From Calothrix brevissima NIES-22 (lineage in GTDB: Bacteria > Cyanobacteriota > Cyanobacteriia > Cyanobacteriales > Nostocaceae), in the NCBI RefSeq assembly GCF_002367995.1, contig NZ_AP018208.1:62001-126000 (forward strand): a stretch of 64,000 nt of DNA, in the 5' to 3' direction. Positions within the stretch are counted from its first letter, which is position 1. Each line of letters starts with the position of its first letter. Below are positions 1 through 64,000 of this stretch, in pieces. A program made the translations under genes and the position numbers. The notes beneath the pieces were generated by a model. The model ran no database searches. It was not told the DNA's origin and saw nothing but the letters and a program-made list of their open reading frames with translations.

Positions 1-2280
1 GCGATTTGGATTATCTGCATCAGTTTCAGTTAAGCTCTCATTAACTGTACCATTGGCAGCAGAGATAGTAGGCAAGTCTGAGAAAGATGTATTAGATAAA
101 TGCCCAAGGTTAGCATTGAGAGTGTAAGTTCCTTGTTCACCATAGTTATAAGTAGTAACTCGTATTATATAGTTTATGCCAGACTCAGGAATAAAAGTTA
201 GTAGTGAGTGATAGTTATTATTTGCAAACGAATAATGACCATATTGGATGGTTTCTTGAGTATTTGCATTAACCAATTCTAGATGGATTTCAGAGTTGGC
301 AGAAGATAGGTTAAGCCTTACAGCTTGACCGATACTGTAATCGGTCAATCGGTAATCATCACTGTAAGTTCCCAAATCATTAGGGTTATCTGCATCAGTT
401 TCATTTAAGTTGTCATTAACTGTACCATTGGCAGCAGAGATTGTAGGTAAGTCGGCAAAAGAAGTAAAATATCCAGGGTTTGCATTGAGAGTGTAAGCTC
501 CTTGTTCACCATAGTAGTAACTAGTAACCCTTACTATGTAGTTAATACCAGACTTAGGAATGAAAGTTAGTAGTGAGCGATAGTTATTATCGCTACCATA
601 TTCGATGACGCTTTGAGTATCTGCGTTAACCAACTCTAGATAGATTCTAGAGTTAGGAGAAGATAGGTTAAGTCTTATAGGTTGACCGATACTGTAATCA
701 GTCAGTCGGTAATCATCGCTGTAATTTCCTAAATAATTGGGATTATCTGCATCAGTTTCACTTAAGTTGTCATTCACTGTACCATTGACAGCAGAGATAG
801 TAGGCAAGTCTGAAAAAGATGTATTAGAAAAATGTCCGGGATTTACATTAAGAGTATATGTTCCTTGTTGACCAGAAGCACGACTGGTAACTCGTACTAG
901 ATAGTTGATACTAGATTCAGGAACAAACGTTAGTAGTGAGTGATAATTATTATTTAGAAACGAATAACTACCAGATTGGATGACGCTTTGAGTATCTGTA
1001 TTAACCAACTCTAGATAGATACTAGAGTTAACAGAGGACAAGTTAAGTCTTACAGGTTGACCGACAGTTAAATCAGTTAGTTGGTAATCATCAATAAATG
1101 AAGTTTTCCAGTAAGTATAATTAATAAAATCGTCTTGATTTAGTTGTTCATTAACTTCATCACCAGATGCTCTTATTGTAGGTAATCCTGAAAAATTAAC
1201 AGCTTTGAGAGTATAAGTTTCTACAGGATAAACAGAGTTGCTGTTAACTCGTACTATATAATTAACACCAGACTCAGGAGTGAAAGTTAGCAGTGAGTAA
1301 TAGTTATTATTTAGAAACGAATAAGTACCAGATTTGATGACACTTTGAGTATCTGCATTAACCAACTCTAAATAAATGCTAGAGTTGGCAGAGGATAAAT
1401 TAAGTCTTACAGATTGACCGACAGTAAAATCGGTCAATTTATAATCATCACTGTAGGTTCCTAATTGATTAGGGTTATCTGCATCAGTTTCACTTAAGCT
1501 ATCATTAACCGTAGCGTTGGCAGCAGAGATTGTAGGCAAATCTGAAAAAGAAGTAAAATGCCCAAGATTTGCATTTAGAGTGTAGGTTCCTTCTTGACCA
1601 TAGCCATAACTAGTAACTCTTACTAGATAGTTAACGCCAGACTCAGGAATGAAAGTTAATAATGAGTGATAGCTATTATTTGAAGACACAAGAAAACCAG
1701 ATTTAACTACTTTCTGGGTATCTGCATTGACCAATTCTAGATGGATGTCAGATTTGGCAGAAGCAGAAGATAGGTTAAGCCTTACAGGTTGACCGACAGT
1801 GTAATCGGTCAGTCGGTAATCATCACTATAACTTCCTAATCGATTTGGATTATCTGCATCAGTTTCACTTAAGCTGTCATTAACTGTGCCGCTGTCCGCA
1901 GATATAGTAGGCAAATCTGAAAAAGAAGTAAAATATCCAGGCTTTGCCTCAAGAGTGTAAGTTCCTTGTTCGTAATAGTAGTAACTGGTAACCCTTACTA
2001 TATAATCGATACCAGACTCAGGCACAAAAGTTAGTTGTGAACCACGAGAACTACTATAGGAAGAAATGTTGCTAATTTTTTGCAGTGTGTCTGCATTAAT
2101 CAATTCTAGAACAGTGTTAAAGTTGGAAGAGGTTAAGTTTAGCTTGATGGGTTGACCAACAGTGAAATTTGTCAGTTGATAATCATCTTTGTAACTTCCC
2201 GGACGAATTGAGTTATATGCATCACCTGGGCTTAAAGAACCAGTAACTGAACTGCTAGCAGCAGAGATTGTAGGTAATGC
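1..2280 (-). repeat. Coding tandem repeats of about 365 bp (PPC domains)
   Basis: Near-identical blocks recur at about 330, 690, 1060, 1420, 1790 and 2155, each carrying a TTGACCGA stretch followed by GGTAATCATC. The spacing of about 365 bp equals one 121-122-residue domain. Similarity between neighbours at the DNA level points to recent tandem duplication inside the peptidase gene. The array continues past the left edge. Confidence 0.8.
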
Positions 2281-3210
2281 AAGAGTATTTAGCTGTGCTG
2301 TTTCTTGATAGGATTCTTTTTCCTGAGTAAAGTTTAAATCTTCCTGCAAAGGCAAGAATCGGGTTCCTATTGGCAATGTGGCACTCATTATCTGGTTAGA
2401 ATCTATATGCTGCAGACCAAGTACATGCCCTATCTCGTGAGTAACTACCGTCAGTAGGTCTACATATCCAAAACCTGCATCCTTTTCAGTAGCCTGTAAC
2501 TGACCTGAAGAAATAATATTGCTAAACTCACTATCATCAGCAGGAGAAGAATCAATAAACCAGCCCCTCCCCGCAGCATCAGTGTCAATTGTAATGACCT
2601 GACCCAATGTGGAACCGAGCGCATAACCGGGTAAATTTGCAATTACAAGTTGTACGTTCTTCAGAAGGTCAAGGTTTATTTCAGTTAGACCCAAGGCGAT
2701 CCAACTTGCGATCGCTTCTGTACGGAAAACTTCTAAAATGGTATCTGTTAATTGATTATTAGGAGTCTGGTCATTAATTTGACGAGGCGCACTCATGGTG
2801 CTGATATCAAAATCAGCAAATGGCTGAGTTTTATTCCCTTCTATATCACTAGCAGATAAGGGAATAAATGGCAGGCTTGAGGTGACTTCATTCTTACTCA
2901 AAGAGCCTACTAACGGCTCATTCTCTGAACTTCCTGTAAGGGGATCAAAGTTAGTTGTGGAAGTGCCAATTAGGTTTGGTTCTTTTGACAACAGACTTTG
3001 AACTACAGTGTCTGGTTGCTCTCCAAAAGAAGTTAAAGATTTATAAGTATCAATTAAGAGGTCTATGCTGGGATATCCAACTGGTGCAGTGGTTGAATTT
3101 ATGGGATAAATTCCTTTTTCTTGACCTAAGTTCAACGGGTCCACAATCATGGGCGTTGTGAATCCATCATTCAATGACAAGGAGTTAGGAATTGGGAAAA
3201 TCTCATTCAT
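1..3210 (-). CDS. Metzincin-type zinc metalloprotease with tandem PPC-like repeats (3' end outside window)
   Basis: The frame is open for 1,070 codons from the ATG at 3210 to the left edge, so the C-terminus is missing. Near residues 258-268 it reads HEIGHVLGLQH, the HExxHxxGxxH zinc site of metzincins, followed by a Met-turn (IMSATLP), so it is probably a secreted or surface peptidase. From about residue 310 there are six repeats of roughly 120 residues, each with a DDYxLT strand, a GQPxxLNL strand and a Y-(I/L)-V-R-V strand, separated by DADNP linkers. They resemble bacterial pre-peptidase C-terminal (PPC) domains. No clear Sec signal peptide is visible. An AGAGG stretch lies upstream of the chosen start. 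Substrate is unknown. Confidence 0.85.
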   Translation of the reverse strand, partial: MNEIFPIPNSLSLNDGFTTPMIVDPLNLGQEKGIYPINSTTAPVGYPSIDLLIDTYKSLTSFGEQPDTVVQSLLSKEPNLIGTSTTNFDPLTGSSENEPLVGSLSKNEVTSSLPFIPLSASDIEGNKTQPFADFDISTMSAPRQINDQTPNNQLTDTILEVFRTEAIASWIALGLTEINLDLLKNVQLVIANLPGYALGSTLGQVITIDTDAAGRGWFIDSSPADDSEFSNIISSGQLQATEKDAGFGYVDLLTVVTHEIGHVLGLQHIDSNQIMSATLPIGTRFLPLQEDLNFTQEKESYQETAQLNTLALPTISAASSSVTGSLSPGDAYNSIRPGSYKDDYQLTNFTVGQPIKLNLTSSNFNTVLELINADTLQKISNISSYSSSRGSQLTFVPESGIDYIVRVTSYYYYEQGTYTLEAKPGYFTSFSDLPTISADSGTVNDSLSETDADNPNRLGSYSDDYRLTDYTVGQPVRLNLSSASAKSDIHLELVNADTQKVVKSGFLVSSNNSYHSLLTFIPESGVNYLVRVTSYGYGQEGTYTLNANLGHFTSFSDLPTISAANATVNDSLSETDADNPNQLGTYSDDYKLTDFTVGQSVRLNLSSANSSIYLELVNADTQSVIKSGTYSFLNNNYYSLLTFTPESGVNYIVRVNSNSVYPVETYTLKAVNFSGLPTIRASGDEVNEQLNQDDFINYTYWKTSFIDDYQLTDLTVGQPVRLNLSSVNSSIYLELVNTDTQSVIQSGSYSFLNNNYHSLLTFVPESSINYLVRVTSRASGQQGTYTLNVNPGHFSNTSFSDLPTISAVNGTVNDNLSETDADNPNYLGNYSDDYRLTDYSIGQPIRLNLSSPNSRIYLELVNADTQSVIEYGSDNNYRSLLTFIPKSGINYIVRVTSYYYGEQGAYTLNANPGYFTSFADLPTISAANGTVNDNLNETDADNPNDLGTYSDDYRLTDYSIGQAVRLNLSSANSEIHLELVNANTQETIQYGHYSFANNNYHSLLTFIPESGINYIIRVTTYNYGEQGTYTLNANLGHLSNTSFSDLPTISAANGTVNESLTETDADNPNR

Positions 3211-3347
3211 TTCCACTTTAAAACCTCTGAGAAAAATAGGAAAATTATAAATAATATAGGTATTGATGCAAAAATGTGATTTTAGCTTGATAAATCTTGA
3301 ATACACCGAATATAAAGGCGGCAAATTGCTTCTTTTTATTCTGCATG

Positions 3348-3448
3348 AAAAAAACTCGCTAGCCTTTAATTACTAAAAATTGCCCAGATATTGTCAAGGA
3401 AGTTGTCCCAGTTTAGAAGGCACAGACAACAAGGCTGGCGAGTTTTTT
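3348..3448 (-). terminator. Inverted repeat with a long loop, likely terminator of the gene at 3582-4328
   Basis: The arm at 3348-3366 (ending ACTCGCTAGCCTT) pairs with 3431-3448 (AAGGCTGGCGAGTTTTTT) with one mismatch, leaving a loop of about 65 nt. On the minus strand the second arm ends in a run of T, as in an intrinsic terminator. It lies downstream of the minus-strand gene at 3582-4328 and upstream of the peptidase start. The unusually long loop also allows a small structured RNA. Confidence 0.5.
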
Positions 3449-3581
3449 ATGTCTATGTACTTAAAGTACTCTGTCTGCTAAAATCCCAAAATATACTTCT
3501 AATTTTTAACTTCAGTTGATATCATTCAAAAGATTAGCTATTAGCCAACAGCTAATAGCTAATTCAGTTAATCAAGCATAT

Positions 3582-4328
3582 TTAGGCAGTAGCACTCATG
3601 GCAAATAAATCTGTTTCAGCTGCGTCTTTATGAACTATCTGGGTGCTAGAAGCGGTGTTAGCGAGAAACTTGTGATTAATTATGTCAGAGTAAGTTGACA
3701 AATCTTGAAGCCAATTGTCAATGGCTTGATGTAGAGTAGTGAGTTTTTCAGCTGTTTCACCAGTTAATTCATAGCTAAAACTACCAGAAAACATCACAAT
3801 CGGAGTGCTTGTTTCGTCCTCTTGCCGTAATGCTGCTTCAGTGATATTTAGGTACAAGGGAGCACGTTTAAATTTGTAAACTAAGTTGAGTGAAGCTCGC
3901 ATTGCTGCTTCGGAGTCTGACTGCCAAGCTCCTGGTGAAAGTAGCGTTTCTGACAAATACTGCCAAGCTGCATCTCCCCCACCAGCAAAGGGAACATATC
4001 CTCTGGGATTGATACCTACAGCTTCAAATTCCATATGAGGTAAGGCTTGCACGTATTTGCGAGCAATTTCTGGAATTTGCAGCGACGAGATTTGATTGTC
4101 AGCAATCGATTCCATAAACATGATTCGGTTAGGTTCGGCAATAATGCTAATACCATTACTGAAATCCAACCGAGCAAAAGAAGAAGTAGAAATTGGCGCT
4201 CGTGCTAAGTTCCATTCTTTGGGGACGATACCGCTGTATTTGAGAAATTCTGGGTTCAAAATGGAGGGGGAATGGTTTTTGGCAGCGATAATAATTATGA
4301 AATCTTGAATGATTAATTCTTTCGGCAT
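3582..4328 (-). CDS. Conserved cyanobacterial hypothetical protein
   Basis: This is a 248-residue protein starting MPKELIIQDF. The open frame extends upstream to 4538, but that part is low in protein-like character; the ATG at 4328 is preceded by AGAGAAAC and is preferred. There is no signal peptide or membrane segment. It contains several hydrophobic strands and a central GGGDAAWQYL stretch, with the last 30 residues rich in Ser/Thr/Ala. I recognise no domain; it looks like a soluble cytoplasmic protein. It is transcribed alone, with an inverted repeat downstream that may end its transcript. Confidence 0.6.
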   Translation of the reverse strand: MPKELIIQDFIIIIAAKNHSPSILNPEFLKYSGIVPKEWNLARAPISTSSFARLDFSNGISIIAEPNRIMFMESIADNQISSLQIPEIARKYVQALPHMEFEAVGINPRGYVPFAGGGDAAWQYLSETLLSPGAWQSDSEAAMRASLNLVYKFKRAPLYLNITEAALRQEDETSTPIVMFSGSFSYELTGETAEKLTTLHQAIDNWLQDLSTYSDIINHKFLANTASSTQIVHKDAAETDLFAMSATA

Positions 4329-5120
4329 GATGTTTCTCTGAATAACGAATTTAGACGTAATTTTTTCGGCAGTCTTTGTTTGAAAGCACAGAAATATATA
4401 CCGGATAATTTTGAGACTATATCCGGTTTTTGAGTTGACAAATGCTTCAGACTTGCAATCCTGAGAGCCAATAGTTCCAGTAGTACCGCCTATGTGTAGA
4501 AGCAGACTACATTCTTTTGTAATCTTCTTTATTGACAAAAAACCTGAGTAATTCCGCTTAATTCTTCTGTCTAAAGCAATTTACCGAAAAAGCGCAGTTT
4601 TTTGGCGGATTTTTCAACGCTACGCTGATGCTCTCCCACCTCAGGAAAAACAAGTCCGTAATTTCTCGGTGTAGAACAAACAGGACGCGCAGCGTGAGGT
4701 ATAAAGCTTCCATCTGCTTAGTTCCACGTTTTTCAACGTGGGTTAAGAGTCCTTTTTGCTTCTATGCCAACAATCTAGTTTTCTAAGTATTATTACTGTT
4801 ATAGTTATCAAAGTATATTGATACACTTTAGATGCGGAAGTTTGATTTACAGCATCTTCCTGTAAATGAACACATTTTTAGATCTCACGCAAAGGCGCAA
4901 TCGCGCTTCGCGATCCCGCTTTCTTAGGCGCAAAGGTACAAAGAAATACAGATATCAGCTTGTGGTCTAAATACATGAAAACTGCTGTAACTGAGATAAT
5001 TAGTATTTATTCACCAGAAAAATTTACCTAGAAATTAATTGTCAATCTCTACGTAAGTAAATCTACATAAATTTTTTCAATAATTTAAAAATAAAAATTT
5101 GATTTTAGAGTAAATACTTG
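4329..5120. other. Intergenic region with small palindromes, no gene seen
   Basis: No convincing reading frame was found. It contains a hairpin CCACGTT/AACGTGG at 4724-4741, and around 4885-4935 a GGCGCAA/GCGCAAAG repeat interrupted by the palindrome ATCGCG-CTT-CGCGAT. This kind of dispersed repeat is common in Nostocales genomes. AT-rich sequence before 5121 may hold the promoter of the glycosyltransferase gene, but no clear -35/-10 pair stands out. Confidence 0.5.
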
Positions 5121-5879
5121 ATGAAAAAATCAATTTCTCTGATTATGACGGTTTACAATCGGGAACGCTATCTTGGTTTTGCAATTCAAAGTGTTTTGAG
5201 CCAGACTTACCGCGACTTTGAACTATTAATCTGGGACGATGGTTCCACTGACCGTTCTGTTGAAATCGCTCGTCATGAAGCTCAATTTGACCAAAGAGTG
5301 CGTCTAATAACGGCACCACACCAAGGGCAAACGCGTTCTCTGAAAGCTGCAATCCAACAGACTACTAGTTCCTATATTGGATGGGTAGATAGCGATGACT
5401 TATTGGCACCAACTGCTTTGAAGGAAACAGTTGCTGTACTAGATGCACGCAAAGAAGTTGGATTGGTTTACACAGACTACCAAGTTATTGATCAAAACAA
5501 CTTGCTCATGGGATATGGGCAACGCTGCCGCATACCCTATTCTAAAGAGCGATTGTTGGTTGATTTCATGATTTTCCACTTTCGATTGTTCCGTCGGGAT
5601 GTTTACGACCAAGTAGGTGGTATCAATGAGGAATTTGAACTTGCTCAAGACTATGACTTATGCCTACGAATTTCCGAGGTTACAGAGATAGAACATCTGG
5701 CAAAACCCCTATATTATTATCGCCATCACTTAGAGAGTGTGTCTCATCAAAAGCGAATCGAGCAAATTTTGACAGCGCGGGATGCAATTAACCTTGCCCT
5801 ACAGCGTCGCGGACTTGAGAAGCATTATGAATTGGATTTGCAAATAGTGGGACGGTACCATTTGCGGAAAAAGAGTTAA
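5121..5879 (+). CDS. Family 2 (GT-A) glycosyltransferase
   Basis: The protein has 252 residues from the ATG at 5121; an in-frame TTG lies just before it. It opens with SLIMTVYNRERYL and WDDGSTDRS, the nucleotide-sugar-binding start of GT2 enzymes. The DxD-type metal site is in GWVDSDDLLAP (about residues 92-101), and ELAQDYDLCLRI resembles the acceptor/catalytic ED-like region. Length is that of a single catalytic domain without membrane anchor, so it is probably a cytoplasmic enzyme adding a sugar to a polysaccharide or lipid acceptor. It stands alone, so the product cannot be inferred from neighbours. Confidence 0.88.
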   Translation: MKKSISLIMTVYNRERYLGFAIQSVLSQTYRDFELLIWDDGSTDRSVEIARHEAQFDQRVRLITAPHQGQTRSLKAAIQQTTSSYIGWVDSDDLLAPTALKETVAVLDARKEVGLVYTDYQVIDQNNLLMGYGQRCRIPYSKERLLVDFMIFHFRLFRRDVYDQVGGINEEFELAQDYDLCLRISEVTEIEHLAKPLYYYRHHLESVSHQKRIEQILTARDAINLALQRRGLEKHYELDLQIVGRYHLRKKS

Positions 5880-5939
5880 CTCATACAAAGTTACAAAGTG
5901 GCCCGGGTATTAGCGTTTGCCAAAGAAAAAGAAGACACC

Positions 5940-6596
5940 TCAAACTGAGCGCTCCTCATCAGAAGACTGTTCACTAAGGGTATTGGCTGCTTCTTGTAGC
6001 AATTCCACAGTCGTTGCCAGGAGCGTTCGTACACGAGTTAACTGATTTCGGCGCTCAATCCCCAGTCTTGCTTCAGTGTTGCGCGGATCGTCATCATGGC
6101 TTAAATGAACAACTCTCACTTTTTGCTGTTTTTCAGATGGTTCAAATATCGGCTCAGTAGCCGTGAGTTTGTTGTATCCGTAAACTCCACTTGGGCGCTT
6201 CACATTATAATGATGTACTTCACAGCCACCAGGAGCAATGTAGCATCCTTCTAAATTATTTAAATTTTGATACAATTGTTCAACAGCTGCGGCGATCGCT
6301 GACATTTGTGCAGCAACACCCAGCGATTCAGCACTTTGAGGACAACCTCTCGACATCAGCATCATCACAGCCGCTTCGCGGCGCGTGGTTCTAAAGGTTT
6401 CCTCTCTGCGTTCCCACTCCTGTTGCCGTTGGCAAGACGCAATCTCCCGCACGCGAATTAGTTCGATTTCCTCATCTGGAGTCAACTTAATAGCTGCTCC
6501 ACAAGTTGTATAATTGAAACATTCTCCAGGGTCGATACCTGGTTGCAACATCATTGAGGCACAATCAAAGCCAAGTCCACATATCTTACGCGGCAT
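5940..6596 (-). CDS. Hypothetical protein with Cys-containing N-terminus
   Basis: The 218-residue protein begins MPRKICGLGFDC and has further cysteines in GECFNYTTCG, CQRQQEWERR, SRGCPQ and GCYIAPGGC, which could bind metal. The middle (about residues 50-75) is a charged probable helix, and the C-terminus ends in an acidic tail (SSDEERSV). I do not recognise the family. It is convergent with the glycosyltransferase gene, 60 bp away, and is followed by the divergent gene at 6777. Confidence 0.6.
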   Translation of the reverse strand: MPRKICGLGFDCASMMLQPGIDPGECFNYTTCGAAIKLTPDEEIELIRVREIASCQRQQEWERREETFRTTRREAAVMMLMSRGCPQSAESLGVAAQMSAIAAAVEQLYQNLNNLEGCYIAPGGCEVHHYNVKRPSGVYGYNKLTATEPIFEPSEKQQKVRVVHLSHDDDPRNTEARLGIERRNQLTRVRTLLATTVELLQEAANTLSEQSSDEERSV

Positions 6597-6776
6597 GATT
6601 TCACATTTGTTCTAGCTTAATACAGCTTATTCTAATAGCTAGAACAAAAGGCTGTGGGAGGGCAGGAGGTATTAATCGTATTTAATATCGTACAAAAGAT
6701 AATGATTACTTATTTTGTGTTGTAGTCTTGTGTTACAACGTAATCTAAACCATAATATGAGCAAACAGTTTAGTTA

Positions 6777-7163
6777 ATGGTTTCCAGCGTGGCAAAACTC
6801 ACAATTGAAATACCAGATGAACTAGTCGGGCGTTTAGAACCTTTGCAAAGTCGTTTACCTGAATTGCTTTGGCGATTGTTGGATAGCGATCCCAAACAAA
6901 CAACTGAGCAGTCAAAAGTTAATATAGGAACTGTAGAAATTGCCGAAGTTTATGTGGAAGTGCTGGATTTCTTAATTAAGCGTCCAACGCCAGAAGAAAT
7001 TGTTGAGTTTAAAGTTTCGCCCCATACACAAATGCGGCTGCAAGTATTATTAGAAAAGAACCGTTCTGGTTCACTCACTCCAATAGAAATAGCAGAATTA
7101 GATGTGTACGAGCAATTAGAACATATGATGATTTTACTCAAGGCGCGCGCTAGGGAAAAGTAA
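6777..7163 (+). CDS. Small conserved protein encoded just upstream of an HNH endonuclease
   Basis: This 128-residue soluble protein begins MVSSVAKLTIEIPDEL, an amphipathic strand-helix start similar to small DNA-binding antitoxin-like proteins. It ends in a Lys/Arg-rich helix (LLKARAREK). The HNH gene starts 9 bp after its stop, so the two are very likely co-transcribed. A role as partner or regulator of the nuclease is inference from the arrangement; no catalytic motif is visible. Confidence 0.65.
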   Translation: MVSSVAKLTIEIPDELVGRLEPLQSRLPELLWRLLDSDPKQTTEQSKVNIGTVEIAEVYVEVLDFLIKRPTPEEIVEFKVSPHTQMRLQVLLEKNRSGSLTPIEIAELDVYEQLEHMMILLKARAREK

Positions 7164-7172
7164 TCAAATAAG

Positions 7173-7586
7173 ATGACATCTAATTCAATTTCTACAGAAC
7201 TTAGGAAGCTGGTCATAAGTAGAGCTTCAGGACGCTGTGAATATTGTTTAATCCATCAGGATTATTCAATTTATACTCATGAAGTAGATCATATTATTGC
7301 TGTGAAACATGGAGGAGAAACTGCATCTGAAAATTTAGCGCTTTCATGCCTATCATGCAATCGTCATAAAGGTTCTGATTTCGCTACTATCGATGCAGCT
7401 ACAGGAGAAATTGTCCCATTATTTAACCCACGCCGTCAAATTTGGGATGAACATTTCTATTTTGATAAAGCGAGAATTGAGGGAAAAACTCAGATTGGAA
7501 AAGCTACTGCAAAATTACTTCAGTTCAATATTCCCAATCGTGTGCTGCAAAGGCAAGTATTAATGAGCCAACAACAATATCCGTAA
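7173..7586 (+). CDS. HNH endonuclease
   Basis: The 137-residue protein shows a compact HNH fold. A first CxxC (CEYC, about residues 23-26) is followed by HEVDHIIAVKHGG (the catalytic D-H), then NLALSCLSCNRHKG with the second CxxC and the N-H/K end of the motif. This is the McrA-like HNH family, which cuts DNA with one divalent metal; the four Cys bind structural zinc. It follows the small gene at 6777 by 9 bp. The pair could be a nuclease with its control protein. It could also be a free-standing homing-type nuclease. Confidence 0.88.
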   Translation: MTSNSISTELRKLVISRASGRCEYCLIHQDYSIYTHEVDHIIAVKHGGETASENLALSCLSCNRHKGSDFATIDAATGEIVPLFNPRRQIWDEHFYFDKARIEGKTQIGKATAKLLQFNIPNRVLQRQVLMSQQQYP

Positions 7587-7751
7587 GTATTGATTGCATA
7601 CCTGATTGAGTAGTAAAATTAGATTTAATTAATTGTTGTTACAGTAGAGCATTGAGTAAAGCTAATTTATCGGGAGCATTATTTTCAGTCAAGTTACAAC
7701 ATTATTCAAAGTTAAAAACTAACACTATTCTTTTAATTAATTGAATAAAAA

Positions 7752-8774
7752 ATGATAGAGAGCGCAGAATCTTTACCACCGATTAAATTAATTCCGATTG
7801 AAGATGCCACAGTTAATAGAGAGTCAGGAAGTAGTAAAAGGAATACTTTAAAAACTCCGCCAACTGATATTCGGTGGGTGAAAGTATTAGAATTCTTACG
7901 TAGCAACAATCTTGCATCCAACAGCCGCAAGCTTTATGAACGCGAACTCAAGCGATTTTTGGGATGGACGCAGTTGCACTATCATGAACTGCGATCGCGT
8001 CATATAGGTCTGTACAAAGAATACTTGATGGAACAAGTGTGTACAGACGCAGGTAAACCACTTTCCAAAAGCAGTATTAATGCTGGATTGGCAGCTATCA
8101 AGAGTTTCTTCAAATGGTTGAGTCTCACCTACCCGGAGATGATGACTACAAATCCCACACAGGGAGTCAAGCTAGAAAAAGTACCTCTGCCACCTGCTCA
8201 AAGTTTAACAGCAGAACAGATGGAATCAGTGTGGTCAGCTTTGGAATATTTAGGCGAAACAAAGGTTCGGGATACCGCACTGGTTCATATTCTCAGTCAT
8301 GGACTCCGCGCTGGGGAAGTAGTGAATTTAAATGTCGGGTCATTTGATGGTAAGTTGCTGTTCTTACCTGACACAAAGACCGCCCAACCTCGCTTGGTAC
8401 CTTTAAGAAAAGAAAGTAGAGAGGTGGTTGCAGAGTATTTGCAATGGCGAGAGGCACAGGGGGAAGTTTTAACTAGCCTCAGTCCACTGATGATTTCGCA
8501 TCATCCATCATATCTTGGAGAACGCCTTTCTTATCACGGTATTTACTTTGCTGTGGAGAAAATTGGGGAATTAGCAAGCATTGAAGACTTGCATCCTCAT
8601 CAATTTCGTCATACTTATGCTACTGATTTGTTGTTACTGGGTGTAGATCCGACTCATGCCCGAAAACTGACTGGACATACTAGCGAGAAGGCTTTTCGAC
8701 GGTATACACTTCGCAGTGAGCAAGAAGCGGCAATCTCTGCTTACTATCGTGCCATAGGTGAAGAGGAAGAATAA
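7752..8774 (+). CDS. Tyrosine recombinase / phage integrase family (XerC/D-like)
   Basis: The 340-residue protein has an N-terminal SAM-like core-binding domain (about residues 35-120, with EFLRSNNLASNSRKLYERE) and a C-terminal catalytic domain. Catalytic residues are visible: R in SHGLRAGEVV, the HxxR in HQFRHTYA, H in LTGHTSE and the nucleophile Y in FRRYTL. It performs site-specific strand exchange through a 3'-phosphotyrosine link. The protein is Xer-sized, consistent with multimer resolution or element integration on a plasmid. No att or dif site could be identified by eye nearby. Confidence 0.92.
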   Translation: MIESAESLPPIKLIPIEDATVNRESGSSKRNTLKTPPTDIRWVKVLEFLRSNNLASNSRKLYERELKRFLGWTQLHYHELRSRHIGLYKEYLMEQVCTDAGKPLSKSSINAGLAAIKSFFKWLSLTYPEMMTTNPTQGVKLEKVPLPPAQSLTAEQMESVWSALEYLGETKVRDTALVHILSHGLRAGEVVNLNVGSFDGKLLFLPDTKTAQPRLVPLRKESREVVAEYLQWREAQGEVLTSLSPLMISHHPSYLGERLSYHGIYFAVEKIGELASIEDLHPHQFRHTYATDLLLLGVDPTHARKLTGHTSEKAFRRYTLRSEQEAAISAYYRAIGEEEE

Positions 8775-8776
8775 AA

Positions 8777-8806
8777 GGGTATAGGGTGTAGGGTGTGGGG
8801 TGTAGT
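8777..8806 (+). repeat. Heptamer tandem repeat (GGGTGTA units), left arm
   Basis: Four degenerate 7-bp units (GGGTATA, GGGTGTA, GGGTGTG, GGGTGTA) lie immediately after the recombinase stop. The reverse complement of the same array lies at 9250-9281, so the gene between them sits inside an inverted repeat. It resembles the short tandemly repeated repetitive (STRR) sequences of heterocystous cyanobacteria. Confidence 0.75.
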
Positions 8807-8847
8807 AAAAATGCAAAATTTAATATAGCGTTTTGCTTAAATAAATA

Positions 8848-9225
8848 ATGAATGAGCAAACATCAATGCAGTCATATCAGGATTTAAAAGCTTGGCAAGA
8901 AGCTATGAATTTAGCAGAAGAATGTTATGAAGTTACAAAAGAATTTCCCAAAGAAGAAACCTATGGCATGATTTCACAAATACGGAGAGCTTCTGTTTCT
9001 GTCCCAGCTAATATTGCCGAGGGCTATGGTAGAAGAACAAGAGGTGAATATATTCAATTTCTCTACATAGCTCAAGGGTCACTTAAAGAACTTGAAACTC
9101 ATCTTTTATTGTCTATTCGTGTCAGATTAGCTATTGCTGAAGACATAAATCCAGTTCTTAATCAGTGTAAATTAGTTGGCAAAATTCTATTAGGTTTAAT
9201 TCGGTCTCTTGAAGGTAGAGGATAA
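8848..9225 (+). CDS. Four-helix bundle protein (S23/TIGR02436 family)
   Basis: The 125-residue protein carries the family signatures SYQDLKAWQEAMNLAEECY, ISQIRRASVSVPANIAEGYG and a GEYIQFLYIAQGSLKELETHL helix. Family members were first described inside 23S rRNA intervening sequences and are widespread orphan proteins of unknown biochemical role. All four helices are present, so the gene looks intact. It is bracketed by inverted heptamer repeats ending about 40 bp before its start and beginning about 25 bp after its stop, which suggests that the unit may have moved as a cassette. Confidence 0.9.
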   Translation: MNEQTSMQSYQDLKAWQEAMNLAEECYEVTKEFPKEETYGMISQIRRASVSVPANIAEGYGRRTRGEYIQFLYIAQGSLKELETHLLLSIRVRLAIAEDINPVLNQCKLVGKILLGLIRSLEGRG

Positions 9226-9249
9226 CAGAGTGTGGAGTATTTATGATTT

Positions 9250-9281
9250 TTCTACACCCTACACCCTACACCCCACACCCT
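9250..9281 (-). repeat. Heptamer tandem repeat (TACACCC units), right arm
   Basis: This is the inverted copy of the array at 8777-8806, reading CTACACCCTACACCC and CCCCACACCC. It lies only 6 bp upstream of the ATG at 9288, so it occupies the expected promoter/leader position of the next gene. Confidence 0.75.
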
Positions 9282-9287
9282 TACTCT

Positions 9288-9752
9288 ATGCCCAAACCGT
9301 TAAATCCTAAGTGTCAGTTGTGCGCCAAGTTACCAACTGCTAAAGCTAAGGTACTGCATGGTAATGAAGGCGATGGATGCTGGAATCCGCGCATTTGCCA
9401 TAATCGCCGCTCATTCTACCGTAGTCGAACTGAAGACAATAAGAGCATCGATTCGATCGCAGTCGAACCACCTGCCACATATTTTGCTGTGCTGTATTTA
9501 TACAAAGAGCCGGGAGATAAACCATTACATGCATTGGGTGCTGAATTGTGGTTGGGGCAAAAACCGATTTGTCGGCTCGAACCTATTCACTGTTTTGGGC
9601 TGACTGCTGGCAAGATACGCACCTATACAGATAAGGTATTACAAGCATTCGCCAAAGAATATGGTGTTTCGCTGTATCAATATAAGGATATGTTTGAGAT
9701 TAGCCCTTGCCACTGTCCAGTGAGTCCTTGTCCGTTACATCCGGAGTCATAA
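9288..9752 (+). CDS. Hypothetical protein with zinc-finger-like cysteines
   Basis: This 154-residue protein starts MPKPLNPKCQLC. An upstream in-frame extension to 9243 is encoded by the heptamer repeat and is rejected. Cysteines form a CxxC (CQLC) near the N-terminus, then CWNPRIC, and a final CHCPVSPCPLH cluster, suggesting metal binding. The centre (YFAVLYLYKEPGDKPLHALGAELW) looks like a beta-rich domain. The next gene starts 2 bp after this stop. Function is not recognised; DNA-linked function is only a guess from the neighbouring recombinase. Confidence 0.65.
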   Translation: MPKPLNPKCQLCAKLPTAKAKVLHGNEGDGCWNPRICHNRRSFYRSRTEDNKSIDSIAVEPPATYFAVLYLYKEPGDKPLHALGAELWLGQKPICRLEPIHCFGLTAGKIRTYTDKVLQAFAKEYGVSLYQYKDMFEISPCHCPVSPCPLHPES

Positions 9753-9754
9753 AA

Positions 9755-10429
9755 ATGACTACATACCGTCAATTAACGATTTGGGATGTGCTTGATGAGA
9801 TTTCAGAAGCACCACCAAGTTCAACGCTTGCTCCGGTTTGGGAATGTTTGGATACGGAACTCCACAATTTATCTGTGGAAGCACAGTTAGAAACTGCTGC
9901 TGTTGCGTTTAATCAAATTGCAGATATTCTCAAATCTCGGGCGCTGATGCTGTTGCAAGATGTGCGCGATCGCAATAATCCTGACGGGCCGATTGTGGGC
10001 ACTGATATCTTTGCTGGGTTAGTGCGAACCACAATGCAGCTGGATTTGGATGATTTGATTGAACCTCCCATACCACAGACTTTCAAACCACATGGCCCCC
10101 ATCAGTTTTCAAATACTAACTCTAAAGGTGATTCGGTGGTAGCGCCTGTGGAGAAAGAGAAAGTTTTAGAAATGCTCTTAGAAGTCAAGAGTGTAGAAGA
10201 TGTTCACAAACTGGCGGGTGATGAAGATGTACACAAGTGGCAAAGTGCGATCACTCACTACCTTGCTGATATTAAAGATGAAATTTCGCTCCCTCAATTG
10301 CAACGTGCTTTGAAAATACCAATAGTAGAAGTTTGGTTAGGGTTAATATTAGGTGAGTTTACATTAGAGCAGAGAGGAGATTTTTATGAAATTAAAAATA
10401 TTTTTATTACTGTTAATACGGTAAAATAG
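9755..10429 (+). CDS. Hypothetical protein coupled to the upstream zinc-finger-like gene
   Basis: The 224-residue protein starts MTTYRQLTIWDVLDEI from an ATG with CGGAG upstream, 2 bp after the preceding stop, so translation is probably coupled. The first 100 residues look helical (LETAAVAFNQIADILKSRALMLL), followed by a Ser/Asn-rich linker and a C-terminal helical region. The C-terminus (IKNIFITVNTVK) may be slightly extended by drift. No domain is recognised; the tyrosine recombinase, four-helix protein and this pair all lie on one strand in a 2.7-kb run. Confidence 0.65.
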   Translation: MTTYRQLTIWDVLDEISEAPPSSTLAPVWECLDTELHNLSVEAQLETAAVAFNQIADILKSRALMLLQDVRDRNNPDGPIVGTDIFAGLVRTTMQLDLDDLIEPPIPQTFKPHGPHQFSNTNSKGDSVVAPVEKEKVLEMLLEVKSVEDVHKLAGDEDVHKWQSAITHYLADIKDEISLPQLQRALKIPIVEVWLGLILGEFTLEQRGDFYEIKNIFITVNTVK

Positions 10430-10509
10430 TAAATAGTAATTTATAGGTTTAACAGCTATAAAAACTTTATCAAATTTGGTAAAAATTTGCGTATTTACTA
10501 TTAGTAATA

Positions 10510-12619
10510 TCACAAATTTGAACGTAGGTTTGCAAAGTGCTCCCGGAGTGAACGATGAATAAATATATATCCTCCACCAACCTTCTGAAGAAAAATGCGT
10601 TCAGTTGCATAGTTTAAAAAATGAGCATAGTTCCAGGGAGTACATTGAGTTAGATAAGTAATAATTCGTAGAACAAAATGTTGTAAACAAGCTATTCCTG
10701 CTTTAGTGAAACCAAAGAATAACCCAGCAATAATGCCGGAAATAACTAGATTGATGTTGCTGATTTGATTTTGCAGAGTGCTTGAATTAGTGACTATTGA
10801 TAATAATTCTTTTGTTTGAAATGCCGCTGGTATACCTAATCCTACTACACCAATAATCGAAAAAAATATTGTATTCTTCAGAGATTGCCATATTCCTTCA
10901 TTGGGAATCATTGTTTTTTCTAAATTGGGTCCTTCAATTCCAAAAATAATGCCAATTAATAAGCCTACGATTAAAAAGACATTCATATTTGTAAATTTAT
11001 AGATTAATAGTCCTGCAACACCTCCACCAATAATTGATTTACTGAGATTTTTGATTGACCAGTTCAATGTCTCTAAAGGTTCTATTTCGCAAGAAACTTT
11101 TCCTATTGTTAAACCTGCCCAAATTGAACCGATTAAGGCATAAAATAGAGCAAGACTAGCTGCTAAAAAAAATCCCCAAATCATTGGAAATAATATACCA
11201 ATAGTCAACCATACAATTATCCCAATTAGTAATCCCCCAATTCCACCAAAACTTAAGCTGAACAACAGGGAATATAGTAATTTATCTTTTTTGCTTGGTA
11301 GCCAATTTGGCTGAATCCGTTCTATTAAAAAGATAGTTTGAGAATGATTCTCCATGTTCAGAGCTAACCATATTAACCATTTTTGGCTTAGAGTTTCTTG
11401 GTATGACAGGTCATATTTTGGGCTACTAGAATCTTTTATATTTGTTTTACGTCGAGAGAACATCCGCTCAATATAGCGATCAAACAAATCTTTGCGACGT
11501 TCTGCCAATGGCATCCTCGAGATTTGTTCAAGAGAAAACTTTTGATAGACGAGAGTCATAATATTGAGTGTCAAGGGTGATTTTGTCAATTCCTGTAACA
11601 CTGCATCTGTTTTCAAAGCTGCTCTTATACCTTTGAATTGATTAGAGCCAGCATCTGCTCTGCTAAAGATAGTCTTCAATTTGTTGATCAGTTAATGGTT
11701 GAACATAGATAGCTCCCTGAAATTGGAGACGGCTTTTGAGTGCTTCATAATCTTGAACACGACTGCATACAACTAGCTCTGTTTTTCCATATTGTTGAAT
11801 GAATTGATTGATAGCTTGAATACAGGAATCACGGAGATCGCTCCTTACTTCATCTAGTCCATCCAACATCAGCTTCAATTGTTCTGCATTAATCCACTGT
11901 CGACTAAGAGCTTTAGAGACGCGGTATTTTTCATTGAGTTCTTGAACTAACCAGTCAATAAAGGTCTGTCTTCCGCCTTTCCAGTTAGACAAGTTAAAAA
12001 TAATTGGAATGGGTAATGTATTATCCTGGTCAGCATGAGTAATCAGATCCTCAGCCAATTCCAACAGTGTTGTAGTTTTGCCGGAGCCAGGTTCTCCCAA
12101 AATTAAAAGCGTTCCACCTTTGCCCATTTCATTCAAGACATCAATAGCCCTTGTACCTGGAGCCAGATATTTGCGGAGTTGTTCTGGAGTTTCCCATACC
12201 ATACCCCAAGGATGAGCGATCGCATCCAACCTTTCCTCTAACCCCAACTCAATCCGTAACCTACCATGCAAAGATTTTTCTAACACTCCTTCAACCCAGT
12301 AGGTTCTTACTTTATCTAATAAAGCGTTTTCATCGTCTGGTCGTTGTCTACGCCGTTTTTGGGAACGGAAACCTTGCCGGAGTTCGTACCATGCAATGGG
12401 TAATTCTGCGGGATTTTGTCCAATTACTGGCAACCAACCAATACCTGGGTATTTTTGATCCCAATCATCTGCTAATACTTGCCGTGCTGTACGAACAGAG
12501 GTATACAAAGATTTACCGCGAGAATAGGCTTTGAGAAAGCATCTTAAGAAATGCGGTGCTACTTCATCGGGCAAGTTTTCGCGCATCACAATTACTTGCG
12601 GTATATGCAAAGTTGCCAT
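10510..12619 (-). pseudogene. CHAT-NACHT (STAND-type) ATPase, 5'-truncated and frameshifted
   Basis: Two overlapping reading frames together encode one protein. Part 1 (12619-11663) starts inside the end of a CHAT protease-like domain (IPQVIVMRENLPDEVAPHF, WLPVIGQNPAE), then a NACHT NTPase with Walker A GEPGSGKTT and Walker B LMLDGLDEV. Part 2 (11679-10510) continues with the end of the NACHT region and a domain of at least six membrane segments. One extra T in CTTTAGC near 11662-11668 causes the shift; without it the junction would read EDYLSRADAG. The CHAT N-terminus is cut by the Tn7-like element end at 12624. Such proteins are thought to act in signalling or abortive defence. This copy is probably inactive unless +1 frameshifting rescues it. 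Confidence 0.8.
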
Positions 12620-12623
12620 TTGC

Positions 12624-12697
12624 TGTCACTGTAAGCATAAGATGAGCAACTTGCTCAGTTTATGCTTTCATGCGCGGGTTGTTCATCTTATGCTTAC
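12624..12697. repeat. Left end of the Tn7-like element, three transposase-binding-like sites
   Basis: Three copies of a 19-bp motif are visible. Site 1 at 12631-12649 (GTAAGCATAAGATGAGCAA) faces outward as expected for a terminal site. Sites 2 (12651-12669, TTGCTCAGTTTATGCTTTC) and 3 (12679-12697, TTGTTCATCTTATGCTTAC) are in the opposite orientation, matching the right-end sites. Sites 1 and 2 nearly form a palindrome. Confidence 0.75.
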
Positions 12698-12704
12698 AAA
12701 AAGG

Positions 12705-13227
12705 AAAGGGAAGCACCGTCCATGTGATTTGAATCATGTCTTGACCAAACGGTCACGAAATACTTCGTAACCCCATAGGACAACATATAGTTCAAAGCTA
12801 TAAATGGTCTGTGTAAAACCTCAAAATTTAAGTACAGCAAGCAATAGGGCTTTTGTGGTTCATTTGTATGCAATGCAGCGAACAGAGCCTTTAAAACTGA
12901 GTCTAGATGCGATCGCTTGATCACTTAATTTGTAACTAAAACTGTTTTTGAACCATATTATTGGCGTTTTGAACCATATCTTGACCGAATGTTGAAAATT
13001 TTAGCTCTCAAGAATGTGTCTCAATCTGGTTTTTTTACAAAATGCATAAATAAAACTTTTGGTGACATTATGGTTCACATTTAAAACACACGGACATGAT
13101 TTGATTCATAGCATGAGGTGATGGATTGGCTCTTAAGCTTGAAATTCCGTTAACTTTTGGTCACGCTATGGTTCAAAATTTGGTCACGCGGGGGGTAAAA
13201 TCACAGTCCAGTAGCTCAGGTCTGGGT
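12705..13227. repeat. Non-coding region with dispersed GAACCATA...TGACC repeats
   Basis: No gene is seen between the left end and TniQ. A second repeat family, TTTTGAACCATANNNTGACC, recurs at 12728-12749, 12946-12966 and 12967-12988 on the plus strand, at 13058-13079 and 13155-13178 on the minus strand, and in a degenerate form at 13100-13119. It differs from the 19-bp end motif. It could be left-end transposase sites, operators or the end of another element. Confidence 0.55.
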
Positions 13228-14145
13228 TCAACTGATTACACTCGGCATGATCGAGAGAATTTCCAAACCCTCAACAGGGTTAATTCCCAGCTTGTAACAC
13301 CACCTTAAAAACGTAGTGAGAGTAGGTTTTCGCCAATATTTAGCTAGCGGAGTATGGTTATAAGAAGAAGTCTCACTAAGTGTTGGCAGAGCGGCGAAAA
13401 TCTGTCCGACAGATTGAGCAGCCCACTTGTCCCAATCGAACCGAGATCCGTGAGATTTAGCAGTATTATCGAAAAACCGACCCAGCCATGCATTACAAGC
13501 ACAACAATAACCAAGAGAATGACAATCTAGATTGAGAAATTTTTGAAAACAACCACAGTACAAGCAGCGCAATTGTAGGTAACGTTGGTGAACTGGACAA
13601 ACACTAACAGCTTCTATTGTCCACAACAAAGGGTGATAAATAGGTTTTCCAGCTTCACGCCAGTCTTGATAACAACCAGGACACCAACGTTGTTCAGTAT
13701 GGAAAATATGATTGAAGTTAAGCCGCCAGGAATGCCATTGGAGTAAAGTCAGAAAACTCAGATCCCGCCTAGCAGTTAATTTTTCAACGATGGCAACTAC
13801 CTTTGAAACATGTTGCGTTCGGTCTAACCAAAATTTAGCAGACTGCTGTTGTAAAAGTGCAGGCTCCCGATGCCAAGCATTGATGAGCATTTTGATAGCA
13901 TCATCAGCTTTCAACAAATCTGGTGGTTGGTTGCTTTGGATAAATAACGGCGTAATTTTATAGCGAATTAAACTAGCAACCTCGACACCATGTGCAGCAG
14001 CCAAGCGCTGTAAGTAACTAGTAAAACTTTCAACTGTGGGTGTACCAAAACCTATTGGTTGAAGAGAGTAAAGATGACTGCGTTTTGGAAGTTGGTTCAT
14101 TGTTAAGTCCCAAGACTCATAATTAGCCAAACTTTCAACCGACAT
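13228..14145 (-). CDS. tniQ: TniQ family transposition target-selection protein
   Basis: The 305-residue protein starts at the ATG at 14145, preceded by GGAGGTGG; the start lies inside the end of tnsC (11-bp overlap), which implies coupled translation. The N-terminal TniQ signature (LPKRSHLYSLQPIGFGTPTVESFTSYLQRLAAAHG) is clear. It is followed by a zinc-ribbon region with CPGC (about residue 160), CPVH, CLYCGC and CCAC. TniQ/TnsD proteins link TnsC to the target DNA or to a CRISPR complex. At 305 residues it is shorter than classical TnsD, so its target is unknown. Confidence 0.9.
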   Translation of the reverse strand: MSVESLANYESWDLTMNQLPKRSHLYSLQPIGFGTPTVESFTSYLQRLAAAHGVEVASLIRYKITPLFIQSNQPPDLLKADDAIKMLINAWHREPALLQQQSAKFWLDRTQHVSKVVAIVEKLTARRDLSFLTLLQWHSWRLNFNHIFHTEQRWCPGCYQDWREAGKPIYHPLLWTIEAVSVCPVHQRYLQLRCLYCGCFQKFLNLDCHSLGYCCACNAWLGRFFDNTAKSHGSRFDWDKWAAQSVGQIFAALPTLSETSSYNHTPLAKYWRKPTLTTFLRWCYKLGINPVEGLEILSIMPSVIS

Positions 14146-15241
14146 TTTCACCACCTCCAACAGGACGACGTTGAGGTTTAGTGTTACCAGTAGCAGAACG
14201 ACGAGATTGAGTTTTGGTTGTCTGGGATGTGCTATGTGTAACTGACACCTGATGAGATTCCAAACCCAAAGCAATTCTCAAAGCGGAACTATCCGAGGTC
14301 AACTCAAGTTGCTTTTCTCCCAATCTTGTTTCATTGACGATAATTATGCATTGTTCATGAGAGTAAGCAGAAGATATAAGGTGCGACAGAGTGAGAGTTT
14401 TAGCTCCCTGGTGTAACGCCGTTGCCAATGCTTGAGATAACCAATCTTTGAGAATACCGACACAACCGAAACTGCGTTCGTAGCAAAAATCCCAGTATTG
14501 AAGTAAATCAGGCTCTTCCTCAAAAGGTAAATGACGTTGGAAAGTTTGAACAACACCTCTGAAAGCTTTTAAATCTTCTTCATTCTCAGCTTTGTACCGT
14601 TCAAAATGAATATCCAAGCTGCGTCTGCATAACTGGGCACTCAAGTTACGAAGTATTAACAAGTCATAAGTACCTGCTAGTACAAATTTGACCCCAGTCA
14701 GGTTTGCTAGGGACTTAATACAGTCCGTCTGGTCACGTAATTTGCGTCCACTGGCAACTTTACTGAGATTTTGTGCTTCATCAATGCAAAAAACTTTCAG
14801 ACGACGATGTTTAAGTGCAGCTTCTAATGATGTTTTCAACTTCAAATTAGTGATTCGACCAGAACCAGGTAACTGAATGCATGGGTCTTGGAGAACGCCC
14901 AGAGCACGTAGATAAAAATCTTTCCAATCAAAATTACTAAATTCAGGGGTAGCTACTTCGATATTAGCGATAGGAATAAAACCTTTATCTAGCTCCATTT
15001 CTTTTTGAAAAGAACCTAGTAACTTTTGTGTGATGCGACGTAATAATGTGGTTTTCCCTACACCTGTTGGGCCAAATAAAAATATTAAAGAAAAGAACGC
15101 TGGGTCATCAATTGCATTTTTGAGTTTCTCTGCTGCTCTTAATAATTTGGGATGTGCCATTGTATATTGCTGAAAATAAGCAATTTTGTCAGCAATAGGT
15201 AGAGTTAGTAATTCTTGAGGAAAGCTATAATCATGTGCCAT
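14135..15241 (-). CDS. tnsC: TnsC-type AAA+ transposition regulator
   Basis: The 368-residue protein has Walker A GPTGVGKTT (about residues 57-65) and Walker B VFCIDEAQN (about 170-178), the usual layout of TnsC/TniB ATPases that polymerise on DNA and activate TnsB. Its ATG overlaps the stop of the tnsAB gene (TAATG), and its 3' end overlaps tniQ, so the three genes form one operon. The C-terminal 50 residues are Ser/Thr/Arg-rich and probably disordered; in relatives this tail contacts the transposase. Length and motifs look intact. Confidence 0.92.
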   Translation of the reverse strand: MAHDYSFPQELLTLPIADKIAYFQQYTMAHPKLLRAAEKLKNAIDDPAFFSLIFLFGPTGVGKTTLLRRITQKLLGSFQKEMELDKGFIPIANIEVATPEFSNFDWKDFYLRALGVLQDPCIQLPGSGRITNLKLKTSLEAALKHRRLKVFCIDEAQNLSKVASGRKLRDQTDCIKSLANLTGVKFVLAGTYDLLILRNLSAQLCRRSLDIHFERYKAENEEDLKAFRGVVQTFQRHLPFEEEPDLLQYWDFCYERSFGCVGILKDWLSQALATALHQGAKTLTLSHLISSAYSHEQCIIIVNETRLGEKQLELTSDSSALRIALGLESHQVSVTHSTSQTTKTQSRRSATGNTKPQRRPVGGGENVG

Positions 15242-18069
15242 TAGAACTCTCCATAATATTCAAGGGTTTCTGTGGCATATGCACTTAAATGGCTGACTCT
15301 TTCACAATTTTTATCTTCATTAGTCGAGTCATTTTCTGGAGAATCATTATTTTCTGCTGCCGGAAATTCTCCTACATGTAAACTTGGTTCGGGGAGGAAA
15401 TTATTTTGAATCATTTTGTGAACTTTTTCATGTTCAGCATCGCGCAAGCGTTGTTTGAGAATAGCGCCTTCTTGAGCATGTTTTGAGTTTAAAAATTCTA
15501 CTAGTTCTCTATCATTGATTGTTAACTTTCGCCCATAATTGCGTTGGCGCTGATTAAGTTCTGCACTGACGAGCCGGATTTCTTTTTCGGAACGTCCTTG
15601 GAAGTATTGATAGTAAGAAGAAATGCATTTGACCCACTGTCCTTGTGCCAGTGCATAGGCAATTCCTGCATTCCAAGGGTCGTAACGAACCCACAGCATT
15701 GATTTCTCGATTTCTGGGTCACGGAATACATCTGCCCAGTAATAAATATTGTGTATTTTGACACCCTTTCCTGGCTGAACTTTACGCTTTCGTTGATCGG
15801 GTGCTGGTAGAGTCAGAATCTGGAATAATTCGTCATTTGCCACTCTTCGGTGTAAGCGACTTCCACCTGTTGCTAGTCCAGTGACAAAAGCATCATGGGG
15901 ACTAGTACCTAATGCCGGATGCAATCGTTGGTCATAAACTGAATATGCCCATTCGCAAAAGGCAGAGTACAGTTGTTCTAATGTCCAAATTGCTAATCTT
16001 TCTGGACTGACAGATTTGGTGACTTGACGGTGAAGGCGTTTGATTTGGGTGTTACCTTGCAACTCATGAATAAACTGCGTATTCGCGGTGCCAAATAGTC
16101 TTTCAACAATTGAACCAAACCGAGCATATGCTGGCGGGCGATACTTCAGCGTGCAAGTATAAGATGCTAATAATTGTTCAAAATAGTGACTGTGAAATTC
16201 TTTTCCGTTATCGACAACAATATTTTGCGGAAACCGTCCAAATCTGGCGACGCATATGCGAATTACCATCATACAATCACGGTAGCTTGGCTCATCGAAG
16301 GTCAGGTAAACTGATAAAATTCTTCGACTATATGCATCAACCATAAAGGTTGCCCAAGGACGACCTAAATTGTGATGAATTGAGTTGTTTGTAGCAATAT
16401 AACAATTAGTTAGAGATTCGAGGGAACTGACTAATTCAATGTCAATTTGAGTATGGTCAATATGGACAATCTCGAAGGGACGACTACCATGTTGTGGAGT
16501 AGTTTGCTCTAATTCCCAATAAAATGGTTCTTCGGCAATAGCGGCTCGATTACCAAGACGTTTTCTGGTTTGATTGTGCCCGCTTCGTTGTTTAATCGCT
16601 TGGCAAAATGTGATTCTCGATGGTGGTTTCAATGGGGGTTCATGGTTTTGGCACGCTAAGACAAATGCCTCGTAAACCCGTAATTTTCTGCGTTGTTTGG
16701 GTGTTTCATAATGCTCTATGATAAATTCGAGCATAAATTCTTGGGTTTGAGAATCAATTTTGGGAGTACGATTGCCTTTACTTTTATGCTTGGGCAGTAA
16801 TCCCAGGTATCCATGACCATAGATGAGTAAGGCTTTTTGGTATTGAGTACGCCAACGACGGACTGTGCTGCTTGGATATGCTCTCGGATTATCTCCTAAG
16901 TATGGTTGTATTAAATTGTAGCGACGGTTGGCTTCGATAATATCTTCACAAGTTGCATGTTTAATAATTTCCGTCGCTGCTGCTTTAATATTTGAGGTTT
17001 GTGTTGTCTCAACTCCCACAATTTTACCTGTATCAATCAATGCTGTGAATGCTGCATTTGGTAGTTCTATAAGTTTGCCATCTGCACGTAATAATCCAGT
17101 AGTAGTCGTCCCAGTATTTACTATTTCCCATGACTCTCCATCCCAATAAATATTAGTACCTACTGCTATTTGGAGTAATATTTGATTACTAGTTTGGGTT
17201 TTTGACTCGATTGAGTTAAGATGCTCATAAGATAAAGCAACATCTTGGTTAATAAATACGAGTACGGTTTCTGGTTGTGAGAGTTTGACTTGATTCAGTT
17301 CTACGTAAAGTTTATCTGTGGCTATTAACCAATAAAGAACATCGGGATTTATTTCTTCTATTTGTAACAGTTCTGCCAGGGTTATTCCTGGATAATTTTT
17401 TACCGTGGCTCTAATCAAGCTAGGCTCGGTTTCGTCTAGAATTTCTGATGAGTATCCGAAATAATCTGATAGCCAAATTAGATTTTGTTGAAACTTCCAA
17501 TTAATCAAAGCATCTGACCATACGTGAAAGTCTAAGCCTTGAAGACGAGCGTATTCTTCACCTGGGGGACAATGCCATTTGCCATCTGGGCTTTTGCAAT
17601 AGCGATTTGGGTTCAATTCGGTCAGCTTGTTGAGTTCTAGTTCGGTTTTGCATTCCTCCCAAAAAGCTGAATCTGTCCGAATTATAAAGAAATCGGGTGT
17701 GTACTGGTGTCTGTTTTTTCGCCCGTTTTTGCTTTGATAGACTAATTCTATTGCTGGCGGTTGGTCGTAATATTCGAGTACAGATGGGTCATGTTCTAGT
17801 TCATAAATACGTGCTAATTCGTTATGATGGCTCTCAAATTGAATAGTCACTCCCATTTTTCTTGAGGGGTAACTGCCACATACGTTTTTTCTTGCCCCGG
17901 TTACTCGACGAGATGGGTTGGCGCTGCGAATCTCCTCAATTATTGCCTGCGCTGCTTGACTGAGGTCTTGTTGACGGCACCAGTTGTTAAATTCTTGCTT
18001 GCCAAGCATAATTTTAGGTGAGGAGAGAGTGTTGCTTGCCAATGTCTCTCCTACTGTTGATCTCAGCAC
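15241..18069 (-). CDS. tnsAB: TnsA-TnsB fusion transposase
   Basis: The 942-residue protein joins a TnsA-like endonuclease to a TnsB-like DDE transposase. In the TnsA part, catalytic residues fit E84 (SHHNE), D126 (YTPDF) and K141 (EECK). In the TnsB part the DDE triad fits D538 (HIDHTQID), D620 (VVDNGKEF) and E656 (VERLFG), followed by an Arg/Lys-rich C-terminal tail. TnsA cleaves the 5' ends and TnsB the 3' ends, giving cut-and-paste movement. The longest frame starts at GTG 18069; TTG 18042 has AGGAGAG at good spacing and may be the true start. The gene lies just inside the right end and leads the operon. Confidence 0.93.
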   Translation of the reverse strand: MLRSTVGETLASNTLSSPKIMLGKQEFNNWCRQQDLSQAAQAIIEEIRSANPSRRVTGARKNVCGSYPSRKMGVTIQFESHHNELARIYELEHDPSVLEYYDQPPAIELVYQSKNGRKNRHQYTPDFFIIRTDSAFWEECKTELELNKLTELNPNRYCKSPDGKWHCPPGEEYARLQGLDFHVWSDALINWKFQQNLIWLSDYFGYSSEILDETEPSLIRATVKNYPGITLAELLQIEEINPDVLYWLIATDKLYVELNQVKLSQPETVLVFINQDVALSYEHLNSIESKTQTSNQILLQIAVGTNIYWDGESWEIVNTGTTTTGLLRADGKLIELPNAAFTALIDTGKIVGVETTQTSNIKAAATEIIKHATCEDIIEANRRYNLIQPYLGDNPRAYPSSTVRRWRTQYQKALLIYGHGYLGLLPKHKSKGNRTPKIDSQTQEFMLEFIIEHYETPKQRRKLRVYEAFVLACQNHEPPLKPPSRITFCQAIKQRSGHNQTRKRLGNRAAIAEEPFYWELEQTTPQHGSRPFEIVHIDHTQIDIELVSSLESLTNCYIATNNSIHHNLGRPWATFMVDAYSRRILSVYLTFDEPSYRDCMMVIRICVARFGRFPQNIVVDNGKEFHSHYFEQLLASYTCTLKYRPPAYARFGSIVERLFGTANTQFIHELQGNTQIKRLHRQVTKSVSPERLAIWTLEQLYSAFCEWAYSVYDQRLHPALGTSPHDAFVTGLATGGSRLHRRVANDELFQILTLPAPDQRKRKVQPGKGVKIHNIYYWADVFRDPEIEKSMLWVRYDPWNAGIAYALAQGQWVKCISSYYQYFQGRSEKEIRLVSAELNQRQRNYGRKLTINDRELVEFLNSKHAQEGAILKQRLRDAEHEKVHKMIQNNFLPEPSLHVGEFPAAENNDSPENDSTNEDKNCERVSHLSAYATETLEYYGEF

Positions 18070-18105
18070 AATGCTGTATATTTATGAACAAAGTGTTGAA
18101 AATGT

Positions 18106-18262
18106 TTGCGCAACTTATACTTTCTCAATCATATTTTTGCTCAACTTATACTTTCAAGACTCGTGGATTTGCTTGTTACTCCTGACGAAATTAATACTGT
18201 TTCCAGCAATCTGTTGCTCAACTTATGCTTTCACAGTTGCTCATCTTATGATTACAGTGACA
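18106..18262. repeat. Right end of the Tn7-like element, four transposase-binding-like sites
   Basis: Four 19-bp sites in the same orientation lie at 18106-18124, 18137-18155, 18214-18232 and 18237-18255. The inner three read TTGCKCAACTTATRCTTTC and the terminal one TTGCTCATCTTATGATTAC. The element ends in AGTGACA at 18262. A multi-site right end next to the tnsA part is the usual Tn7-type arrangement. Confidence 0.82.
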
Positions 18263-19356
18263 GCGATCATCGCCTTAAGAACTGTGCGGAATGCGATCGC
18301 TATCCAAGCCTAAAAACAACAGAAAAAACAGAAGCACTGCGATCGCTCTTTCGTGCCTGTCAGGGTTTACCCATAGGCGAGATAAATATGCTACTACAGC
18401 AATGTCTGGGTTTTACAGAACAGCTTGAGGAAATCGCCCAATTAGTGCTAGATCATAAAGTTAGCAAATTGCGGGGACGAGGTTTAGAATACATTTCCCA
18501 ACCGGATGTACCTTCAGCCGGGGGATTAGATTTACTAGAGAAAAGGTTGGAAACTATTACCTATCTACTTCAAACAGAAGCAGAGCAATATGGATTGAAG
18601 TTTCCCACTGGAATGCTACTTTGGGGGCCACCGGGTACTGGTAAGAGTCTTTCTGCCAAGTTAGCGGCTAAGAAAATGGGATTGCCACTGTTAGCAGCTA
18701 ATTGGGGTGTACTATTGAGTACTTCTCATCCCGATAGAGCATTAAAAGAGTTTATTGCTTTGGTAACTTCCCTTGCTCCCTGTGTACTTTATTGGGATGA
18801 CTTTGATAAAGGCTTTGCTGGCTGGGACTCCAATGCAGATGGAGGTGTAGCACGGCGTTTATCTGCTGCAATACTTACTTGGATGCAAGAGCATCAAGAG
18901 CCAGTTTATACCATTGCTACTGTCAACCGCTTAGAAATGCTACCTGCGGAATTAGTGCGTCGTTTTGATGATATCTTTTTTATGGACTTACCCCATGAAG
19001 GGGCAAGATATGAAGTATTCAATCTACATCTAGCCAAGTATTTTCCAGCATTTAGAAACAATAACTCACCTTGGAATGATGACCAATGGCGTAGGTTGTT
19101 GGCAGAATATCGTATTTGCAATCCAGCAGAAATTGGTAATGCAGTCCGTCGTTGTGCTGAGGAGTCTTTTTATCAAAGTAGACCTGGGAAAATTGAGTTT
19201 GAGGATCTGCTCAAACAGCGACAAGAATTTACACCAGCTATGGAGCGAGAGTCAGAACAGATACAGGCAATTCGCAATCAGGCTATTTATGCTAAACCAG
19301 TAGCTGGTCAGGATGTTTCTCGATTTGCTTATCAGCACCGGGAGTTATTTGTTTGA
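18263..19356 (+). pseudogene. AAA+ ATPase (Ycf46-like), 5' end lost at the transposon
   Basis: The coding part has a helical lead (EALRSLFRACQGLPIGEINMLLQQ) like the end of the N-terminal half of Ycf46-type ATPases, then Walker A LLWGPPGTGKS, a Walker B-like VLYWDDFDKGF and an arginine-finger region VRRFDDIFF. The frame runs back into the transposon end to 18106, but that part is not protein-like. About half of a normal Ycf46-like protein is missing. A shortened protein could start at ATG 18388. The 3' end is also altered: an IS inserted at the penultimate codon changes ...LFG to ...LFV but still supplies TGA. Family members are linked to photosynthesis/stress; this copy's role is unknown. 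Confidence 0.72.
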
Positions 19357-20855
19357 GTTTAGACTAGACAGCAACAAATGACCCAGCAGTGCTGAGTTAA
19401 TAAAACACAACCTTCAAGAATGAAGATATTTGAGATTAAGCAGATTTTTGTTCCTCTTTGCGTGGTTTAGAAGCAGTCTTTTTAACAATTGGATATCGTA
19501 TTTTCCGGTTACGGACTTTACCTGGTGTCCACCCAAGGGACTTTCCACGAGGTTTGGGTGGAGAGGTAGGAGTACCAATCGCGGCGAAAACTCCACCCAT
19601 AGCTTGAGCAACTCGTCCTGGGGTCAATTTATCCATTGACTTCTGCCAAGGAAGAGGATTATCAGCAACGATATCACAAGCTAACCATAACTCCCAAGTG
19701 ATTAACGGCATTAAGTCACTCCAATGTTCACATTGTTCTGGAGTACTGAATTTTGGTACTGTCCAATGTAAGCGTTGCTTAAGAAAACGATACCAATGGT
19801 CAATCGTGAATCGGCGCAAGTACAATCGCCAAACTTCATCCAATGGTGGCATTTGTTCCCCAACCCAAGCCAACCACAAGGGTCTTAATACTCTCAAATT
19901 GCCATCAAGATCAAGACGTTCCACCTTCAGTAGCATCATTGGGCGTGCAGCAGCTTTGCGAAAATGCAAATCTTCCCACAGACTGACTTTAACTCGTCCC
20001 AATTTTGGGTCATTTACTTCCAGCACAGATGCCACTTCGCCCCAGGTTGAGGGTTCATTGAGTTTAAATTGAGCACCATGCTTGCGAGGACGACCCTTGC
20101 CAGAGTAAGCAGGTGGTGCGCCCCATAGACACAGATTTGAACGCAGTCTAACTAAGATATCGGCTTTTATACTAGCTGTCTTTAATACGAAAGGCGCACA
20201 ACCATATTCACTGTCCCAAAGCGAAATTGGTCGAACAGACATTGATTCACATACCTTTTTGAGTTGTTCAACTGCTTTCTCAATCGGATTGTCCCAACTG
20301 GTAATCCGTTCATGCCTCAGCGGTAGTGCCCAACTTCCTGAATCCTCTGGTATCCAAGCTATAGTACTATATCCCTGCCCAATCGTAATCGGTTTATTTC
20401 CCGCGATCGCTGTGCTACTGTGTTCTATTGTCCGTTCTTTGAGTGTCACCGCATCTGGGCGTGACCAAGCTGTATGGTCTCCTGCCAACAATATGCGTTT
20501 TTCTGTTGGTATTTGCTTGATATATAACTCCATTAATTTCTCACGGTCTGGTTTGGTATCTTGTATCGCTTCATAGATACTCGGCCATTTACGTCTAAAC
20601 ACTGGCGATAAAGATAAATCTGCCAGACTGTAGACATTACGGGTCAACAGTATCGCATCTGTTAGTTCAAATGTTGCATCATGTGCTTTGCCTAGATGCG
20701 TATAGGCGGCTTGACGAAATTCTTCGAGTCTGGCACGTTTCATATTGGCAGATAAGAGTAGGTGATTCTCTCTTAGCTTCTGCCGAAAGGGGGACTGTCT
20801 TCAATCAGACATCCCCTTTTTCTCTTTCATCTCTCCCATTTAGTCTAAACTCCAG
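19352..20855 (-). mobile_element. IS copy 1 (1,504 bp, IS4/IS701-superfamily DDE)
   Basis: The element begins TTTGAGTTTAGACTAG and ends TTTAGTCTAAACTCCAG, giving a core terminal inverted repeat GAGTTTAGACTA. A 7-bp target duplication TTATTTG flanks it (19345-19351 and 20856-20862). It is one of four copies whose reading frames appear identical in both strands, which implies very recent transposition. It landed in the last codons of the AAA+ gene. Confidence 0.93.
19436..20743 (-). CDS. DDE transposase of IS copy 1
   Basis: The 435-residue transposase has acidic catalytic positions D89 (LLAGDHTAW) and D177 (SLWDSEYG). The third site lies in a YREK-like signature, Y-x2-R-x3-D-x6-K (YLRRFTIDHWYRFLK), with Asp where most IS4-superfamily enzymes have Glu. 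The C-terminus is very basic (KPRKEEQKSA). It is the only gene of the element and should catalyse its cut-and-paste or copy movement. The family is IS4/IS701-like by motif; I cannot name the exact IS. Confidence 0.88.
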   Translation of the reverse strand: MKRARLEEFRQAAYTHLGKAHDATFELTDAILLTRNVYSLADLSLSPVFRRKWPSIYEAIQDTKPDREKLMELYIKQIPTEKRILLAGDHTAWSRPDAVTLKERTIEHSSTAIAGNKPITIGQGYSTIAWIPEDSGSWALPLRHERITSWDNPIEKAVEQLKKVCESMSVRPISLWDSEYGCAPFVLKTASIKADILVRLRSNLCLWGAPPAYSGKGRPRKHGAQFKLNEPSTWGEVASVLEVNDPKLGRVKVSLWEDLHFRKAAARPMMLLKVERLDLDGNLRVLRPLWLAWVGEQMPPLDEVWRLYLRRFTIDHWYRFLKQRLHWTVPKFSTPEQCEHWSDLMPLITWELWLACDIVADNPLPWQKSMDKLTPGRVAQAMGGVFAAIGTPTSPPKPRGKSLGWTPGKVRNRKIRYPIVKKTASKPRKEEQKSA

Positions 20856-20992
20856 TTATTTGGGTGAGCCGAATCTAATTTTTGAAATTACAGCTTTTTT
20901 CAAGTAAATAGACCACGCGGTAGACGGCACCAGTAAGATTATTGTATCTACAAGAAGATTGTGGATGTTGCCTACAAGGATCTGTGGTTCAA

Positions 20993-23900
20993 TTACCTGG
21001 AAACTGCTGTAAGATCCGGAGCTTGACCCATCACATCTAGTAAAAAGTCTTGATGCCAAGGTTTAGGCAGTATTGAAAGTAAAACAGTAATAATTTTCGC
21101 TTGCATTTCCAAAGTAGTTGTTTTCAAAATCAACTGACAATACTGCTGATCTAAATTTTGATAATCAGAAGAGATTTCTGACAAGTAATCATCATTTAAT
21201 TGCCAATCAACAACTAACGAGGTTACGTAAATCTCAATCGAATTAGTGTCTTCTTCTAAACTATGTGATTCACGTTCAGAATTATTCCTAGTGCTATTAT
21301 AAGCATCTAATAAGGATAGGAATATTTTTAGCCACTTTTTCCAACAACCACCAAAGTCACTTGCTAATTTAGAAATATATCCTTGGCTAATACCAGAAAC
21401 TGCTTCAACTTTGGATTGAGTAATTTTTTGTCCCTTCTCCCAAAGTTCTTTAACTGACTGCTTTATTTTCCACCAAGATTTTTCATCTTTAGAACCTGCT
21501 TCAATGGTGATTGAAGCAGCGTTAATAATTTCTATTTTCTGGTTAATAAAGCTAAGGTCATAGTCAGCACAGAAGTAGAAGTAAAGTTGTTCTTTAGTTC
21601 GATTATCCGCTCGTAATCGTCCTATACACTGTCTAATTTCAGCTTGTGTTGACCAATCTATAAAACGATTAAATTCTTCATGATCAATAGTCGATTTTGA
21701 AATATAATCGCTATTATGCAAAGTTAAGTAAAGCGCTTCTAAAGAGCCAATATTTTGGTAGGGAATACCAAAAGTGCCTAAAGCTGATACATCTTTAAAG
21801 TCATTTGACCCTCGACTATCTCTAAACCAACCACCATCACCTTCTTGGCAGAATTTTACAAAGTCAATGAATTTGATATCCGAGTGCTTTACTGATAATT
21901 CTGCCCGTAGTGCATTAACTCTACTTTGGCAATAGTCAGTGCGGTTTTTAGAAACTTGTCCCAGTCCTGTGATTTGAATAATTTTCAAATTTTTGTTTAC
22001 TGATACCTCTTGCTCTATAGTTAAGATTTCTTCACTATTAATGCCCATCCACAATGCTAAGTATTCAGGAGAAGCTGTCGCATCTAGATAAACATTCCAA
22101 GTAGCAGCTTGTGCTATTGATATATGCCTTTCATTACGAATTGAAATGAGTAACTGACCCTGTTCTATTCGGAAATTACCTGGGATTTGTCTACCCCAGA
22201 TTTGTAAAAATGGTACAACCCAATCTAGAGGAATATCTTGCTGAATTTTTTGTGTGATTTCAAAGCTTTTTTCACCAAAACGTTTTCGCAATGTTTTAGG
22301 TAAATCATTGAGATTGGCTCCATATTCCCCAGTAGTATTAAATAGATGTTCTAAATTGGGATGTAAAATTTCTGTAGCGACAGCGATGATTTCATCTAAA
22401 TTATCTGGTAATTCACCAAGCATTTCTCGCACGGCTGTATCATTCCACCCGTATAATGGTTGCTTGATTTCTCCTGTCAAGCATTGACGCAGTAACATCC
22501 ACATCGGCTGCAACTGAGTATTGATTTGGGGGTAGTAGACAGTTATTTGGGCAATTACTTGATTTAAGTCTTTGAGGCTAGCAGCTATCTTAGTAATTGG
22601 TTGTACTGTCCGCATTGCTTCATCCCAGAAGACACCGCTATTTGACCAGTCGAAGTTATCAGTACCAGGGGCGCTATCAGGATGAGCGCGGATGCGATCG
22701 CACTTCAAAGCTTCTCTTCGCATAAAGCGATGTCCAAACCCAGCACCAGTAAGAGAACGACAAGCTTCGAGTAAATGGCAAGTACTGCAAACTGGATTTT
22801 CTGTACCTTCCTGAATTGAGATATTTTTGTTCCGTAAGGCTGCAAAGATGGAACTGCGATGGCAGTTACCAGGTGTGTCAGCGAGTTCCCCATTTTTAGG
22901 CCATCTCAAATATTGTTTACCGTTAGGTGTGGAGTCCCATACCATCCCTGAATTGCGAACATCCAGATACTTGTAATTACGTTCAATAGTTTCTGTGGTT
23001 ACGTTTCTGGCATGAGTAGTAAAGTACCAAAGTTTTTCTACCCCTAAAGTTTCTGGCTGAACAATCCCTGCATCATAGCTTTTGGATGTTCCCGTGGGAC
23101 TTTTGTCTAAAATATGTTTCCACCCGGCAGCAATGGCTTCCTTGTAAACTTGTAACCGTTGACCTTTCTTGAAGATTATATTCGGTGGATGCTCAAAGTC
23201 ACCCCATCTGGGTAACTTCCCTGGTTTGTACTCAATTGTATGAGGAGTGATTTTTTCGCCTTCTATGTGGTCTATGCTTCTGTGTACAGGATTTTGTTTA
23301 CCAAAACCGTTTTTGGGTCGATAACGCTCCACCATTCGCCGAAACCACAGCTTGAGATTGTAGAGCATTCCCCATTCTCTATCAAAAGCAGCAAGGGCTT
23401 TCTGGATTGCTTCTGGACATAAGGCAAAGAAATCTTCTGGTTGTAGCGTGTCGTTGTTCCAAGTTACACCTACCTGATATCCACCTTTGTGGCAGTACTC
23501 AACACCTCTGGCATACTGGCGGATTAAATCTAAATTTTCTGTAGAGTCTGGGGCTGGACGCAACTCAATGAGCTTGTCCTCTACTCGATGGAATGAACCA
23601 GCTTTGAGTAGTTTTCTGATTTGGTGATGAATATGGCATCTGTTGAGGTAAGCAGCAGTAGTAATTAGTTTAATTTCGGTTTGGCGACCTGCTGCCAGCA
23701 ATTCGTCAATGTCCAAGTGTTCTTTAGTCTCCAGTTGCCCCCAATCACCCACCGCCAGATGATATTTTTGCGAACGGCATTGTTGCAGTGTTTGTTCATT
23801 AGCTTTAGCGATATGAGGATTGAGACTTGCCCCAGCATCAGGCATGAGGCGAATTTCTTTAGGACGCAAGCGTTTGAGGTAATCCTTTAGGGTTTTTTCA

Positions 23901-24691
23901 CCGTAATGAGCAGCACCGGCTGTACCGATGACAGCAATGTCAGTTTGTCCAGAACGCCATAAGAAAATTGCTGTGAGTAGAGACTTAAGCGCCCCCTCAC
24001 AGAGAATTACTACTCTCGCTCTTTTAGTATTGGGGTGTTTCCAGCAAAATAGTGGTAATTCCCCATTTGGTAGTTGTGGCCCTGTTCCTCCCTGATTCAT
24101 ACCACTTAGCCAGATGTATTTGGGGTTAGTACGCAAAGTAGCAATTTGAAAGCCAGTGATTTGAAAATTGGGGTCGAGGGCTGCGATCGCTATCCCCTCC
24201 CTGCCTAAAAGCTTACCAAAGGGGGAAATGCCAGGGAGGTCGGATGTTATGCCAAGGGGAGCATAAAGACTTGGTTCCCAACTTCTTAGCCAACCTAACG
24301 TTTCTAGCCAGTGAATTTCGTCAGTATTCAATTGCCTATTCTCTTGTAGATGCAAGGCGTGTTGAGTACTCAAAGTTGTCACGGTTGTTTGCAACAGCAG
24401 CCCGAATAGTTTATTGCGTTTCTCTATACTCAACCACTGCTTGACCTTGCCTGAATGGCGTTGCTGTCGAAATTCTAGTTTCTTTTCTTGTGAGTAGTCA
24501 CTGCGATCGTCCTTGACAAACAAACCGCCCATGTCGTTACGCAGCAGCTTGATGAAGCGATAGCCAAATGGTGCCTCCTGTTGGCTAAAACTCCGCAAGC
24601 ACTCAATTAAGCCATTGGGATGGATAGCGCAGCCGTGATGGTTGTCGCAGATGGGGCAGGGATTGCGTTTGCTAGTGTACTGACGTTTCAT
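20993..24691 (-). CDS. Plasmid replication protein, CyRepA1-like (zinc finger, Toprim primase, helicase-like)
   Basis: The 1,232-residue protein starts MKRQYTSKRNPCPICDN; an upstream in-frame ATG at 24733 has no better ribosome site. The N-terminus has a CHC2-like zinc finger (CPICDNHHGC, then ECLRS). Around residues 230-300 a Toprim/DUF3854-like domain shows VVILCEGALKSLL and RLMPDAGA. The C-terminal half has a degenerate P-loop (SPTGTSKSY), a Walker B-like VFWDEAMRT and a motif-VI-like IRQCIGRLRADNR. Primase plus helicase-like modules in one protein are typical of cyanobacterial plasmid Rep proteins. Iteron-like repeats lie just upstream, supporting an origin-initiation role. Confidence 0.85.
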   Translation of the reverse strand: MKRQYTSKRNPCPICDNHHGCAIHPNGLIECLRSFSQQEAPFGYRFIKLLRNDMGGLFVKDDRSDYSQEKKLEFRQQRHSGKVKQWLSIEKRNKLFGLLLQTTVTTLSTQHALHLQENRQLNTDEIHWLETLGWLRSWEPSLYAPLGITSDLPGISPFGKLLGREGIAIAALDPNFQITGFQIATLRTNPKYIWLSGMNQGGTGPQLPNGELPLFCWKHPNTKRARVVILCEGALKSLLTAIFLWRSGQTDIAVIGTAGAAHYGEKTLKDYLKRLRPKEIRLMPDAGASLNPHIAKANEQTLQQCRSQKYHLAVGDWGQLETKEHLDIDELLAAGRQTEIKLITTAAYLNRCHIHHQIRKLLKAGSFHRVEDKLIELRPAPDSTENLDLIRQYARGVEYCHKGGYQVGVTWNNDTLQPEDFFALCPEAIQKALAAFDREWGMLYNLKLWFRRMVERYRPKNGFGKQNPVHRSIDHIEGEKITPHTIEYKPGKLPRWGDFEHPPNIIFKKGQRLQVYKEAIAAGWKHILDKSPTGTSKSYDAGIVQPETLGVEKLWYFTTHARNVTTETIERNYKYLDVRNSGMVWDSTPNGKQYLRWPKNGELADTPGNCHRSSIFAALRNKNISIQEGTENPVCSTCHLLEACRSLTGAGFGHRFMRREALKCDRIRAHPDSAPGTDNFDWSNSGVFWDEAMRTVQPITKIAASLKDLNQVIAQITVYYPQINTQLQPMWMLLRQCLTGEIKQPLYGWNDTAVREMLGELPDNLDEIIAVATEILHPNLEHLFNTTGEYGANLNDLPKTLRKRFGEKSFEITQKIQQDIPLDWVVPFLQIWGRQIPGNFRIEQGQLLISIRNERHISIAQAATWNVYLDATASPEYLALWMGINSEEILTIEQEVSVNKNLKIIQITGLGQVSKNRTDYCQSRVNALRAELSVKHSDIKFIDFVKFCQEGDGGWFRDSRGSNDFKDVSALGTFGIPYQNIGSLEALYLTLHNSDYISKSTIDHEEFNRFIDWSTQAEIRQCIGRLRADNRTKEQLYFYFCADYDLSFINQKIEIINAASITIEAGSKDEKSWWKIKQSVKELWEKGQKITQSKVEAVSGISQGYISKLASDFGGCWKKWLKIFLSLLDAYNSTRNNSERESHSLEEDTNSIEIYVTSLVVDWQLNDDYLSEISSDYQNLDQQYCQLILKTTTLEMQAKIITVLLSILPKPWHQDFLLDVMGQAPDLTAVSR

Positions 24692-24870
24692 AGACGCAAC
24701 TTGCTTAAGCAGGAGTGTGAATCTCCCATGCATGAGATTTATGTGCGTCTGTAAAATAGCATTTTAGCTTTTTTCGCTAATTTAGTACTTCACTATATAT
24801 ATAGATCAATATGATCAGATGAGTACTTTTCGTCAAAAAGCTTACTGTATAAGCGTTTGAAAAAAGCAAC

Positions 24871-25013
24871 TATCACACAAGGGGGCGTTATTATCACGCG
24901 AGGGGGCGTTAATTTTAGCGTGTTTGAGTACTCAGCGATAAGCATTGCTGTGTAAAGGTTTAAGCTAAAATAGCCCTCATATCAGAAGCCAAATATCACA
25001 TGAGGGGGGTAAT
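24871..25013 (+). repeat. Iteron-like repeats, candidate plasmid origin
   Basis: Three 20-bp repeats lie upstream of the rep gene: TATCACACAAGGGGGCGTTA (24871-24890), TATCACGCGAGGGGGCGTTA (24892-24911) and TATCACATGAGGGGGGTAAT (24994-25013). The first two are spaced by 21 bp, two helical turns. Between the repeats and the rep start the sequence is AT-rich (24770-24840). Direct repeats plus an AT-rich stretch next to rep are the usual look of an iteron origin. Confidence 0.6.
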
Positions 25014-25074
25014 TTGAGGTGAGTAGTGAGGGTTAGAAACTGTCAGCTAAATTCTGCCCAGATATATACAAAGC

Positions 25075-25242
25075 TTACTGATTGTCAACATCTTGAATTA
25101 ACTGATCAACATATTCTCTCAACCGTTCCTGCCAGTCTGGAACGGTTTTTAATTTTTCCCTAACACCTGGCAGAACTTTGAACTGTACAGGAGCTTTATC
25201 AAAAGCCACTTTATTTTTAGGCTTAAATTTTATTCTAGGCAT
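25075..25242 (-). CDS. Small 55-residue plasmid protein
   Basis: This short gene reads MPRIKFKPKN at the start, then KVLPGVREKLKTVPDWQERL and a C-terminal helix EYVDQLIQDVDNQ. It is basic at the N-terminus and helical at the C-terminus, like small DNA-binding regulators, although no named fold is certain. It is divergent from the tnpB gene at 25306. A perfect 20-bp palindrome lies 18 bp upstream of its ATG, where an autoregulatory operator would be expected. Position between the iterons and the palindrome suggests a role in replication or copy control; this is inference. Confidence 0.6.
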   Translation of the reverse strand: MPRIKFKPKNKVAFDKAPVQFKVLPGVREKLKTVPDWQERLREYVDQLIQDVDNQ

Positions 25243-25260
25243 AAATAAATAAATAACAAG

Positions 25261-25280
25261 ATATCTAGTATACTAGATAT
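25261..25280. promoter_or_regulatory. Perfect 20-bp palindrome between divergent genes
   Basis: The sequence ATATCTAGTATACTAGATAT equals its own reverse complement. It lies between the 55-residue gene (minus) and tnpB (plus), next to a TATAAT-like box (25281-25286, TATAAT) for the plus-strand gene. It is a strong candidate for a dimeric repressor operator. Confidence 0.6.
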
Positions 25281-25305
25281 TATAATAGACATTGAAGGTC
25301 GAGCA

Positions 25306-26442
25306 ATGTTACTCAGTTTCAAAACAGCATTGATACCAAATGACAAGCAACAAACAGCATTTAAAAAAGCTTGTGGTGTGGCGCGTCATGCTTATAATTG
25401 GGCAAATGCTCACATTAAAGAAGTTTTAGAACTTCGCAAGGATGATAAGTCAATCAAGATACCATCAGCAATTGATTTGCATAAAAAATTGATAGAAACG
25501 GTCAAATCTGTTAATGAATGGTATTACGAGACTAACAAAAATGTGCCGCAGAAAGCACTGGCTGATTTACGGCAAGCTTGGGATAGATGCTTTAAAAAGG
25601 TATCAAAACAACCCAGATTTAAAAAGAAAGGTCAACGCGATTCTTTCTATTTAGAAGCGGGAACCAAAGCAAAACCATTAATAAAAAATGATGGTAAGCG
25701 TGTTAAATTACCTTCTATTGGATGGGTAAGATTAGCCGAACCATTGCCAGTGACAGCGATTCATAATTGTGTTATTAGTCGTCAGGCTGATCGATGGTTT
25801 ATTGCCATCAAATATGAAATGGAGCAACCTACTTTGAATGTTAAACGCCCTACTGTTGGCGTTGACATCGGCGTAAAGGAATTAGCTGTAACCAGCACAG
25901 GTAAAGTGTTTCCTAATCCTAAAGCATACCGACGCATGAGCAAACGTTTAAAACTTGCCCAACGTCGTGTAAGCAAGAAAGTTAAAGGCTCTAAAAATCG
26001 CGCTAAAGCAATTAAAAAACTGGCTAAACTACACGCTAAAGTGTCAAACATCCGCAAAGACTCAATACACAAGTTGACTCACTATTTAGCTAAAAACCAC
26101 AGCGTTATAAAAATAGAGGATTTACACGTTAAAGCGTTTCTCAAAAACCATAAATTAGCTGGTGCTATTGGTGATTGTGGTATGTATGAATTCCGCCGCC
26201 AATTGGAGTACAAAACTGAGAAATTTTCAAGTAAATTAATTTTGGTTAATAGGATATTTCCTAGTTCTCAAATTTGCTCTAATTGCGGGAATCATCGGCA
26301 TAAGATGCCATTAAAAAACCGCGTTTATGTCTGTCCTGATTGTGGTCACATTGAGGATAGAGACTTAAACGCAGCCAAAAATATAGAACGCTGGTTTGAT
26401 GGAATCTATATTCCAAAATGTTCAGATGTGGTGAGCCAGTGA
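25306..26442 (+). CDS. tnpB: TnpB RNA-guided nuclease of the IS200/IS605 superfamily (copy A)
   Basis: The 378-residue protein shows the RuvC-like active site: D in GVDIGVKEL (about residue 187), E in IKIEDLHVK (about 268) and D in DRDLNAAKN (about 355). A C4 zinc ribbon is present (CSNCGN and CPDCGH). TnpB enzymes cut DNA guided by an RNA read from the right end of their own element. No TnpA gene is adjacent, so it is a stand-alone or non-autonomous unit. All key residues are present. It differs strongly from copy B at 26818, so the two arrived independently. Confidence 0.93.
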   Translation: MLLSFKTALIPNDKQQTAFKKACGVARHAYNWANAHIKEVLELRKDDKSIKIPSAIDLHKKLIETVKSVNEWYYETNKNVPQKALADLRQAWDRCFKKVSKQPRFKKKGQRDSFYLEAGTKAKPLIKNDGKRVKLPSIGWVRLAEPLPVTAIHNCVISRQADRWFIAIKYEMEQPTLNVKRPTVGVDIGVKELAVTSTGKVFPNPKAYRRMSKRLKLAQRRVSKKVKGSKNRAKAIKKLAKLHAKVSNIRKDSIHKLTHYLAKNHSVIKIEDLHVKAFLKNHKLAGAIGDCGMYEFRRQLEYKTEKFSSKLILVNRIFPSSQICSNCGNHRHKMPLKNRVYVCPDCGHIEDRDLNAAKNIERWFDGIYIPKCSDVVSQ

Positions 26443-26585
26443 CGGGTACGCAGGGGTCTTCCCAAGTAGAGCAACTGGCTCTCCCGTTGGGCGGTAAGCT
26501 CTACCGTGTCAGCTTGCGGAGTGGACAAACCTCTTAGGAGCCATCCTAAGACCACGATGAAGCAGGAAGTTAACACCAAAATTTC
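26443..26585 (+). ncRNA. Probable omega-RNA (guide scaffold) downstream of tnpB copy A
   Basis: Downstream of the tnpB stop are hairpins GTAGAGC/GCTCTAC (26466-26472 with 26498-26504) and CTTAGGA/TCCTAAG (26533-26539 with 26544-26550). They are followed by GATGAAGCAGGAAG, similar to the 3' scaffold end that precedes the guide in related cyanobacterial elements. The RNA probably overlaps the tnpB 3' end. The exact right end and guide start cannot be fixed by eye. Confidence 0.5.
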
Positions 26586-26760
26586 TCATGTCCAGTTAAG
26601 TCTAGACTTGGGTAGTTTTGGGTAGGTTTAACAGAGCGGTTGAGTACTCGCAGCAAAAAATCGGGCTAATACTTGTGTAGTTCCATTAAAGTCAACAGCC
26701 TACCTTAGACCGTTAACAAAAACTATGCCCAAAAGTGAACCTCCAGTCATCGAAAATTTG

Positions 26761-28059
26761 GGTAGAAACCCCGTCCTTATAGGACGGCTTTACACGGAAC
26801 ATGGTAAAATGTGAAGTATGGAAAAAGCCTACCGCTACCGTTTTTACCCAACCACCGAGCAAGAACAAATATTGCGCCGGACGATTGGTTGTGTGCGGTT
26901 GGTTTTTAACCGAGCATTGGCTGCGAGAACCGAGGCTTGGTATGAGAGACAAGAGCGAGTAGATTACGCTCAAACCTCCACCATGTTGACGCAATGGAAA
27001 AAACTCGAAGAACTGGAATTTTTGAATGAGGTTAGCTGCGTTCCACTGCAACAAGGCTTGAGACATTTGCAAACTGCTTTCACTAATTTCTTTGCTGGTA
27101 GGGCAAGATACCCCAACTTCAAAACCAAACGTAGTGGAGGTAGTGCAGAGTTTACCAAGTCTGCTTTCCGATGGAAGGATGGACAAGTCTACTTGGCAAA
27201 GTGTTCTGAACCATTGCCAATTAAATGGTCTAGGCAACTTCCAAAGGGGTGTGAACCCAGCACCATCACAGTTAGACTTGAGCCTTCTGGACGATGGTTT
27301 GTTAGTTTGCGGATTAATGATCCAACTGACGAAACTTTGCAGCCAGTCGATAGTGCTGTTGGGTTGGATGTTGGAGTGAGTAGTCTTGTTACCCTGAGTA
27401 CGGGTGAAAAGATTGCTAATCCCAAAGCGTTTGACAAGCACTATCAAAAGTTGAGGAAAGCGCAAAAGTCTTTGAGCCGAAAACAGAAACTTTCTCGCAA
27501 CCGAGACAAAGCAAGACTCAAAGTAGCTCGGATTCAAGCTAAAATTTCCGACTCCAGGAAAGACCATACCCACAAACTGACAACTCGACTGATTCGTGAA
27601 AACCAAACGATAGTGGTTGAGGATTTGGCGGTTAAGAACATGGTCAAGAATCCCAAACTCGCTCGTGCTATCAGTGATGCAGTATGGGGCGAGTTGGTGA
27701 GGCAACTGGAATATAAAGCCAAATGGTATGGTCGAACCTTGGTGAAGATTGACCGATGGTTTCCTAGCTCTAAACGCTGTGGGCATTGCGGTCACGTTGT
27801 GGAAAAGTTGTCGTTGAATATCAGGGAATGGGATTGCCCCAACTGCGGGACGCATCACGACCGAGATATCAACGCAGCTAAGAACATTTTGGCGGTGGGA
27901 CACACCGTTGCAGTCTGTGGAGCGAACATAAGACCTGATAGGCATAAGTCTAAAGGGCAGTTGCGAAAATCCCCTGAGCGCAGTCGAAGGGGAAAGAAAC
28001 AGAAACCCGAATCGTGAGGTTTGGGAATCACCGCACTTTTAGGGCGGTGAGGATGTCAA
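26761..28059 (+). mobile_element. IS200/IS605-type element with tnpB copy B
   Basis: The left end carries a hairpin CCGTCC/GGACGG (26771-26776 with 26782-26787). The right end has CACCGC/GCGGTG (28029-28034 with 28044-28049), followed by AGGATGTCAA. Subterminal hairpins without inverted terminal repeats are typical of this superfamily. No tnpA is present. The ends are placed from hairpins and from reconstruction of the interrupted gene, to within a few bases. Confidence 0.7.
26818..28017 (+). CDS. tnpB: TnpB RNA-guided nuclease (copy B)
   Basis: The 399-residue protein has the RuvC residues D (GLDVGVSSL), E (VVEDLAVKN) and D (HDRDINAAKN), plus the zinc ribbon CGHCGH and CPNCGT. The C-terminal 40 residues are basic and contain a segment (KSPERSRRGKK) partly encoded by a dispersed repeat. 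It belongs to the IS200/IS605 or IS607-type accessory nucleases that use a guide RNA from the element's right end; the sequence from about 27950 to 28059 is the likely scaffold. The gene appears intact. Confidence 0.92.
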   Translation: MEKAYRYRFYPTTEQEQILRRTIGCVRLVFNRALAARTEAWYERQERVDYAQTSTMLTQWKKLEELEFLNEVSCVPLQQGLRHLQTAFTNFFAGRARYPNFKTKRSGGSAEFTKSAFRWKDGQVYLAKCSEPLPIKWSRQLPKGCEPSTITVRLEPSGRWFVSLRINDPTDETLQPVDSAVGLDVGVSSLVTLSTGEKIANPKAFDKHYQKLRKAQKSLSRKQKLSRNRDKARLKVARIQAKISDSRKDHTHKLTTRLIRENQTIVVEDLAVKNMVKNPKLARAISDAVWGELVRQLEYKAKWYGRTLVKIDRWFPSSKRCGHCGHVVEKLSLNIREWDCPNCGTHHDRDINAAKNILAVGHTVAVCGANIRPDRHKSKGQLRKSPERSRRGKKQKPES

Positions 28060-28155
28060 CCAGCCTCCTCTGCCACGACCGTCGCGGTGGCCTTACTGGG
28101 TGTTTGTTCCGCTCTGCGCGTTTGCATATACTCTGTTCTGCTTTACTTTTATTAT

Positions 28156-29659
28156 CTGGAGTTTAGACTAAATGGGAGAGATGAAAGAGAAAAAGGGGAT
28201 GTCTGATTGAAGACAGTCCCCCTTTCGGCAGAAGCTAAGAGAGAATCACCTACTCTTATCTGCCAATATGAAACGTGCCAGACTCGAAGAATTTCGTCAA
28301 GCCGCCTATACGCATCTAGGCAAAGCACATGATGCAACATTTGAACTAACAGATGCGATACTGTTGACCCGTAATGTCTACAGTCTGGCAGATTTATCTT
28401 TATCGCCAGTGTTTAGACGTAAATGGCCGAGTATCTATGAAGCGATACAAGATACCAAACCAGACCGTGAGAAATTAATGGAGTTATATATCAAGCAAAT
28501 ACCAACAGAAAAACGCATATTGTTGGCAGGAGACCATACAGCTTGGTCACGCCCAGATGCGGTGACACTCAAAGAACGGACAATAGAACACAGTAGCACA
28601 GCGATCGCGGGAAATAAACCGATTACGATTGGGCAGGGATATAGTACTATAGCTTGGATACCAGAGGATTCAGGAAGTTGGGCACTACCGCTGAGGCATG
28701 AACGGATTACCAGTTGGGACAATCCGATTGAGAAAGCAGTTGAACAACTCAAAAAGGTATGTGAATCAATGTCTGTTCGACCAATTTCGCTTTGGGACAG
28801 TGAATATGGTTGTGCGCCTTTCGTATTAAAGACAGCTAGTATAAAAGCCGATATCTTAGTTAGACTGCGTTCAAATCTGTGTCTATGGGGCGCACCACCT
28901 GCTTACTCTGGCAAGGGTCGTCCTCGCAAGCATGGTGCTCAATTTAAACTCAATGAACCCTCAACCTGGGGCGAAGTGGCATCTGTGCTGGAAGTAAATG
29001 ACCCAAAATTGGGACGAGTTAAAGTCAGTCTGTGGGAAGATTTGCATTTTCGCAAAGCTGCTGCACGCCCAATGATGCTACTGAAGGTGGAACGTCTTGA
29101 TCTTGATGGCAATTTGAGAGTATTAAGACCCTTGTGGTTGGCTTGGGTTGGGGAACAAATGCCACCATTGGATGAAGTTTGGCGATTGTACTTGCGCCGA
29201 TTCACGATTGACCATTGGTATCGTTTTCTTAAGCAACGCTTACATTGGACAGTACCAAAATTCAGTACTCCAGAACAATGTGAACATTGGAGTGACTTAA
29301 TGCCGTTAATCACTTGGGAGTTATGGTTAGCTTGTGATATCGTTGCTGATAATCCTCTTCCTTGGCAGAAGTCAATGGATAAATTGACCCCAGGACGAGT
29401 TGCTCAAGCTATGGGTGGAGTTTTCGCCGCGATTGGTACTCCTACCTCTCCACCCAAACCTCGTGGAAAGTCCCTTGGGTGGACACCAGGTAAAGTCCGT
29501 AACCGGAAAATACGATATCCAATTGTTAAAAAGACTGCTTCTAAACCACGCAAAGAGGAACAAAAATCTGCTTAATCTCAAATATCTTCATTCTTGAAGG
29601 TTGTGTTTTATTAACTCAGCACTGCTGGGTCATTTGTTGCTGTCTAGTCTAAACTCAAA
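28156..29659 (+). mobile_element. IS copy 2 (1,504 bp), inverted relative to copies 1, 3 and 4
   Basis: It runs from CTGGAGTTTAGACTAAAT to TAGTCTAAACTCAAA with a 7-bp duplication TTATTAT on both sides (28149-28155, 29660-29666). It interrupts the small membrane-protein gene. Only 179 bp separate it from copy 3, which is in the opposite orientation. Confidence 0.93.
28268..29575 (+). CDS. DDE transposase of IS copy 2
   Basis: This is identical at protein level to the 435-residue transposase of copy 1, with the same D89, D177 and Y-x2-R-x3-D-x6-K positions. It is the only plus-strand copy. Its start and stop lie 112 and 84 bp from the element ends. Confidence 0.88.
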   Translation: MKRARLEEFRQAAYTHLGKAHDATFELTDAILLTRNVYSLADLSLSPVFRRKWPSIYEAIQDTKPDREKLMELYIKQIPTEKRILLAGDHTAWSRPDAVTLKERTIEHSSTAIAGNKPITIGQGYSTIAWIPEDSGSWALPLRHERITSWDNPIEKAVEQLKKVCESMSVRPISLWDSEYGCAPFVLKTASIKADILVRLRSNLCLWGAPPAYSGKGRPRKHGAQFKLNEPSTWGEVASVLEVNDPKLGRVKVSLWEDLHFRKAAARPMMLLKVERLDLDGNLRVLRPLWLAWVGEQMPPLDEVWRLYLRRFTIDHWYRFLKQRLHWTVPKFSTPEQCEHWSDLMPLITWELWLACDIVADNPLPWQKSMDKLTPGRVAQAMGGVFAAIGTPTSPPKPRGKSLGWTPGKVRNRKIRYPIVKKTASKPRKEEQKSA

Positions 29660-29838
29660 TTATTATGGCTGCTTGGGGTATGCGCGGTGAATCGAAGCCG
29701 TGGTGGTATGTGGTGGCCCAGGTGCTGGCAATACCAGGTGTGTGGTTGCCCCCTTACATCGGCGCGCCATTATGGGGTGGAATTATGGGTTTCGTCCTCA
29801 TCCGACTGTTCCGGCTGATTCGGAGCCGTCGTCGCTGA

Positions 29839-31342
29839 TTTGAGTTTAGACTAGACAGCAACAAATGACCCAGCAGTGCTGAGTTAATAAAACACAACCT
29901 TCAAGAATGAAGATATTTGAGATTAAGCAGATTTTTGTTCCTCTTTGCGTGGTTTAGAAGCAGTCTTTTTAACAATTGGATATCGTATTTTCCGGTTACG
30001 GACTTTACCTGGTGTCCACCCAAGGGACTTTCCACGAGGTTTGGGTGGAGAGGTAGGAGTACCAATCGCGGCGAAAACTCCACCCATAGCTTGAGCAACT
30101 CGTCCTGGGGTCAATTTATCCATTGACTTCTGCCAAGGAAGAGGATTATCAGCAACGATATCACAAGCTAACCATAACTCCCAAGTGATTAACGGCATTA
30201 AGTCACTCCAATGTTCACATTGTTCTGGAGTACTGAATTTTGGTACTGTCCAATGTAAGCGTTGCTTAAGAAAACGATACCAATGGTCAATCGTGAATCG
30301 GCGCAAGTACAATCGCCAAACTTCATCCAATGGTGGCATTTGTTCCCCAACCCAAGCCAACCACAAGGGTCTTAATACTCTCAAATTGCCATCAAGATCA
30401 AGACGTTCCACCTTCAGTAGCATCATTGGGCGTGCAGCAGCTTTGCGAAAATGCAAATCTTCCCACAGACTGACTTTAACTCGTCCCAATTTTGGGTCAT
30501 TTACTTCCAGCACAGATGCCACTTCGCCCCAGGTTGAGGGTTCATTGAGTTTAAATTGAGCACCATGCTTGCGAGGACGACCCTTGCCAGAGTAAGCAGG
30601 TGGTGCGCCCCATAGACACAGATTTGAACGCAGTCTAACTAAGATATCGGCTTTTATACTAGCTGTCTTTAATACGAAAGGCGCACAACCATATTCACTG
30701 TCCCAAAGCGAAATTGGTCGAACAGACATTGATTCACATACCTTTTTGAGTTGTTCAACTGCTTTCTCAATCGGATTGTCCCAACTGGTAATCCGTTCAT
30801 GCCTCAGCGGTAGTGCCCAACTTCCTGAATCCTCTGGTATCCAAGCTATAGTACTATATCCCTGCCCAATCGTAATCGGTTTATTTCCCGCGATCGCTGT
30901 GCTACTGTGTTCTATTGTCCGTTCTTTGAGTGTCACCGCATCTGGGCGTGACCAAGCTGTATGGTCTCCTGCCAACAATATGCGTTTTTCTGTTGGTATT
31001 TGCTTGATATATAACTCCATTAATTTCTCACGGTCTGGTTTGGTATCTTGTATCGCTTCATAGATACTCGGCCATTTACGTCTAAACACTGGCGATAAAG
31101 ATAAATCTGCCAGACTGTAGACATTACGGGTCAACAGTATCGCATCTGTTAGTTCAAATGTTGCATCATGTGCTTTGCCTAGATGCGTATAGGCGGCTTG
31201 ACGAAATTCTTCGAGTCTGGCACGTTTCATATTGGCAGATAAGAGTAGGTGATTCTCTCTTAGCTTCTGCCGAAAGGGGGACTGTCTTCAATCAGACATC
31301 CCCTTTTTCTCTTTCATCTCTCCCATTTAGTCTAAACTCCAG
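29839..31342 (-). mobile_element. IS copy 3 (1,504 bp)
   Basis: It starts TTTGAGTTTAGACTAG and ends AAACTCCAG at 31342. A 6-bp direct repeat CGCTGA flanks it (29833-29838, 31343-31348), one base shorter than at copies 1 and 2. The TGA of this repeat is the stop codon of the small membrane protein, so the insertion sits exactly at the gene end. Confidence 0.92.
29923..31230 (-). CDS. DDE transposase of IS copy 3
   Basis: It is identical at protein level to the transposases of copies 1, 2 and 4. With copy 2 it forms a 1.5-kb inverted repeat around a 179-bp spacer; because each copy has its own target duplication, the pair arose by two insertions, not by movement as one composite transposon. 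Confidence 0.88.
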   Translation of the reverse strand: MKRARLEEFRQAAYTHLGKAHDATFELTDAILLTRNVYSLADLSLSPVFRRKWPSIYEAIQDTKPDREKLMELYIKQIPTEKRILLAGDHTAWSRPDAVTLKERTIEHSSTAIAGNKPITIGQGYSTIAWIPEDSGSWALPLRHERITSWDNPIEKAVEQLKKVCESMSVRPISLWDSEYGCAPFVLKTASIKADILVRLRSNLCLWGAPPAYSGKGRPRKHGAQFKLNEPSTWGEVASVLEVNDPKLGRVKVSLWEDLHFRKAAARPMMLLKVERLDLDGNLRVLRPLWLAWVGEQMPPLDEVWRLYLRRFTIDHWYRFLKQRLHWTVPKFSTPEQCEHWSDLMPLITWELWLACDIVADNPLPWQKSMDKLTPGRVAQAMGGVFAAIGTPTSPPKPRGKSLGWTPGKVRNRKIRYPIVKKTASKPRKEEQKSA

Positions 31343-31462
31343 CGCTGAGCTTGGGTCGTTATGCGGCTCAATCTAATGGTTGGGGCTGCTCTTTAAGTCT
31401 AGACGACACAGAATTTGCAAGCACTTTTTTGAGGTGTTTTCCCATAAAGTCAACACGCTAGC

Positions 31463-33031
31463 CTAGACCAGACCCAAAACTTCTTTGAGCTTTACAGCAT
31501 ACTTCTCTGCAACCACCTTATCACTACCCTCATTTTCAATATCCCGTACCCAACTCTGACTCATCCCTACCGCACGAGCAATCTCCCTTTGACTTATGCG
31601 CTTGGCTGTTCTAATCTGCCGTAAAATAGCCCCAGTAAGTTCGCTTGTTTGAGATAATTCAAAAATTTGTGGCGTAGCCTCTGCCAGGGAATGTGTTTTT
31701 ACTATTTTATAGGTGCTGACTATGGTGTGTGCATTATGATTTTTTGTCTCATGTTGAGAAATTTCTTGAGCAGTTTGCTGTTTTTGAGTCTCAAATTTAC
31801 TCAAATGATTTTGGCTTTGAACTGACACCTTCAAAATCAACTTTGCAGGCAACAAAACATTTTGAATATAGTTATCTGGCAATCTTTTAGTTCCAAGAAG
31901 CTCCTGATTTCGTTCTTTTGCAGATAAATTACTCAGTTCATCCGGCATCGCCCATAAAGGTCTGAGCCATAATGGGTAAGTTTTATCATCAAACTCTATT
32001 TTGATACCAACCTTATCTTTTAAAATTAGTAATGCCTCTTCCAGATTTTCTTTTAGTCTCCAGCCGTAACGATAATCATTAATTGCTTGTTCAATTTGAT
32101 AGGATGGCAAAATGTTACTCAATAAGCTATGAACTGTGTAAACACCATTCTTGTGAGCGCGACTATTCTGAATAATATACAATGCTAGACTTGTAGCTAG
32201 TTTTTGTTGATGTGGATCTAGATCAAAAACTTGCTTGGGGATAAATCCATACTGGTACAGAGCGGTTTTTGACTGCTCACCTTGGGAATTGAGGAAATTG
32301 TAAGTCCAAAGACCTGGTTGCACGCGGATTATCACTTCGCAAAGATCATCATCTTCCCCGAACAAATTTGGTTGACTATATTCCTGTACGCTCACCATCC
32401 AAAGCAGGCAACGCTCTTTGATACAAAGGTTTAACTCCCCTTCATACCAGTGGATAACTGCACCCAAAGTCCCTACTACCACGGCTAAGTCTGCGATCGC
32501 CTTAAGTCTTTGAGATTTTGTCAGTTTTTTACTTTTATATATCTTCAGTGTTTTGATAAGTTCTGAACCTCGCAAAACAAATGGTTGTTTCCAAGGTTCT
32601 GCTTGTCCAGCTGCATATGTGGCGAACACAGCATGGAGCCTTGCTGCCATTACACCATATTGCTCCAGAATTTGATGTTCGGCGCGGTCTAAGATGTATT
32701 GCGGTTGATGCTCTTGTTTATGAAGAATGTAAAACTCAATATAACGACCCTTTCCAAATGGTTTTTGGAAGTAAAGGCTGCCATTACTGTACTCACTCCA
32801 GTCTGGGTGCTTAAGGTATGCTTGAGTGGCACTAACAATTGGTGCGCCTGTTGCGGTCATCTCGTAATTTTTGCTTGTAAACAGCGGTGGTTTTGTAAAA
32901 GGAAGGTTTTTTGGTTTTCTAAGACGCTTATTTGTTTTTGCTGTTGGTGGTACTTCTAACCCAGAAATGCTTAGTTGATAGTTTGATGATTGAGGGTTAC
33001 CATACTCTATTTTATCCTGTTTGACCGACAT
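31463..33031 (-). CDS. Plasmid-type DNA-binding protein with C-terminal HTH (XRE) domain
   Basis: The 522-residue protein ends with a clear Cro/C1-type helix-turn-helix (about residues 465-510: LRQIRTAKRISQREIARAVGMSQSWVRDIE). The larger N-terminal part (residues 60-400) is not recognised; it is soluble and has alternating Trp/Tyr-rich strands and helices. Proteins of this layout near rep genes often act in replication control or as accessory initiators, but that is inference. Its ATG overlaps the stop of a 75-codon frame upstream (TAATG). Confidence 0.7.
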   Translation of the reverse strand: MSVKQDKIEYGNPQSSNYQLSISGLEVPPTAKTNKRLRKPKNLPFTKPPLFTSKNYEMTATGAPIVSATQAYLKHPDWSEYSNGSLYFQKPFGKGRYIEFYILHKQEHQPQYILDRAEHQILEQYGVMAARLHAVFATYAAGQAEPWKQPFVLRGSELIKTLKIYKSKKLTKSQRLKAIADLAVVVGTLGAVIHWYEGELNLCIKERCLLWMVSVQEYSQPNLFGEDDDLCEVIIRVQPGLWTYNFLNSQGEQSKTALYQYGFIPKQVFDLDPHQQKLATSLALYIIQNSRAHKNGVYTVHSLLSNILPSYQIEQAINDYRYGWRLKENLEEALLILKDKVGIKIEFDDKTYPLWLRPLWAMPDELSNLSAKERNQELLGTKRLPDNYIQNVLLPAKLILKVSVQSQNHLSKFETQKQQTAQEISQHETKNHNAHTIVSTYKIVKTHSLAEATPQIFELSQTSELTGAILRQIRTAKRISQREIARAVGMSQSWVRDIENEGSDKVVAEKYAVKLKEVLGLV

Positions 33032-33258
33032 TAGGGTTGCCCTCCCCAGCCACGCAAGATATGCGATTGAGAATTGGGGATAAATGTCAGGATAATTCTC
33101 AAGCTATTATCTAATGCATTAAGCCATACTGCTCTCAATCCCAACAGTTGTAAATTATTTGAGTTGTATTTAGGAATGCCTGCTTGTTTGCCCATAAACC
33201 AAACCAAAATCATATAATTTGCTAAAGAAAAAGCAAACAGCAAAGTTTGTACTGCCAC
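33031..33258 (-). CDS. Doubtful small ORF overlapping the next start
   Basis: This 75-codon frame has a hydrophobic N-terminus (LLFAFSLANYMILVWFM). Its TAA overlaps the ATG of the 522-residue gene, which would allow translational coupling. No ribosome site or family is recognised, so it may be only a leader or chance frame. Confidence 0.3.
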   Translation of the reverse strand: MAVQTLLFAFSLANYMILVWFMGKQAGIPKYNSNNLQLLGLRAVWLNALDNSLRIILTFIPNSQSHILRGWGGQP

Positions 33259-33410
33259 ATGGCAGTAATGACCAAGTTTTGTAACTATCCTCGCTAGAAT
33301 CAGTTTTTCAGGCTGAAGAGCGCCCCTTTTGACTGTTTAAGGCTCTAGGGCAACAATTTCTGTTTTGCATTACATCGAACACAGACGTGCTTGAGTTCGC
33401 CTTGCCTTTT

Positions 33411-34400
33411 TCAAGTAATTTCTGATACCTGAACATCGATAATATTCTGATGAATCTGCGGATTTGGGGATGTCTCTTTTTTGAGAACCGCTGCTTTCAA
33501 AAGCTTTGCAACCCAGTCAACTACAACTAAACCAGATTCTTTGGCAGCATCTTGTATTAATGGCTGCAAGTACGCAGGCAGTTGTAGAGTTAAGGTAAAG
33601 GTTTCTTGTAATGGTGGCCGAGACTTGTTGATTTCATCTGACTCTGCCCATCGATGAGTCCAGAATTCGCATTCAGCTGCCCGTTGATTACCGTCCTTTT
33701 CGATAAAGCTCAATTTCCCCAGTTGATAGCAATAGAAGCTTTGGGGGTCATCAACAAACTCTCGGCTGCAATGAGCACAGTTCCAGCAGCTGCGCGCAAC
33801 TGATTTTGTAGAGTTGTTAGTTGATTGTTGTTGGTTAGGAGTTTTCTTTTTCCTAGATTTGGTTACTACACTACCTTGCTGATATTCTTTAGCAACTTGC
33901 GCAACGTGGACAGATGTAACTTTGCCACTTGGAGCCGTAGAAACTGCTTTATTCCAAGCTTCCCGTTGTTTTTCGGGAGGTAGTACTGTTAGAGGACGGG
34001 CTTGGCGCTCATTGGCGGGAAGAATTTGTGCGCCATGGCGCACATTTTCATAAACTGAGGCAGCCTCAATCAGCTGATAAGCCGAACGCCGAGACATCTC
34101 CCAACGAGTAATGCAATATTCCTCAAAATTTTTGTAGTCTTGCCGATATAAACGTTGATCTTGAATTTGGCGTAAGGCTTGTCCTATTTCCCAAAATGCT
34201 CTTAATCCACGTTCAACTGTAGCTTCTAACCTCCTTAGTTCTTGCGCCTCAGTTTCGCTAATAATTTCCATGTCCGATACACTTTGACCATTAGCGTTGT
34301 TTTGCTTATGGTCTTGGTTTAACTCCACTGGCTCACAATCATGAGTGGGAGTAAGAAGATTAAGTGTATCCAAATCAACGGTAGAGTTAGAGGATGACAT
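33411..34400 (-). CDS. Plasmid-type DNA-binding protein with Cys-rich segment
   Basis: The 329-residue protein has a helical segment at residues 50-120 (GLRAFWEIGQALRQI, YKNFEEYCITRWEMSRRSAYQLIEAA) that reads like the helix-turn-helix region of ParB-like or phage regulator proteins. A basic, Gln/Asn-rich linker follows, then cysteines in CWNCAHC and CYQL...CEFW that could bind zinc. The C-terminal LTLQLPAYLQPLIQDAA looks like a small dimerisation fold. Direct repeats with TGCA dyads lie upstream (34505-34541), a possible operator. A role in plasmid maintenance is likely but unproven. Confidence 0.65.
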   Translation of the reverse strand: MSSSNSTVDLDTLNLLTPTHDCEPVELNQDHKQNNANGQSVSDMEIISETEAQELRRLEATVERGLRAFWEIGQALRQIQDQRLYRQDYKNFEEYCITRWEMSRRSAYQLIEAASVYENVRHGAQILPANERQARPLTVLPPEKQREAWNKAVSTAPSGKVTSVHVAQVAKEYQQGSVVTKSRKKKTPNQQQSTNNSTKSVARSCWNCAHCSREFVDDPQSFYCYQLGKLSFIEKDGNQRAAECEFWTHRWAESDEINKSRPPLQETFTLTLQLPAYLQPLIQDAAKESGLVVVDWVAKLLKAAVLKKETSPNPQIHQNIIDVQVSEIT

Positions 34401-34504
34401 TGATATGTTTTTTCCTCTGACAAGGTTTAAAGTCTTTGTGTAAACTGAAGGTATACTTAACTACGCTGTTATCAACAGATGTTTTTGTATACACATTAGT
34501 AAGT

Positions 34505-34541
34505 TTGCACGATGCAATAGTAAGCATTGCACAATGCAATA
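34505..34541. promoter_or_regulatory. Two direct repeats TTGCACRATGCAATA, candidate operator
   Basis: TTGCACGATGCAATA (34505-34519) and TTGCACAATGCAATA (34527-34541) are spaced by 22 bp, about two helical turns, roughly 100 bp upstream of the start at 34400. Each contains a TGCAnnnTGCA dyad, as expected for a dimeric regulator. Confidence 0.5.
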
Positions 34542-34600
34542 ATAATTACATAGGATGCTTTAAATTTCTTAATAAAAATATTTTGTAGTATAGTATACAA

Positions 34601-35330
34601 AATATTAAGACTTATTGTGCATAAACATATATTGTGATGGTCGATATCACCTCTGATTTACCGAAAAGGAGGGCTGGGGAAGCCAGGGAGGCTAGGAGAG
34701 AAAGCCCTTCGTAGATGGTCGCAAGCCTCCGAATTTATTCGGAAAAAACAAAAAACACTTGCTTCGAGACGGATAAGCGCGAGAAGCAATATGTCTGTGA
34801 CTGTTGCCTAATAGTTTAAGCTCTTGTTCTCTCCTCCAGTTTCCCTTTCTTCCCCGGCTCTCTTCCTTAACTTAAGTTCTGCTATACGTAGTTGATGCGA
34901 CTATTGGTTGATGAGTTGGAAGTACCAAATTTAACATCAAAGACCATTGAATTATTATGTTACGTGTGTTCTTATTTAGGAAAGCTGGTCTTTATAGCCC
35001 AAAATGCCTGTATTAAAACCAAGGAAGGAAAAAACAAGTATTCTAAAAAATTCCTAAAACTGAGATAAATTAATCACCGTGCTAATGAAGTCGAGACTTG
35101 ATGGTGTTCGAGTGAAAGCATCCCTTATGAATATGAAGAGTCGGGACATAAATTTTTGGTTGGTTTATTTATTTACAATTGCTTGGGGTAGCTGAAACCC
35201 TTGTAAATATTAGAATTTTAGTCTTAAATTAGTTATATTTAGATTAATAATCTAACTCCACAACGGCTGCCCTAGTATCCTTTAGTGGTTAGTATCCAGT
35301 GGTATAAATACTAAATTAAATTACGTAAGC
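34601..35330. other. Non-coding region with structured inverted repeats
   Basis: No gene is seen. A purine-rich arm at 34668-34704 (GGAGGGCTGGGGAAG and on) imperfectly pairs with 34825-34866 (ending TTCCCCGGCTCTCTTCC), about 120 bp apart. Between them lie a hairpin CCGAA/TTCGG followed by an A-rich run (34729-34755, a possible minus-strand terminator) and TTGCTTC/GAAGCAA (34769-34799). The whole could form one structured RNA or a single-strand origin. Confidence 0.4.
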
Positions 35331-35783
35331 ATGAAGCCTTCAGTATCATTTGCCACTTTTAATTCCGGGTCTTCTACAATGCAGGAACGCCAGAAACGAT
35401 TAGCTCAGTTGATTGAGCATCTATTACAAGATGGCTGGACTCAAACGACTTTATCTGAAGCGCTCGGTGTAGATTTCACAACTGTTTATCGGTGGTTGAA
35501 GGGTAAAACTATTCCGGAAGCTGATTCTAGGAACTTTCAGCGGTTAGCTAAGGTAACTGGTGGCGACAGTGCATCATTACAACTTTACTTAGATGGTGAA
35601 ATTTCGCTATCGACATACTGCCAAGGTTTGGAAAAAGAACAAGTGGAGGGTATAAAACAACATAAAATCCTGACTTCTGAACAGATTAAAAAAGAAGTTT
35701 TAGCACAAATTTATTTACTTGATCCAGCAGATATTGCAGAAGTAATTTCTACAACTGTAGCATTTTTAATTAAGCGAGCTTGA
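35331..35783 (+). CDS. HTH (XRE-like) plasmid regulator
   Basis: The 150-residue protein has a helix-turn-helix at about residues 30-60 (QDGWTQTTLSEALGVDFTTVYRWLKGKTIPEA), typical of Cro/C1-like regulators. The C-terminal half is helical (AQIYLLDPADIAEVISTTVAFLIKRA) and may mediate dimerisation. A shorter start at Met 17 (MQERQKRLAQ) is possible. It is monocistronic and faces the PLD-SNF2 gene. It probably controls plasmid genes; the target is not visible. Confidence 0.75.
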   Translation: MKPSVSFATFNSGSSTMQERQKRLAQLIEHLLQDGWTQTTLSEALGVDFTTVYRWLKGKTIPEADSRNFQRLAKVTGGDSASLQLYLDGEISLSTYCQGLEKEQVEGIKQHKILTSEQIKKEVLAQIYLLDPADIAEVISTTVAFLIKRA

Positions 35784-35818
35784 ATGAATTATCAGTAAAC
35801 CAAAGAGTTTTTCAGAGA

Positions 35819-35852
35819 AGAGCGATGGCTACGCCCGCCACAGGCATCGCTA
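35819..35852. repeat. Small palindromic dispersed repeat
   Basis: AGCGATGGCT and AGGCATCGCT form the arms of a short hairpin with a GC-rich loop (ACGCCCGCCAC). This type of palindrome is widespread in cyanobacterial intergenic DNA. It lies between two convergent genes, so it may also act as a terminator. Confidence 0.5.
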
Positions 35853-35930
35853 AATACTTTGTAGCTTACGATACTTTTTAGCACTCGCTCCTTTAACCAG
35901 CAGATAATGGATAATGATTATGTTTGATGG

Positions 35931-38900
35931 TCAAATTTTAACTACTTGCAACAATTGTTCAAACAAGGGTTCACCAAAATTCATTAATCGTAGAGAAGGC
36001 ATTTCATCAAAAACTTTAGGGTAAAAAGTAACCGTGTAATTCTGCCCTTTATAAGTCAGTTGCCAAATACTCTCAGCCCTTCTCTCAAACTGCACACCAT
36101 TAGCTTTTAAAATTGCTGAGGATGTGAATAATTGCTCAATCGTTTCTGGCGTAAAGGGAGCAGAAGTAATTGGTTTTTGAATTTCCGCTAGGTCAGCGTC
36201 TAAATCCATTGCTATCATTTCCTCAATTGCTAGACGAGGCGGTGGGCTGTCTAACACAGAATCGAATTCAGACATTAAAACATCTTCTTCCTCTGGATCT
36301 GCGCTCATAGCCGCTTGTTCAATAAACGTAGGCACTTGCGCTAGAATTGGCTGGAGATTGCCAACAACAGTGGCAAAAGCATTAATGCGATCGCGTAATT
36401 TTTTATAAACCTTCGCTTCTACCGTGCCATCATAGTAAAAATTGTGGATTCGCACAGTAGAATACCTTTGTCCAATGCGGTCAATTCTGCCAATGCGCTG
36501 TTCTACCCGCATGGGATTCCAAGGCATATCATAATTAATCAACACACCGCAATTTTGTAAGTTTAAACCCTCGGAAGCAGATTCAGTACACAGGAGAATT
36601 TTGATTTCATCTTGACGGAATCGGCGTTTAATTTCTTCCTTGGGAACTAGACACCACTCCCCATTTTGGTACAGTTCACCACCGCGACCAGAGTAGCAAG
36701 CCACTTGGCTACCGTACAACTCCTGCAAAGTATCCCGCAGATAGTCCATTGTATCGGTGTATTGGGTGAAAACGATCGCACTTTCCCGTTCAGTTAATTC
36801 TTGGCGTAAAATCTGAATAAAGCGGGAAAGCTTGGTATCTTCTCCTGTATTTTCAAACTGGCGTAATAGTTCTTCTAAATATTGAATTTCCTGGGGGTCT
36901 ACTGGTTCAAAGAAAGATTCCAACCCAGCGATTACTGTATCTTCTGCATCGTCTATATCTGCTAAATCATCGTCACTTAAAACGCTTCCTTGTTGGGTTA
37001 ACAGGTAGTCCAAACGGCGTTGTAGAGATGATTTAATTGCATAAAATGAACTGGTCAACCGTTTGCGGTAAAGCGTCATTAAAAAACCCAAACAGGAACG
37101 CTTATCTTTTTGAGCTAGTCGATAAAAATGACGTACATAGTCACTGACAGCTACATAAAGCGGTACTTCCCGTTGTGGTTCCAAAGTAATGGCGTTGTCC
37201 TGTACAACTCTGGTGGGAATATCTCGTTCTAGCAGTCCCCGGCGGTAGTATTGTCGTAAAGTGTCGCGGGTGTGGCGAAACATCAAGTCTTTTAAAGGAG
37301 TGTTCACTGTCAAGTATTGGCGCGAAGTGGTCATAAATTCTTCATCTGCCAATAGTTGTTTATGATTAGAAATTTTCTTACCCCGTTGCCAAGTATCCTG
37401 CATTTTGTAAGCCAAAATGCGATCGCTCTTGCTCAAAAACTGCTCTAATCTAGAGCAAGGTTGTCCGCCCTTTTGAAAATAATCACTGGACATGACTTGC
37501 TAAAAATTCATTACTTCCTGCTTGACAGCACCTTGTAGGGAGGCGAAATAGTAGCAGAAGTTATCGCCATAACTCCAATGTCCCTGCAATCCCAGCAGGT
37601 TTAACAAATCAAAAACTTCTATGGCATCAATTTGCATAGGAGTTGCTGAGAGGAGAACCAGAGATTTAGTTTTCTCCTTCAGCTGTGCCATTAACTCTAA
37701 CAGGCGATTGGGCGTTTCTTTACGGTCTTGAGGACTTTTACGCCTTGCATGGTGTGCTTCGTCCAATACCACTAAATCCCAAGATTCTGCTGATAGTAGC
37801 TGGCGCATTCTCTCAGTTCGGCGTACCAAATGAGAAGAAGCAAGAATTAAGTTTTGGGTATTCCAGGGATTAGCTGCTGCTGGGATAGTGCGTTTGTAAG
37901 GATCTTTAAATTCTGTGGATGTGTAACTCCAAAAATGCAGATTGAATTTTTCTCGCAGTTCTTCTTGCCATTGGGGTTGAACGCTAGCAGGTGCTAATAC
38001 CAATACCCGCTTCACTTTTTTGGATACCAGCAGATAGCGTAGAATTAAACCAGTTTCAATTGTTTTACCTAAACCAACTTCATCAGCGATGAGAAAACTT
38101 TGGGGAAAATTTTGAGCAACGCGACGCAGTATTTTAATTTGGTGTGGCCAAGGTTGAATAGGAATTGATTTTAAACAAAAATCTAAGCAGCCGAGATGTT
38201 CATGAATATTAGCAAGTTGAGTAAATGCCAACCGTTCTTGTTCGCTGTTGACGGTTGACGGTTGACGGTTGACTGATGACTGTTCACTGTTTATTTCAGT
38301 TTTCGTAGTGGGAGCATCTTGCTCCCTACTGTTATCGCCACTGGTATCGCCACTGGTAGTAGCGGGCAAGATGCCCGCACTACTCCAGGTTTCAAAACGG
38401 ACAAGGTTTAATTCTGTTTTGGTCAAAGGTCTAGAGTCAAATTCTGCCTGGGCATTCCAGTTAGGCTTCGTAGCAGGGGCATAACGCAATAGCTTTTTTT
38501 GTACCGCCTCTGGAACATCAAATACTCGCACGTTAGGCGATACGTCATACCAAAGTTGCTCAAATCTAGCTACTTCTTCTTCAACTCTATCTAGTTCCCT
38601 TCCTCCTTCCCAAGAACAATAAACGTGAAATGATTCTACATTTCTCTCCCAGCCACCAATAGATTCGTTGTTGGAACCGTTAAATGCTAATTTATCGCCT
38701 TTACTATCAGTAAAAATGCCAACTTTTTCGTGAAATATATGTTGTGGATCTAGTTGCTGTGTACTGTCTTCTGGTAGTCCATTTTCTTTTAGAGGAATAG
38801 CAATTTTAATATCGAGATATTGATTTTGAATTAACCAGCTAAGAATTTCAAAATGTTTAAGTTGGGCAAAGTTTTCTGGGGGTTTTAAATCTGCGTCTAG

Positions 38901-39182
38901 CCGAGATAGCAATGCGTCTCTAAGTTCGTATCCCTGTTGAATTGCTTGTAAATCCTGTGGGCTAAACTGACAGCCCATAATTAACCGCATTCGCCCTTCG
39001 TTGTGCAACATTGCACCCAAACCACGAGCAACTTTACTCAAGATAGCACTGCTAAAAAAACCTGCTTTGCGGTCATACTGGATAGCACACTCTAAAGCAG
39101 GAATGTAGAAATCAGCAATGGTGTTGTGGGTATTGCTGGAGTAACTAATTTTCCAAGGATAATCACGTAAAATTTTCGGCAT
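35931..39182 (-). pseudogene. PLD-like plus SNF2-family helicase, split by an in-frame amber stop
   Basis: Two frames in the same phase (39182-37500 and 37493-35931) form one protein of about 1,080 residues interrupted by TAG at 37500-37502. The N-terminal part has a phospholipase D-like half (HEKVGIFTD, FNGSNNES), then the SNF2 N-lobe with ADEVGLGKTIETG and VVLDEAHHARR. The second part has the C-lobe with LLCTESASEGLNLQ and RIGRIDRIGQ. Such PLD-SNF2 proteins occur among anti-phage candidates. The second frame could restart at ATG 37493, three codons after the stop, giving two polypeptides. Repeats inserted near codon 270 add about 45 low-complexity residues. Confidence 0.8.
38236..38385. repeat. 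Dispersed repeats inserted in frame inside the helicase gene
   Basis: The segment contains tandem TTGACGG heptamers (38248-38275), the palindrome GGAGCATCTTGCTCC (38311-38325) and GCGGGCAAGATGCCCGC (38362-38378). The same palindrome families recur between genes at 39893-39972. Here they are translated, giving the Ser/Thr/Asn/Gln-rich linker between the PLD and helicase parts. Confidence 0.75.
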
Positions 39183-39217
39183 ATTATGCGGTTGTTTATA
39201 TCCTTTGAAAATTAATA

Positions 39218-39508
39218 CTAACGAGGTCGATTTTCTCGCCCGTGATAGACACGTAAAATAACAACATCATCCTCAAGAATAACGTAGTGAATTATAAAAC
39301 CGTATTTACCAAAAGAAACTAAAAGTTTTCGTAGTCCTGCTATTTCATCTACAATTGCGCCTCGACGGGGATTCTGCTGTAAACTTTCACCTGAAGAGAC
39401 AATTGCTTGTACTGCGCGGGAAGCTGCATCAGGATTATTAAGTTTGATAAAATCATAATGACGATTTAAGTCATCAACTGCGCTTAGAGTCCAAACTATC
39501 TCGGACAT
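39218..39508 (-). CDS. ParE/RelE superfamily toxin
   Basis: The 96-residue protein shows the ParE/RelE fold pattern: WTLSAVDDLNRHYDFI at the start, an AVQAIVSSGESLQQNPRRG helix-loop and the C-terminal strands YGFIIHYVILEDDVVILRVYHGRE. Toxins of this family block gyrase (ParE) or cut mRNA on the ribosome (RelE); the YHGRENRP tail is typical of the ParE-like group. The gene starts 5 bp after the stop of the gene at 39514-39843, which fits the usual antitoxin-then-toxin order. It probably stabilises the plasmid. Confidence 0.88.
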   Translation of the reverse strand: MSEIVWTLSAVDDLNRHYDFIKLNNPDAASRAVQAIVSSGESLQQNPRRGAIVDEIAGLRKLLVSFGKYGFIIHYVILEDDVVILRVYHGRENRPR

Positions 39509-39513
39509 TGGCG

Positions 39514-39843
39514 TTATTCCTCAGTTCCCAAACTGTCAGCCCATTCGCGTACACGGCTATGCGTCACTCCTGAACCTGTGCGACGGTAAGCTTCGAGAGC
39601 AGATAAACTCTGCTGAACCATTTGGGCTTCAGTAAGAGGTTGAAAATTTAATGCTGTGTCTATCTCACCAACCTCAAATGATTCTTCTGTCGTTTGAGTA
39701 GCTTGATTTATAAGTAACTGCTCAAAATCTTCTAAATCTCCAGATGAAGTAGTCAGCCATGTTAACAAGAGAGTTTTTACCTGTTCTCCTGGTAATGTTT
39801 CAAGATGTTCTAAAATTTGCTGTCTAAGATTGCTTGCTGTCAT
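39514..39843 (-). CDS. Probable antitoxin of the ParE-type pair
   Basis: The 109-residue acidic protein precedes the toxin gene by 5 bp. Its C-terminal part (TEAQMVQQSLSALEAYRRTGSGVTHSRVREWADSLG) is similar in style to addiction-module antitoxins of the Phd/RHH-like group that end in RxWxxSLG. The N-terminal half is helical and longer than usual. Assignment rests mainly on the operon position and the C-terminal motif. Confidence 0.72.
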   Translation of the reverse strand: MTASNLRQQILEHLETLPGEQVKTLLLTWLTTSSGDLEDFEQLLINQATQTTEESFEVGEIDTALNFQPLTEAQMVQQSLSALEAYRRTGSGVTHSRVREWADSLGTEE

Positions 39844-39886
39844 AAAGTTTTAATTTTTGTAGTAAACTTCGTCCATTTTTAAACCT

Positions 39887-39980
39887 AGAGTAGTGCGGGC
39901 ATCTTGCCCGCTAATACTACCAGTGAGCATCTTGCCCGCTACTACCATCAGGTAGCAAGATGCTCCCACTACCCATGAAA
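39887..39980. repeat. Cluster of dispersed palindromes
   Basis: GCGGGCATCTTGCCCGC, GAGCATCTTGCCCGC and AGCAAGATGCTCCCAC occur in a row. They belong to the same families as the repeats found inside the helicase gene. The cluster lies upstream of the toxin-antitoxin operon. Confidence 0.7.
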
Positions 39981-40148
39981 AACTATGGTTCTCAAAATAG
40001 ATGTGGTTTAGTTCTGCTATGAGTACAACGTTTTTCACTTAATTCTTATCTAACCTGAGCTAAAACACTGTAATTTACTAAATGTAGCATATCTTGACTT
40101 TTGACGATTCATTGTAATTTTTAATAATCAATAATTATATTCTTCTAT

Positions 40149-40367
40149 TTATTTAAAGATTTCTATTAAATCAGGCTGATCTTTCCACGCCCCGAATAAT
40201 TTGTTGAGTCTTGCTAATCTCTCTGAATCTGTTAAGGAATGTTTTGTTTGTTCAATTGAAGTTGCACTAATTTTTAAATCAACAATAATTTCTTGACCAT
40301 CAGGAATCTCGTTGATTTGTTCTAATAATTCTATAATCTGACCACGTTTAACTCCTCTAATTCTCAT
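40149..40367 (-). CDS. Small antitoxin-like protein without visible partner
   Basis: The 72-residue protein starts MRIRGVKRGQIIELLEQ, with TAGGAG upstream of the ATG. The first 45 residues have the beta-rich pattern of AbrB/VapB-like or type II antitoxin N-termini, and the end (LARLNKLFGAWKDQPDLIEIF) is an acidic/aromatic tail of the kind that contacts a toxin. No toxin gene follows within 80 bp; the next minus-strand frame is the toxin-antitoxin pair 300 bp away. Orphan antitoxin is the best guess. Confidence 0.55.
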   Translation of the reverse strand: MRIRGVKRGQIIELLEQINEIPDGQEIIVDLKISATSIEQTKHSLTDSERLARLNKLFGAWKDQPDLIEIFK

Positions 40368-40438
40368 TTGTTATTTACTCCTAATATTTGCTAAATAATA
40401 GTTAACTGTTAACCATCAACTGTCAACCATCAACAAAA

Positions 40439-41101
40439 TTAAAGTGTATTTGGGTCAATTCCTTGCTGTTGTAATAGAGCTAATAAATTTTGCAATTGTT
40501 CTTCTGGGGTTTGGTATCTATTGCCATTTTCGTCATACCAAAACAGCCATTCTCTTGTTCTTCCTTGATAATTACCCTGTTCTCGTCCAATACCTAAACC
40601 AATTTCGGGCATCCAAATTTTATCCCCTGGTTGTAAAATATATTTACCTTCAACTAAACGATAAACTTCTAAACGTTGGCGTTTACGACGTAACCGTGTT
40701 GGTGCATAAATGACATAATACAAAATGCCTAATTCGGCATAATCGATTTTTTTCTGTTCATATTCGCCGTTGTAAGTTTGAGATACAACTTCCAAAGCTA
40801 AAATTGGTGGGATTCCTTCTTCTTCCCAAAATACATAGCTGGAACGTCCATTTTCACCTACAAAACGTTCTACACCCAAACTCAGGAATCCATCGGGGAC
40901 TATGGCAGGTTTTAATGGTGAATAATAAATTCCCATGTTGATACCGAAAAACCAGTCATCACGGTTTTGCCAAATCGCAGCTAAGATGGCTAATAATAAG
41001 TTGGGAATTAATATTTGCAGTTCGTTATCCACAGGAGTATCATCAGAGTCGGGTAATTCTGCCGATGAAGGTAGGCATTCTAACGGGTTGTAGTTATACA
41101 T
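40439..41101 (-). CDS. Uma2 family (DUF820) PD-(D/E)XK endonuclease-like protein
   Basis: The 220-residue protein carries the Uma2 pattern: VPDGFLSLGVERF (the D of the nuclease core), PPILALEVVSQTYNGEYEQKKIDYAELGILYYVIYAP (E-x-V and the K/Y region) and a C-terminal coil LQNLLALLQQQGIDP. These proteins are greatly expanded in cyanobacteria and have a restriction-enzyme-like fold; biological role is unsettled. Length is usual for the larger Uma2 subgroup. The gene appears intact and is monocistronic. Confidence 0.85.
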   Translation of the reverse strand: MYNYNPLECLPSSAELPDSDDTPVDNELQILIPNLLLAILAAIWQNRDDWFFGINMGIYYSPLKPAIVPDGFLSLGVERFVGENGRSSYVFWEEEGIPPILALEVVSQTYNGEYEQKKIDYAELGILYYVIYAPTRLRRKRQRLEVYRLVEGKYILQPGDKIWMPEIGLGIGREQGNYQGRTREWLFWYDENGNRYQTPEEQLQNLLALLQQQGIDPNTL

Positions 41102-41349
41102 AATACCTTGGTGGTTGCCAGTTATCAGTCATGGGTGAATCGTCATTAGAACAAGTTAATTTGTTCCCGTTTATTTAAGGGTAACTTAGTCTGGATGTAA
41201 GTACCCCATAGTGCAGGGACAGTGGCAAGCAGTAGCTTCTTTACCTAAGGCAAACACACAACTGAAGCATAATTCATCCTACTGTAACTGAAAAGCTATT
41301 TTATTTGTTTTACTGTATAAATTTCTGCAATTCCTTCAAGAGTCGGTAA

Positions 41350-41556
41350 TTATTCTTGACCAGAGAAACTTGATGCAGTATTGGGCTTTTGATTTGATTC
41401 AATTTCCGATTGCAGATAAGTAAGTGCAGTTTTAGCATCCCCAATAGTCAGATCGGGGTCATAATCAAGTGCTAAAAAGTCTGGGTGTTTAGCGATTTGA
41501 GATATCAAATATTGGCTGGCTTCAACTAATTCAATGAGGCTAGGGTTAGACATCAT
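41350..41556 (-). CDS. Small hypothetical protein
   Basis: The 68-residue protein has an excellent ribosome site (GGAGGAG, 4 bp before the ATG pair). It is acidic and helical (SLIELVEASQYLISQIAKH, AKTALTYLQSEIES). No family is recognised. It is 135 bp from the broken gene at 41692 and may have formed an operon with it. Confidence 0.5.
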   Translation of the reverse strand: MMSNPSLIELVEASQYLISQIAKHPDFLALDYDPDLTIGDAKTALTYLQSEIESNQKPNTASSFSGQE

Positions 41557-41630
41557 TTACTCCTCCCAGTCCTTGGGTAAGGCGGTTCTGTGTTGCATAA
41601 TCTGATGAATAGATAATTAAAAGAATTCAG

Positions 41631-41690
41631 GAGCCAGAATTGAGAATTCAGAACTTTTCTGACTCCTGACTCCTGAATTCTGAGTTCTAA
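41631..41690. repeat. GACTCCT heptamer repeats
   Basis: The sequence has GACTCCTGACTCCTGAATTC together with inverted AGGAGCCAGAATTGAG, forming a potential hairpin. The same family recurs at 50065-50115 and 50274-50294. Confidence 0.6.
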
Positions 41691-41858
41691 ATTACGCTGC
41701 GACTAACTCCTCTTGCTCTGTCCCAGACTCCAGCAGTTGCCGCCATTGCACAGTAGTCAGTTGATCAAACGGAAGGTCTAGCAATTGCTCGCAATCGATA
41801 ACACCAGCAGCAGGTACAGTATTGGCTATTGATAGACACAAGACAGCATCTATTACAG

Positions 41859-43049
41859 CAGGACTTACGCATTGACAAATGGGATAATAAATGCAGTAGA
41901 GAAAATCAGAAAAGAATAGGCGATCGCTAATCAGCAAGGGACTGGAAAGACGGATAATTTACGCTGTGTGTATTGAGGATATGGGCAATCAGAGTAACTA
42001 CCAAGCCATCGACCGCAAAGTGTGACCTCAACACTTACACGCTCTTTTTACTGGCAGAATCAAAGTATCCAGGCTGCACCCGTTTGGCAGATATCATGGA
42101 AGATTTGTCTCATGATAGTGTCAACAGATTTTTGCTGCGTGAGCGGTATGAACCGAAAGATTTATTTGATGAAGCTAGGCTGCACATCAATTTAGTAGGC
42201 GGCACATTAAGCGGAGATGACACGGTAATTGATAAGCCTCATAGCGACCCACAATTAACAGAATTAATTGGTTACTATTATTCTGGAAGACATCATCGTA
42301 TAGTCAAAGGAATTCAGTTAATTACTTTGTATTACACAGACTTATCTCTTAAGTCTGTACCGATAAATTATCGCATTTATAACAAACAGGATGGTCAGAC
42401 TAAAAATGATTATCTACGAGACATGATTACTGAGGTTTTGGTTTGGGGATTGCAACCTCATACAGTGACTACTGATGCTTGGTATTCGAGTCATAAAAAC
42501 CTGAAGTTCTTTAAAAACAAGGAATTAAAGTTTTTAACTGGTATAGCAAAAAATCGCTCGTGTTCAGTTGATGGTAAAAATTTTACCCAAATCCAAAATC
42601 TAGAAATTCCAGAGACTGGCTTAATGGTGTATCTGAAAAAGTTTGGACAAGTGAAAGTATTTCGGAGAAGTTTCAAAAACGAAACTTATAGATATTACAT
42701 CATGTACCTGCCTGATAAAGATGCATTATTTTTAGTTTCTCTGGCAGATTTTCAGGAATTACACTCAATTCATTGGGGAATTGAATGTTACCACAGAGCT
42801 ATCAAACAAGTGTGTGGCATTCAACGATTTATGGTGAGAACATCTGAGGCTATTAAAACTCATTTCTTCAGTGCCATTCGTGCGTTTACACAGTTAGAAT
42901 TAATGCGATCTGAAGAATTAATTGAAAACTGGTATGAACTCCAAAGAAATTTATCTCTTCAGGTGGCTCGTGACTTCATTCTGGAACATCTTAAACAAAA
43001 GGTGGGCTTGAATGCACATGGTCAACTTCCTGTCAATGCGTAAGTCCTG
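41859..43049 (+). mobile_element. Insertion sequence of about 1.19 kb (IS4/IS701-superfamily, second type)
   Basis: Perfect 19-bp inverted repeats CAGGACTTACGCATTGACA lie at 41859-41877 and, inverted, at 43031-43049. No target duplication is visible, in line with the deletion in the host gene. The element carries one transposase gene. It is unrelated to the four-copy 1,504-bp IS. Confidence 0.88.
41973..43043 (+). CDS. DDE transposase of the 1.19-kb IS, possibly frameshifted at its start
   Basis: The frame encodes 356 residues with catalytic positions in SGDDTVIDKP (D), TVTTDAWYSS (D) and IHWGIECYHRAIKQ (E). It opens at TTG 41973. A better ATG at 41981 (MGNQSNYQAIDRK) reaches TGA after 14 codons; removing one base in AAAGTGTGACC would join it to DLNTYTLFLL. 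So either the non-ATG start is used or the gene has a small 5' frameshift. The catalytic part is complete. The C-terminus overlaps the right inverted repeat. Confidence 0.8.
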   Translation: MRIWAIRVTTKPSTAKCDLNTYTLFLLAESKYPGCTRLADIMEDLSHDSVNRFLLRERYEPKDLFDEARLHINLVGGTLSGDDTVIDKPHSDPQLTELIGYYYSGRHHRIVKGIQLITLYYTDLSLKSVPINYRIYNKQDGQTKNDYLRDMITEVLVWGLQPHTVTTDAWYSSHKNLKFFKNKELKFLTGIAKNRSCSVDGKNFTQIQNLEIPETGLMVYLKKFGQVKVFRRSFKNETYRYYIMYLPDKDALFLVSLADFQELHSIHWGIECYHRAIKQVCGIQRFMVRTSEAIKTHFFSAIRAFTQLELMRSEELIENWYELQRNLSLQVARDFILEHLKQKVGLNAHGQLPVNA

Positions 43050-43149
43050 GTATCGCTGGCATTGAGCAATAGTGGTGTGGCGAAACTTCTCTTCGCCGCT
43101 TGTCATGACTACCCAAGGTTGGGTTACAAATTCGTCATAGTCGTAGCTA

Positions 43150-44653
43150 TTTGAGTTTAGACTAGACAGCAACAAATGACCCAGCAGTGCTGAGTTAATA
43201 AAACACAACCTTCAAGAATGAAGATATTTGAGATTAAGCAGATTTTTGTTCCTCTTTGCGTGGTTTAGAAGCAGTCTTTTTAACAATTGGATATCGTATT
43301 TTCCGGTTACGGACTTTACCTGGTGTCCACCCAAGGGACTTTCCACGAGGTTTGGGTGGAGAGGTAGGAGTACCAATCGCGGCGAAAACTCCACCCATAG
43401 CTTGAGCAACTCGTCCTGGGGTCAATTTATCCATTGACTTCTGCCAAGGAAGAGGATTATCAGCAACGATATCACAAGCTAACCATAACTCCCAAGTGAT
43501 TAACGGCATTAAGTCACTCCAATGTTCACATTGTTCTGGAGTACTGAATTTTGGTACTGTCCAATGTAAGCGTTGCTTAAGAAAACGATACCAATGGTCA
43601 ATCGTGAATCGGCGCAAGTACAATCGCCAAACTTCATCCAATGGTGGCATTTGTTCCCCAACCCAAGCCAACCACAAGGGTCTTAATACTCTCAAATTGC
43701 CATCAAGATCAAGACGTTCCACCTTCAGTAGCATCATTGGGCGTGCAGCAGCTTTGCGAAAATGCAAATCTTCCCACAGACTGACTTTAACTCGTCCCAA
43801 TTTTGGGTCATTTACTTCCAGCACAGATGCCACTTCGCCCCAGGTTGAGGGTTCATTGAGTTTAAATTGAGCACCATGCTTGCGAGGACGACCCTTGCCA
43901 GAGTAAGCAGGTGGTGCGCCCCATAGACACAGATTTGAACGCAGTCTAACTAAGATATCGGCTTTTATACTAGCTGTCTTTAATACGAAAGGCGCACAAC
44001 CATATTCACTGTCCCAAAGCGAAATTGGTCGAACAGACATTGATTCACATACCTTTTTGAGTTGTTCAACTGCTTTCTCAATCGGATTGTCCCAACTGGT
44101 AATCCGTTCATGCCTCAGCGGTAGTGCCCAACTTCCTGAATCCTCTGGTATCCAAGCTATAGTACTATATCCCTGCCCAATCGTAATCGGTTTATTTCCC
44201 GCGATCGCTGTGCTACTGTGTTCTATTGTCCGTTCTTTGAGTGTCACCGCATCTGGGCGTGACCAAGCTGTATGGTCTCCTGCCAACAATATGCGTTTTT
44301 CTGTTGGTATTTGCTTGATATATAACTCCATTAATTTCTCACGGTCTGGTTTGGTATCTTGTATCGCTTCATAGATACTCGGCCATTTACGTCTAAACAC
44401 TGGCGATAAAGATAAATCTGCCAGACTGTAGACATTACGGGTCAACAGTATCGCATCTGTTAGTTCAAATGTTGCATCATGTGCTTTGCCTAGATGCGTA
44501 TAGGCGGCTTGACGAAATTCTTCGAGTCTGGCACGTTTCATATTGGCAGATAAGAGTAGGTGATTCTCTCTTAGCTTCTGCCGAAAGGGGGACTGTCTTC
44601 AATCAGACATCCCCTTTTTCTCTTTCATCTCTCCCATTTAGTCTAAACTCCAG
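43150..44653 (-). mobile_element. IS copy 4 (1,504 bp), no target duplication
   Basis: The ends are the same as in the other copies (TTTGAG at 43150, CTCCAG ending at 44653). The flanks differ (GTAGCTA on the left, AACTGTA on the right), so no duplication is present. Both flanking genes are truncated, which suggests recombination between this copy and another one. Confidence 0.92.
43234..44541 (-). CDS. DDE transposase of IS copy 4
   Basis: It is identical in protein sequence to the other three copies (435 residues; D89, D177 and the Asp-containing YREK-like motif). It should be active in trans on all four elements. Confidence 0.88.
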   Translation of the reverse strand: MKRARLEEFRQAAYTHLGKAHDATFELTDAILLTRNVYSLADLSLSPVFRRKWPSIYEAIQDTKPDREKLMELYIKQIPTEKRILLAGDHTAWSRPDAVTLKERTIEHSSTAIAGNKPITIGQGYSTIAWIPEDSGSWALPLRHERITSWDNPIEKAVEQLKKVCESMSVRPISLWDSEYGCAPFVLKTASIKADILVRLRSNLCLWGAPPAYSGKGRPRKHGAQFKLNEPSTWGEVASVLEVNDPKLGRVKVSLWEDLHFRKAAARPMMLLKVERLDLDGNLRVLRPLWLAWVGEQMPPLDEVWRLYLRRFTIDHWYRFLKQRLHWTVPKFSTPEQCEHWSDLMPLITWELWLACDIVADNPLPWQKSMDKLTPGRVAQAMGGVFAAIGTPTSPPKPRGKSLGWTPGKVRNRKIRYPIVKKTASKPRKEEQKSA

Positions 44654-45469
44654 AACTGTAACAACCTCTCAACTACTGTTGATAGCTCTTCGTCTACTGA
44701 ACCAAACCTGACTTTGAGTAAATTTTCTATAACTTGGCGACGTTCTTGAATTACTCCTTCTTGTACAGCCTGCGCTCTAGCTTCCTGGTAAGCTTGGGTT
44801 AAATTCATTATTAACTCCTGATCATCTTCTGTTAAATCTGGCTGCGCCATTACACTGATGCGCCAATTAAAAACAAGTTCTAAAACATTACGACGTAACG
44901 GATTATTCGATGGTAGTGCTATCAGTTCCTGGACGGCTTGTAGCTGAACTGTTCCCCTCCCCAAAAGTCTAAACCACAATGTTTCACTGGTTACTGGTAG
45001 CTGGTTAATTGCCACAATCGCTGTTCTCAAAGAATCAGCTAGAAAATAAACTCCAGCAGACCAATTGTCTAGCTCCAGTTTAGCGCCAAAACTATTCAGC
45101 AAACCCGGAGAAGCTGATGGTGCTAAAATCCACAATCGTGCAAGATTATCTTCTGGTAAGCTTGTATCCTCTCGCTTGGCTTTTCGTTGTGAGTCTGCCA
45201 TGACTGTAAAGACCTTCAGAAGACAGTTGCGTACTTCTGTCTTCGTTGGTTGATTGCGAAATGGTTCTAGCAGAGAAGTTCCTACAGCTATTCTGCCAAG
45301 TAAACCCAATGACTGTTGATTAGCTTGGGGTGTTGATGAGGCAGAAAACAAAATATCTACAGGAGCGAATTTCATCGGTTATTTCTTTATTGACTTCCAC
45401 CTTTCCTAAAGGAGAAAGTAACTCCTCTAAAAATTGCTTTGAAAATTGATCATAAGGTTTTCTAGTCAT
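44654..45469 (-). pseudogene. Cyanobacterial Rpn-like/DUF4351-type protein, frameshifted and 3'-truncated
   Basis: The N-terminus MTRKPYDQFSKQFLEELLSPLGKVEV starts at ATG 45469, then an extra A in GATGAAATTC near 45371 shifts the frame. The remainder (SLGLLGRIAVGTSLLEPF, LWILAPSASPGLL, LLKVRFGSVDEELSTVVERLLQF) continues from ATG 45375. IS copy 4 removes the last stretch, which in DUF4351-type proteins ends in a helical motif, and supplies the stop codon (residues WSLD come from the IS). Relatives are of unknown function; this copy carries two lesions. Confidence 0.7.
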
Positions 45470-45566
45470 ATTTTAAATCGGAGATGTTTTGCATTTTAGG
45501 TGCTCAAATTTTGGTGCCAGATGAATAGTATTTGCCTATCCAAATGTGTCTTTTTGAAGAAATTGT

Positions 45567-46421
45567 TTATACAATCTGTGTAACAGTCTGCTGTTGAACT
45601 TGCTGCATCCATGCTTTGATGGCTTGCAGTTCATCCAAGCCATCAACTACAGCATTAACTATGTATTTATGATAGGAATTACCAGCATGATTGGGGTGGT
45701 CAAACTTATCTGATGCCCAAGCAATGCACATTGTTTTTACAAGCTCATCAACTTTACTGTGATGAAGCTCGCTGGGACTACTAACATCTTGAAAATGTAA
45801 CCATTCCTTGATTAAATCAAGTGGGTAATTAAGTAAAGTCCGAATTTGTTTTACTCGCAAATCTTGAGGATGTATTGCAGATGTTACAGTAGTTTGCTTT
45901 GGATTTGATTGTGGTTGTACAGGTTGAACATAATCGACTGAATCTGAAGTTGGAGTTAACTGAGATTGAACATCACGAATAATTGTTGCCCAATCAGCGT
46001 TAGGATTCCATTCTCTACGAATACGGGTTTTAGTTACAGCGTCATAAAGATTGCAGAAAACTGAGTTTTCATCCCCAGGAGTAGCAACAATTATCAAAGG
46101 CTGAGTAAAATCTTTCACAACAGATGCAGCTAACAAGAATGATTTAGCAAAGTTGGTTTCAATGCCACTACGGACGATATAAATTTCATCAGCTTGGACA
46201 ACAATATCTAATTTTAAATTGTCCTTTCCTTTGAAATCTTTATCTGTCAGTCTTAGCTCTAAAACATAACCTGTTAATGCTCTTTGGCTCACAGGAATTT
46301 TTTTGTCTTGTTCAATTTCGCATTTATACCAAGCGTAAATTCGCCCATCAACCTCTAATTTCTTCACATACAGATAAATTGGCTGTGGTGGATTACCTAA
46401 TCCGAGTTTTATTTCAGGCAT
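45567..46421 (-). CDS. Hypothetical plasmid protein (downstream gene of a two-gene operon)
   Basis: The 284-residue protein has a beta-rich N-terminal half (IYLYVKKLEVDGRIYAWYKCEIEQ, LRLTDKDFKGKDNLKLDIVVQ), reminiscent of an OB-like or phage single-strand-binding-like fold. A Gln/Thr-rich linker (about residues 155-185) leads to a helical C-terminus (IRTLLNYPLDLIKEWLHFQ). It starts 3 bp after the gene at 46424-46687. I cannot name the family; nucleic-acid binding is only a possibility. Confidence 0.6.
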   Translation of the reverse strand: MPEIKLGLGNPPQPIYLYVKKLEVDGRIYAWYKCEIEQDKKIPVSQRALTGYVLELRLTDKDFKGKDNLKLDIVVQADEIYIVRSGIETNFAKSFLLAASVVKDFTQPLIIVATPGDENSVFCNLYDAVTKTRIRREWNPNADWATIIRDVQSQLTPTSDSVDYVQPVQPQSNPKQTTVTSAIHPQDLRVKQIRTLLNYPLDLIKEWLHFQDVSSPSELHHSKVDELVKTMCIAWASDKFDHPNHAGNSYHKYIVNAVVDGLDELQAIKAWMQQVQQQTVTQIV

Positions 46422-46423
46422 AA

Positions 46424-46687
46424 TTAAAAATCATCCAGTTCAGTTTGAGCTTTAGTAGGCTGCTTTTGGATTCTGGCTTTATTCATTTGATGAATTGATT
46501 CTTGAATTACAGGTCTTGCAGCTTCTTTAACAGAGGATTTGGCTTGCTGATATAAAAATTGTGTTACGCCTTCTGCATCCTCTTCTGGGTCGATTTGTGC
46601 CCATAATGAGCAACCCAATTCCAACGATTCATAGTCACCTAAGTTAAATTTTCTGTGATAGGTGACAGCAATAGTTTTGATATCCAT
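46424..46687 (-). CDS. Hypothetical plasmid protein (first gene of the operon)
   Basis: The 87-residue protein begins MDIKTIAVTYHRKFNLGDYESLELGCSLW, a strand-rich motif seen in small cyanobacterial plasmid and phage proteins. A helical middle (VTQFLYQQAKSSVKEAARPV) and an acidic C-terminus (ELDDF) follow. The acidic tail is like those on single-strand-binding-type proteins, but the rest does not match a known SSB. It is followed directly by the 284-residue gene. Confidence 0.6.
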   Translation of the reverse strand: MDIKTIAVTYHRKFNLGDYESLELGCSLWAQIDPEEDAEGVTQFLYQQAKSSVKEAARPVIQESIHQMNKARIQKQPTKAQTELDDF

Positions 46688-47105
46688 TAAGTTTTCAACC
46701 TCTCAAGTTTTATATCACTTGCATTCAATAAATATTCAGTGCGATTATGCGCCTCATTCGTCTTGTCTTGAATTAATTATTTGCTACTAGTTGTTGAATT
46801 ATATCCTTTGTAATAAATAGGAACCTAACTAGAGATAGTCAATCAACACAACTGTATATCAATAGGATGAGAAGAAATCAAACAATCAATACTGTACACC
46901 TAGTAGATATATGACTCAAGAAATAGATGTTGACTGACAACTTAGGGCGGCCGCATCATGTCAATAAGTAAAGTTTATTCTCAATAGAGTTAAAAACAAT
47001 GTCATTAACCCTTGCTTATTGCGAAGAACTTAGGCGATCGCCTTGGAGCTTTAAAAATAATCAAACGCGAAATCTTGATTTTTTCGTTGGTTCTTAACCT
47101 TCGTT
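46688..47105. other. Intergenic region, no gene seen
   Basis: The sequence is AT-rich and lies between divergent genes, so both promoters should be here. No strong consensus promoter, repeat or RNA structure was recognised. One HIP1-like GCGATCGC lies at 47034-47041. Confidence 0.4.
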
Positions 47106-47111
47106 GTGATC

Positions 47112-47345
47112 ATGAGGAATTTAGATGCGTTTGCCCTAACTGACAACTGGAGTGTTCCACTGCCTTCAGAACAATACCTAAATCACCGAGTTGTCATATA
47201 TTTTTTTAGTGATGGGCAATGGATACCGATTAAATACTGCCGATTATCAAAGGCCATCGAAATTCATCAAATAACCAAGCAGGAGGTAGCTAACGAAATC
47301 TTGATATTTCCTGTTGATTTAAATCCCAACTTCTTTAATGATTAA
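47112..47345 (+). CDS. Small hypothetical protein
   Basis: This 77-residue protein starts MRNLDAFALTDNWSVPLPSEQYL; GTG 47106 is an alternative start. Strands such as HRVVIYFFSDGQWIPIKYC suggest a compact beta fold. No family is recognised. A good intrinsic terminator follows at 47367, which supports it being a real transcribed gene. Confidence 0.5.
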   Translation: MRNLDAFALTDNWSVPLPSEQYLNHRVVIYFFSDGQWIPIKYCRLSKAIEIHQITKQEVANEILIFPVDLNPNFFND

Positions 47346-47366
47346 CTTTTTTAGTTAAATCCAAAT

Positions 47367-47403
47367 ACTCCCACCTACTTCTTATTTATGGGGGAGTTTT
47401 TCT
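47367..47403 (+). terminator. Intrinsic terminator
   Basis: ACTCCC (47367-47372) pairs with GGGAGT (47392-47397) and is followed by TTTTTC. The loop is about 19 nt. It lies 22 bp after the stop of the gene at 47112-47345. Confidence 0.65.
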
Positions 47404-47510
47404 TATTGAAATACTTATTTGAAAACGGTCAATTCAGTATTTTGTAAAAAGCATTCCCCCGAGATGAAAACTGGTGTAATATATGTAAGATGTGTAACTA
47501 AGTCAAATTT

Positions 47511-47729
47511 ATGACTTTTCAAGAACTAAGCACTGGCGATTACTTCCGCATTCCTGGCATGAGTACTGGTTACGTTTACAGAAAAGCCAGCGATTCGCAT
47601 TGCAGTTTGCACGGAATGTTGCAGCCGATTCGAGCGTACACGAGAGTGAAGCGACTGACATCTGCTGAAGTTCACGAGTATTTTGCTATTCAACAGGTAT
47701 ACCGTGAAAAGCTAAAGAAACCAGCTTAG
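47511..47729 (+). CDS. Small hypothetical protein upstream of the FMN reductase
   Basis: The 72-residue protein begins MTFQELSTGDYFRIPGM and has YVYRKASDSHCSLHGMLQPI, giving a short beta-barrel-like pattern seen in small cyanobacterial plasmid proteins. It is basic at the C-terminus (REKLKKPA). The FMN reductase gene starts 37 bp later on the same strand, so they may share a transcript. Function unknown. Confidence 0.55.
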   Translation: MTFQELSTGDYFRIPGMSTGYVYRKASDSHCSLHGMLQPIRAYTRVKRLTSAEVHEYFAIQQVYREKLKKPA

Positions 47730-47766
47730 AGGTGGGAAGATAGCACAAATTAGTCAAGCTTGCGTG

Positions 47767-48315
47767 ATGAAAATTCTAGCCATTTCTGGAAGTCTCAGGC
47801 CTGGTTCTGCCAATACTTCACTGCTACGTGCTACTACAACACTTTTTGCTCCCGGTGTTGATCTGACAATCTACGAAGGATTGGCAGACTTGCCGCACTT
47901 TAATCCTGAACTCGATAGTGAGCTTCCTCCTTCCTCGGTCAAAAATCTGCGTGAGCAGCTTCAGAGTTCTGATGGTGTGCTTATCTGTACACCAGAGTAT
48001 GCTTATGGAATGCCAGGTGTGCTGAAGAACGCACTAGACTGGATTGTTTCGTCGGGTGAGTTGGTGGGCAAGCCTGTGGCTACGATCAGCGCTTCTCCAT
48101 CAGAATTTGGTGCTGACAAAGCTCATGCTTCTTTGCTACTGACACTGACTGCCTTAGCTGCTAATATCATTGAGGGAGCATCACTGACTGTTCCCTTTGT
48201 CACAAAGAAACTGAATGGTAAAGGTGAATTAACAGACCCCGACACCGTGAAGTCGCTTATATCAGCCCTTAATACATTTGTACGAGGTATTGAGGCACAT
48301 GGAGCTTCCCTTTAA
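47767..48315 (+). CDS. NAD(P)H-dependent FMN reductase (flavodoxin-like fold)
   Basis: The 182-residue protein starts MKILAISGSLRPGSANTSLL, the phosphate-binding loop of FMN in the NADPH:FMN/azo/chromate reductase family. The second FMN-contact region ICTPEYAYGMPGVLKNALDW is complete. Members reduce FMN, quinones, chromate or azo dyes with NAD(P)H and act in the cytoplasm. Length is normal. ATG 47767 follows a GTG in frame; the ATG is preferred. Confidence 0.92.
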   Translation: MKILAISGSLRPGSANTSLLRATTTLFAPGVDLTIYEGLADLPHFNPELDSELPPSSVKNLREQLQSSDGVLICTPEYAYGMPGVLKNALDWIVSSGELVGKPVATISASPSEFGADKAHASLLLTLTALAANIIEGASLTVPFVTKKLNGKGELTDPDTVKSLISALNTFVRGIEAHGASL

Positions 48316-48321
48316 CTTTAA

Positions 48322-48939
48322 TTACTGTTCTATCAAAGCAGACTCAAACACCTGGAAAGCAGTTAAACTGAGTTCAGGAAAAGTCGGTGATTGAAGTTTG
48401 TCGCTACCTCGAAATTGAGTAACTTGGTATTCACCATCAACTAAAACATAAATTGATATTGTCGGCTGTTTGGGATTGCCAATAAAGCGCCTACCGCCAA
48501 AAGCAGCATAGTCAACAATCCAATATTCAGGTATGCCTATTTCTTCGTACTCACCAAATTTTAAGAAATAATCATCCCGCCAATTAGTACTGACAACTTC
48601 TACTGCTAATGGAATTGACGCTGCTTGAGTAACTGTTGATGATTTTTTCCAAAGTGGTTCATTCACCAAGTTAGGTAAATTCAATACCATTACATCGGGA
48701 ATATAACCAGATTTTTTATCAACTGATTTGATTAATGCTTGAGTTGGAATCGAATAAGCAAGATTAAACCGACGAATTTCATAATTGAGTTCTCTAATTA
48801 AAAATGCTCTGACTAACTCATGTTCTCCTGTCGGCTGCATTTCAACAATTACTCCTTTATGCAATTCATATCTACCGTTTTCTGGCTTCCATTCAATGAA
48901 CTCTTCAAAGCTAATTGGTTCTGCTAAAGGTTGGAACAT
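48322..48939 (-). CDS. Uma2 family (DUF820) endonuclease-like protein
   Basis: The 205-residue protein has the family start PISFEEFIEWKPENGRYELHKGVIVEM, then GYIPDVMVLN (core D), PLAVEVVSTNWRDDYFLKFGEYEEIGIPEYWIVDY (E-V-V and K/Y positions) and a C-terminal strand region. It is a second, clearly different Uma2 protein from the one at 40439. It is convergent with the FMN reductase, 6 bp apart. Biological function of the family is unknown. Confidence 0.88.
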   Translation of the reverse strand: MFQPLAEPISFEEFIEWKPENGRYELHKGVIVEMQPTGEHELVRAFLIRELNYEIRRFNLAYSIPTQALIKSVDKKSGYIPDVMVLNLPNLVNEPLWKKSSTVTQAASIPLAVEVVSTNWRDDYFLKFGEYEEIGIPEYWIVDYAAFGGRRFIGNPKQPTISIYVLVDGEYQVTQFRGSDKLQSPTFPELSLTAFQVFESALIEQ

Positions 48940-49074
48940 CAGACTGTTTCCTTTAATTGCTGAAACTATACTAATTGACAGTTTCCACTACACAGTAGCA
49001 TGAGAATATCTTCTAAACCTACGTTGATTGTTTGTGAAACGTATCGGTGGGCACTGATAGTCCCACCTTTGAAT

Positions 49075-49779
49075 TTACGCCACCGCTAATTCTGTGCTAC
49101 CTGAAGCTGGTTGATACTCCATTAGCCGCTTCCATTCCTCGCTTGTTAGTTGATCAAACGGTTTATCCAACAATTCCTCGCAAGACCTAGTGTCGAGACT
49201 AGGCAATACTTCAACCATCGACAACGACCACACAGCATCGAATGCAGAATCACAGGGTACTTGCTGCTGATGTTCTGATGACGCTCTGTTGACCCACCAG
49301 CGACCGTCAGTACATCCGGCTGAACCTAGCTTTTTGTCGTTTTGATAAATCCCATCTTCTTTGAGTTCAAAGCCAAACTTCTCACATTCCAAGGCAATTT
49401 GTGCCATGAATTCGTTACCAGTGGTAGTAGCTGGTATTTTTTGCTTTTGTACTGGCAGTGTGCCTTGCTTGTAATGCCAGACGATGTGGTTGTGGCACTT
49501 TGCCCAGGTGTCTGCACGATGTTCTTCTGTTGAGTTCACGATTATCACCCAGCGTTGGGTTATGAATTCGTCGTGGTCGTAGGTGATGCTAGCTATTAGT
49601 TTGTCGCCAACGTAAATTTCATAGTCGTAGCAGCTGATTTCGATAACGGTGAATTCTTCAGGTGCTACAACTTCACCCTGTTGTGTGATGTGCTGCTCTT
49701 GCTCTGCTTGAGTTATCGTTTGCTCATCAACGGCGAAAGAAGCGAAAATTGCTTGCTGTGCAGGTGTTTTGTAGGTCAT
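49075..49779 (-). CDS. Hypothetical plasmid protein (intact paralogue of the broken gene at 41692-43149)
   Basis: The 234-residue protein contains VIEISCYDYEIYVGDKLIASITYDHDEFITQRWVI, a strand-rich region, then a helical C-terminal part with CEELLDKPFDQLTSEEWKRLM. It has no signal peptide. A damaged relative lies 6 kb upstream on the same strand, so the family is present twice on this molecule. Upstream DNA carries heptamer repeats and an operator near the XRE gene from which it might be read. Function is not recognised. Confidence 0.65.
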   Translation of the reverse strand: MTYKTPAQQAIFASFAVDEQTITQAEQEQHITQQGEVVAPEEFTVIEISCYDYEIYVGDKLIASITYDHDEFITQRWVIIVNSTEEHRADTWAKCHNHIVWHYKQGTLPVQKQKIPATTTGNEFMAQIALECEKFGFELKEDGIYQNDKKLGSAGCTDGRWWVNRASSEHQQQVPCDSAFDAVWSLSMVEVLPSLDTRSCEELLDKPFDQLTSEEWKRLMEYQPASGSTELAVA

Positions 49780-50320
49780 AATAGATATTCCTTTGATAAA
49801 AGGGTAAAAGGCGATCGCAAACTTTTCCAGGGCTAGCGATCGCCTTTGTTTTTGATGTGCAAAAGAGCGCTGTACAAATGAAACGCTCTCACAACAAAAT
49901 CAGCGAAGCTGTAAAAATCTTTGGATTCTAGAAGTAGATTCGATAAATAACCAATTTTTTAGACTTAGTTAGGTCATCGGAATCATCTCCGGCGGCTTGA
50001 GCATTACAAGTTTGGCTTCCGGCTGCTAGTCCCGGCGGCATTGGATTTTGTGGGTACCTAAACAGAATTCAGGAGTCAGGAGCCAGAATTCACCATTGAA
50101 TTCTGTGCGACTGGTTCGGCAGTCAGTTGGCGGGGAAACCCCGCTTAAAGGAACTGTCGGCGAATAAACGGCGTTTTTGCACTCCCACCAAATTGAAAAT
50201 TTGCTGGTCTTTTCTCTCATAGAGACGCACTCGCGTTCAATCAGTCGCAGGTTTGAATCCCCAACTGATTGATTCTGACTCCTGACTCCTGACTTCTTCT
50301 TGCTCTCCTTAACAATATAA
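49780..50320. other. Intergenic region with heptamer repeats and a hairpin
   Basis: It holds GGCGATCGC and AGCGATCGCC sites (49808-49848), a GCGGGGAAACCCCGC hairpin (50131-50145) and AGGAGTCAGGAGCC/GACTCCT repeats (50068-50090, 50274-50294). A 99-codon minus-strand frame across it is largely repeat and is not accepted as a gene. Confidence 0.5.
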
Positions 50321-50350
50321 TGCAACCTTTAGTTGCATTTGTCAACCCCT
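50310..50350 (-). promoter_or_regulatory. Promoter with embedded palindromic operator
   Basis: Reading the minus strand: TTGACA, a 17-bp spacer and CATTAT form a sigma-70-type promoter. The perfect dyad TGCAAC-CTTTA-GTTGCA (50321-50337 on plus) fills the spacer. It overlaps the 3' end of the XRE gene, whose stop codon lies in the dyad. AAGGAG follows downstream at about 50305. Confidence 0.55.
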
Positions 50351-50652
50351 AATTGCACAATTTTGGTTTCTTTCAAACACAGTAATTCAGCTAAAGTACA
50401 GCCAAATACTTTACATAAGCCAGTAACGAGTTCTGGGGAAGCACTTTTGACCTCTGTGAAGGTTTCCATCCGGTTCAAATACTGCCGAGACATATCTACG
50501 TCATATTCAGCAAGCTTTTTAGATAAAGTTACTAATGGCATATCACCACGCAATGAGCGCATTTTTTGCCCGCGCTCCTTTGTCCATCTAATAGATCCCA
50601 CTTCAGTTAGTGGTAACATTACAACCTCTTCTATCTGTTCTTGGCTAGCCAT
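50329..50652 (-). CDS. XRE-family (Cro/C1-like) transcriptional regulator
   Basis: The 107-residue protein starts MASQEQIEEVVMLPL; an upstream TTG at 50661 is possible. The helix-turn-helix spans about residues 28-75 (KMRSLRGDMPLVTLSKKLAEYDVDMSRQYLNRME), and the AELLCLKE end is the usual C-terminal helix. Operator-like copies TGCAAYCTTTAGTTG lie just upstream of its start (50657-50673) and at its 3' end (50321-50337), so it probably represses itself and a downstream transcript. Targets beyond these sites are not visible. Confidence 0.78.
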   Translation of the reverse strand: MASQEQIEEVVMLPLTEVGSIRWTKERGQKMRSLRGDMPLVTLSKKLAEYDVDMSRQYLNRMETFTEVKSASPELVTGLCKVFGCTLAELLCLKETKIVQLGVDKCN

Positions 50653-50656
50653 ATTA

Positions 50657-50673
50657 TGCAATCTTTAGTTGAC
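50657..50673. promoter_or_regulatory. Second operator copy upstream of the XRE gene
   Basis: TGCAATCTTTAGTTGAC matches the palindrome at 50321-50337 in 14 of 17 positions and lies directly upstream of the ATG at 50652. This is where an autoregulatory site would be expected. Confidence 0.5.
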
Positions 50674-50889
50674 GAAAATAAGATTCAAGTGCAACTATTA
50701 GTATCAGGGAAAAAGCGGTAATTGTTCGTTGAATAGTACTGTTTAGCAAGAAAGGCAGAAGGTTTTGTAAGAGCAGGGATTCCCTCCTCTACTTGTAGTA
50801 GAGCGCGAAAATCTACCTAATGAGGAATTCTCATGTCCAGTAAATTACATTAAATTGCACAAAATGAACTGATTTGTCGCTGCAACCAG

Positions 50890-53166
50890 ATGGATAGCAA
50901 CCCCCAGCCCCAACCGCCCTTCCACGAAACCAATGAAAACACCCCAGAAATTGGCGGTGGGTTGCCTGTAATTGAGTATTGGGCAAAGCACACACTGTCA
51001 CTTCAAGGGCCACATCTTTGGAAAACCCTGTTTCACAAAAGTGCTTGTCTGTCCTGCTCCTGGGGGACTGGTGGACAAAAAGGAGGATTCACCAATGAAG
51101 CGGGCGAGAAACTGCAACGCTGCATGAAAAGTGTAGAAGCAATTTCAGCCGAAATCCAACCTGCGGTTCCAGTCCACTTCTTTGATTCCCACACAATTAC
51201 TGCCCTACAACAGCTATCTTCTATGGAAGCGGATCGATTGGGAAGACTCAGCTTCCCAGTGATTCGACGCTCAGGTAGTGAACATTATCAGCGCATCTCT
51301 TGGGAAGAGATTTATGCGATCGCCAAAGCTGCATTTCTTCAACCACCAGAGCGAGTTGCATCATACAGTTCCGGGCGCGGTTCCAACGAAGCGGCATTTT
51401 TACTACAATTGCTACTGCGAACCCTGGGTTCCAATAATTTGGCAGATTGTTCAGATCTGTGCCATGCTCCTTCCACAACCGCACTCAAGGAGATGTTTGG
51501 CACAAACACCTCAATCGTCAGCTTGGAAAGCTTGAAGCAGGCAGATTGCGTGGTGTTAGCAGGGGCAAATTCTGCTTATAACCATCCGCGGTTGATGAAT
51601 GAATTGATCAAACTGCGAGACAAGGGTGGCAAAGTGATTGTGATCAATCCGGTGATGGAAATTGGATTGGTGAAATTTGGCTCTCCGGCATTCCCAGTTA
51701 AGTCTTTGATTCCTGGTTCTGACATCGCTTCATTATATCTTCAGCCAATTCCCGGTAGTGATGTGGCGCTGTTTGTGGGCATTCAGAAAGCGTTAATTGA
51801 ACAGGGGTTTGTGCAGTACGACTTTTTACGAGCATATACCCAAGGGTGGGAAGCAGTATTAGAACAGGCGCGATCGCTTTCTTGGGAAATTATCACGACT
51901 ACCTGCGGCGTGTCTCAGCCAGAAATTGCCGCCGCCGCCACCATCATCGGCACATCAAAAGCTGTGGTTTTTGGTTGGGCAATGGGCATTACCCAACAGA
52001 CAAATGGTGTCGATAATGTCTACAGTATCGCTAATACAGCGTTAATTAGCGGACAGATTGCCAGAATGGGAGCCGGAGTTATGCCAGTGCGGGGACATTC
52101 CAACGTCCAGGGCTTTGGCTCAATGGGTGTCACCGTGAAGCTCAAAGAAGAAATTAAGCAAGCGTTAGAGAAGTTGTTGGGGCGATCGCTCTCTTTACCC
52201 AAAGGTTATCACACTCGTGACTTAATCGAAGCGGCAGAAGCTGGCAAAGTGGATAGTCTCATCTGTGTAGGTGGTAATATCTATGGTGCTAATCCTGACT
52301 CAGCACAGGCAAAACGGGCATTGGGTAACATCGATACCATCATCTATCTCGCTACTAAACCCAATATTGGGCACTTTCACGGATTGGCGAAAACTCACAC
52401 AATCATCATTCCTGTGCTCAACCGATTTGAAAACCCCCACAAAACCACCGTTGAATCGGGTAACAACTTTGTGCGCCTCAATGATGAAGGCAAAACTCAC
52501 CTGAAGAATGCAGATTTAATTTCCGAAGTTGAGTTTTTAACTGAACTAGCACATCGGTTGCTGGGTGATTATCCCGTCGAATGGCGCAAACTACAAGATA
52601 CTCGCTACGTGCGGCAATTGATTGCCACAACCATTCCCGGCTATGAAAAAATTGCGACGATTGATGACACCAACGAAGAGTTTACCATCTCTGGGCGCAT
52701 CGTCACCGAACCCCATTTTAAAACGCCGTCAGGTAAGGCAAAAATGTTGACTACGCCACTGCCGGATCTGGCTCTACCCCAACCTCAAGACTTCGATATT
52801 GATCCTAGAGCAAATAGTCTTGTGCTGGCATTAATGACTGGACGCAGCTATTCCCAACACAACACAGTGGTTTATAAAATTGATGATCAGTATCGGGGAA
52901 TGCCCCATCGCCATTGCATTTTGATGAATCGCATAGATGCACAAAAGATTGGGTTAGCCGAACATGATCTTGTTACAGTCCAGGGTGATGCAGATAAACT
53001 AGAGAACGTGGAAGTGATTTACGGTGCTGTGCGGGAAGGCGCAGCTTTGATGTTTTATCCGGAAGTGAATGTCATTTTTAAAGCTAGAACAGAAACGCGC
53101 TGCGGTACGCCTGCTTACAAACGGGTGCCAGTGGTAGTATATGGAAAACAGCGATCGCCACATTGA
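50890..53166 (+). CDS. FdhF/YdeP-type molybdopterin oxidoreductase
   Basis: The 758-residue protein belongs to the bis-MGD molybdopterin superfamily. An N-terminal CLSCSWG precedes the catalytic domains; YSSGRGSNEAAFLLQLLLRTLGSNN and CVVLAGANSAYNHPRLMNELI are the MGD-binding regions, and the C-terminal domain (LMTGRSYSQHNT, AEHDLVTVQGD) caps the cofactor. The family is related to formate dehydrogenase H but its substrate is generally unknown. There is no Tat signal, so it is cytoplasmic. It is followed after 61 bp by an arylamine N-acetyltransferase, probably in one transcript. Confidence 0.9.
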   Translation: MDSNPQPQPPFHETNENTPEIGGGLPVIEYWAKHTLSLQGPHLWKTLFHKSACLSCSWGTGGQKGGFTNEAGEKLQRCMKSVEAISAEIQPAVPVHFFDSHTITALQQLSSMEADRLGRLSFPVIRRSGSEHYQRISWEEIYAIAKAAFLQPPERVASYSSGRGSNEAAFLLQLLLRTLGSNNLADCSDLCHAPSTTALKEMFGTNTSIVSLESLKQADCVVLAGANSAYNHPRLMNELIKLRDKGGKVIVINPVMEIGLVKFGSPAFPVKSLIPGSDIASLYLQPIPGSDVALFVGIQKALIEQGFVQYDFLRAYTQGWEAVLEQARSLSWEIITTTCGVSQPEIAAAATIIGTSKAVVFGWAMGITQQTNGVDNVYSIANTALISGQIARMGAGVMPVRGHSNVQGFGSMGVTVKLKEEIKQALEKLLGRSLSLPKGYHTRDLIEAAEAGKVDSLICVGGNIYGANPDSAQAKRALGNIDTIIYLATKPNIGHFHGLAKTHTIIIPVLNRFENPHKTTVESGNNFVRLNDEGKTHLKNADLISEVEFLTELAHRLLGDYPVEWRKLQDTRYVRQLIATTIPGYEKIATIDDTNEEFTISGRIVTEPHFKTPSGKAKMLTTPLPDLALPQPQDFDIDPRANSLVLALMTGRSYSQHNTVVYKIDDQYRGMPHRHCILMNRIDAQKIGLAEHDLVTVQGDADKLENVEVIYGAVREGAALMFYPEVNVIFKARTETRCGTPAYKRVPVVVYGKQRSPH

Positions 53167-53227
53167 TCGGCTATTTCAACAAGGATGGCATTATAGAAAT
53201 ACATGGTGGCAGTAGAAGGGGAGCAAA

Positions 53228-54052
53228 TTGGAACATTTATCCGATACAGTAGACCTCAATGCTTATTTTCAACGAATAGGTTATGGCGGAGATTGCTGTG
53301 CCACGCTGCAAACGCTACAGGCGATTCACCTATGCCATACCAAGGCGATCGCCTTTGAGAATCTAACTTCATTGCTCAAACAACCTGTCTGTTTGAATTT
53401 AAAATCGTTGTCGAGAAAACTTATTTATGAACGGCGTGGCGGCTACTGTTTTGAGCAAAACTTATTGCTACGCTCAGTCTTGCTCGCCCTTGGCTTTAAG
53501 GTCAAAAATTTAGCAGCCCGTGTACTGTGGAATCTTCCACAAGGAACGATTACTCCCCGCTCTCATATGCTGCTTTTAGTAGAGATTGACGAACGCGAAT
53601 ATGTTGCAGATGTAGGATTTGGGGGATTAACACTCACCGCTCCTTTGTCTATGATCCCAAACATTGAACAGAGTACACCGCATGAAATGTTTCGATTGAT
53701 AATGGCTGGCTACACCTACATTATGCAAGCATACATTGGTCAGGAGTGGAAATCGCTTTATAGTTTTGATCTGCAAGAGCAACAACTCGCTGATTATGAG
53801 GTCAGCAATTGGTATGTCTCAACTCATCCAAACTCACGTTTTGTGACTACACTGATAGTTGCTCGACCAGATGTAGATTGTCGATATGCTTTGCAAAACA
53901 ATAAATTTACAACGTATCATCTCGATGGTCAAAACCAGTCGCTTTTACTCAATACTGTGAGTGATTTACGTACCGTACTGGAGCAAGTATTTTGTTTAAC
54001 TTTACCTGAGATTCCCGGTCTTAACACTACCTTACAAGATTTAGTTGAGTAG
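53228..54052 (+). CDS. nat: Arylamine N-acetyltransferase
   Basis: The 274-residue protein has the Cys-His-Asp triad of the NAT family: C74 in RRGGYCFEQN, H113 in RSHMLLLV and D128 in YVADVGFGG. The enzyme moves an acetyl group from acetyl-CoA to arylamines or hydrazines through the Cys thioester. The start is TTG 53228 with AAGGGGAGC upstream; no ATG fits as well. Length is standard. Pairing with the molybdopterin enzyme suggests a role in detoxification or modification of nitrogenous aromatics, but this is inference. Confidence 0.9.
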   Translation: MEHLSDTVDLNAYFQRIGYGGDCCATLQTLQAIHLCHTKAIAFENLTSLLKQPVCLNLKSLSRKLIYERRGGYCFEQNLLLRSVLLALGFKVKNLAARVLWNLPQGTITPRSHMLLLVEIDEREYVADVGFGGLTLTAPLSMIPNIEQSTPHEMFRLIMAGYTYIMQAYIGQEWKSLYSFDLQEQQLADYEVSNWYVSTHPNSRFVTTLIVARPDVDCRYALQNNKFTTYHLDGQNQSLLLNTVSDLRTVLEQVFCLTLPEIPGLNTTLQDLVE

Positions 54053-54161
54053 GCTGCACCCTTGTATGTTTCAACAAACTTAAGTTGCTAGTTAACTTAA
54101 ATACTTGAAGAGTGCTCATAACGGGACTTAGATTAAAACGGATTGCTTTCAAACTAAATTT

Positions 54162-55708
54162 GTAAGGATTCAGGTCAAGAGGTATTGACAAATGTGACAT
54201 CTGAGGCGGAGTATCACAATTATGGGAAAAGACCTGCTTGTGAAATTAGAGCGTGAAACCCTTCTCCAGTTAGCTCCGGAACAACTGGTGGACATAATTG
54301 TTGAGCAGGCGATCGCCATAGAGAAACTGAACTCCAGAATTTTAGAACTAGAAGAAAAAGTAGAGAAACTCAAGGTCAGTAGAGATTTAGACAGCAAAAC
54401 ATCATCGAAACCACCATCGGGAGATATCCTCAAAAAAACAGAGAAAAAACAGCAGGATAAACCAGAGGAGAGTGAGGCTCCGAAAAGGAAACCAGGAGGA
54501 CAACTAGGGCATCGAGGAAAAACGCGTAAGGGTTTTGGCAGAGTAGATCGTTGTGAAATATTGCGTCCAGAGAATTGTGTTTACTGTGGTCAAAAAGCAT
54601 TTGCGACCGTAGCAGTAAAAGTAGAAAAGCAGTGTATAGCGCAATTAGTGGAACGTCCTATCGAAATAGTAGAGTATCAACGCCAAACCTGTGTGTGTGA
54701 GTGCTGTGGTAATTTACAAGCTTCCCACTGGCCAGAAGAAATTATTCCAGGACAAGATTTAGGGGTGAAATTACAGGCATTTTTAGGATGGGCAAATAAT
54801 TATGCACATATGCCCTATGAAAAACAGCAGGAAATGCTGTGGGAATTGGGTCAAATTGAAATTGGACTAGGCACTTTGGTTGCCACCAATGAACGAGTAG
54901 AAAAAGCAATTGAACCGAGCGTTCTTGAGTTAAGTAGTTGGGTAAAACAGACACAACCTAACGTTCATGTAGATGAAACACCTTGGTCTGTCAAGGGAGT
55001 TAAAGAATGGTTGTGGGTAGTTGCCAATTCTGAGTTTTGCCTGTTTACTGCGGCTGACACTCGTTCCAGAGCCGAACTAGAAGCCATTTTAGGGGCTGAA
55101 TATACAGGGGTAATCAGCAGTGATGATTTTAGTGTTTACAATGGCTATGCGGTGGCTGACCAGCAGAAATGTTTGGCGCATCTACGCCGTCACTTCAAAA
55201 AACTAATTCAACTTCCAGGACTTCATAACCAAGCTATTGGTGAAGCATTTGTTGATTTAATTGATGAAGCTTTTAGAAATTATGCTCAATGGTTTGAGAC
55301 TCTTGAGTGCGCCAGTTATAACGATTGGGTCAATCAATTCAAATCTAAGTTGCAACTAACTGTTGATCAATGGATTGATTTAGCTGGAGCTACAGCAGGA
55401 AACCTTTTACGTTCTTTACGGGATAAAGCCAATCAATGGTGGTATTTTCTTGATAATCCTGAAGTTCCTCCTGATAACAATCAGGCCGAACGCTCACTTC
55501 GTTTAGCTGTGACTAAACGTAAGGTTAGTGGTGGTTCCCGTTCAATAGAGCGATTTCAACACACTGCTAATTTGTTGACGGTGGTGCAGACTTGTCGCCG
55601 TCAAGGTCGGTCTGTGATTGATTTCTTTACACAAGCACTAGTGGCTGATTCTATTAATTATCAATCTCGCCCTTCTTTACTTCCTTAATATTAGACCTGA
55701 ATCCTTAC
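54162..55708 (+). mobile_element. IS66-like insertion sequence with a single gene
   Basis: Perfect 15-bp inverted repeats GTAAGGATTCAGGTC (54162-54176) and GACCTGAATCCTTAC (55694-55708) enclose 1,547 bp. Only the large transposase is present; tnpA and tnpB of classical IS66 are absent, as in the compact cyanobacterial IS66-like group. The flanking 8 bp (CTAAATTT and TATTTGAT) do not match, so no duplication is seen. It truncates the gene at 55709-56015. Confidence 0.9.
54222..55688 (+). CDS. IS66-family DDE transposase
   Basis: The 488-residue protein shows the family layout: an N-terminal leucine-rich coil (residues 25-50), a Lys-rich KPGGQLGHRGKTRKG linker, zinc-finger cysteines CVYCGQ and CECCGN, then the DDE domain with D in HVDETPW, D in SSDDFSVYNG and E in DNNQAERSLRLA. 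The C-terminal IS66 helix (VVQTCRRQGRSVIDFF) is complete. The gene appears intact. Confidence 0.93.
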   Translation: MGKDLLVKLERETLLQLAPEQLVDIIVEQAIAIEKLNSRILELEEKVEKLKVSRDLDSKTSSKPPSGDILKKTEKKQQDKPEESEAPKRKPGGQLGHRGKTRKGFGRVDRCEILRPENCVYCGQKAFATVAVKVEKQCIAQLVERPIEIVEYQRQTCVCECCGNLQASHWPEEIIPGQDLGVKLQAFLGWANNYAHMPYEKQQEMLWELGQIEIGLGTLVATNERVEKAIEPSVLELSSWVKQTQPNVHVDETPWSVKGVKEWLWVVANSEFCLFTAADTRSRAELEAILGAEYTGVISSDDFSVYNGYAVADQQKCLAHLRRHFKKLIQLPGLHNQAIGEAFVDLIDEAFRNYAQWFETLECASYNDWVNQFKSKLQLTVDQWIDLAGATAGNLLRSLRDKANQWWYFLDNPEVPPDNNQAERSLRLAVTKRKVSGGSRSIERFQHTANLLTVVQTCRRQGRSVIDFFTQALVADSINYQSRPSLLP

Positions 55709-56015
55709 TATTTGATAATTCGGCATTTGTAATTGAGGACTGGGGTTGAGTGTGTCCTAAACGTTGATTAATCCATTCTTGAAGTTGGTGATTGAAAATT
55801 GAATTAACAGTTGATAAGTTGAGAGTTTCTGCAAATTCTTTGAACTCCCAATCTTCAGGAATACTAGAAAATAAAAGCTCTAGTTGTTCGGAAGTGACTG
55901 TTACCACACCTGTACAATCTAGCAATGCTAGTTTTTGGCTAATAAATGTGCTAGCTGCTACGATTGCGCTTTGATTCTGCTGTAATAAATCCTGAAGTTT
56001 AATTGGGAGTTTCAT
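55677..56015 (-). pseudogene. Hypothetical protein truncated by the IS66-like element
   Basis: From ATG 56015 (MKLPIKLQDLLQQNQSAIV) about 100 residues are original; the last residues (KDSGLILRK) come from the IS end. The sequence LLDCTGVVTVTSEQLELLFSSIPEDWEF suggests a helical soluble protein. The family is not recognised. The gene precedes, on the minus strand, nothing but the IS, and follows the Rpn-family gene by 22 bp, so both were probably one operon. Confidence 0.55.
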
Positions 56016-56037
56016 CGGATATGTATTGTTGATATTT

Positions 56038-56832
56038 TTACATCGTTTGTACAACTTTTCTTACTTCTTCTACGTCTAGTTCTAAACGTTCAGAAATTTG
56101 TTGAATAGTTAAACCTAGTTCTAGGAAGATTGGGATCATTTTCAATTTTGTTTCTAGTTCACCTTCTTCCTTACCTTCTGCTTTGGCTTCTTGATAAACT
56201 CTAGTTTCTTTCAGCAAGTTTAAATTCAGCATGGCTTCTATCTCCTCGCGGCTTAAATTAGGAAACTTGTAGACTACGATTGTCTCTATAAATTCTAAAA
56301 CTTTTCTTTGGATGAGAGTGTCTGTTAATTGTTCTTTAGCTTTATTAATTAGGGTTTTGGCTAATTCTCCGGCTTTATTTTCACTCTCTACAACTAAGCG
56401 GACAATTCCCATACCCAGAGAATCGTCTGGTACGTCGTCAAGTTCGTCTAGGTAAAAGCGACGTAGATGGGGTTCTAATAAAGAACGATAACGTTGGGGA
56501 TAGGTACGTTCATTGCTGCGCTTGTCATAGATAACTATTGCAAACCAATCAGGGTTAGGTGGCTGATATTGAGTGAAGTAAAGGAATATACTGGTGAATA
56601 GTCGGTCATAAAATTCTTCATCTTTGTAAAACTGAACTTCGATAAAGTACAGTGCTTCATTAGGGAATTCTGCAAATGGAGAAAATACCCCATCTAATCG
56701 GAAACTTTTTTGTTTAATTTCTGGTGCAATAAACTCATATATATTGGTTTTAGTATCTGGTTTACCAATGATTTCAAAAAAGATGTTGGGAAATTCTTTA
56801 AATATTTCGTAGAAAATCGCATCTGTTTTCAT
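56038..56832 (-). CDS. Rpn family recombination-promoting nuclease (DUF2887-type)
   Basis: The 264-residue protein opens MKTDAIFYEIFKEFPNIFFEIIG, with the PD-(D/E)XK-like core FRLDGVFSP...ALYFIEVQFYKDEEFYDRLFTSIFLYF. The C-terminal part has an acidic/Lys helix (YQEAKAEGKEEGELETKLKMI) and a final short helix-turn-helix-like ISERLELDVEEVRKVV. Members are related to transposase_31/Rpn nucleases, which promote RecA-independent recombination in E. coli; the cyanobacterial ones are numerous and poorly studied. Length is normal. Confidence 0.87.
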   Translation of the reverse strand: MKTDAIFYEIFKEFPNIFFEIIGKPDTKTNIYEFIAPEIKQKSFRLDGVFSPFAEFPNEALYFIEVQFYKDEEFYDRLFTSIFLYFTQYQPPNPDWFAIVIYDKRSNERTYPQRYRSLLEPHLRRFYLDELDDVPDDSLGMGIVRLVVESENKAGELAKTLINKAKEQLTDTLIQRKVLEFIETIVVYKFPNLSREEIEAMLNLNLLKETRVYQEAKAEGKEEGELETKLKMIPIFLELGLTIQQISERLELDVEEVRKVVQTM

Positions 56833-56858
56833 AATTTATCAATACTACATTACACTAC

Positions 56859-56891
56859 AGATCCCCGACTTCTTAAAGAAGTCGGGGATCT
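56859..56891. terminator. Perfect palindrome between minus-strand genes
   Basis: AGATCCCCGACTTCTT and its exact complement AAGAAGTCGGGGATCT are joined with a single central base, forming a 33-bp palindrome 5 bp after the stop of the gene at 56897. It can act as a transcription terminator or belongs to a dispersed palindrome family of Nostocales. Confidence 0.65.
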
Positions 56892-56896
56892 AAACC

Positions 56897-59086
56897 TCAC
56901 ATAAACATTCTATCCCATGCCTCTAAAACTAATCTTTGTGTACGGTATTCGCCAAATTGCTTAATTTCGTTGTTCTTTAAAACGCGGAATGTTTCGCTGG
57001 GGAAGTCTTCGCCGTAGACATCAGCAGGGTCGAGAATATATCGAAGTTCATCACGGTTTAGTCCGTAGAGTTTGGCGTAATATGCGTCTAATTCTGCTCT
57101 TAGTAACGCGCGTCTGTTGCTGTTCCAAATAAAGGGTTCGCCGTCATATCCCATATCTTTGGCGAAGGGTTGCATGTCCCAAGCAGTGTAGACTAATTCA
57201 AGTACGCGGGTGCTGATAAATTTGATGTCTTCTTGAGAGTATGCTTCTGGTGGTATGACAGGTAGTTGTTTGATAATAAAATAACTAAAGTCAGTTCCAC
57301 CCATTTTTTGTCTAGTTACAAAATCAAATACTAATGAATTGAAATTAGCTAATAAGCAACCAATTAATGTTATAAATTTTTTATCGATTAAAATAATAGG
57401 TGCTTTATGACCTACAGCAACTTTAGGTAATATGCTAAAAATAGCCGTGCGCTCATTAGTGGAACGTCCAATACTTCTAAAAGTCAATAACCAATCTTGT
57501 TCCCATTTAACATTTAACCGATTTTCTACCTCAGATTTACTAACCCAGTAACGAGGCTTAACCATAAAATTAAAATTTTGTTTAACCTCCTCTGATGGCT
57601 TTGGTAATATACCAACATTTAAATCAGCTTGACTTGCTCCTTCATAGGTTGAGTAACGATGATCAAACTGATAAAACATTTTTGCTTCGTAGAGTGACAC
57701 TAAGCCATTTTCATGGTCATTTCTGAATAAATAACTATCATTTGACATATCGAACATTCGTATAAATGATATACACCAAGATGTTTTACCTGTAATTTCA
57801 TTTTCTATAATAGGTACACGTTGATAAATCTTCTTGGTTAGTTCAGCATCAGTATAAGTACGAAAAATTGGGCAATTAAATGTATTAGGGTTTATAGCGT
57901 GAAAGTCCAATTTGCTTAGTTTTACTTGTCTAGCATTTTCATTTGCTTGTGAAATATTCCACGCAAACCAGGAAAAATTCATTTCAGTAAAATTACATTT
58001 TGTTCCACCAATAAATATGATACAAAAAGAAACTCTGTGATCAATTCCAGAAAATAAAAACCTTTCATTTTCAAAACCTATTATTCCTTGAAGGCTATAT
58101 GATTCAACACTGTAATATTCTCGGTATATTCGTGCTTTTTCTACATCATCTCCAATTAATAATAAATTGCGGGATTCTGCCACCATTAAAAACAACAGGC
58201 GATAAATTAGCCGCAACAATTGACGATAAAATTCGTAGTTTGTAATTTCTGTTTCGTAGTGGGGGATAACTCCTAATTTTTGGCGCAGATGTTCGTTTTG
58301 CGGATGTTGAATAAAACCGTTACCTAGCAGAACTAAAGCTTGTTCAACCCCATCTCGAAGTTTGTCGCGTACCCGTCCACCTTGTTGCAGTGCTTCTTGG
58401 TGGTAATATTCCAGCAGACATTTATCCGCATCATCCACAGCTTCAGGCAAGCGAGAACGGTGGAACAGCCGATAAAATAAGCCAAACTCAGCAAAGTTTT
58501 CACCGTTGAGAATTTGCTCTAAGTCAAATTCGATATAAGTAAGACGAGTCATCAAGGAAGAATCACGTAGCAAGCGCCAACGAAAACCATTAGTTGCGAT
58601 CGCCCACAAATGCTCTGTCTTGTTAAGATACTCCTGCACCAGTGCGTGTGCTGATAGCCTGGGTGTGCCACTGGGCGGACGTTTATCAACTTCTAGCCGA
58701 CAACCAATAATGTGGATAGGTGGTTTATTTTCTCCCTCTTCCGCACGATGGGAAATTGCATAAGTTTGTCCCTCCACTACTTCGGCTGTTGCAGTATATA
58801 CAGGGTCATAGCCTAGACTCTTTAGTAATGGCACAGCCCAAATTTCACGGGTAATAGTTGTAGCGGAGTTATTCTCATCTAACCTTGCCAATGACCTTTG
58901 AAATGCTGCCCAGTATGCTTTAGCATCACCCCAAGCTGTAGCAATTTCATCTGCTAATTTATCAGTTTTATTAAAACCAAAATCCTCTGGTGATTGTCCT
59001 TTGATACTGCCTTCTAGCATTTGGGCAGTCATATCTGGAGCGAGTAAATTTCCTTCAATTTGAAGCGCAGTTAATGTAGTTTTCAT
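56897..59086 (-). CDS. DrmMI-like (DISARM class 1) protein lacking the methyltransferase core
   Basis: The 729-residue protein keeps both outer parts of the large Eco57I-like adenine methylase associated with DISARM: the N-terminal region (residues 1-327, ending DVEKARIYREYYSVE) and the C-terminal target-recognition-like region (SLQGIIGFENE, INPNTFNCPIFRTYTDAELTKKIYQRVP, ISFIRMFDMSND, QFDHRYSTYEG). In relatives known to me these are separated by some hundreds of residues with the SAM motif (DPACGSG) and NPPW/NPPY; none of these is present. The frame is uninterrupted across the joint near 58100. It is therefore a clean internal deletion derivative, catalytically dead as a methylase. It follows drmD by 65 bp. 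Confidence 0.75.
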   Translation of the reverse strand: MKTTLTALQIEGNLLAPDMTAQMLEGSIKGQSPEDFGFNKTDKLADEIATAWGDAKAYWAAFQRSLARLDENNSATTITREIWAVPLLKSLGYDPVYTATAEVVEGQTYAISHRAEEGENKPPIHIIGCRLEVDKRPPSGTPRLSAHALVQEYLNKTEHLWAIATNGFRWRLLRDSSLMTRLTYIEFDLEQILNGENFAEFGLFYRLFHRSRLPEAVDDADKCLLEYYHQEALQQGGRVRDKLRDGVEQALVLLGNGFIQHPQNEHLRQKLGVIPHYETEITNYEFYRQLLRLIYRLLFLMVAESRNLLLIGDDVEKARIYREYYSVESYSLQGIIGFENERFLFSGIDHRVSFCIIFIGGTKCNFTEMNFSWFAWNISQANENARQVKLSKLDFHAINPNTFNCPIFRTYTDAELTKKIYQRVPIIENEITGKTSWCISFIRMFDMSNDSYLFRNDHENGLVSLYEAKMFYQFDHRYSTYEGASQADLNVGILPKPSEEVKQNFNFMVKPRYWVSKSEVENRLNVKWEQDWLLTFRSIGRSTNERTAIFSILPKVAVGHKAPIILIDKKFITLIGCLLANFNSLVFDFVTRQKMGGTDFSYFIIKQLPVIPPEAYSQEDIKFISTRVLELVYTAWDMQPFAKDMGYDGEPFIWNSNRRALLRAELDAYYAKLYGLNRDELRYILDPADVYGEDFPSETFRVLKNNEIKQFGEYRTQRLVLEAWDRMFM

Positions 59087-59151
59087 ATCTAGAGAATTAA
59101 AAATAAAAAATTAATGGCTGGTAGCAGTACCCTTGCACTACTACCAGCCTT

Positions 59152-62010
59152 TTACTTACGTCCGGGTTGGAGGATAAAAACGCCGAGAACATCCATCGGC
59201 AATTGGGGAGTGACGCGGATTCGACCTTCTTTGGTAATGTCCCTCACCCGTTTATGGCTTTGTAAAAGTTCTTCCGCCCTTTCCCCAGCAAACTTTTCCA
59301 AATCTGGCTGGAGTTCTTCTAACCTTTCGAGTAACTCAGCAATTTCCACTTGCTTGATAGCTTTACCAACATCGCTGACTGGCTTGGCTTCTTGCAGTAA
59401 TGATGTTGCTTCCAACTGCGACAACCAGCTAGGGCTAGAAGGCGAACCTGTAAAGCCGATAACGGCGCATTCTTCCGCTAGTAGAGATGTAGTATTTCGC
59501 CTTTCTGTACTACGTTTAGAACTATCTAACAAATGCCGTAGCCGTACTAACAGCAAAGTCGTGCGCTTTTGTACAGCATTAGTTGTGGTAAAGCCGCATC
59601 GGGCTGCGATCGGTTCTGTAGTATGGGAGAGCGCATCTTCTAAAATGTACCGCGCTAAACCTTCCACCAAAGGATGATTCCGCCCCACATATTCCACACC
59701 TTCTGGTGCTGGGGTGGTAAAAGTGAGTAAGCGCGATTTATCGCCTAACGTTGACTTGAGAAAATCCGGTGGTTGAGAAAGTAACCATCCCTGCTTTTTC
59801 TTAATTAAAGAACAAGAGATGCGATCGCACGCCGATAAGATAAAGCGCTCTACATCCTGCTCATTCCCTAAAATCTGGTCAGAGTCAATTAGTTCTTGTT
59901 CTACTTGCTCAGGCTTAATCGCACGTTGAGCAAAGCGAGTCCGATTGATTTTTTCGCGTTCTACGGCGTTGTCCCAATTCTTATGAACTTTATCAACCGC
60001 AGATTCTTCCTGAAAATCAAACAGCGATAATTGGATAGCTTCAGCAGCACGTTCAAACAGCGATTTAAAGACAGCCTCCGCTACAGTCGTACTTTCCATT
60101 GGTACGGGAACAGTAATCCCCAAAGACTTGTGAATTTGAACAGCCTTGCGTATTAGAACATCAAGAACTGCACCATCAACAGGATTATCCTGACCATAAA
60201 GCAAGCAAGCTTTTACCTGACTGGCAGTTTGACCGTAGCGGTCAATACGGCCTTCACGTTGTTCCAAACGATTTGGATTCCAGGGTAAATCGTAGTGAAT
60301 TACAGCATTGAAGTGGGTTTGCAGGTTTACCCCTTCGCTCAAACAGTCCGTAGCTACTAGCACTCGTTGGGGATAGGATTTTAACTCTTCCAAACGAGTT
60401 TCCCGCTCATCCTCTGAAAGTTCTCCAGTAATAGCGATTACCCGAATTTGGCTCCCTTTTTTCTCTAATTTCTGCCTGAGAGCATCAGCCACATAATTTG
60501 CAGTAGCAATATAGCGACACCAGATAATCGGGTTCATCTCTTCTTTGAGCAGAGAATCTACCGTAGCAATGCATGATTGCAGCTTTTGGTCTTTGTCACC
60601 CCGCAACTTCTCTGCTGCTTGCACAAAAGCTTTTAACTTGCGTTTATCTGTGTCCTTATAGCTTTGCTGTCCCTGTTCGATTACCACAGTTGGTGATGCG
60701 TCAACTGCTTGTTCTTGTTCTGTGGGATCGTGGACATAAGAACTCATCAAGTCTTCGTCTAAATCAGCTAGTGAGCGATCGCGATCGCGTTCACTTGATT
60801 TACTAACTTGGCGATTGAGAGTTGCGATCGCTGCTGCTGGCGAAGACATCACACAACGAATTAACGCCAACGCCGACCAATATCTTCCCCGACGTTGAGC
60901 ATGACTCATGTCCGCCGTAGTAGTTTTCACTAAACCACGGGCAAAGTCATAGACATCATCAAATAGCTGTTTATATTCTTTCGATAACTTGTATGGCGTT
61001 TCTTCTGAATTTCTTTCAGGAAAAGGCGTTTCGTTCCCTAACCAAATTTTGACATCTGCCCGTCGCCGCTGCACAAAATGATTAGCTAGGCGATCGCGTT
61101 GCTTCTCATTCAAATTACTTAAGGTAAAATGCTCAAACTCTGGCTTCAGCAAGCCTAGAAGAGAGAGAAAAGACTCTTCAATCCCGCTGTGAGGAGTAGC
61201 AGTGAGTAACAATAAATGTTGTTCTTGCTTTTGGGCAATCTCTGTAATTAGCTGGTGTCGTTGCTGCTGCGATGTAGTATTTTTGTTGGGACGAGCGCAA
61301 GTGTGAGCTTCATCCACAATCACCAAGTCTGGACAATGGGTAATAAAACTAGCACGCCGACGCTCTGCTTTGGCGTAGTCCAAGCTAACTATCAGGTATC
61401 GATAATAACTAAAAACACTCTCATTATTTGGTATGTTCCGCTCTAACTTAGAAGCTGTGCCAGAACGTACTACCACAGCATCAATATGAAACTTTTCGCG
61501 TAATTCCTGCTGCCACTGTTCACACAAGTGTGGTGGACACAGCACTGCGATTCGCTTCACCTCGCCTCTATCCAAAAGCTCACGCGCAATTAATCCCGCC
61601 TCGACAGTCTTGCCAATTCCTACATCATCAGCGATTAGCAGTTTTACCGTCTCTAACTTCAGCGCCATCAACAGAGGAACCAACTGATAAGGACGGGGAC
61701 GCAGCGATAACCGTCCTAAACAGCGAAAAGGCCCTGCACCGCTACGGAGTAAAAGACGTGCAGCATCCATGAGTAAGAGTGCAGCTGCATGGTCTTGTAC
61801 GCTAGTAGCTTGAGGTAGAGGAAATGTTGCTGATTCAATCTTTTCAAGACTTTCTGACAGCAAGGGCTGGAAAATTCCAGCGATTTCGTCCTCATTTCCT
61901 GAGAGGGGACGCAAGCGGATAATTTCCTGATTTTCCGAAGGTAGCACCACCCACTGTCGATTCCGACAGGTGATTATAGAACCAGGTGTAGGGTTCAATA
62001 TGTCCGTCAT
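59152..62010 (-). CDS. drmD: DrmD-like SNF2 helicase of DISARM class 1
   Basis: The 952-residue protein starts MTDILNPTPGSIITCRNRQWVVLP from ATG 62010, with AGAGGG upstream. It has SNF2 motifs: LIADDVGIGKTVEAGL (Walker A), VIVDEAHTC (DEAH box), LLLTATPHSG (motif III) and the C-lobe SEGVNLQTHFNAVIHYDLPWNPNRLEQREGRIDRYGQ. The Arg/Gly-type N-terminal strand region is typical of DrmD. It should be an ATP-driven DNA translocase in phage defence. The DISARM genes drmA, drmB and drmC are not in the window. The gene appears intact and leads a two-gene operon. Confidence 0.83.
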   Translation of the reverse strand: MTDILNPTPGSIITCRNRQWVVLPSENQEIIRLRPLSGNEDEIAGIFQPLLSESLEKIESATFPLPQATSVQDHAAALLLMDAARLLLRSGAGPFRCLGRLSLRPRPYQLVPLLMALKLETVKLLIADDVGIGKTVEAGLIARELLDRGEVKRIAVLCPPHLCEQWQQELREKFHIDAVVVRSGTASKLERNIPNNESVFSYYRYLIVSLDYAKAERRRASFITHCPDLVIVDEAHTCARPNKNTTSQQQRHQLITEIAQKQEQHLLLLTATPHSGIEESFLSLLGLLKPEFEHFTLSNLNEKQRDRLANHFVQRRRADVKIWLGNETPFPERNSEETPYKLSKEYKQLFDDVYDFARGLVKTTTADMSHAQRRGRYWSALALIRCVMSSPAAAIATLNRQVSKSSERDRDRSLADLDEDLMSSYVHDPTEQEQAVDASPTVVIEQGQQSYKDTDKRKLKAFVQAAEKLRGDKDQKLQSCIATVDSLLKEEMNPIIWCRYIATANYVADALRQKLEKKGSQIRVIAITGELSEDERETRLEELKSYPQRVLVATDCLSEGVNLQTHFNAVIHYDLPWNPNRLEQREGRIDRYGQTASQVKACLLYGQDNPVDGAVLDVLIRKAVQIHKSLGITVPVPMESTTVAEAVFKSLFERAAEAIQLSLFDFQEESAVDKVHKNWDNAVEREKINRTRFAQRAIKPEQVEQELIDSDQILGNEQDVERFILSACDRISCSLIKKKQGWLLSQPPDFLKSTLGDKSRLLTFTTPAPEGVEYVGRNHPLVEGLARYILEDALSHTTEPIAARCGFTTTNAVQKRTTLLLVRLRHLLDSSKRSTERRNTTSLLAEECAVIGFTGSPSSPSWLSQLEATSLLQEAKPVSDVGKAIKQVEIAELLERLEELQPDLEKFAGERAEELLQSHKRVRDITKEGRIRVTPQLPMDVLGVFILQPGRK

Positions 62011-62697
62011 TGTTTGCCCTCTGAAAATTTGGCAACAGAAGTCAAGCAATAAGTGTTAAAACTTACTACTTACTACGGGTATTTAACTATTGCGTTAGAA
62101 ATAGCCTTGTTCTGTTTTATGTCAGTTTAACTACTTAAGCCTTAGTAATATTGCTTAATTTATCAAATCAAGAATAAAATTTCATCGTATTTTCATAAAG
62201 TAATTATTTACTCTCTAGGTAATAAGCAGACTCAGCAATTACACGGTTATGCCATCCCTTACCCCTTCCAAAAGCTTGGACTTGTGAAAATTAGCTGACT
62301 GGAGGAGTTAGGAAAAGCGATCGCACATTGGCCCTTTACAACACATTAACTAAAGAGCAAAAACAGCAGATACCCCAAGTCTTGCGGGTGTGGCTGCGTT
62401 ATCGCAGTGAGAAATATTTTGGCGCACATCGAACACAGCCATTGTCGGCACGAAAATCGAAATAGATAGTACCAGAGCGTCCGTTGTTCAATTTACGCAC
62501 ATCGAGTTCTGCTTGGTACACTTACGACACAACCCAAAAAATCAATGCCTTTCTAAGATGCAGACAGATGAGATTGTTCTTTTGTGATTGTGGATTGTTA
62601 ATTTTCATCTAATGCTGAATTTTTATTTCTGTCCTCCCTTTCCTGACAAAGGTAATGATGCTAAATTTCCTTTATTTACAATGCTCCAAGATAATTT
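62011..62697. other. Intergenic region with a short possible remnant
   Basis: A 45-codon plus-strand frame from TTG 62329 to 62466 reads LYNTLTKEQKQQIPQVLRVW and may be a gene fragment. No other coding potential is seen. The AT-rich end (62620-62697) probably holds the promoter of the HU gene. Confidence 0.4.
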
Positions 62698-62982
62698 ATG
62701 AATAAAAGTGAATTAGTAGATGTTGTAGCAGCCAAGGCTAACATGACAAAAAAGCAAACGGATGAAGTCCTTTGTGCTTTTTTATCAGTCGTGACCGAAG
62801 CTGTCGCTAATGGCGATAAAGTGACGCTCATAGGATTTGGCTCATTCGAGCGACGCGAGCGCTCAGAGCGTGAAGGGCGTAATCCCAAAACCAAGGAGAC
62901 AATCACGATTCCAGCTACTAAAGTGCCTGCATTTTCAGCAGGCAAGCAGTTCCGCTCAAAAGTATCATCATCTACACCATAA
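62698..62982 (+). CDS. hup: HU-family nucleoid-associated protein
   Basis: The 94-residue protein has the full HU/IHF pattern: MNKSELVDVVAAKANMTKKQ helices, GFGSFERRERSEREGRNPKTKETITIPATKVPAFSAGK with the DNA-binding beta arm (RNPKTKE...ITIPA), and the final FRSKV. It binds and bends DNA as a dimer. Plasmid-borne HU copies are common and may also assist replication or recombination. Length is as expected; a few extra Ser/Thr residues end the chain. Confidence 0.93.
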   Translation: MNKSELVDVVAAKANMTKKQTDEVLCAFLSVVTEAVANGDKVTLIGFGSFERRERSEREGRNPKTKETITIPATKVPAFSAGKQFRSKVSSSTP

Positions 62983-63053
62983 AGAAGAATTCAGAAATCA
63001 GAATACATCAGTCAGAATTAATTAGTGGGGGATTCAGACCCGCCACTAGTTGA

Positions 63054-63204
63054 ACGCGAGTCGATAATCCTCTACGGCAATTAAAACCGGAAAAAATTAG
63101 CCAAATTAAAGCGAGTTATGATGATGATATCGCTGCCCTAGAAACCGAGCAAGGCGTATGGCATGAGGAATTAATTTACTACGTTGTTGCTCGTAAAGAG
63201 TAAG
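63054..63204 (+). pseudogene. C-terminal remnant of a methyltransferase-like gene
   Basis: The open stretch reads DNPLRQLKPEKISQIKASYD and GVWHEELIYYVVARKE before TAA. An end of the type YYVVARK is typical of SAM-dependent methyltransferase C-termini. The frame is closed upstream by TGA at 63051 and there is no start. It is a gene fragment; identity is uncertain. Confidence 0.4.
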
Positions 63205-63224
63205 CAGTAAGCTAATGCTTTCAA

Positions 63225-63695
63225 CTAGTTGCTCCCTTTGAGAACTCGTTCCCATTCCCAGCGCCAAGCAGTCTCTACCCTTATTTCTTTCCCGTTGGTA
63301 AATTTGATGAATTCTCTACCGTCTTCATAGCATATGTCAGCAATAAGTTGATTTCTTGTATCATATCCCCACATGGATGCTGCCGCATTCCACCATCTTT
63401 GCCCTGGTGATTCCAACATTGGTAGTTCCAAATAATCATCACGCCATGCTTTTGGCTTCCACTGCTCAACTAAAGCACGAATTAATATGGCATTTGGGAA
63501 AATTTGTTTCTCATTTTGATGCAACCACAGCACGTAATCAATTGTGCTTCTTAAGGCATCCTCTAGCCCGTAGCTGCCAGCTTCTAGGGCGCTTTGGACT
63601 TCATCCGATGAAAAGTTAACGCCGATGCTAACTAATGCTCGCTCGTATTTTTTGAAGATTTCGTATTCAATCGAGTCCTTTTCCCACAACCACAC
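63225..63695 (-). CDS. Hypothetical protein
   Basis: The 156-residue protein starts MWLWEKDSIEYEIFKKYERALVSIGVNF and is rich in Trp (WLHQNEKQ, WKPKAWRDDY, GQRWWNAAASMWGYD, WRWEWERVL). It has alternating helices and no membrane segment. The family is not recognised. Its start is 5 bp from an IS630-like remnant reading the other way, so the original 5' region may be altered. Confidence 0.55.
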   Translation of the reverse strand: MWLWEKDSIEYEIFKKYERALVSIGVNFSSDEVQSALEAGSYGLEDALRSTIDYVLWLHQNEKQIFPNAILIRALVEQWKPKAWRDDYLELPMLESPGQRWWNAAASMWGYDTRNQLIADICYEDGREFIKFTNGKEIRVETAWRWEWERVLKGSN

Positions 63696-63698
63696 TCA

Positions 63699-63927
63699 AC
63701 TCTCTCCAAACAGTTTATTCTCCAGAACTTAATCCTATAGAGCGAGTTTGGGATTATCTTAAGCAAGATTTGAAATGGGAGCTGTTCGATAACTGAGAGA
63801 ATTTACGCGCTCAAGTTGCTCAACTTCTTGCCCAACTGGCTCTAGATATTGCTGCTTCTCTGACTGGCTATGATTTCCGGAGTGGATGCCCTATCTGTCG
63901 CAAACATTTTTTGAATTGGGATAAATA
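63699..63927 (+). pseudogene. IS630-family transposase C-terminal remnant
   Basis: The translation LQTVYSPELNPIERVWDYLK is the classic end of the IS630 DDE domain (the SPELNPIE motif holds the catalytic E). A TGA interrupts it after WELFDN, and the homologous tail resumes as ENLRAQVAQLLAQLAL and then shifts frame (VDALSVANIF). The 5' two-thirds are missing. It is a dead fragment. Confidence 0.78.
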
Positions 63928-64000
63928 AATATTTTAGCACTACCTACGGCACACTGCGTGAACGCTCGTTTTTTATCAGACTTCAAAAAATCGCGTTGCT

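Follow-up and report, generated by a model that had tools for sequence, protein, structure and literature searches.

We found that a 64,000-nucleotide stretch of the Calothrix brevissima NIES-22 genome (NZ_AP018208.1, positions 62,001 to 126,000; hereafter the window) carries what is very probably an ARMADA type I anti-phage locus that has undergone a recent, ordinary inactivation, with a shortened armB gene as its decaying leftover. Two lesions are seen, which would account for this state: the insertion of an IS66-type element in armC, with all but the start of that gene lost, and a deletion of ~1.7 kb in armB across a short sequence match, the reading frame having presumably been kept by chance. 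We infer that the shortened ArmB has ceased to methylate or to support defence and that the system is dead. The loss appears to be recent, because armA and the N-terminal part of armB still look constrained.

An armB gene lacking its methyltransferase core

The armB-type methylase gene of the window (56897-59086, minus strand) is, according to the list of open reading frames, a single frame of 729 codons with no stop, and both family alignment and DNA comparison place an internal in-frame deletion of ~1.7 kb within it. Residues 1-329 and 327-728 of the 729-aa product correspond to opposite ends of relatives that are mostly ~1,290-1,320 residues long (~1,300 for the family), and ~570 middle residues are missing, the SAM-binding and NPPW motifs among them. 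DPACGSG and NPPW are nearly invariant (at least 90%) across an alignment of the window protein with 33 relatives; a motif scan of the window protein found neither CGxG nor NPP. We compared the spacing between the two ends of armB in 85 loci, some genomes being present in both collections. Both ends were present in 58 loci, including the window's own, and lay 1,659-2,277 bases apart in the other 57 and 0 bases apart in the window, where they abut; of the loci left out of this count, 13 had a left end but showed no start of the right end, owing to contig ends or deletions, and 14 had no left end. Together, the spacing comparison and the loss of near-invariant motifs show that the gap in armB is real. 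The first-pass annotation had proposed that the core was deleted in frame without a stop codon, and was right to do so; it had also described SAM-binding and NPPY motifs as absent, and here the motif loss holds but the wording does not, as the family motif is NPPW.

Comparison with the left and right sides of relatives places the deletion joint at 58103-58108 (GTTGAA, minus strand), in agreement with an earlier estimate that the outer regions are joined near 58100. The left side in relatives reads ATTGA(A/G) and the right side, in the best case (locus L088), GTTGAATCA, the window itself reading GTTGAATCA. The sequence match across the joint is thus 4-6 bases, which fits replication slippage or another illegitimate event. 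DNA identity to the closest relative, genome G088, ends at 58110, that is, at the joint. The kept N-terminal region (residues 1-328; 58103-59086, minus strand) is 96.9% identical to that of G088.

To the other side of the joint, the target recognition domain and C-terminal tail (56900-57871, minus strand) show fold matches to CamA, M.BseCI, BrxX, and HsdS chains. An AlphaFold2 model of the window ArmB, built from a 34-row alignment (mean pLDDT 76.2, pTM 0.53), has its longest low-confidence stretch at residues 297-330, where the joint lies, with pLDDT below 50 over most of it. Judged by the range ends of structure comparisons, the portion following the joint begins to match at about residue 125-177 in M.TaqI and at residue 502-535 in most BrxX/PglX chains, in each case within the methylase domain, which in BrxX is reported to end at residue 650. 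CamA and M.BseCI are likewise matched from within their methylase domains, these too being range ends rather than residue-level alignments. Most S subunits, which have no methylase domain, match starting only at about model residue 415-420. Therefore, ~80-90 residues of the methylase fold seem, in the model, to be still joined to the recognition domain, and the joint does not look like a clean domain excision, contrary to the earlier description of a core "cleanly removed". We assign this probable leftover of the C-terminal methyltransferase fold to approximately residues 329-405 (57872-58102, minus strand), its limits being approximate and drawn from those range ends.

Genome G088 carries two ARMADA copies ~68 kb apart (L031 and L032, with L171 and L172). 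Their armB proteins agree completely up to aligned column 650, are 76-92% identical over the next 250 columns, fall to 22-40% per 50 columns in most of the recognition domain, and are near-identical again in the tail; the two armC regions share 99.6% DNA identity. Because the copies diverge in the recognition domain between near-identical flanks, that domain seems to be subject to exchange. In the window, DNA identity to G088 ends at the very place of the joint, so the deletion may have arisen together with an exchange of this kind.

Four loci (L097, L114, L118, and L120) have ~300-600 extra bases in the methylase region of armB at a similar place, about core residue 145-195; at least in L097, L114, and L118, the extra stretch does not interrupt the open frame. 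In L037 and L052, a short in-frame insert encoding the peptide ASPRASLRT, possibly a small repeat element, interrupts otherwise similar armB proteins.

Search for a second core-less form

We searched for other proteins sharing the identical gap with two queries: the whole protein, run against 192 family, 388 order, and 386 phylum genomes, and the joint region, run against 217 family genomes. The samples overlap; up to five candidates per genome were scored in the family search and up to two in the order and phylum searches, the latter two at E <= 1e-30. Apart from the window's own, none of the matches listed from the family, order, and phylum genomes or from the joint-region search ran without a gap over both armB ends. 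The same joint was absent from all 64 named-genome loci, each of which was examined, and from the 20 plasmid records listed out of 131, and viral contigs gave zero matches. No second case of the joint was found in any of these sets.

Two candidates for a second form were rejected. In Planktothrix agardhii NIVA-CYA126/8, residue 233 of armA is joined to residue 757 of armB, out of frame. In P. agardhii No.365 p1, residue 335 is joined to residue ~619 in frame, but NPPW is retained; this copy is truncated, running only from residue 203 to 1238, where a Tn3 transposase lies ~0.8 kb away, and it stands alongside a long open armB of 1,346 aa on p4. Internal out-of-frame armB deletions were found in Nostoc sp. 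NMS8 (judged by its length one contig, present in two collections as L099 and L034) and in L132. Genome G003 has a broken armB and only residues 431-1784 of armC, and no armA was seen within the upstream stretch fetched. Some of these broken armB copies may be due to draft assemblies. Because other armB copies carry varied deletions, a chance in-frame deletion in the window is unsurprising.

The uniqueness of the core-less form in these searches is what would be expected if the core had been dropped during assembly and the living strain had a full-length armB. We consider this quite unlikely: a repeat collapse would need more shared sequence than the 4-6 bases common to both sides of the joint, the genome is assembled in nine contigs at 100% completeness and 0.4% contamination, and a close copy of the core was not found on any contig. 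A query with the core matched this genome only in part: the two DISARM methylases and a further methylase-type frame aligned at 39-59% over 27-156 residues. None of these lies within the window, so this search showed no separate methylase core nearby.

A probable ARMADA type I locus with a truncated armC

For many cyanobacteria, the ARMADA preprint (PMC12458937) gives the order of ARMADA type I as a RapA-like helicase, a PglX-like methylase, and then a YprA-like helicase. The names armA, armB, and armC come from a type II locus in that work, and are applied here by position and similarity. Immediately before the PglX-like methylase gene, the window has a BrxHII/RapA-like helicase gene, an armA-type SNF2/RapA-like frame identified by its open reading frame and profile matches (59152-62049, minus strand; 965 aa), which is intact and 97.5% identical to the G088 copy. 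Downstream is the start, ~102 codons, of a YprA/Druantia-like helicase gene. In relatives, the gene after the armA-armB pair encodes a helicase of ~1,780-1,790 codons whose best profile match is Druantia DruE, and DruE profiles were also the best match of the armC of G088 and of one Planktothrix armC. Among the named loci with an armB end, the window not counted, armC was seen in the fetched flanks downstream of armB in 33 of 51, its match beginning only at residue 115-434 in three of the 33; only 2 of the 18 loci without a visible armC had the 6 kb of flank to show one. We infer from the armA-armB pair and the start of armC that the window locus is ARMADA type I by ancestry, an assignment that rests on gene order and cyanobacterial relatives. 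Unlike ARMADA type I as described there, the window has an armB without the methylase core, only the first ~102 codons of armC, and an Rpn-family gene in between.

The armC remnant (55709-56015, minus strand) comprises approximately the first 102 codons of a ~1,780-codon gene and is 90% identical to G088 armC. It ends at 55709, and the border of an IS66-type element lies at 55708. This element (54162-55708, plus strand) has 15-base terminal inverted repeats and a transposase at 54222-55688 (PF03050); by eye, its flanks (ctaaattt versus tatttgat) show no 8-base duplication. No armC sequence was found beyond the element within the window, and when a distant armC and the armC of G088 served as queries, nothing but the first ~94-106 codons came up in the genome, the further matches being partial (27-41%) and to other helicases. 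As these searches return only its start, most of armC is gone from the genome assembly. This truncation at an IS66-type element supports the suggestion, made in the first-pass annotation, that the shortened methylase gene may be a decay product.

One of the G088 copies is collinear with the window locus, with breaks at 58110 and 55709. DNA identity runs from 62324 to 58110 at 93.5%, resumes in the armB tail from 57360 to 56902 at 86.5%, and reaches 96.9% between 56834 and 55709, a stretch that takes in the Rpn gene and the start of armC. The Rpn-family (DUF2887) gene in the armB-armC interval (56038-56832, minus strand; PF11103, 1.2e-74) is 99.2% identical to that of G088. Of the 34 loci showing both armB and armC, the window counted, 11 have such a gene at this position; a term search of the main text of the ARMADA preprint (PMC12458937) found neither "Rpn" nor "DUF2887". 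The locus is carried on a 158-kb contig, probably a plasmid, of what its relatives suggest to be a Nostoc-like cyanobacterium. Elsewhere in the window, an SNF2/PbeA-like helicase frame (35931-39182) is split by a single TAG at 37500-37502, and Tn7-like transposition genes lie at 13228-18069, one product being TniQ-like and another combining TnsA-like and integrase (TnsB-like) domains.

PADLOC labels the methylase as a mixture of type IIG and DrmMI and the helicase as DpdE or DrmD, with DpdE best. With DISARM class 1 the window shares adjoining, related helicase and methylase genes. However, the window helicase scores 383.8 bits on the DrmD NCBIfam model (cut-off 610) and 218.3 on that of DpdE (cut-off 500), thus falling below both. 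The gene earlier described as an intact DrmD helicase is indeed an intact frame, but of ArmA type. Full-length relatives of the window methylase reach 245-269 bits on a DrmMI model on which the DrmMI of contig C3 reaches 1,371.5 (up to 1,639 across DrmMI models). The genome's DISARM loci are elsewhere, on contigs C1 and C3: these two closely similar loci (L153 and L152, respectively) each hold DrmD, DrmA, DrmB, DrmC, and a DrmMI-type gene, with DrmD (1,173-1,174 bits), DrmA, DrmB, and DrmC above their cut-offs at both and DrmA model matches in the genome at C3 and C1 only. Their helicases are 27-28% or, in a second comparison, 30-31% identical to that of the window. The earlier DrmMI/DISARM label is thus set aside. 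The recognition-domain fold of the window ArmB is common to BREX PglX/BrxX, CamA, M.BseCI, and MmeI, all of which differ from the window protein in that it has no methylase core.

Constraint on the remaining genes and the case for loss

We counted changes on the window branch. The N-terminal part of armB has 3-6 amino-acid versus 6-13 silent changes, the ratio of ~0.08-0.15 varying with the comparison used; for armA, over 529 aligned codons, the count is 6 versus 28-30 (~0.06), and a test of the two against each other gives p = 0.30. The broken armB copy of G003 has 9-11 amino-acid versus 8-12 silent changes. Against G088, the window shows an excess of amino-acid changes in this part of armB with L035 as outgroup (6:13 versus 0:14; Fisher p = 0.027), the counts being 5:11 versus 1:14 with L048; against G003, they are 3:11 versus 9:8 (p = 0.14). 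These counts show signs that constraint on armA and the N-terminal part of armB is still visible, and they would be compatible with recent loss and with retention alike. Loss is favoured because armC is missing, not because of the change counts.

Published mutants bear on the function of what remains; they are of a type II system, the window locus being type I. In E. coli ARMADA type II, losing any of the four genes abolishes protection, as does the N971A mutation in the NPPW motif of ArmB, and the SAM-motif mutation G605A removes activity only in part (PMC12458937); SAM binding is therefore not fully essential in the type II system. For BrxX, SAM is reported to improve DNA binding. By analogy, with ArmC lacking as well, the shortened ArmB most likely no longer acts in defence.

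The first-pass annotation had also raised a repurposed protein: the shortened ArmB would bind DNA through its recognition domain and recruit ArmA without methylation. The open 729-codon frame, the constrained armA and armB N-terminal part, and a recognition domain modelled at fair to good confidence and similar to those of HsdS and BrxX are in keeping with it, but armC is lost, the joint seemingly falls within the methylase fold in a region of low model confidence, the joint did not recur anywhere in the searches, and the published type II mutants argue against it. We found no positive support for this reading and regard it as very unlikely. Less likely still is its more specific version, that the shortened ArmB is still made and forms with intact ArmA a sequence-specific DNA-binding helicase pair that needs neither ArmC nor methylation. 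That a DISARM-locus methylase serves the shortened ArmB in trans is hardly credible: such methylases exist as open frames of 1,324-1,325 aa on C3 and C1, but they are distant (25-36% in local core alignment; 43-44% over ~155 residues with the core query) and belong to separate loci, and the lack of armC would stand in any case.

Decay of the locus is thus the reading that we prefer, on the evidence of an armC cut at the IS border, the breaks in collinearity with G088, the short match at the joint, the lesions in other armA/armB loci, and the loss of protection in the published type II mutants. Weighed against it are the fully open frame, the constraint on the N-terminal part and armA, the partial activity of G605A, and the type II origin of the mutants. 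If the recognition-only protein were real, target recognition would be separated from self-marking in the ARMADA defence class. As it stands, the locus illustrates that apparently neat domain surgery can be one among several chance deletions in an often-broken defence locus, and that the pair labelled DpdE and DrmMI/type IIG by PADLOC represents members of ARMADA loci in cyanobacteria.
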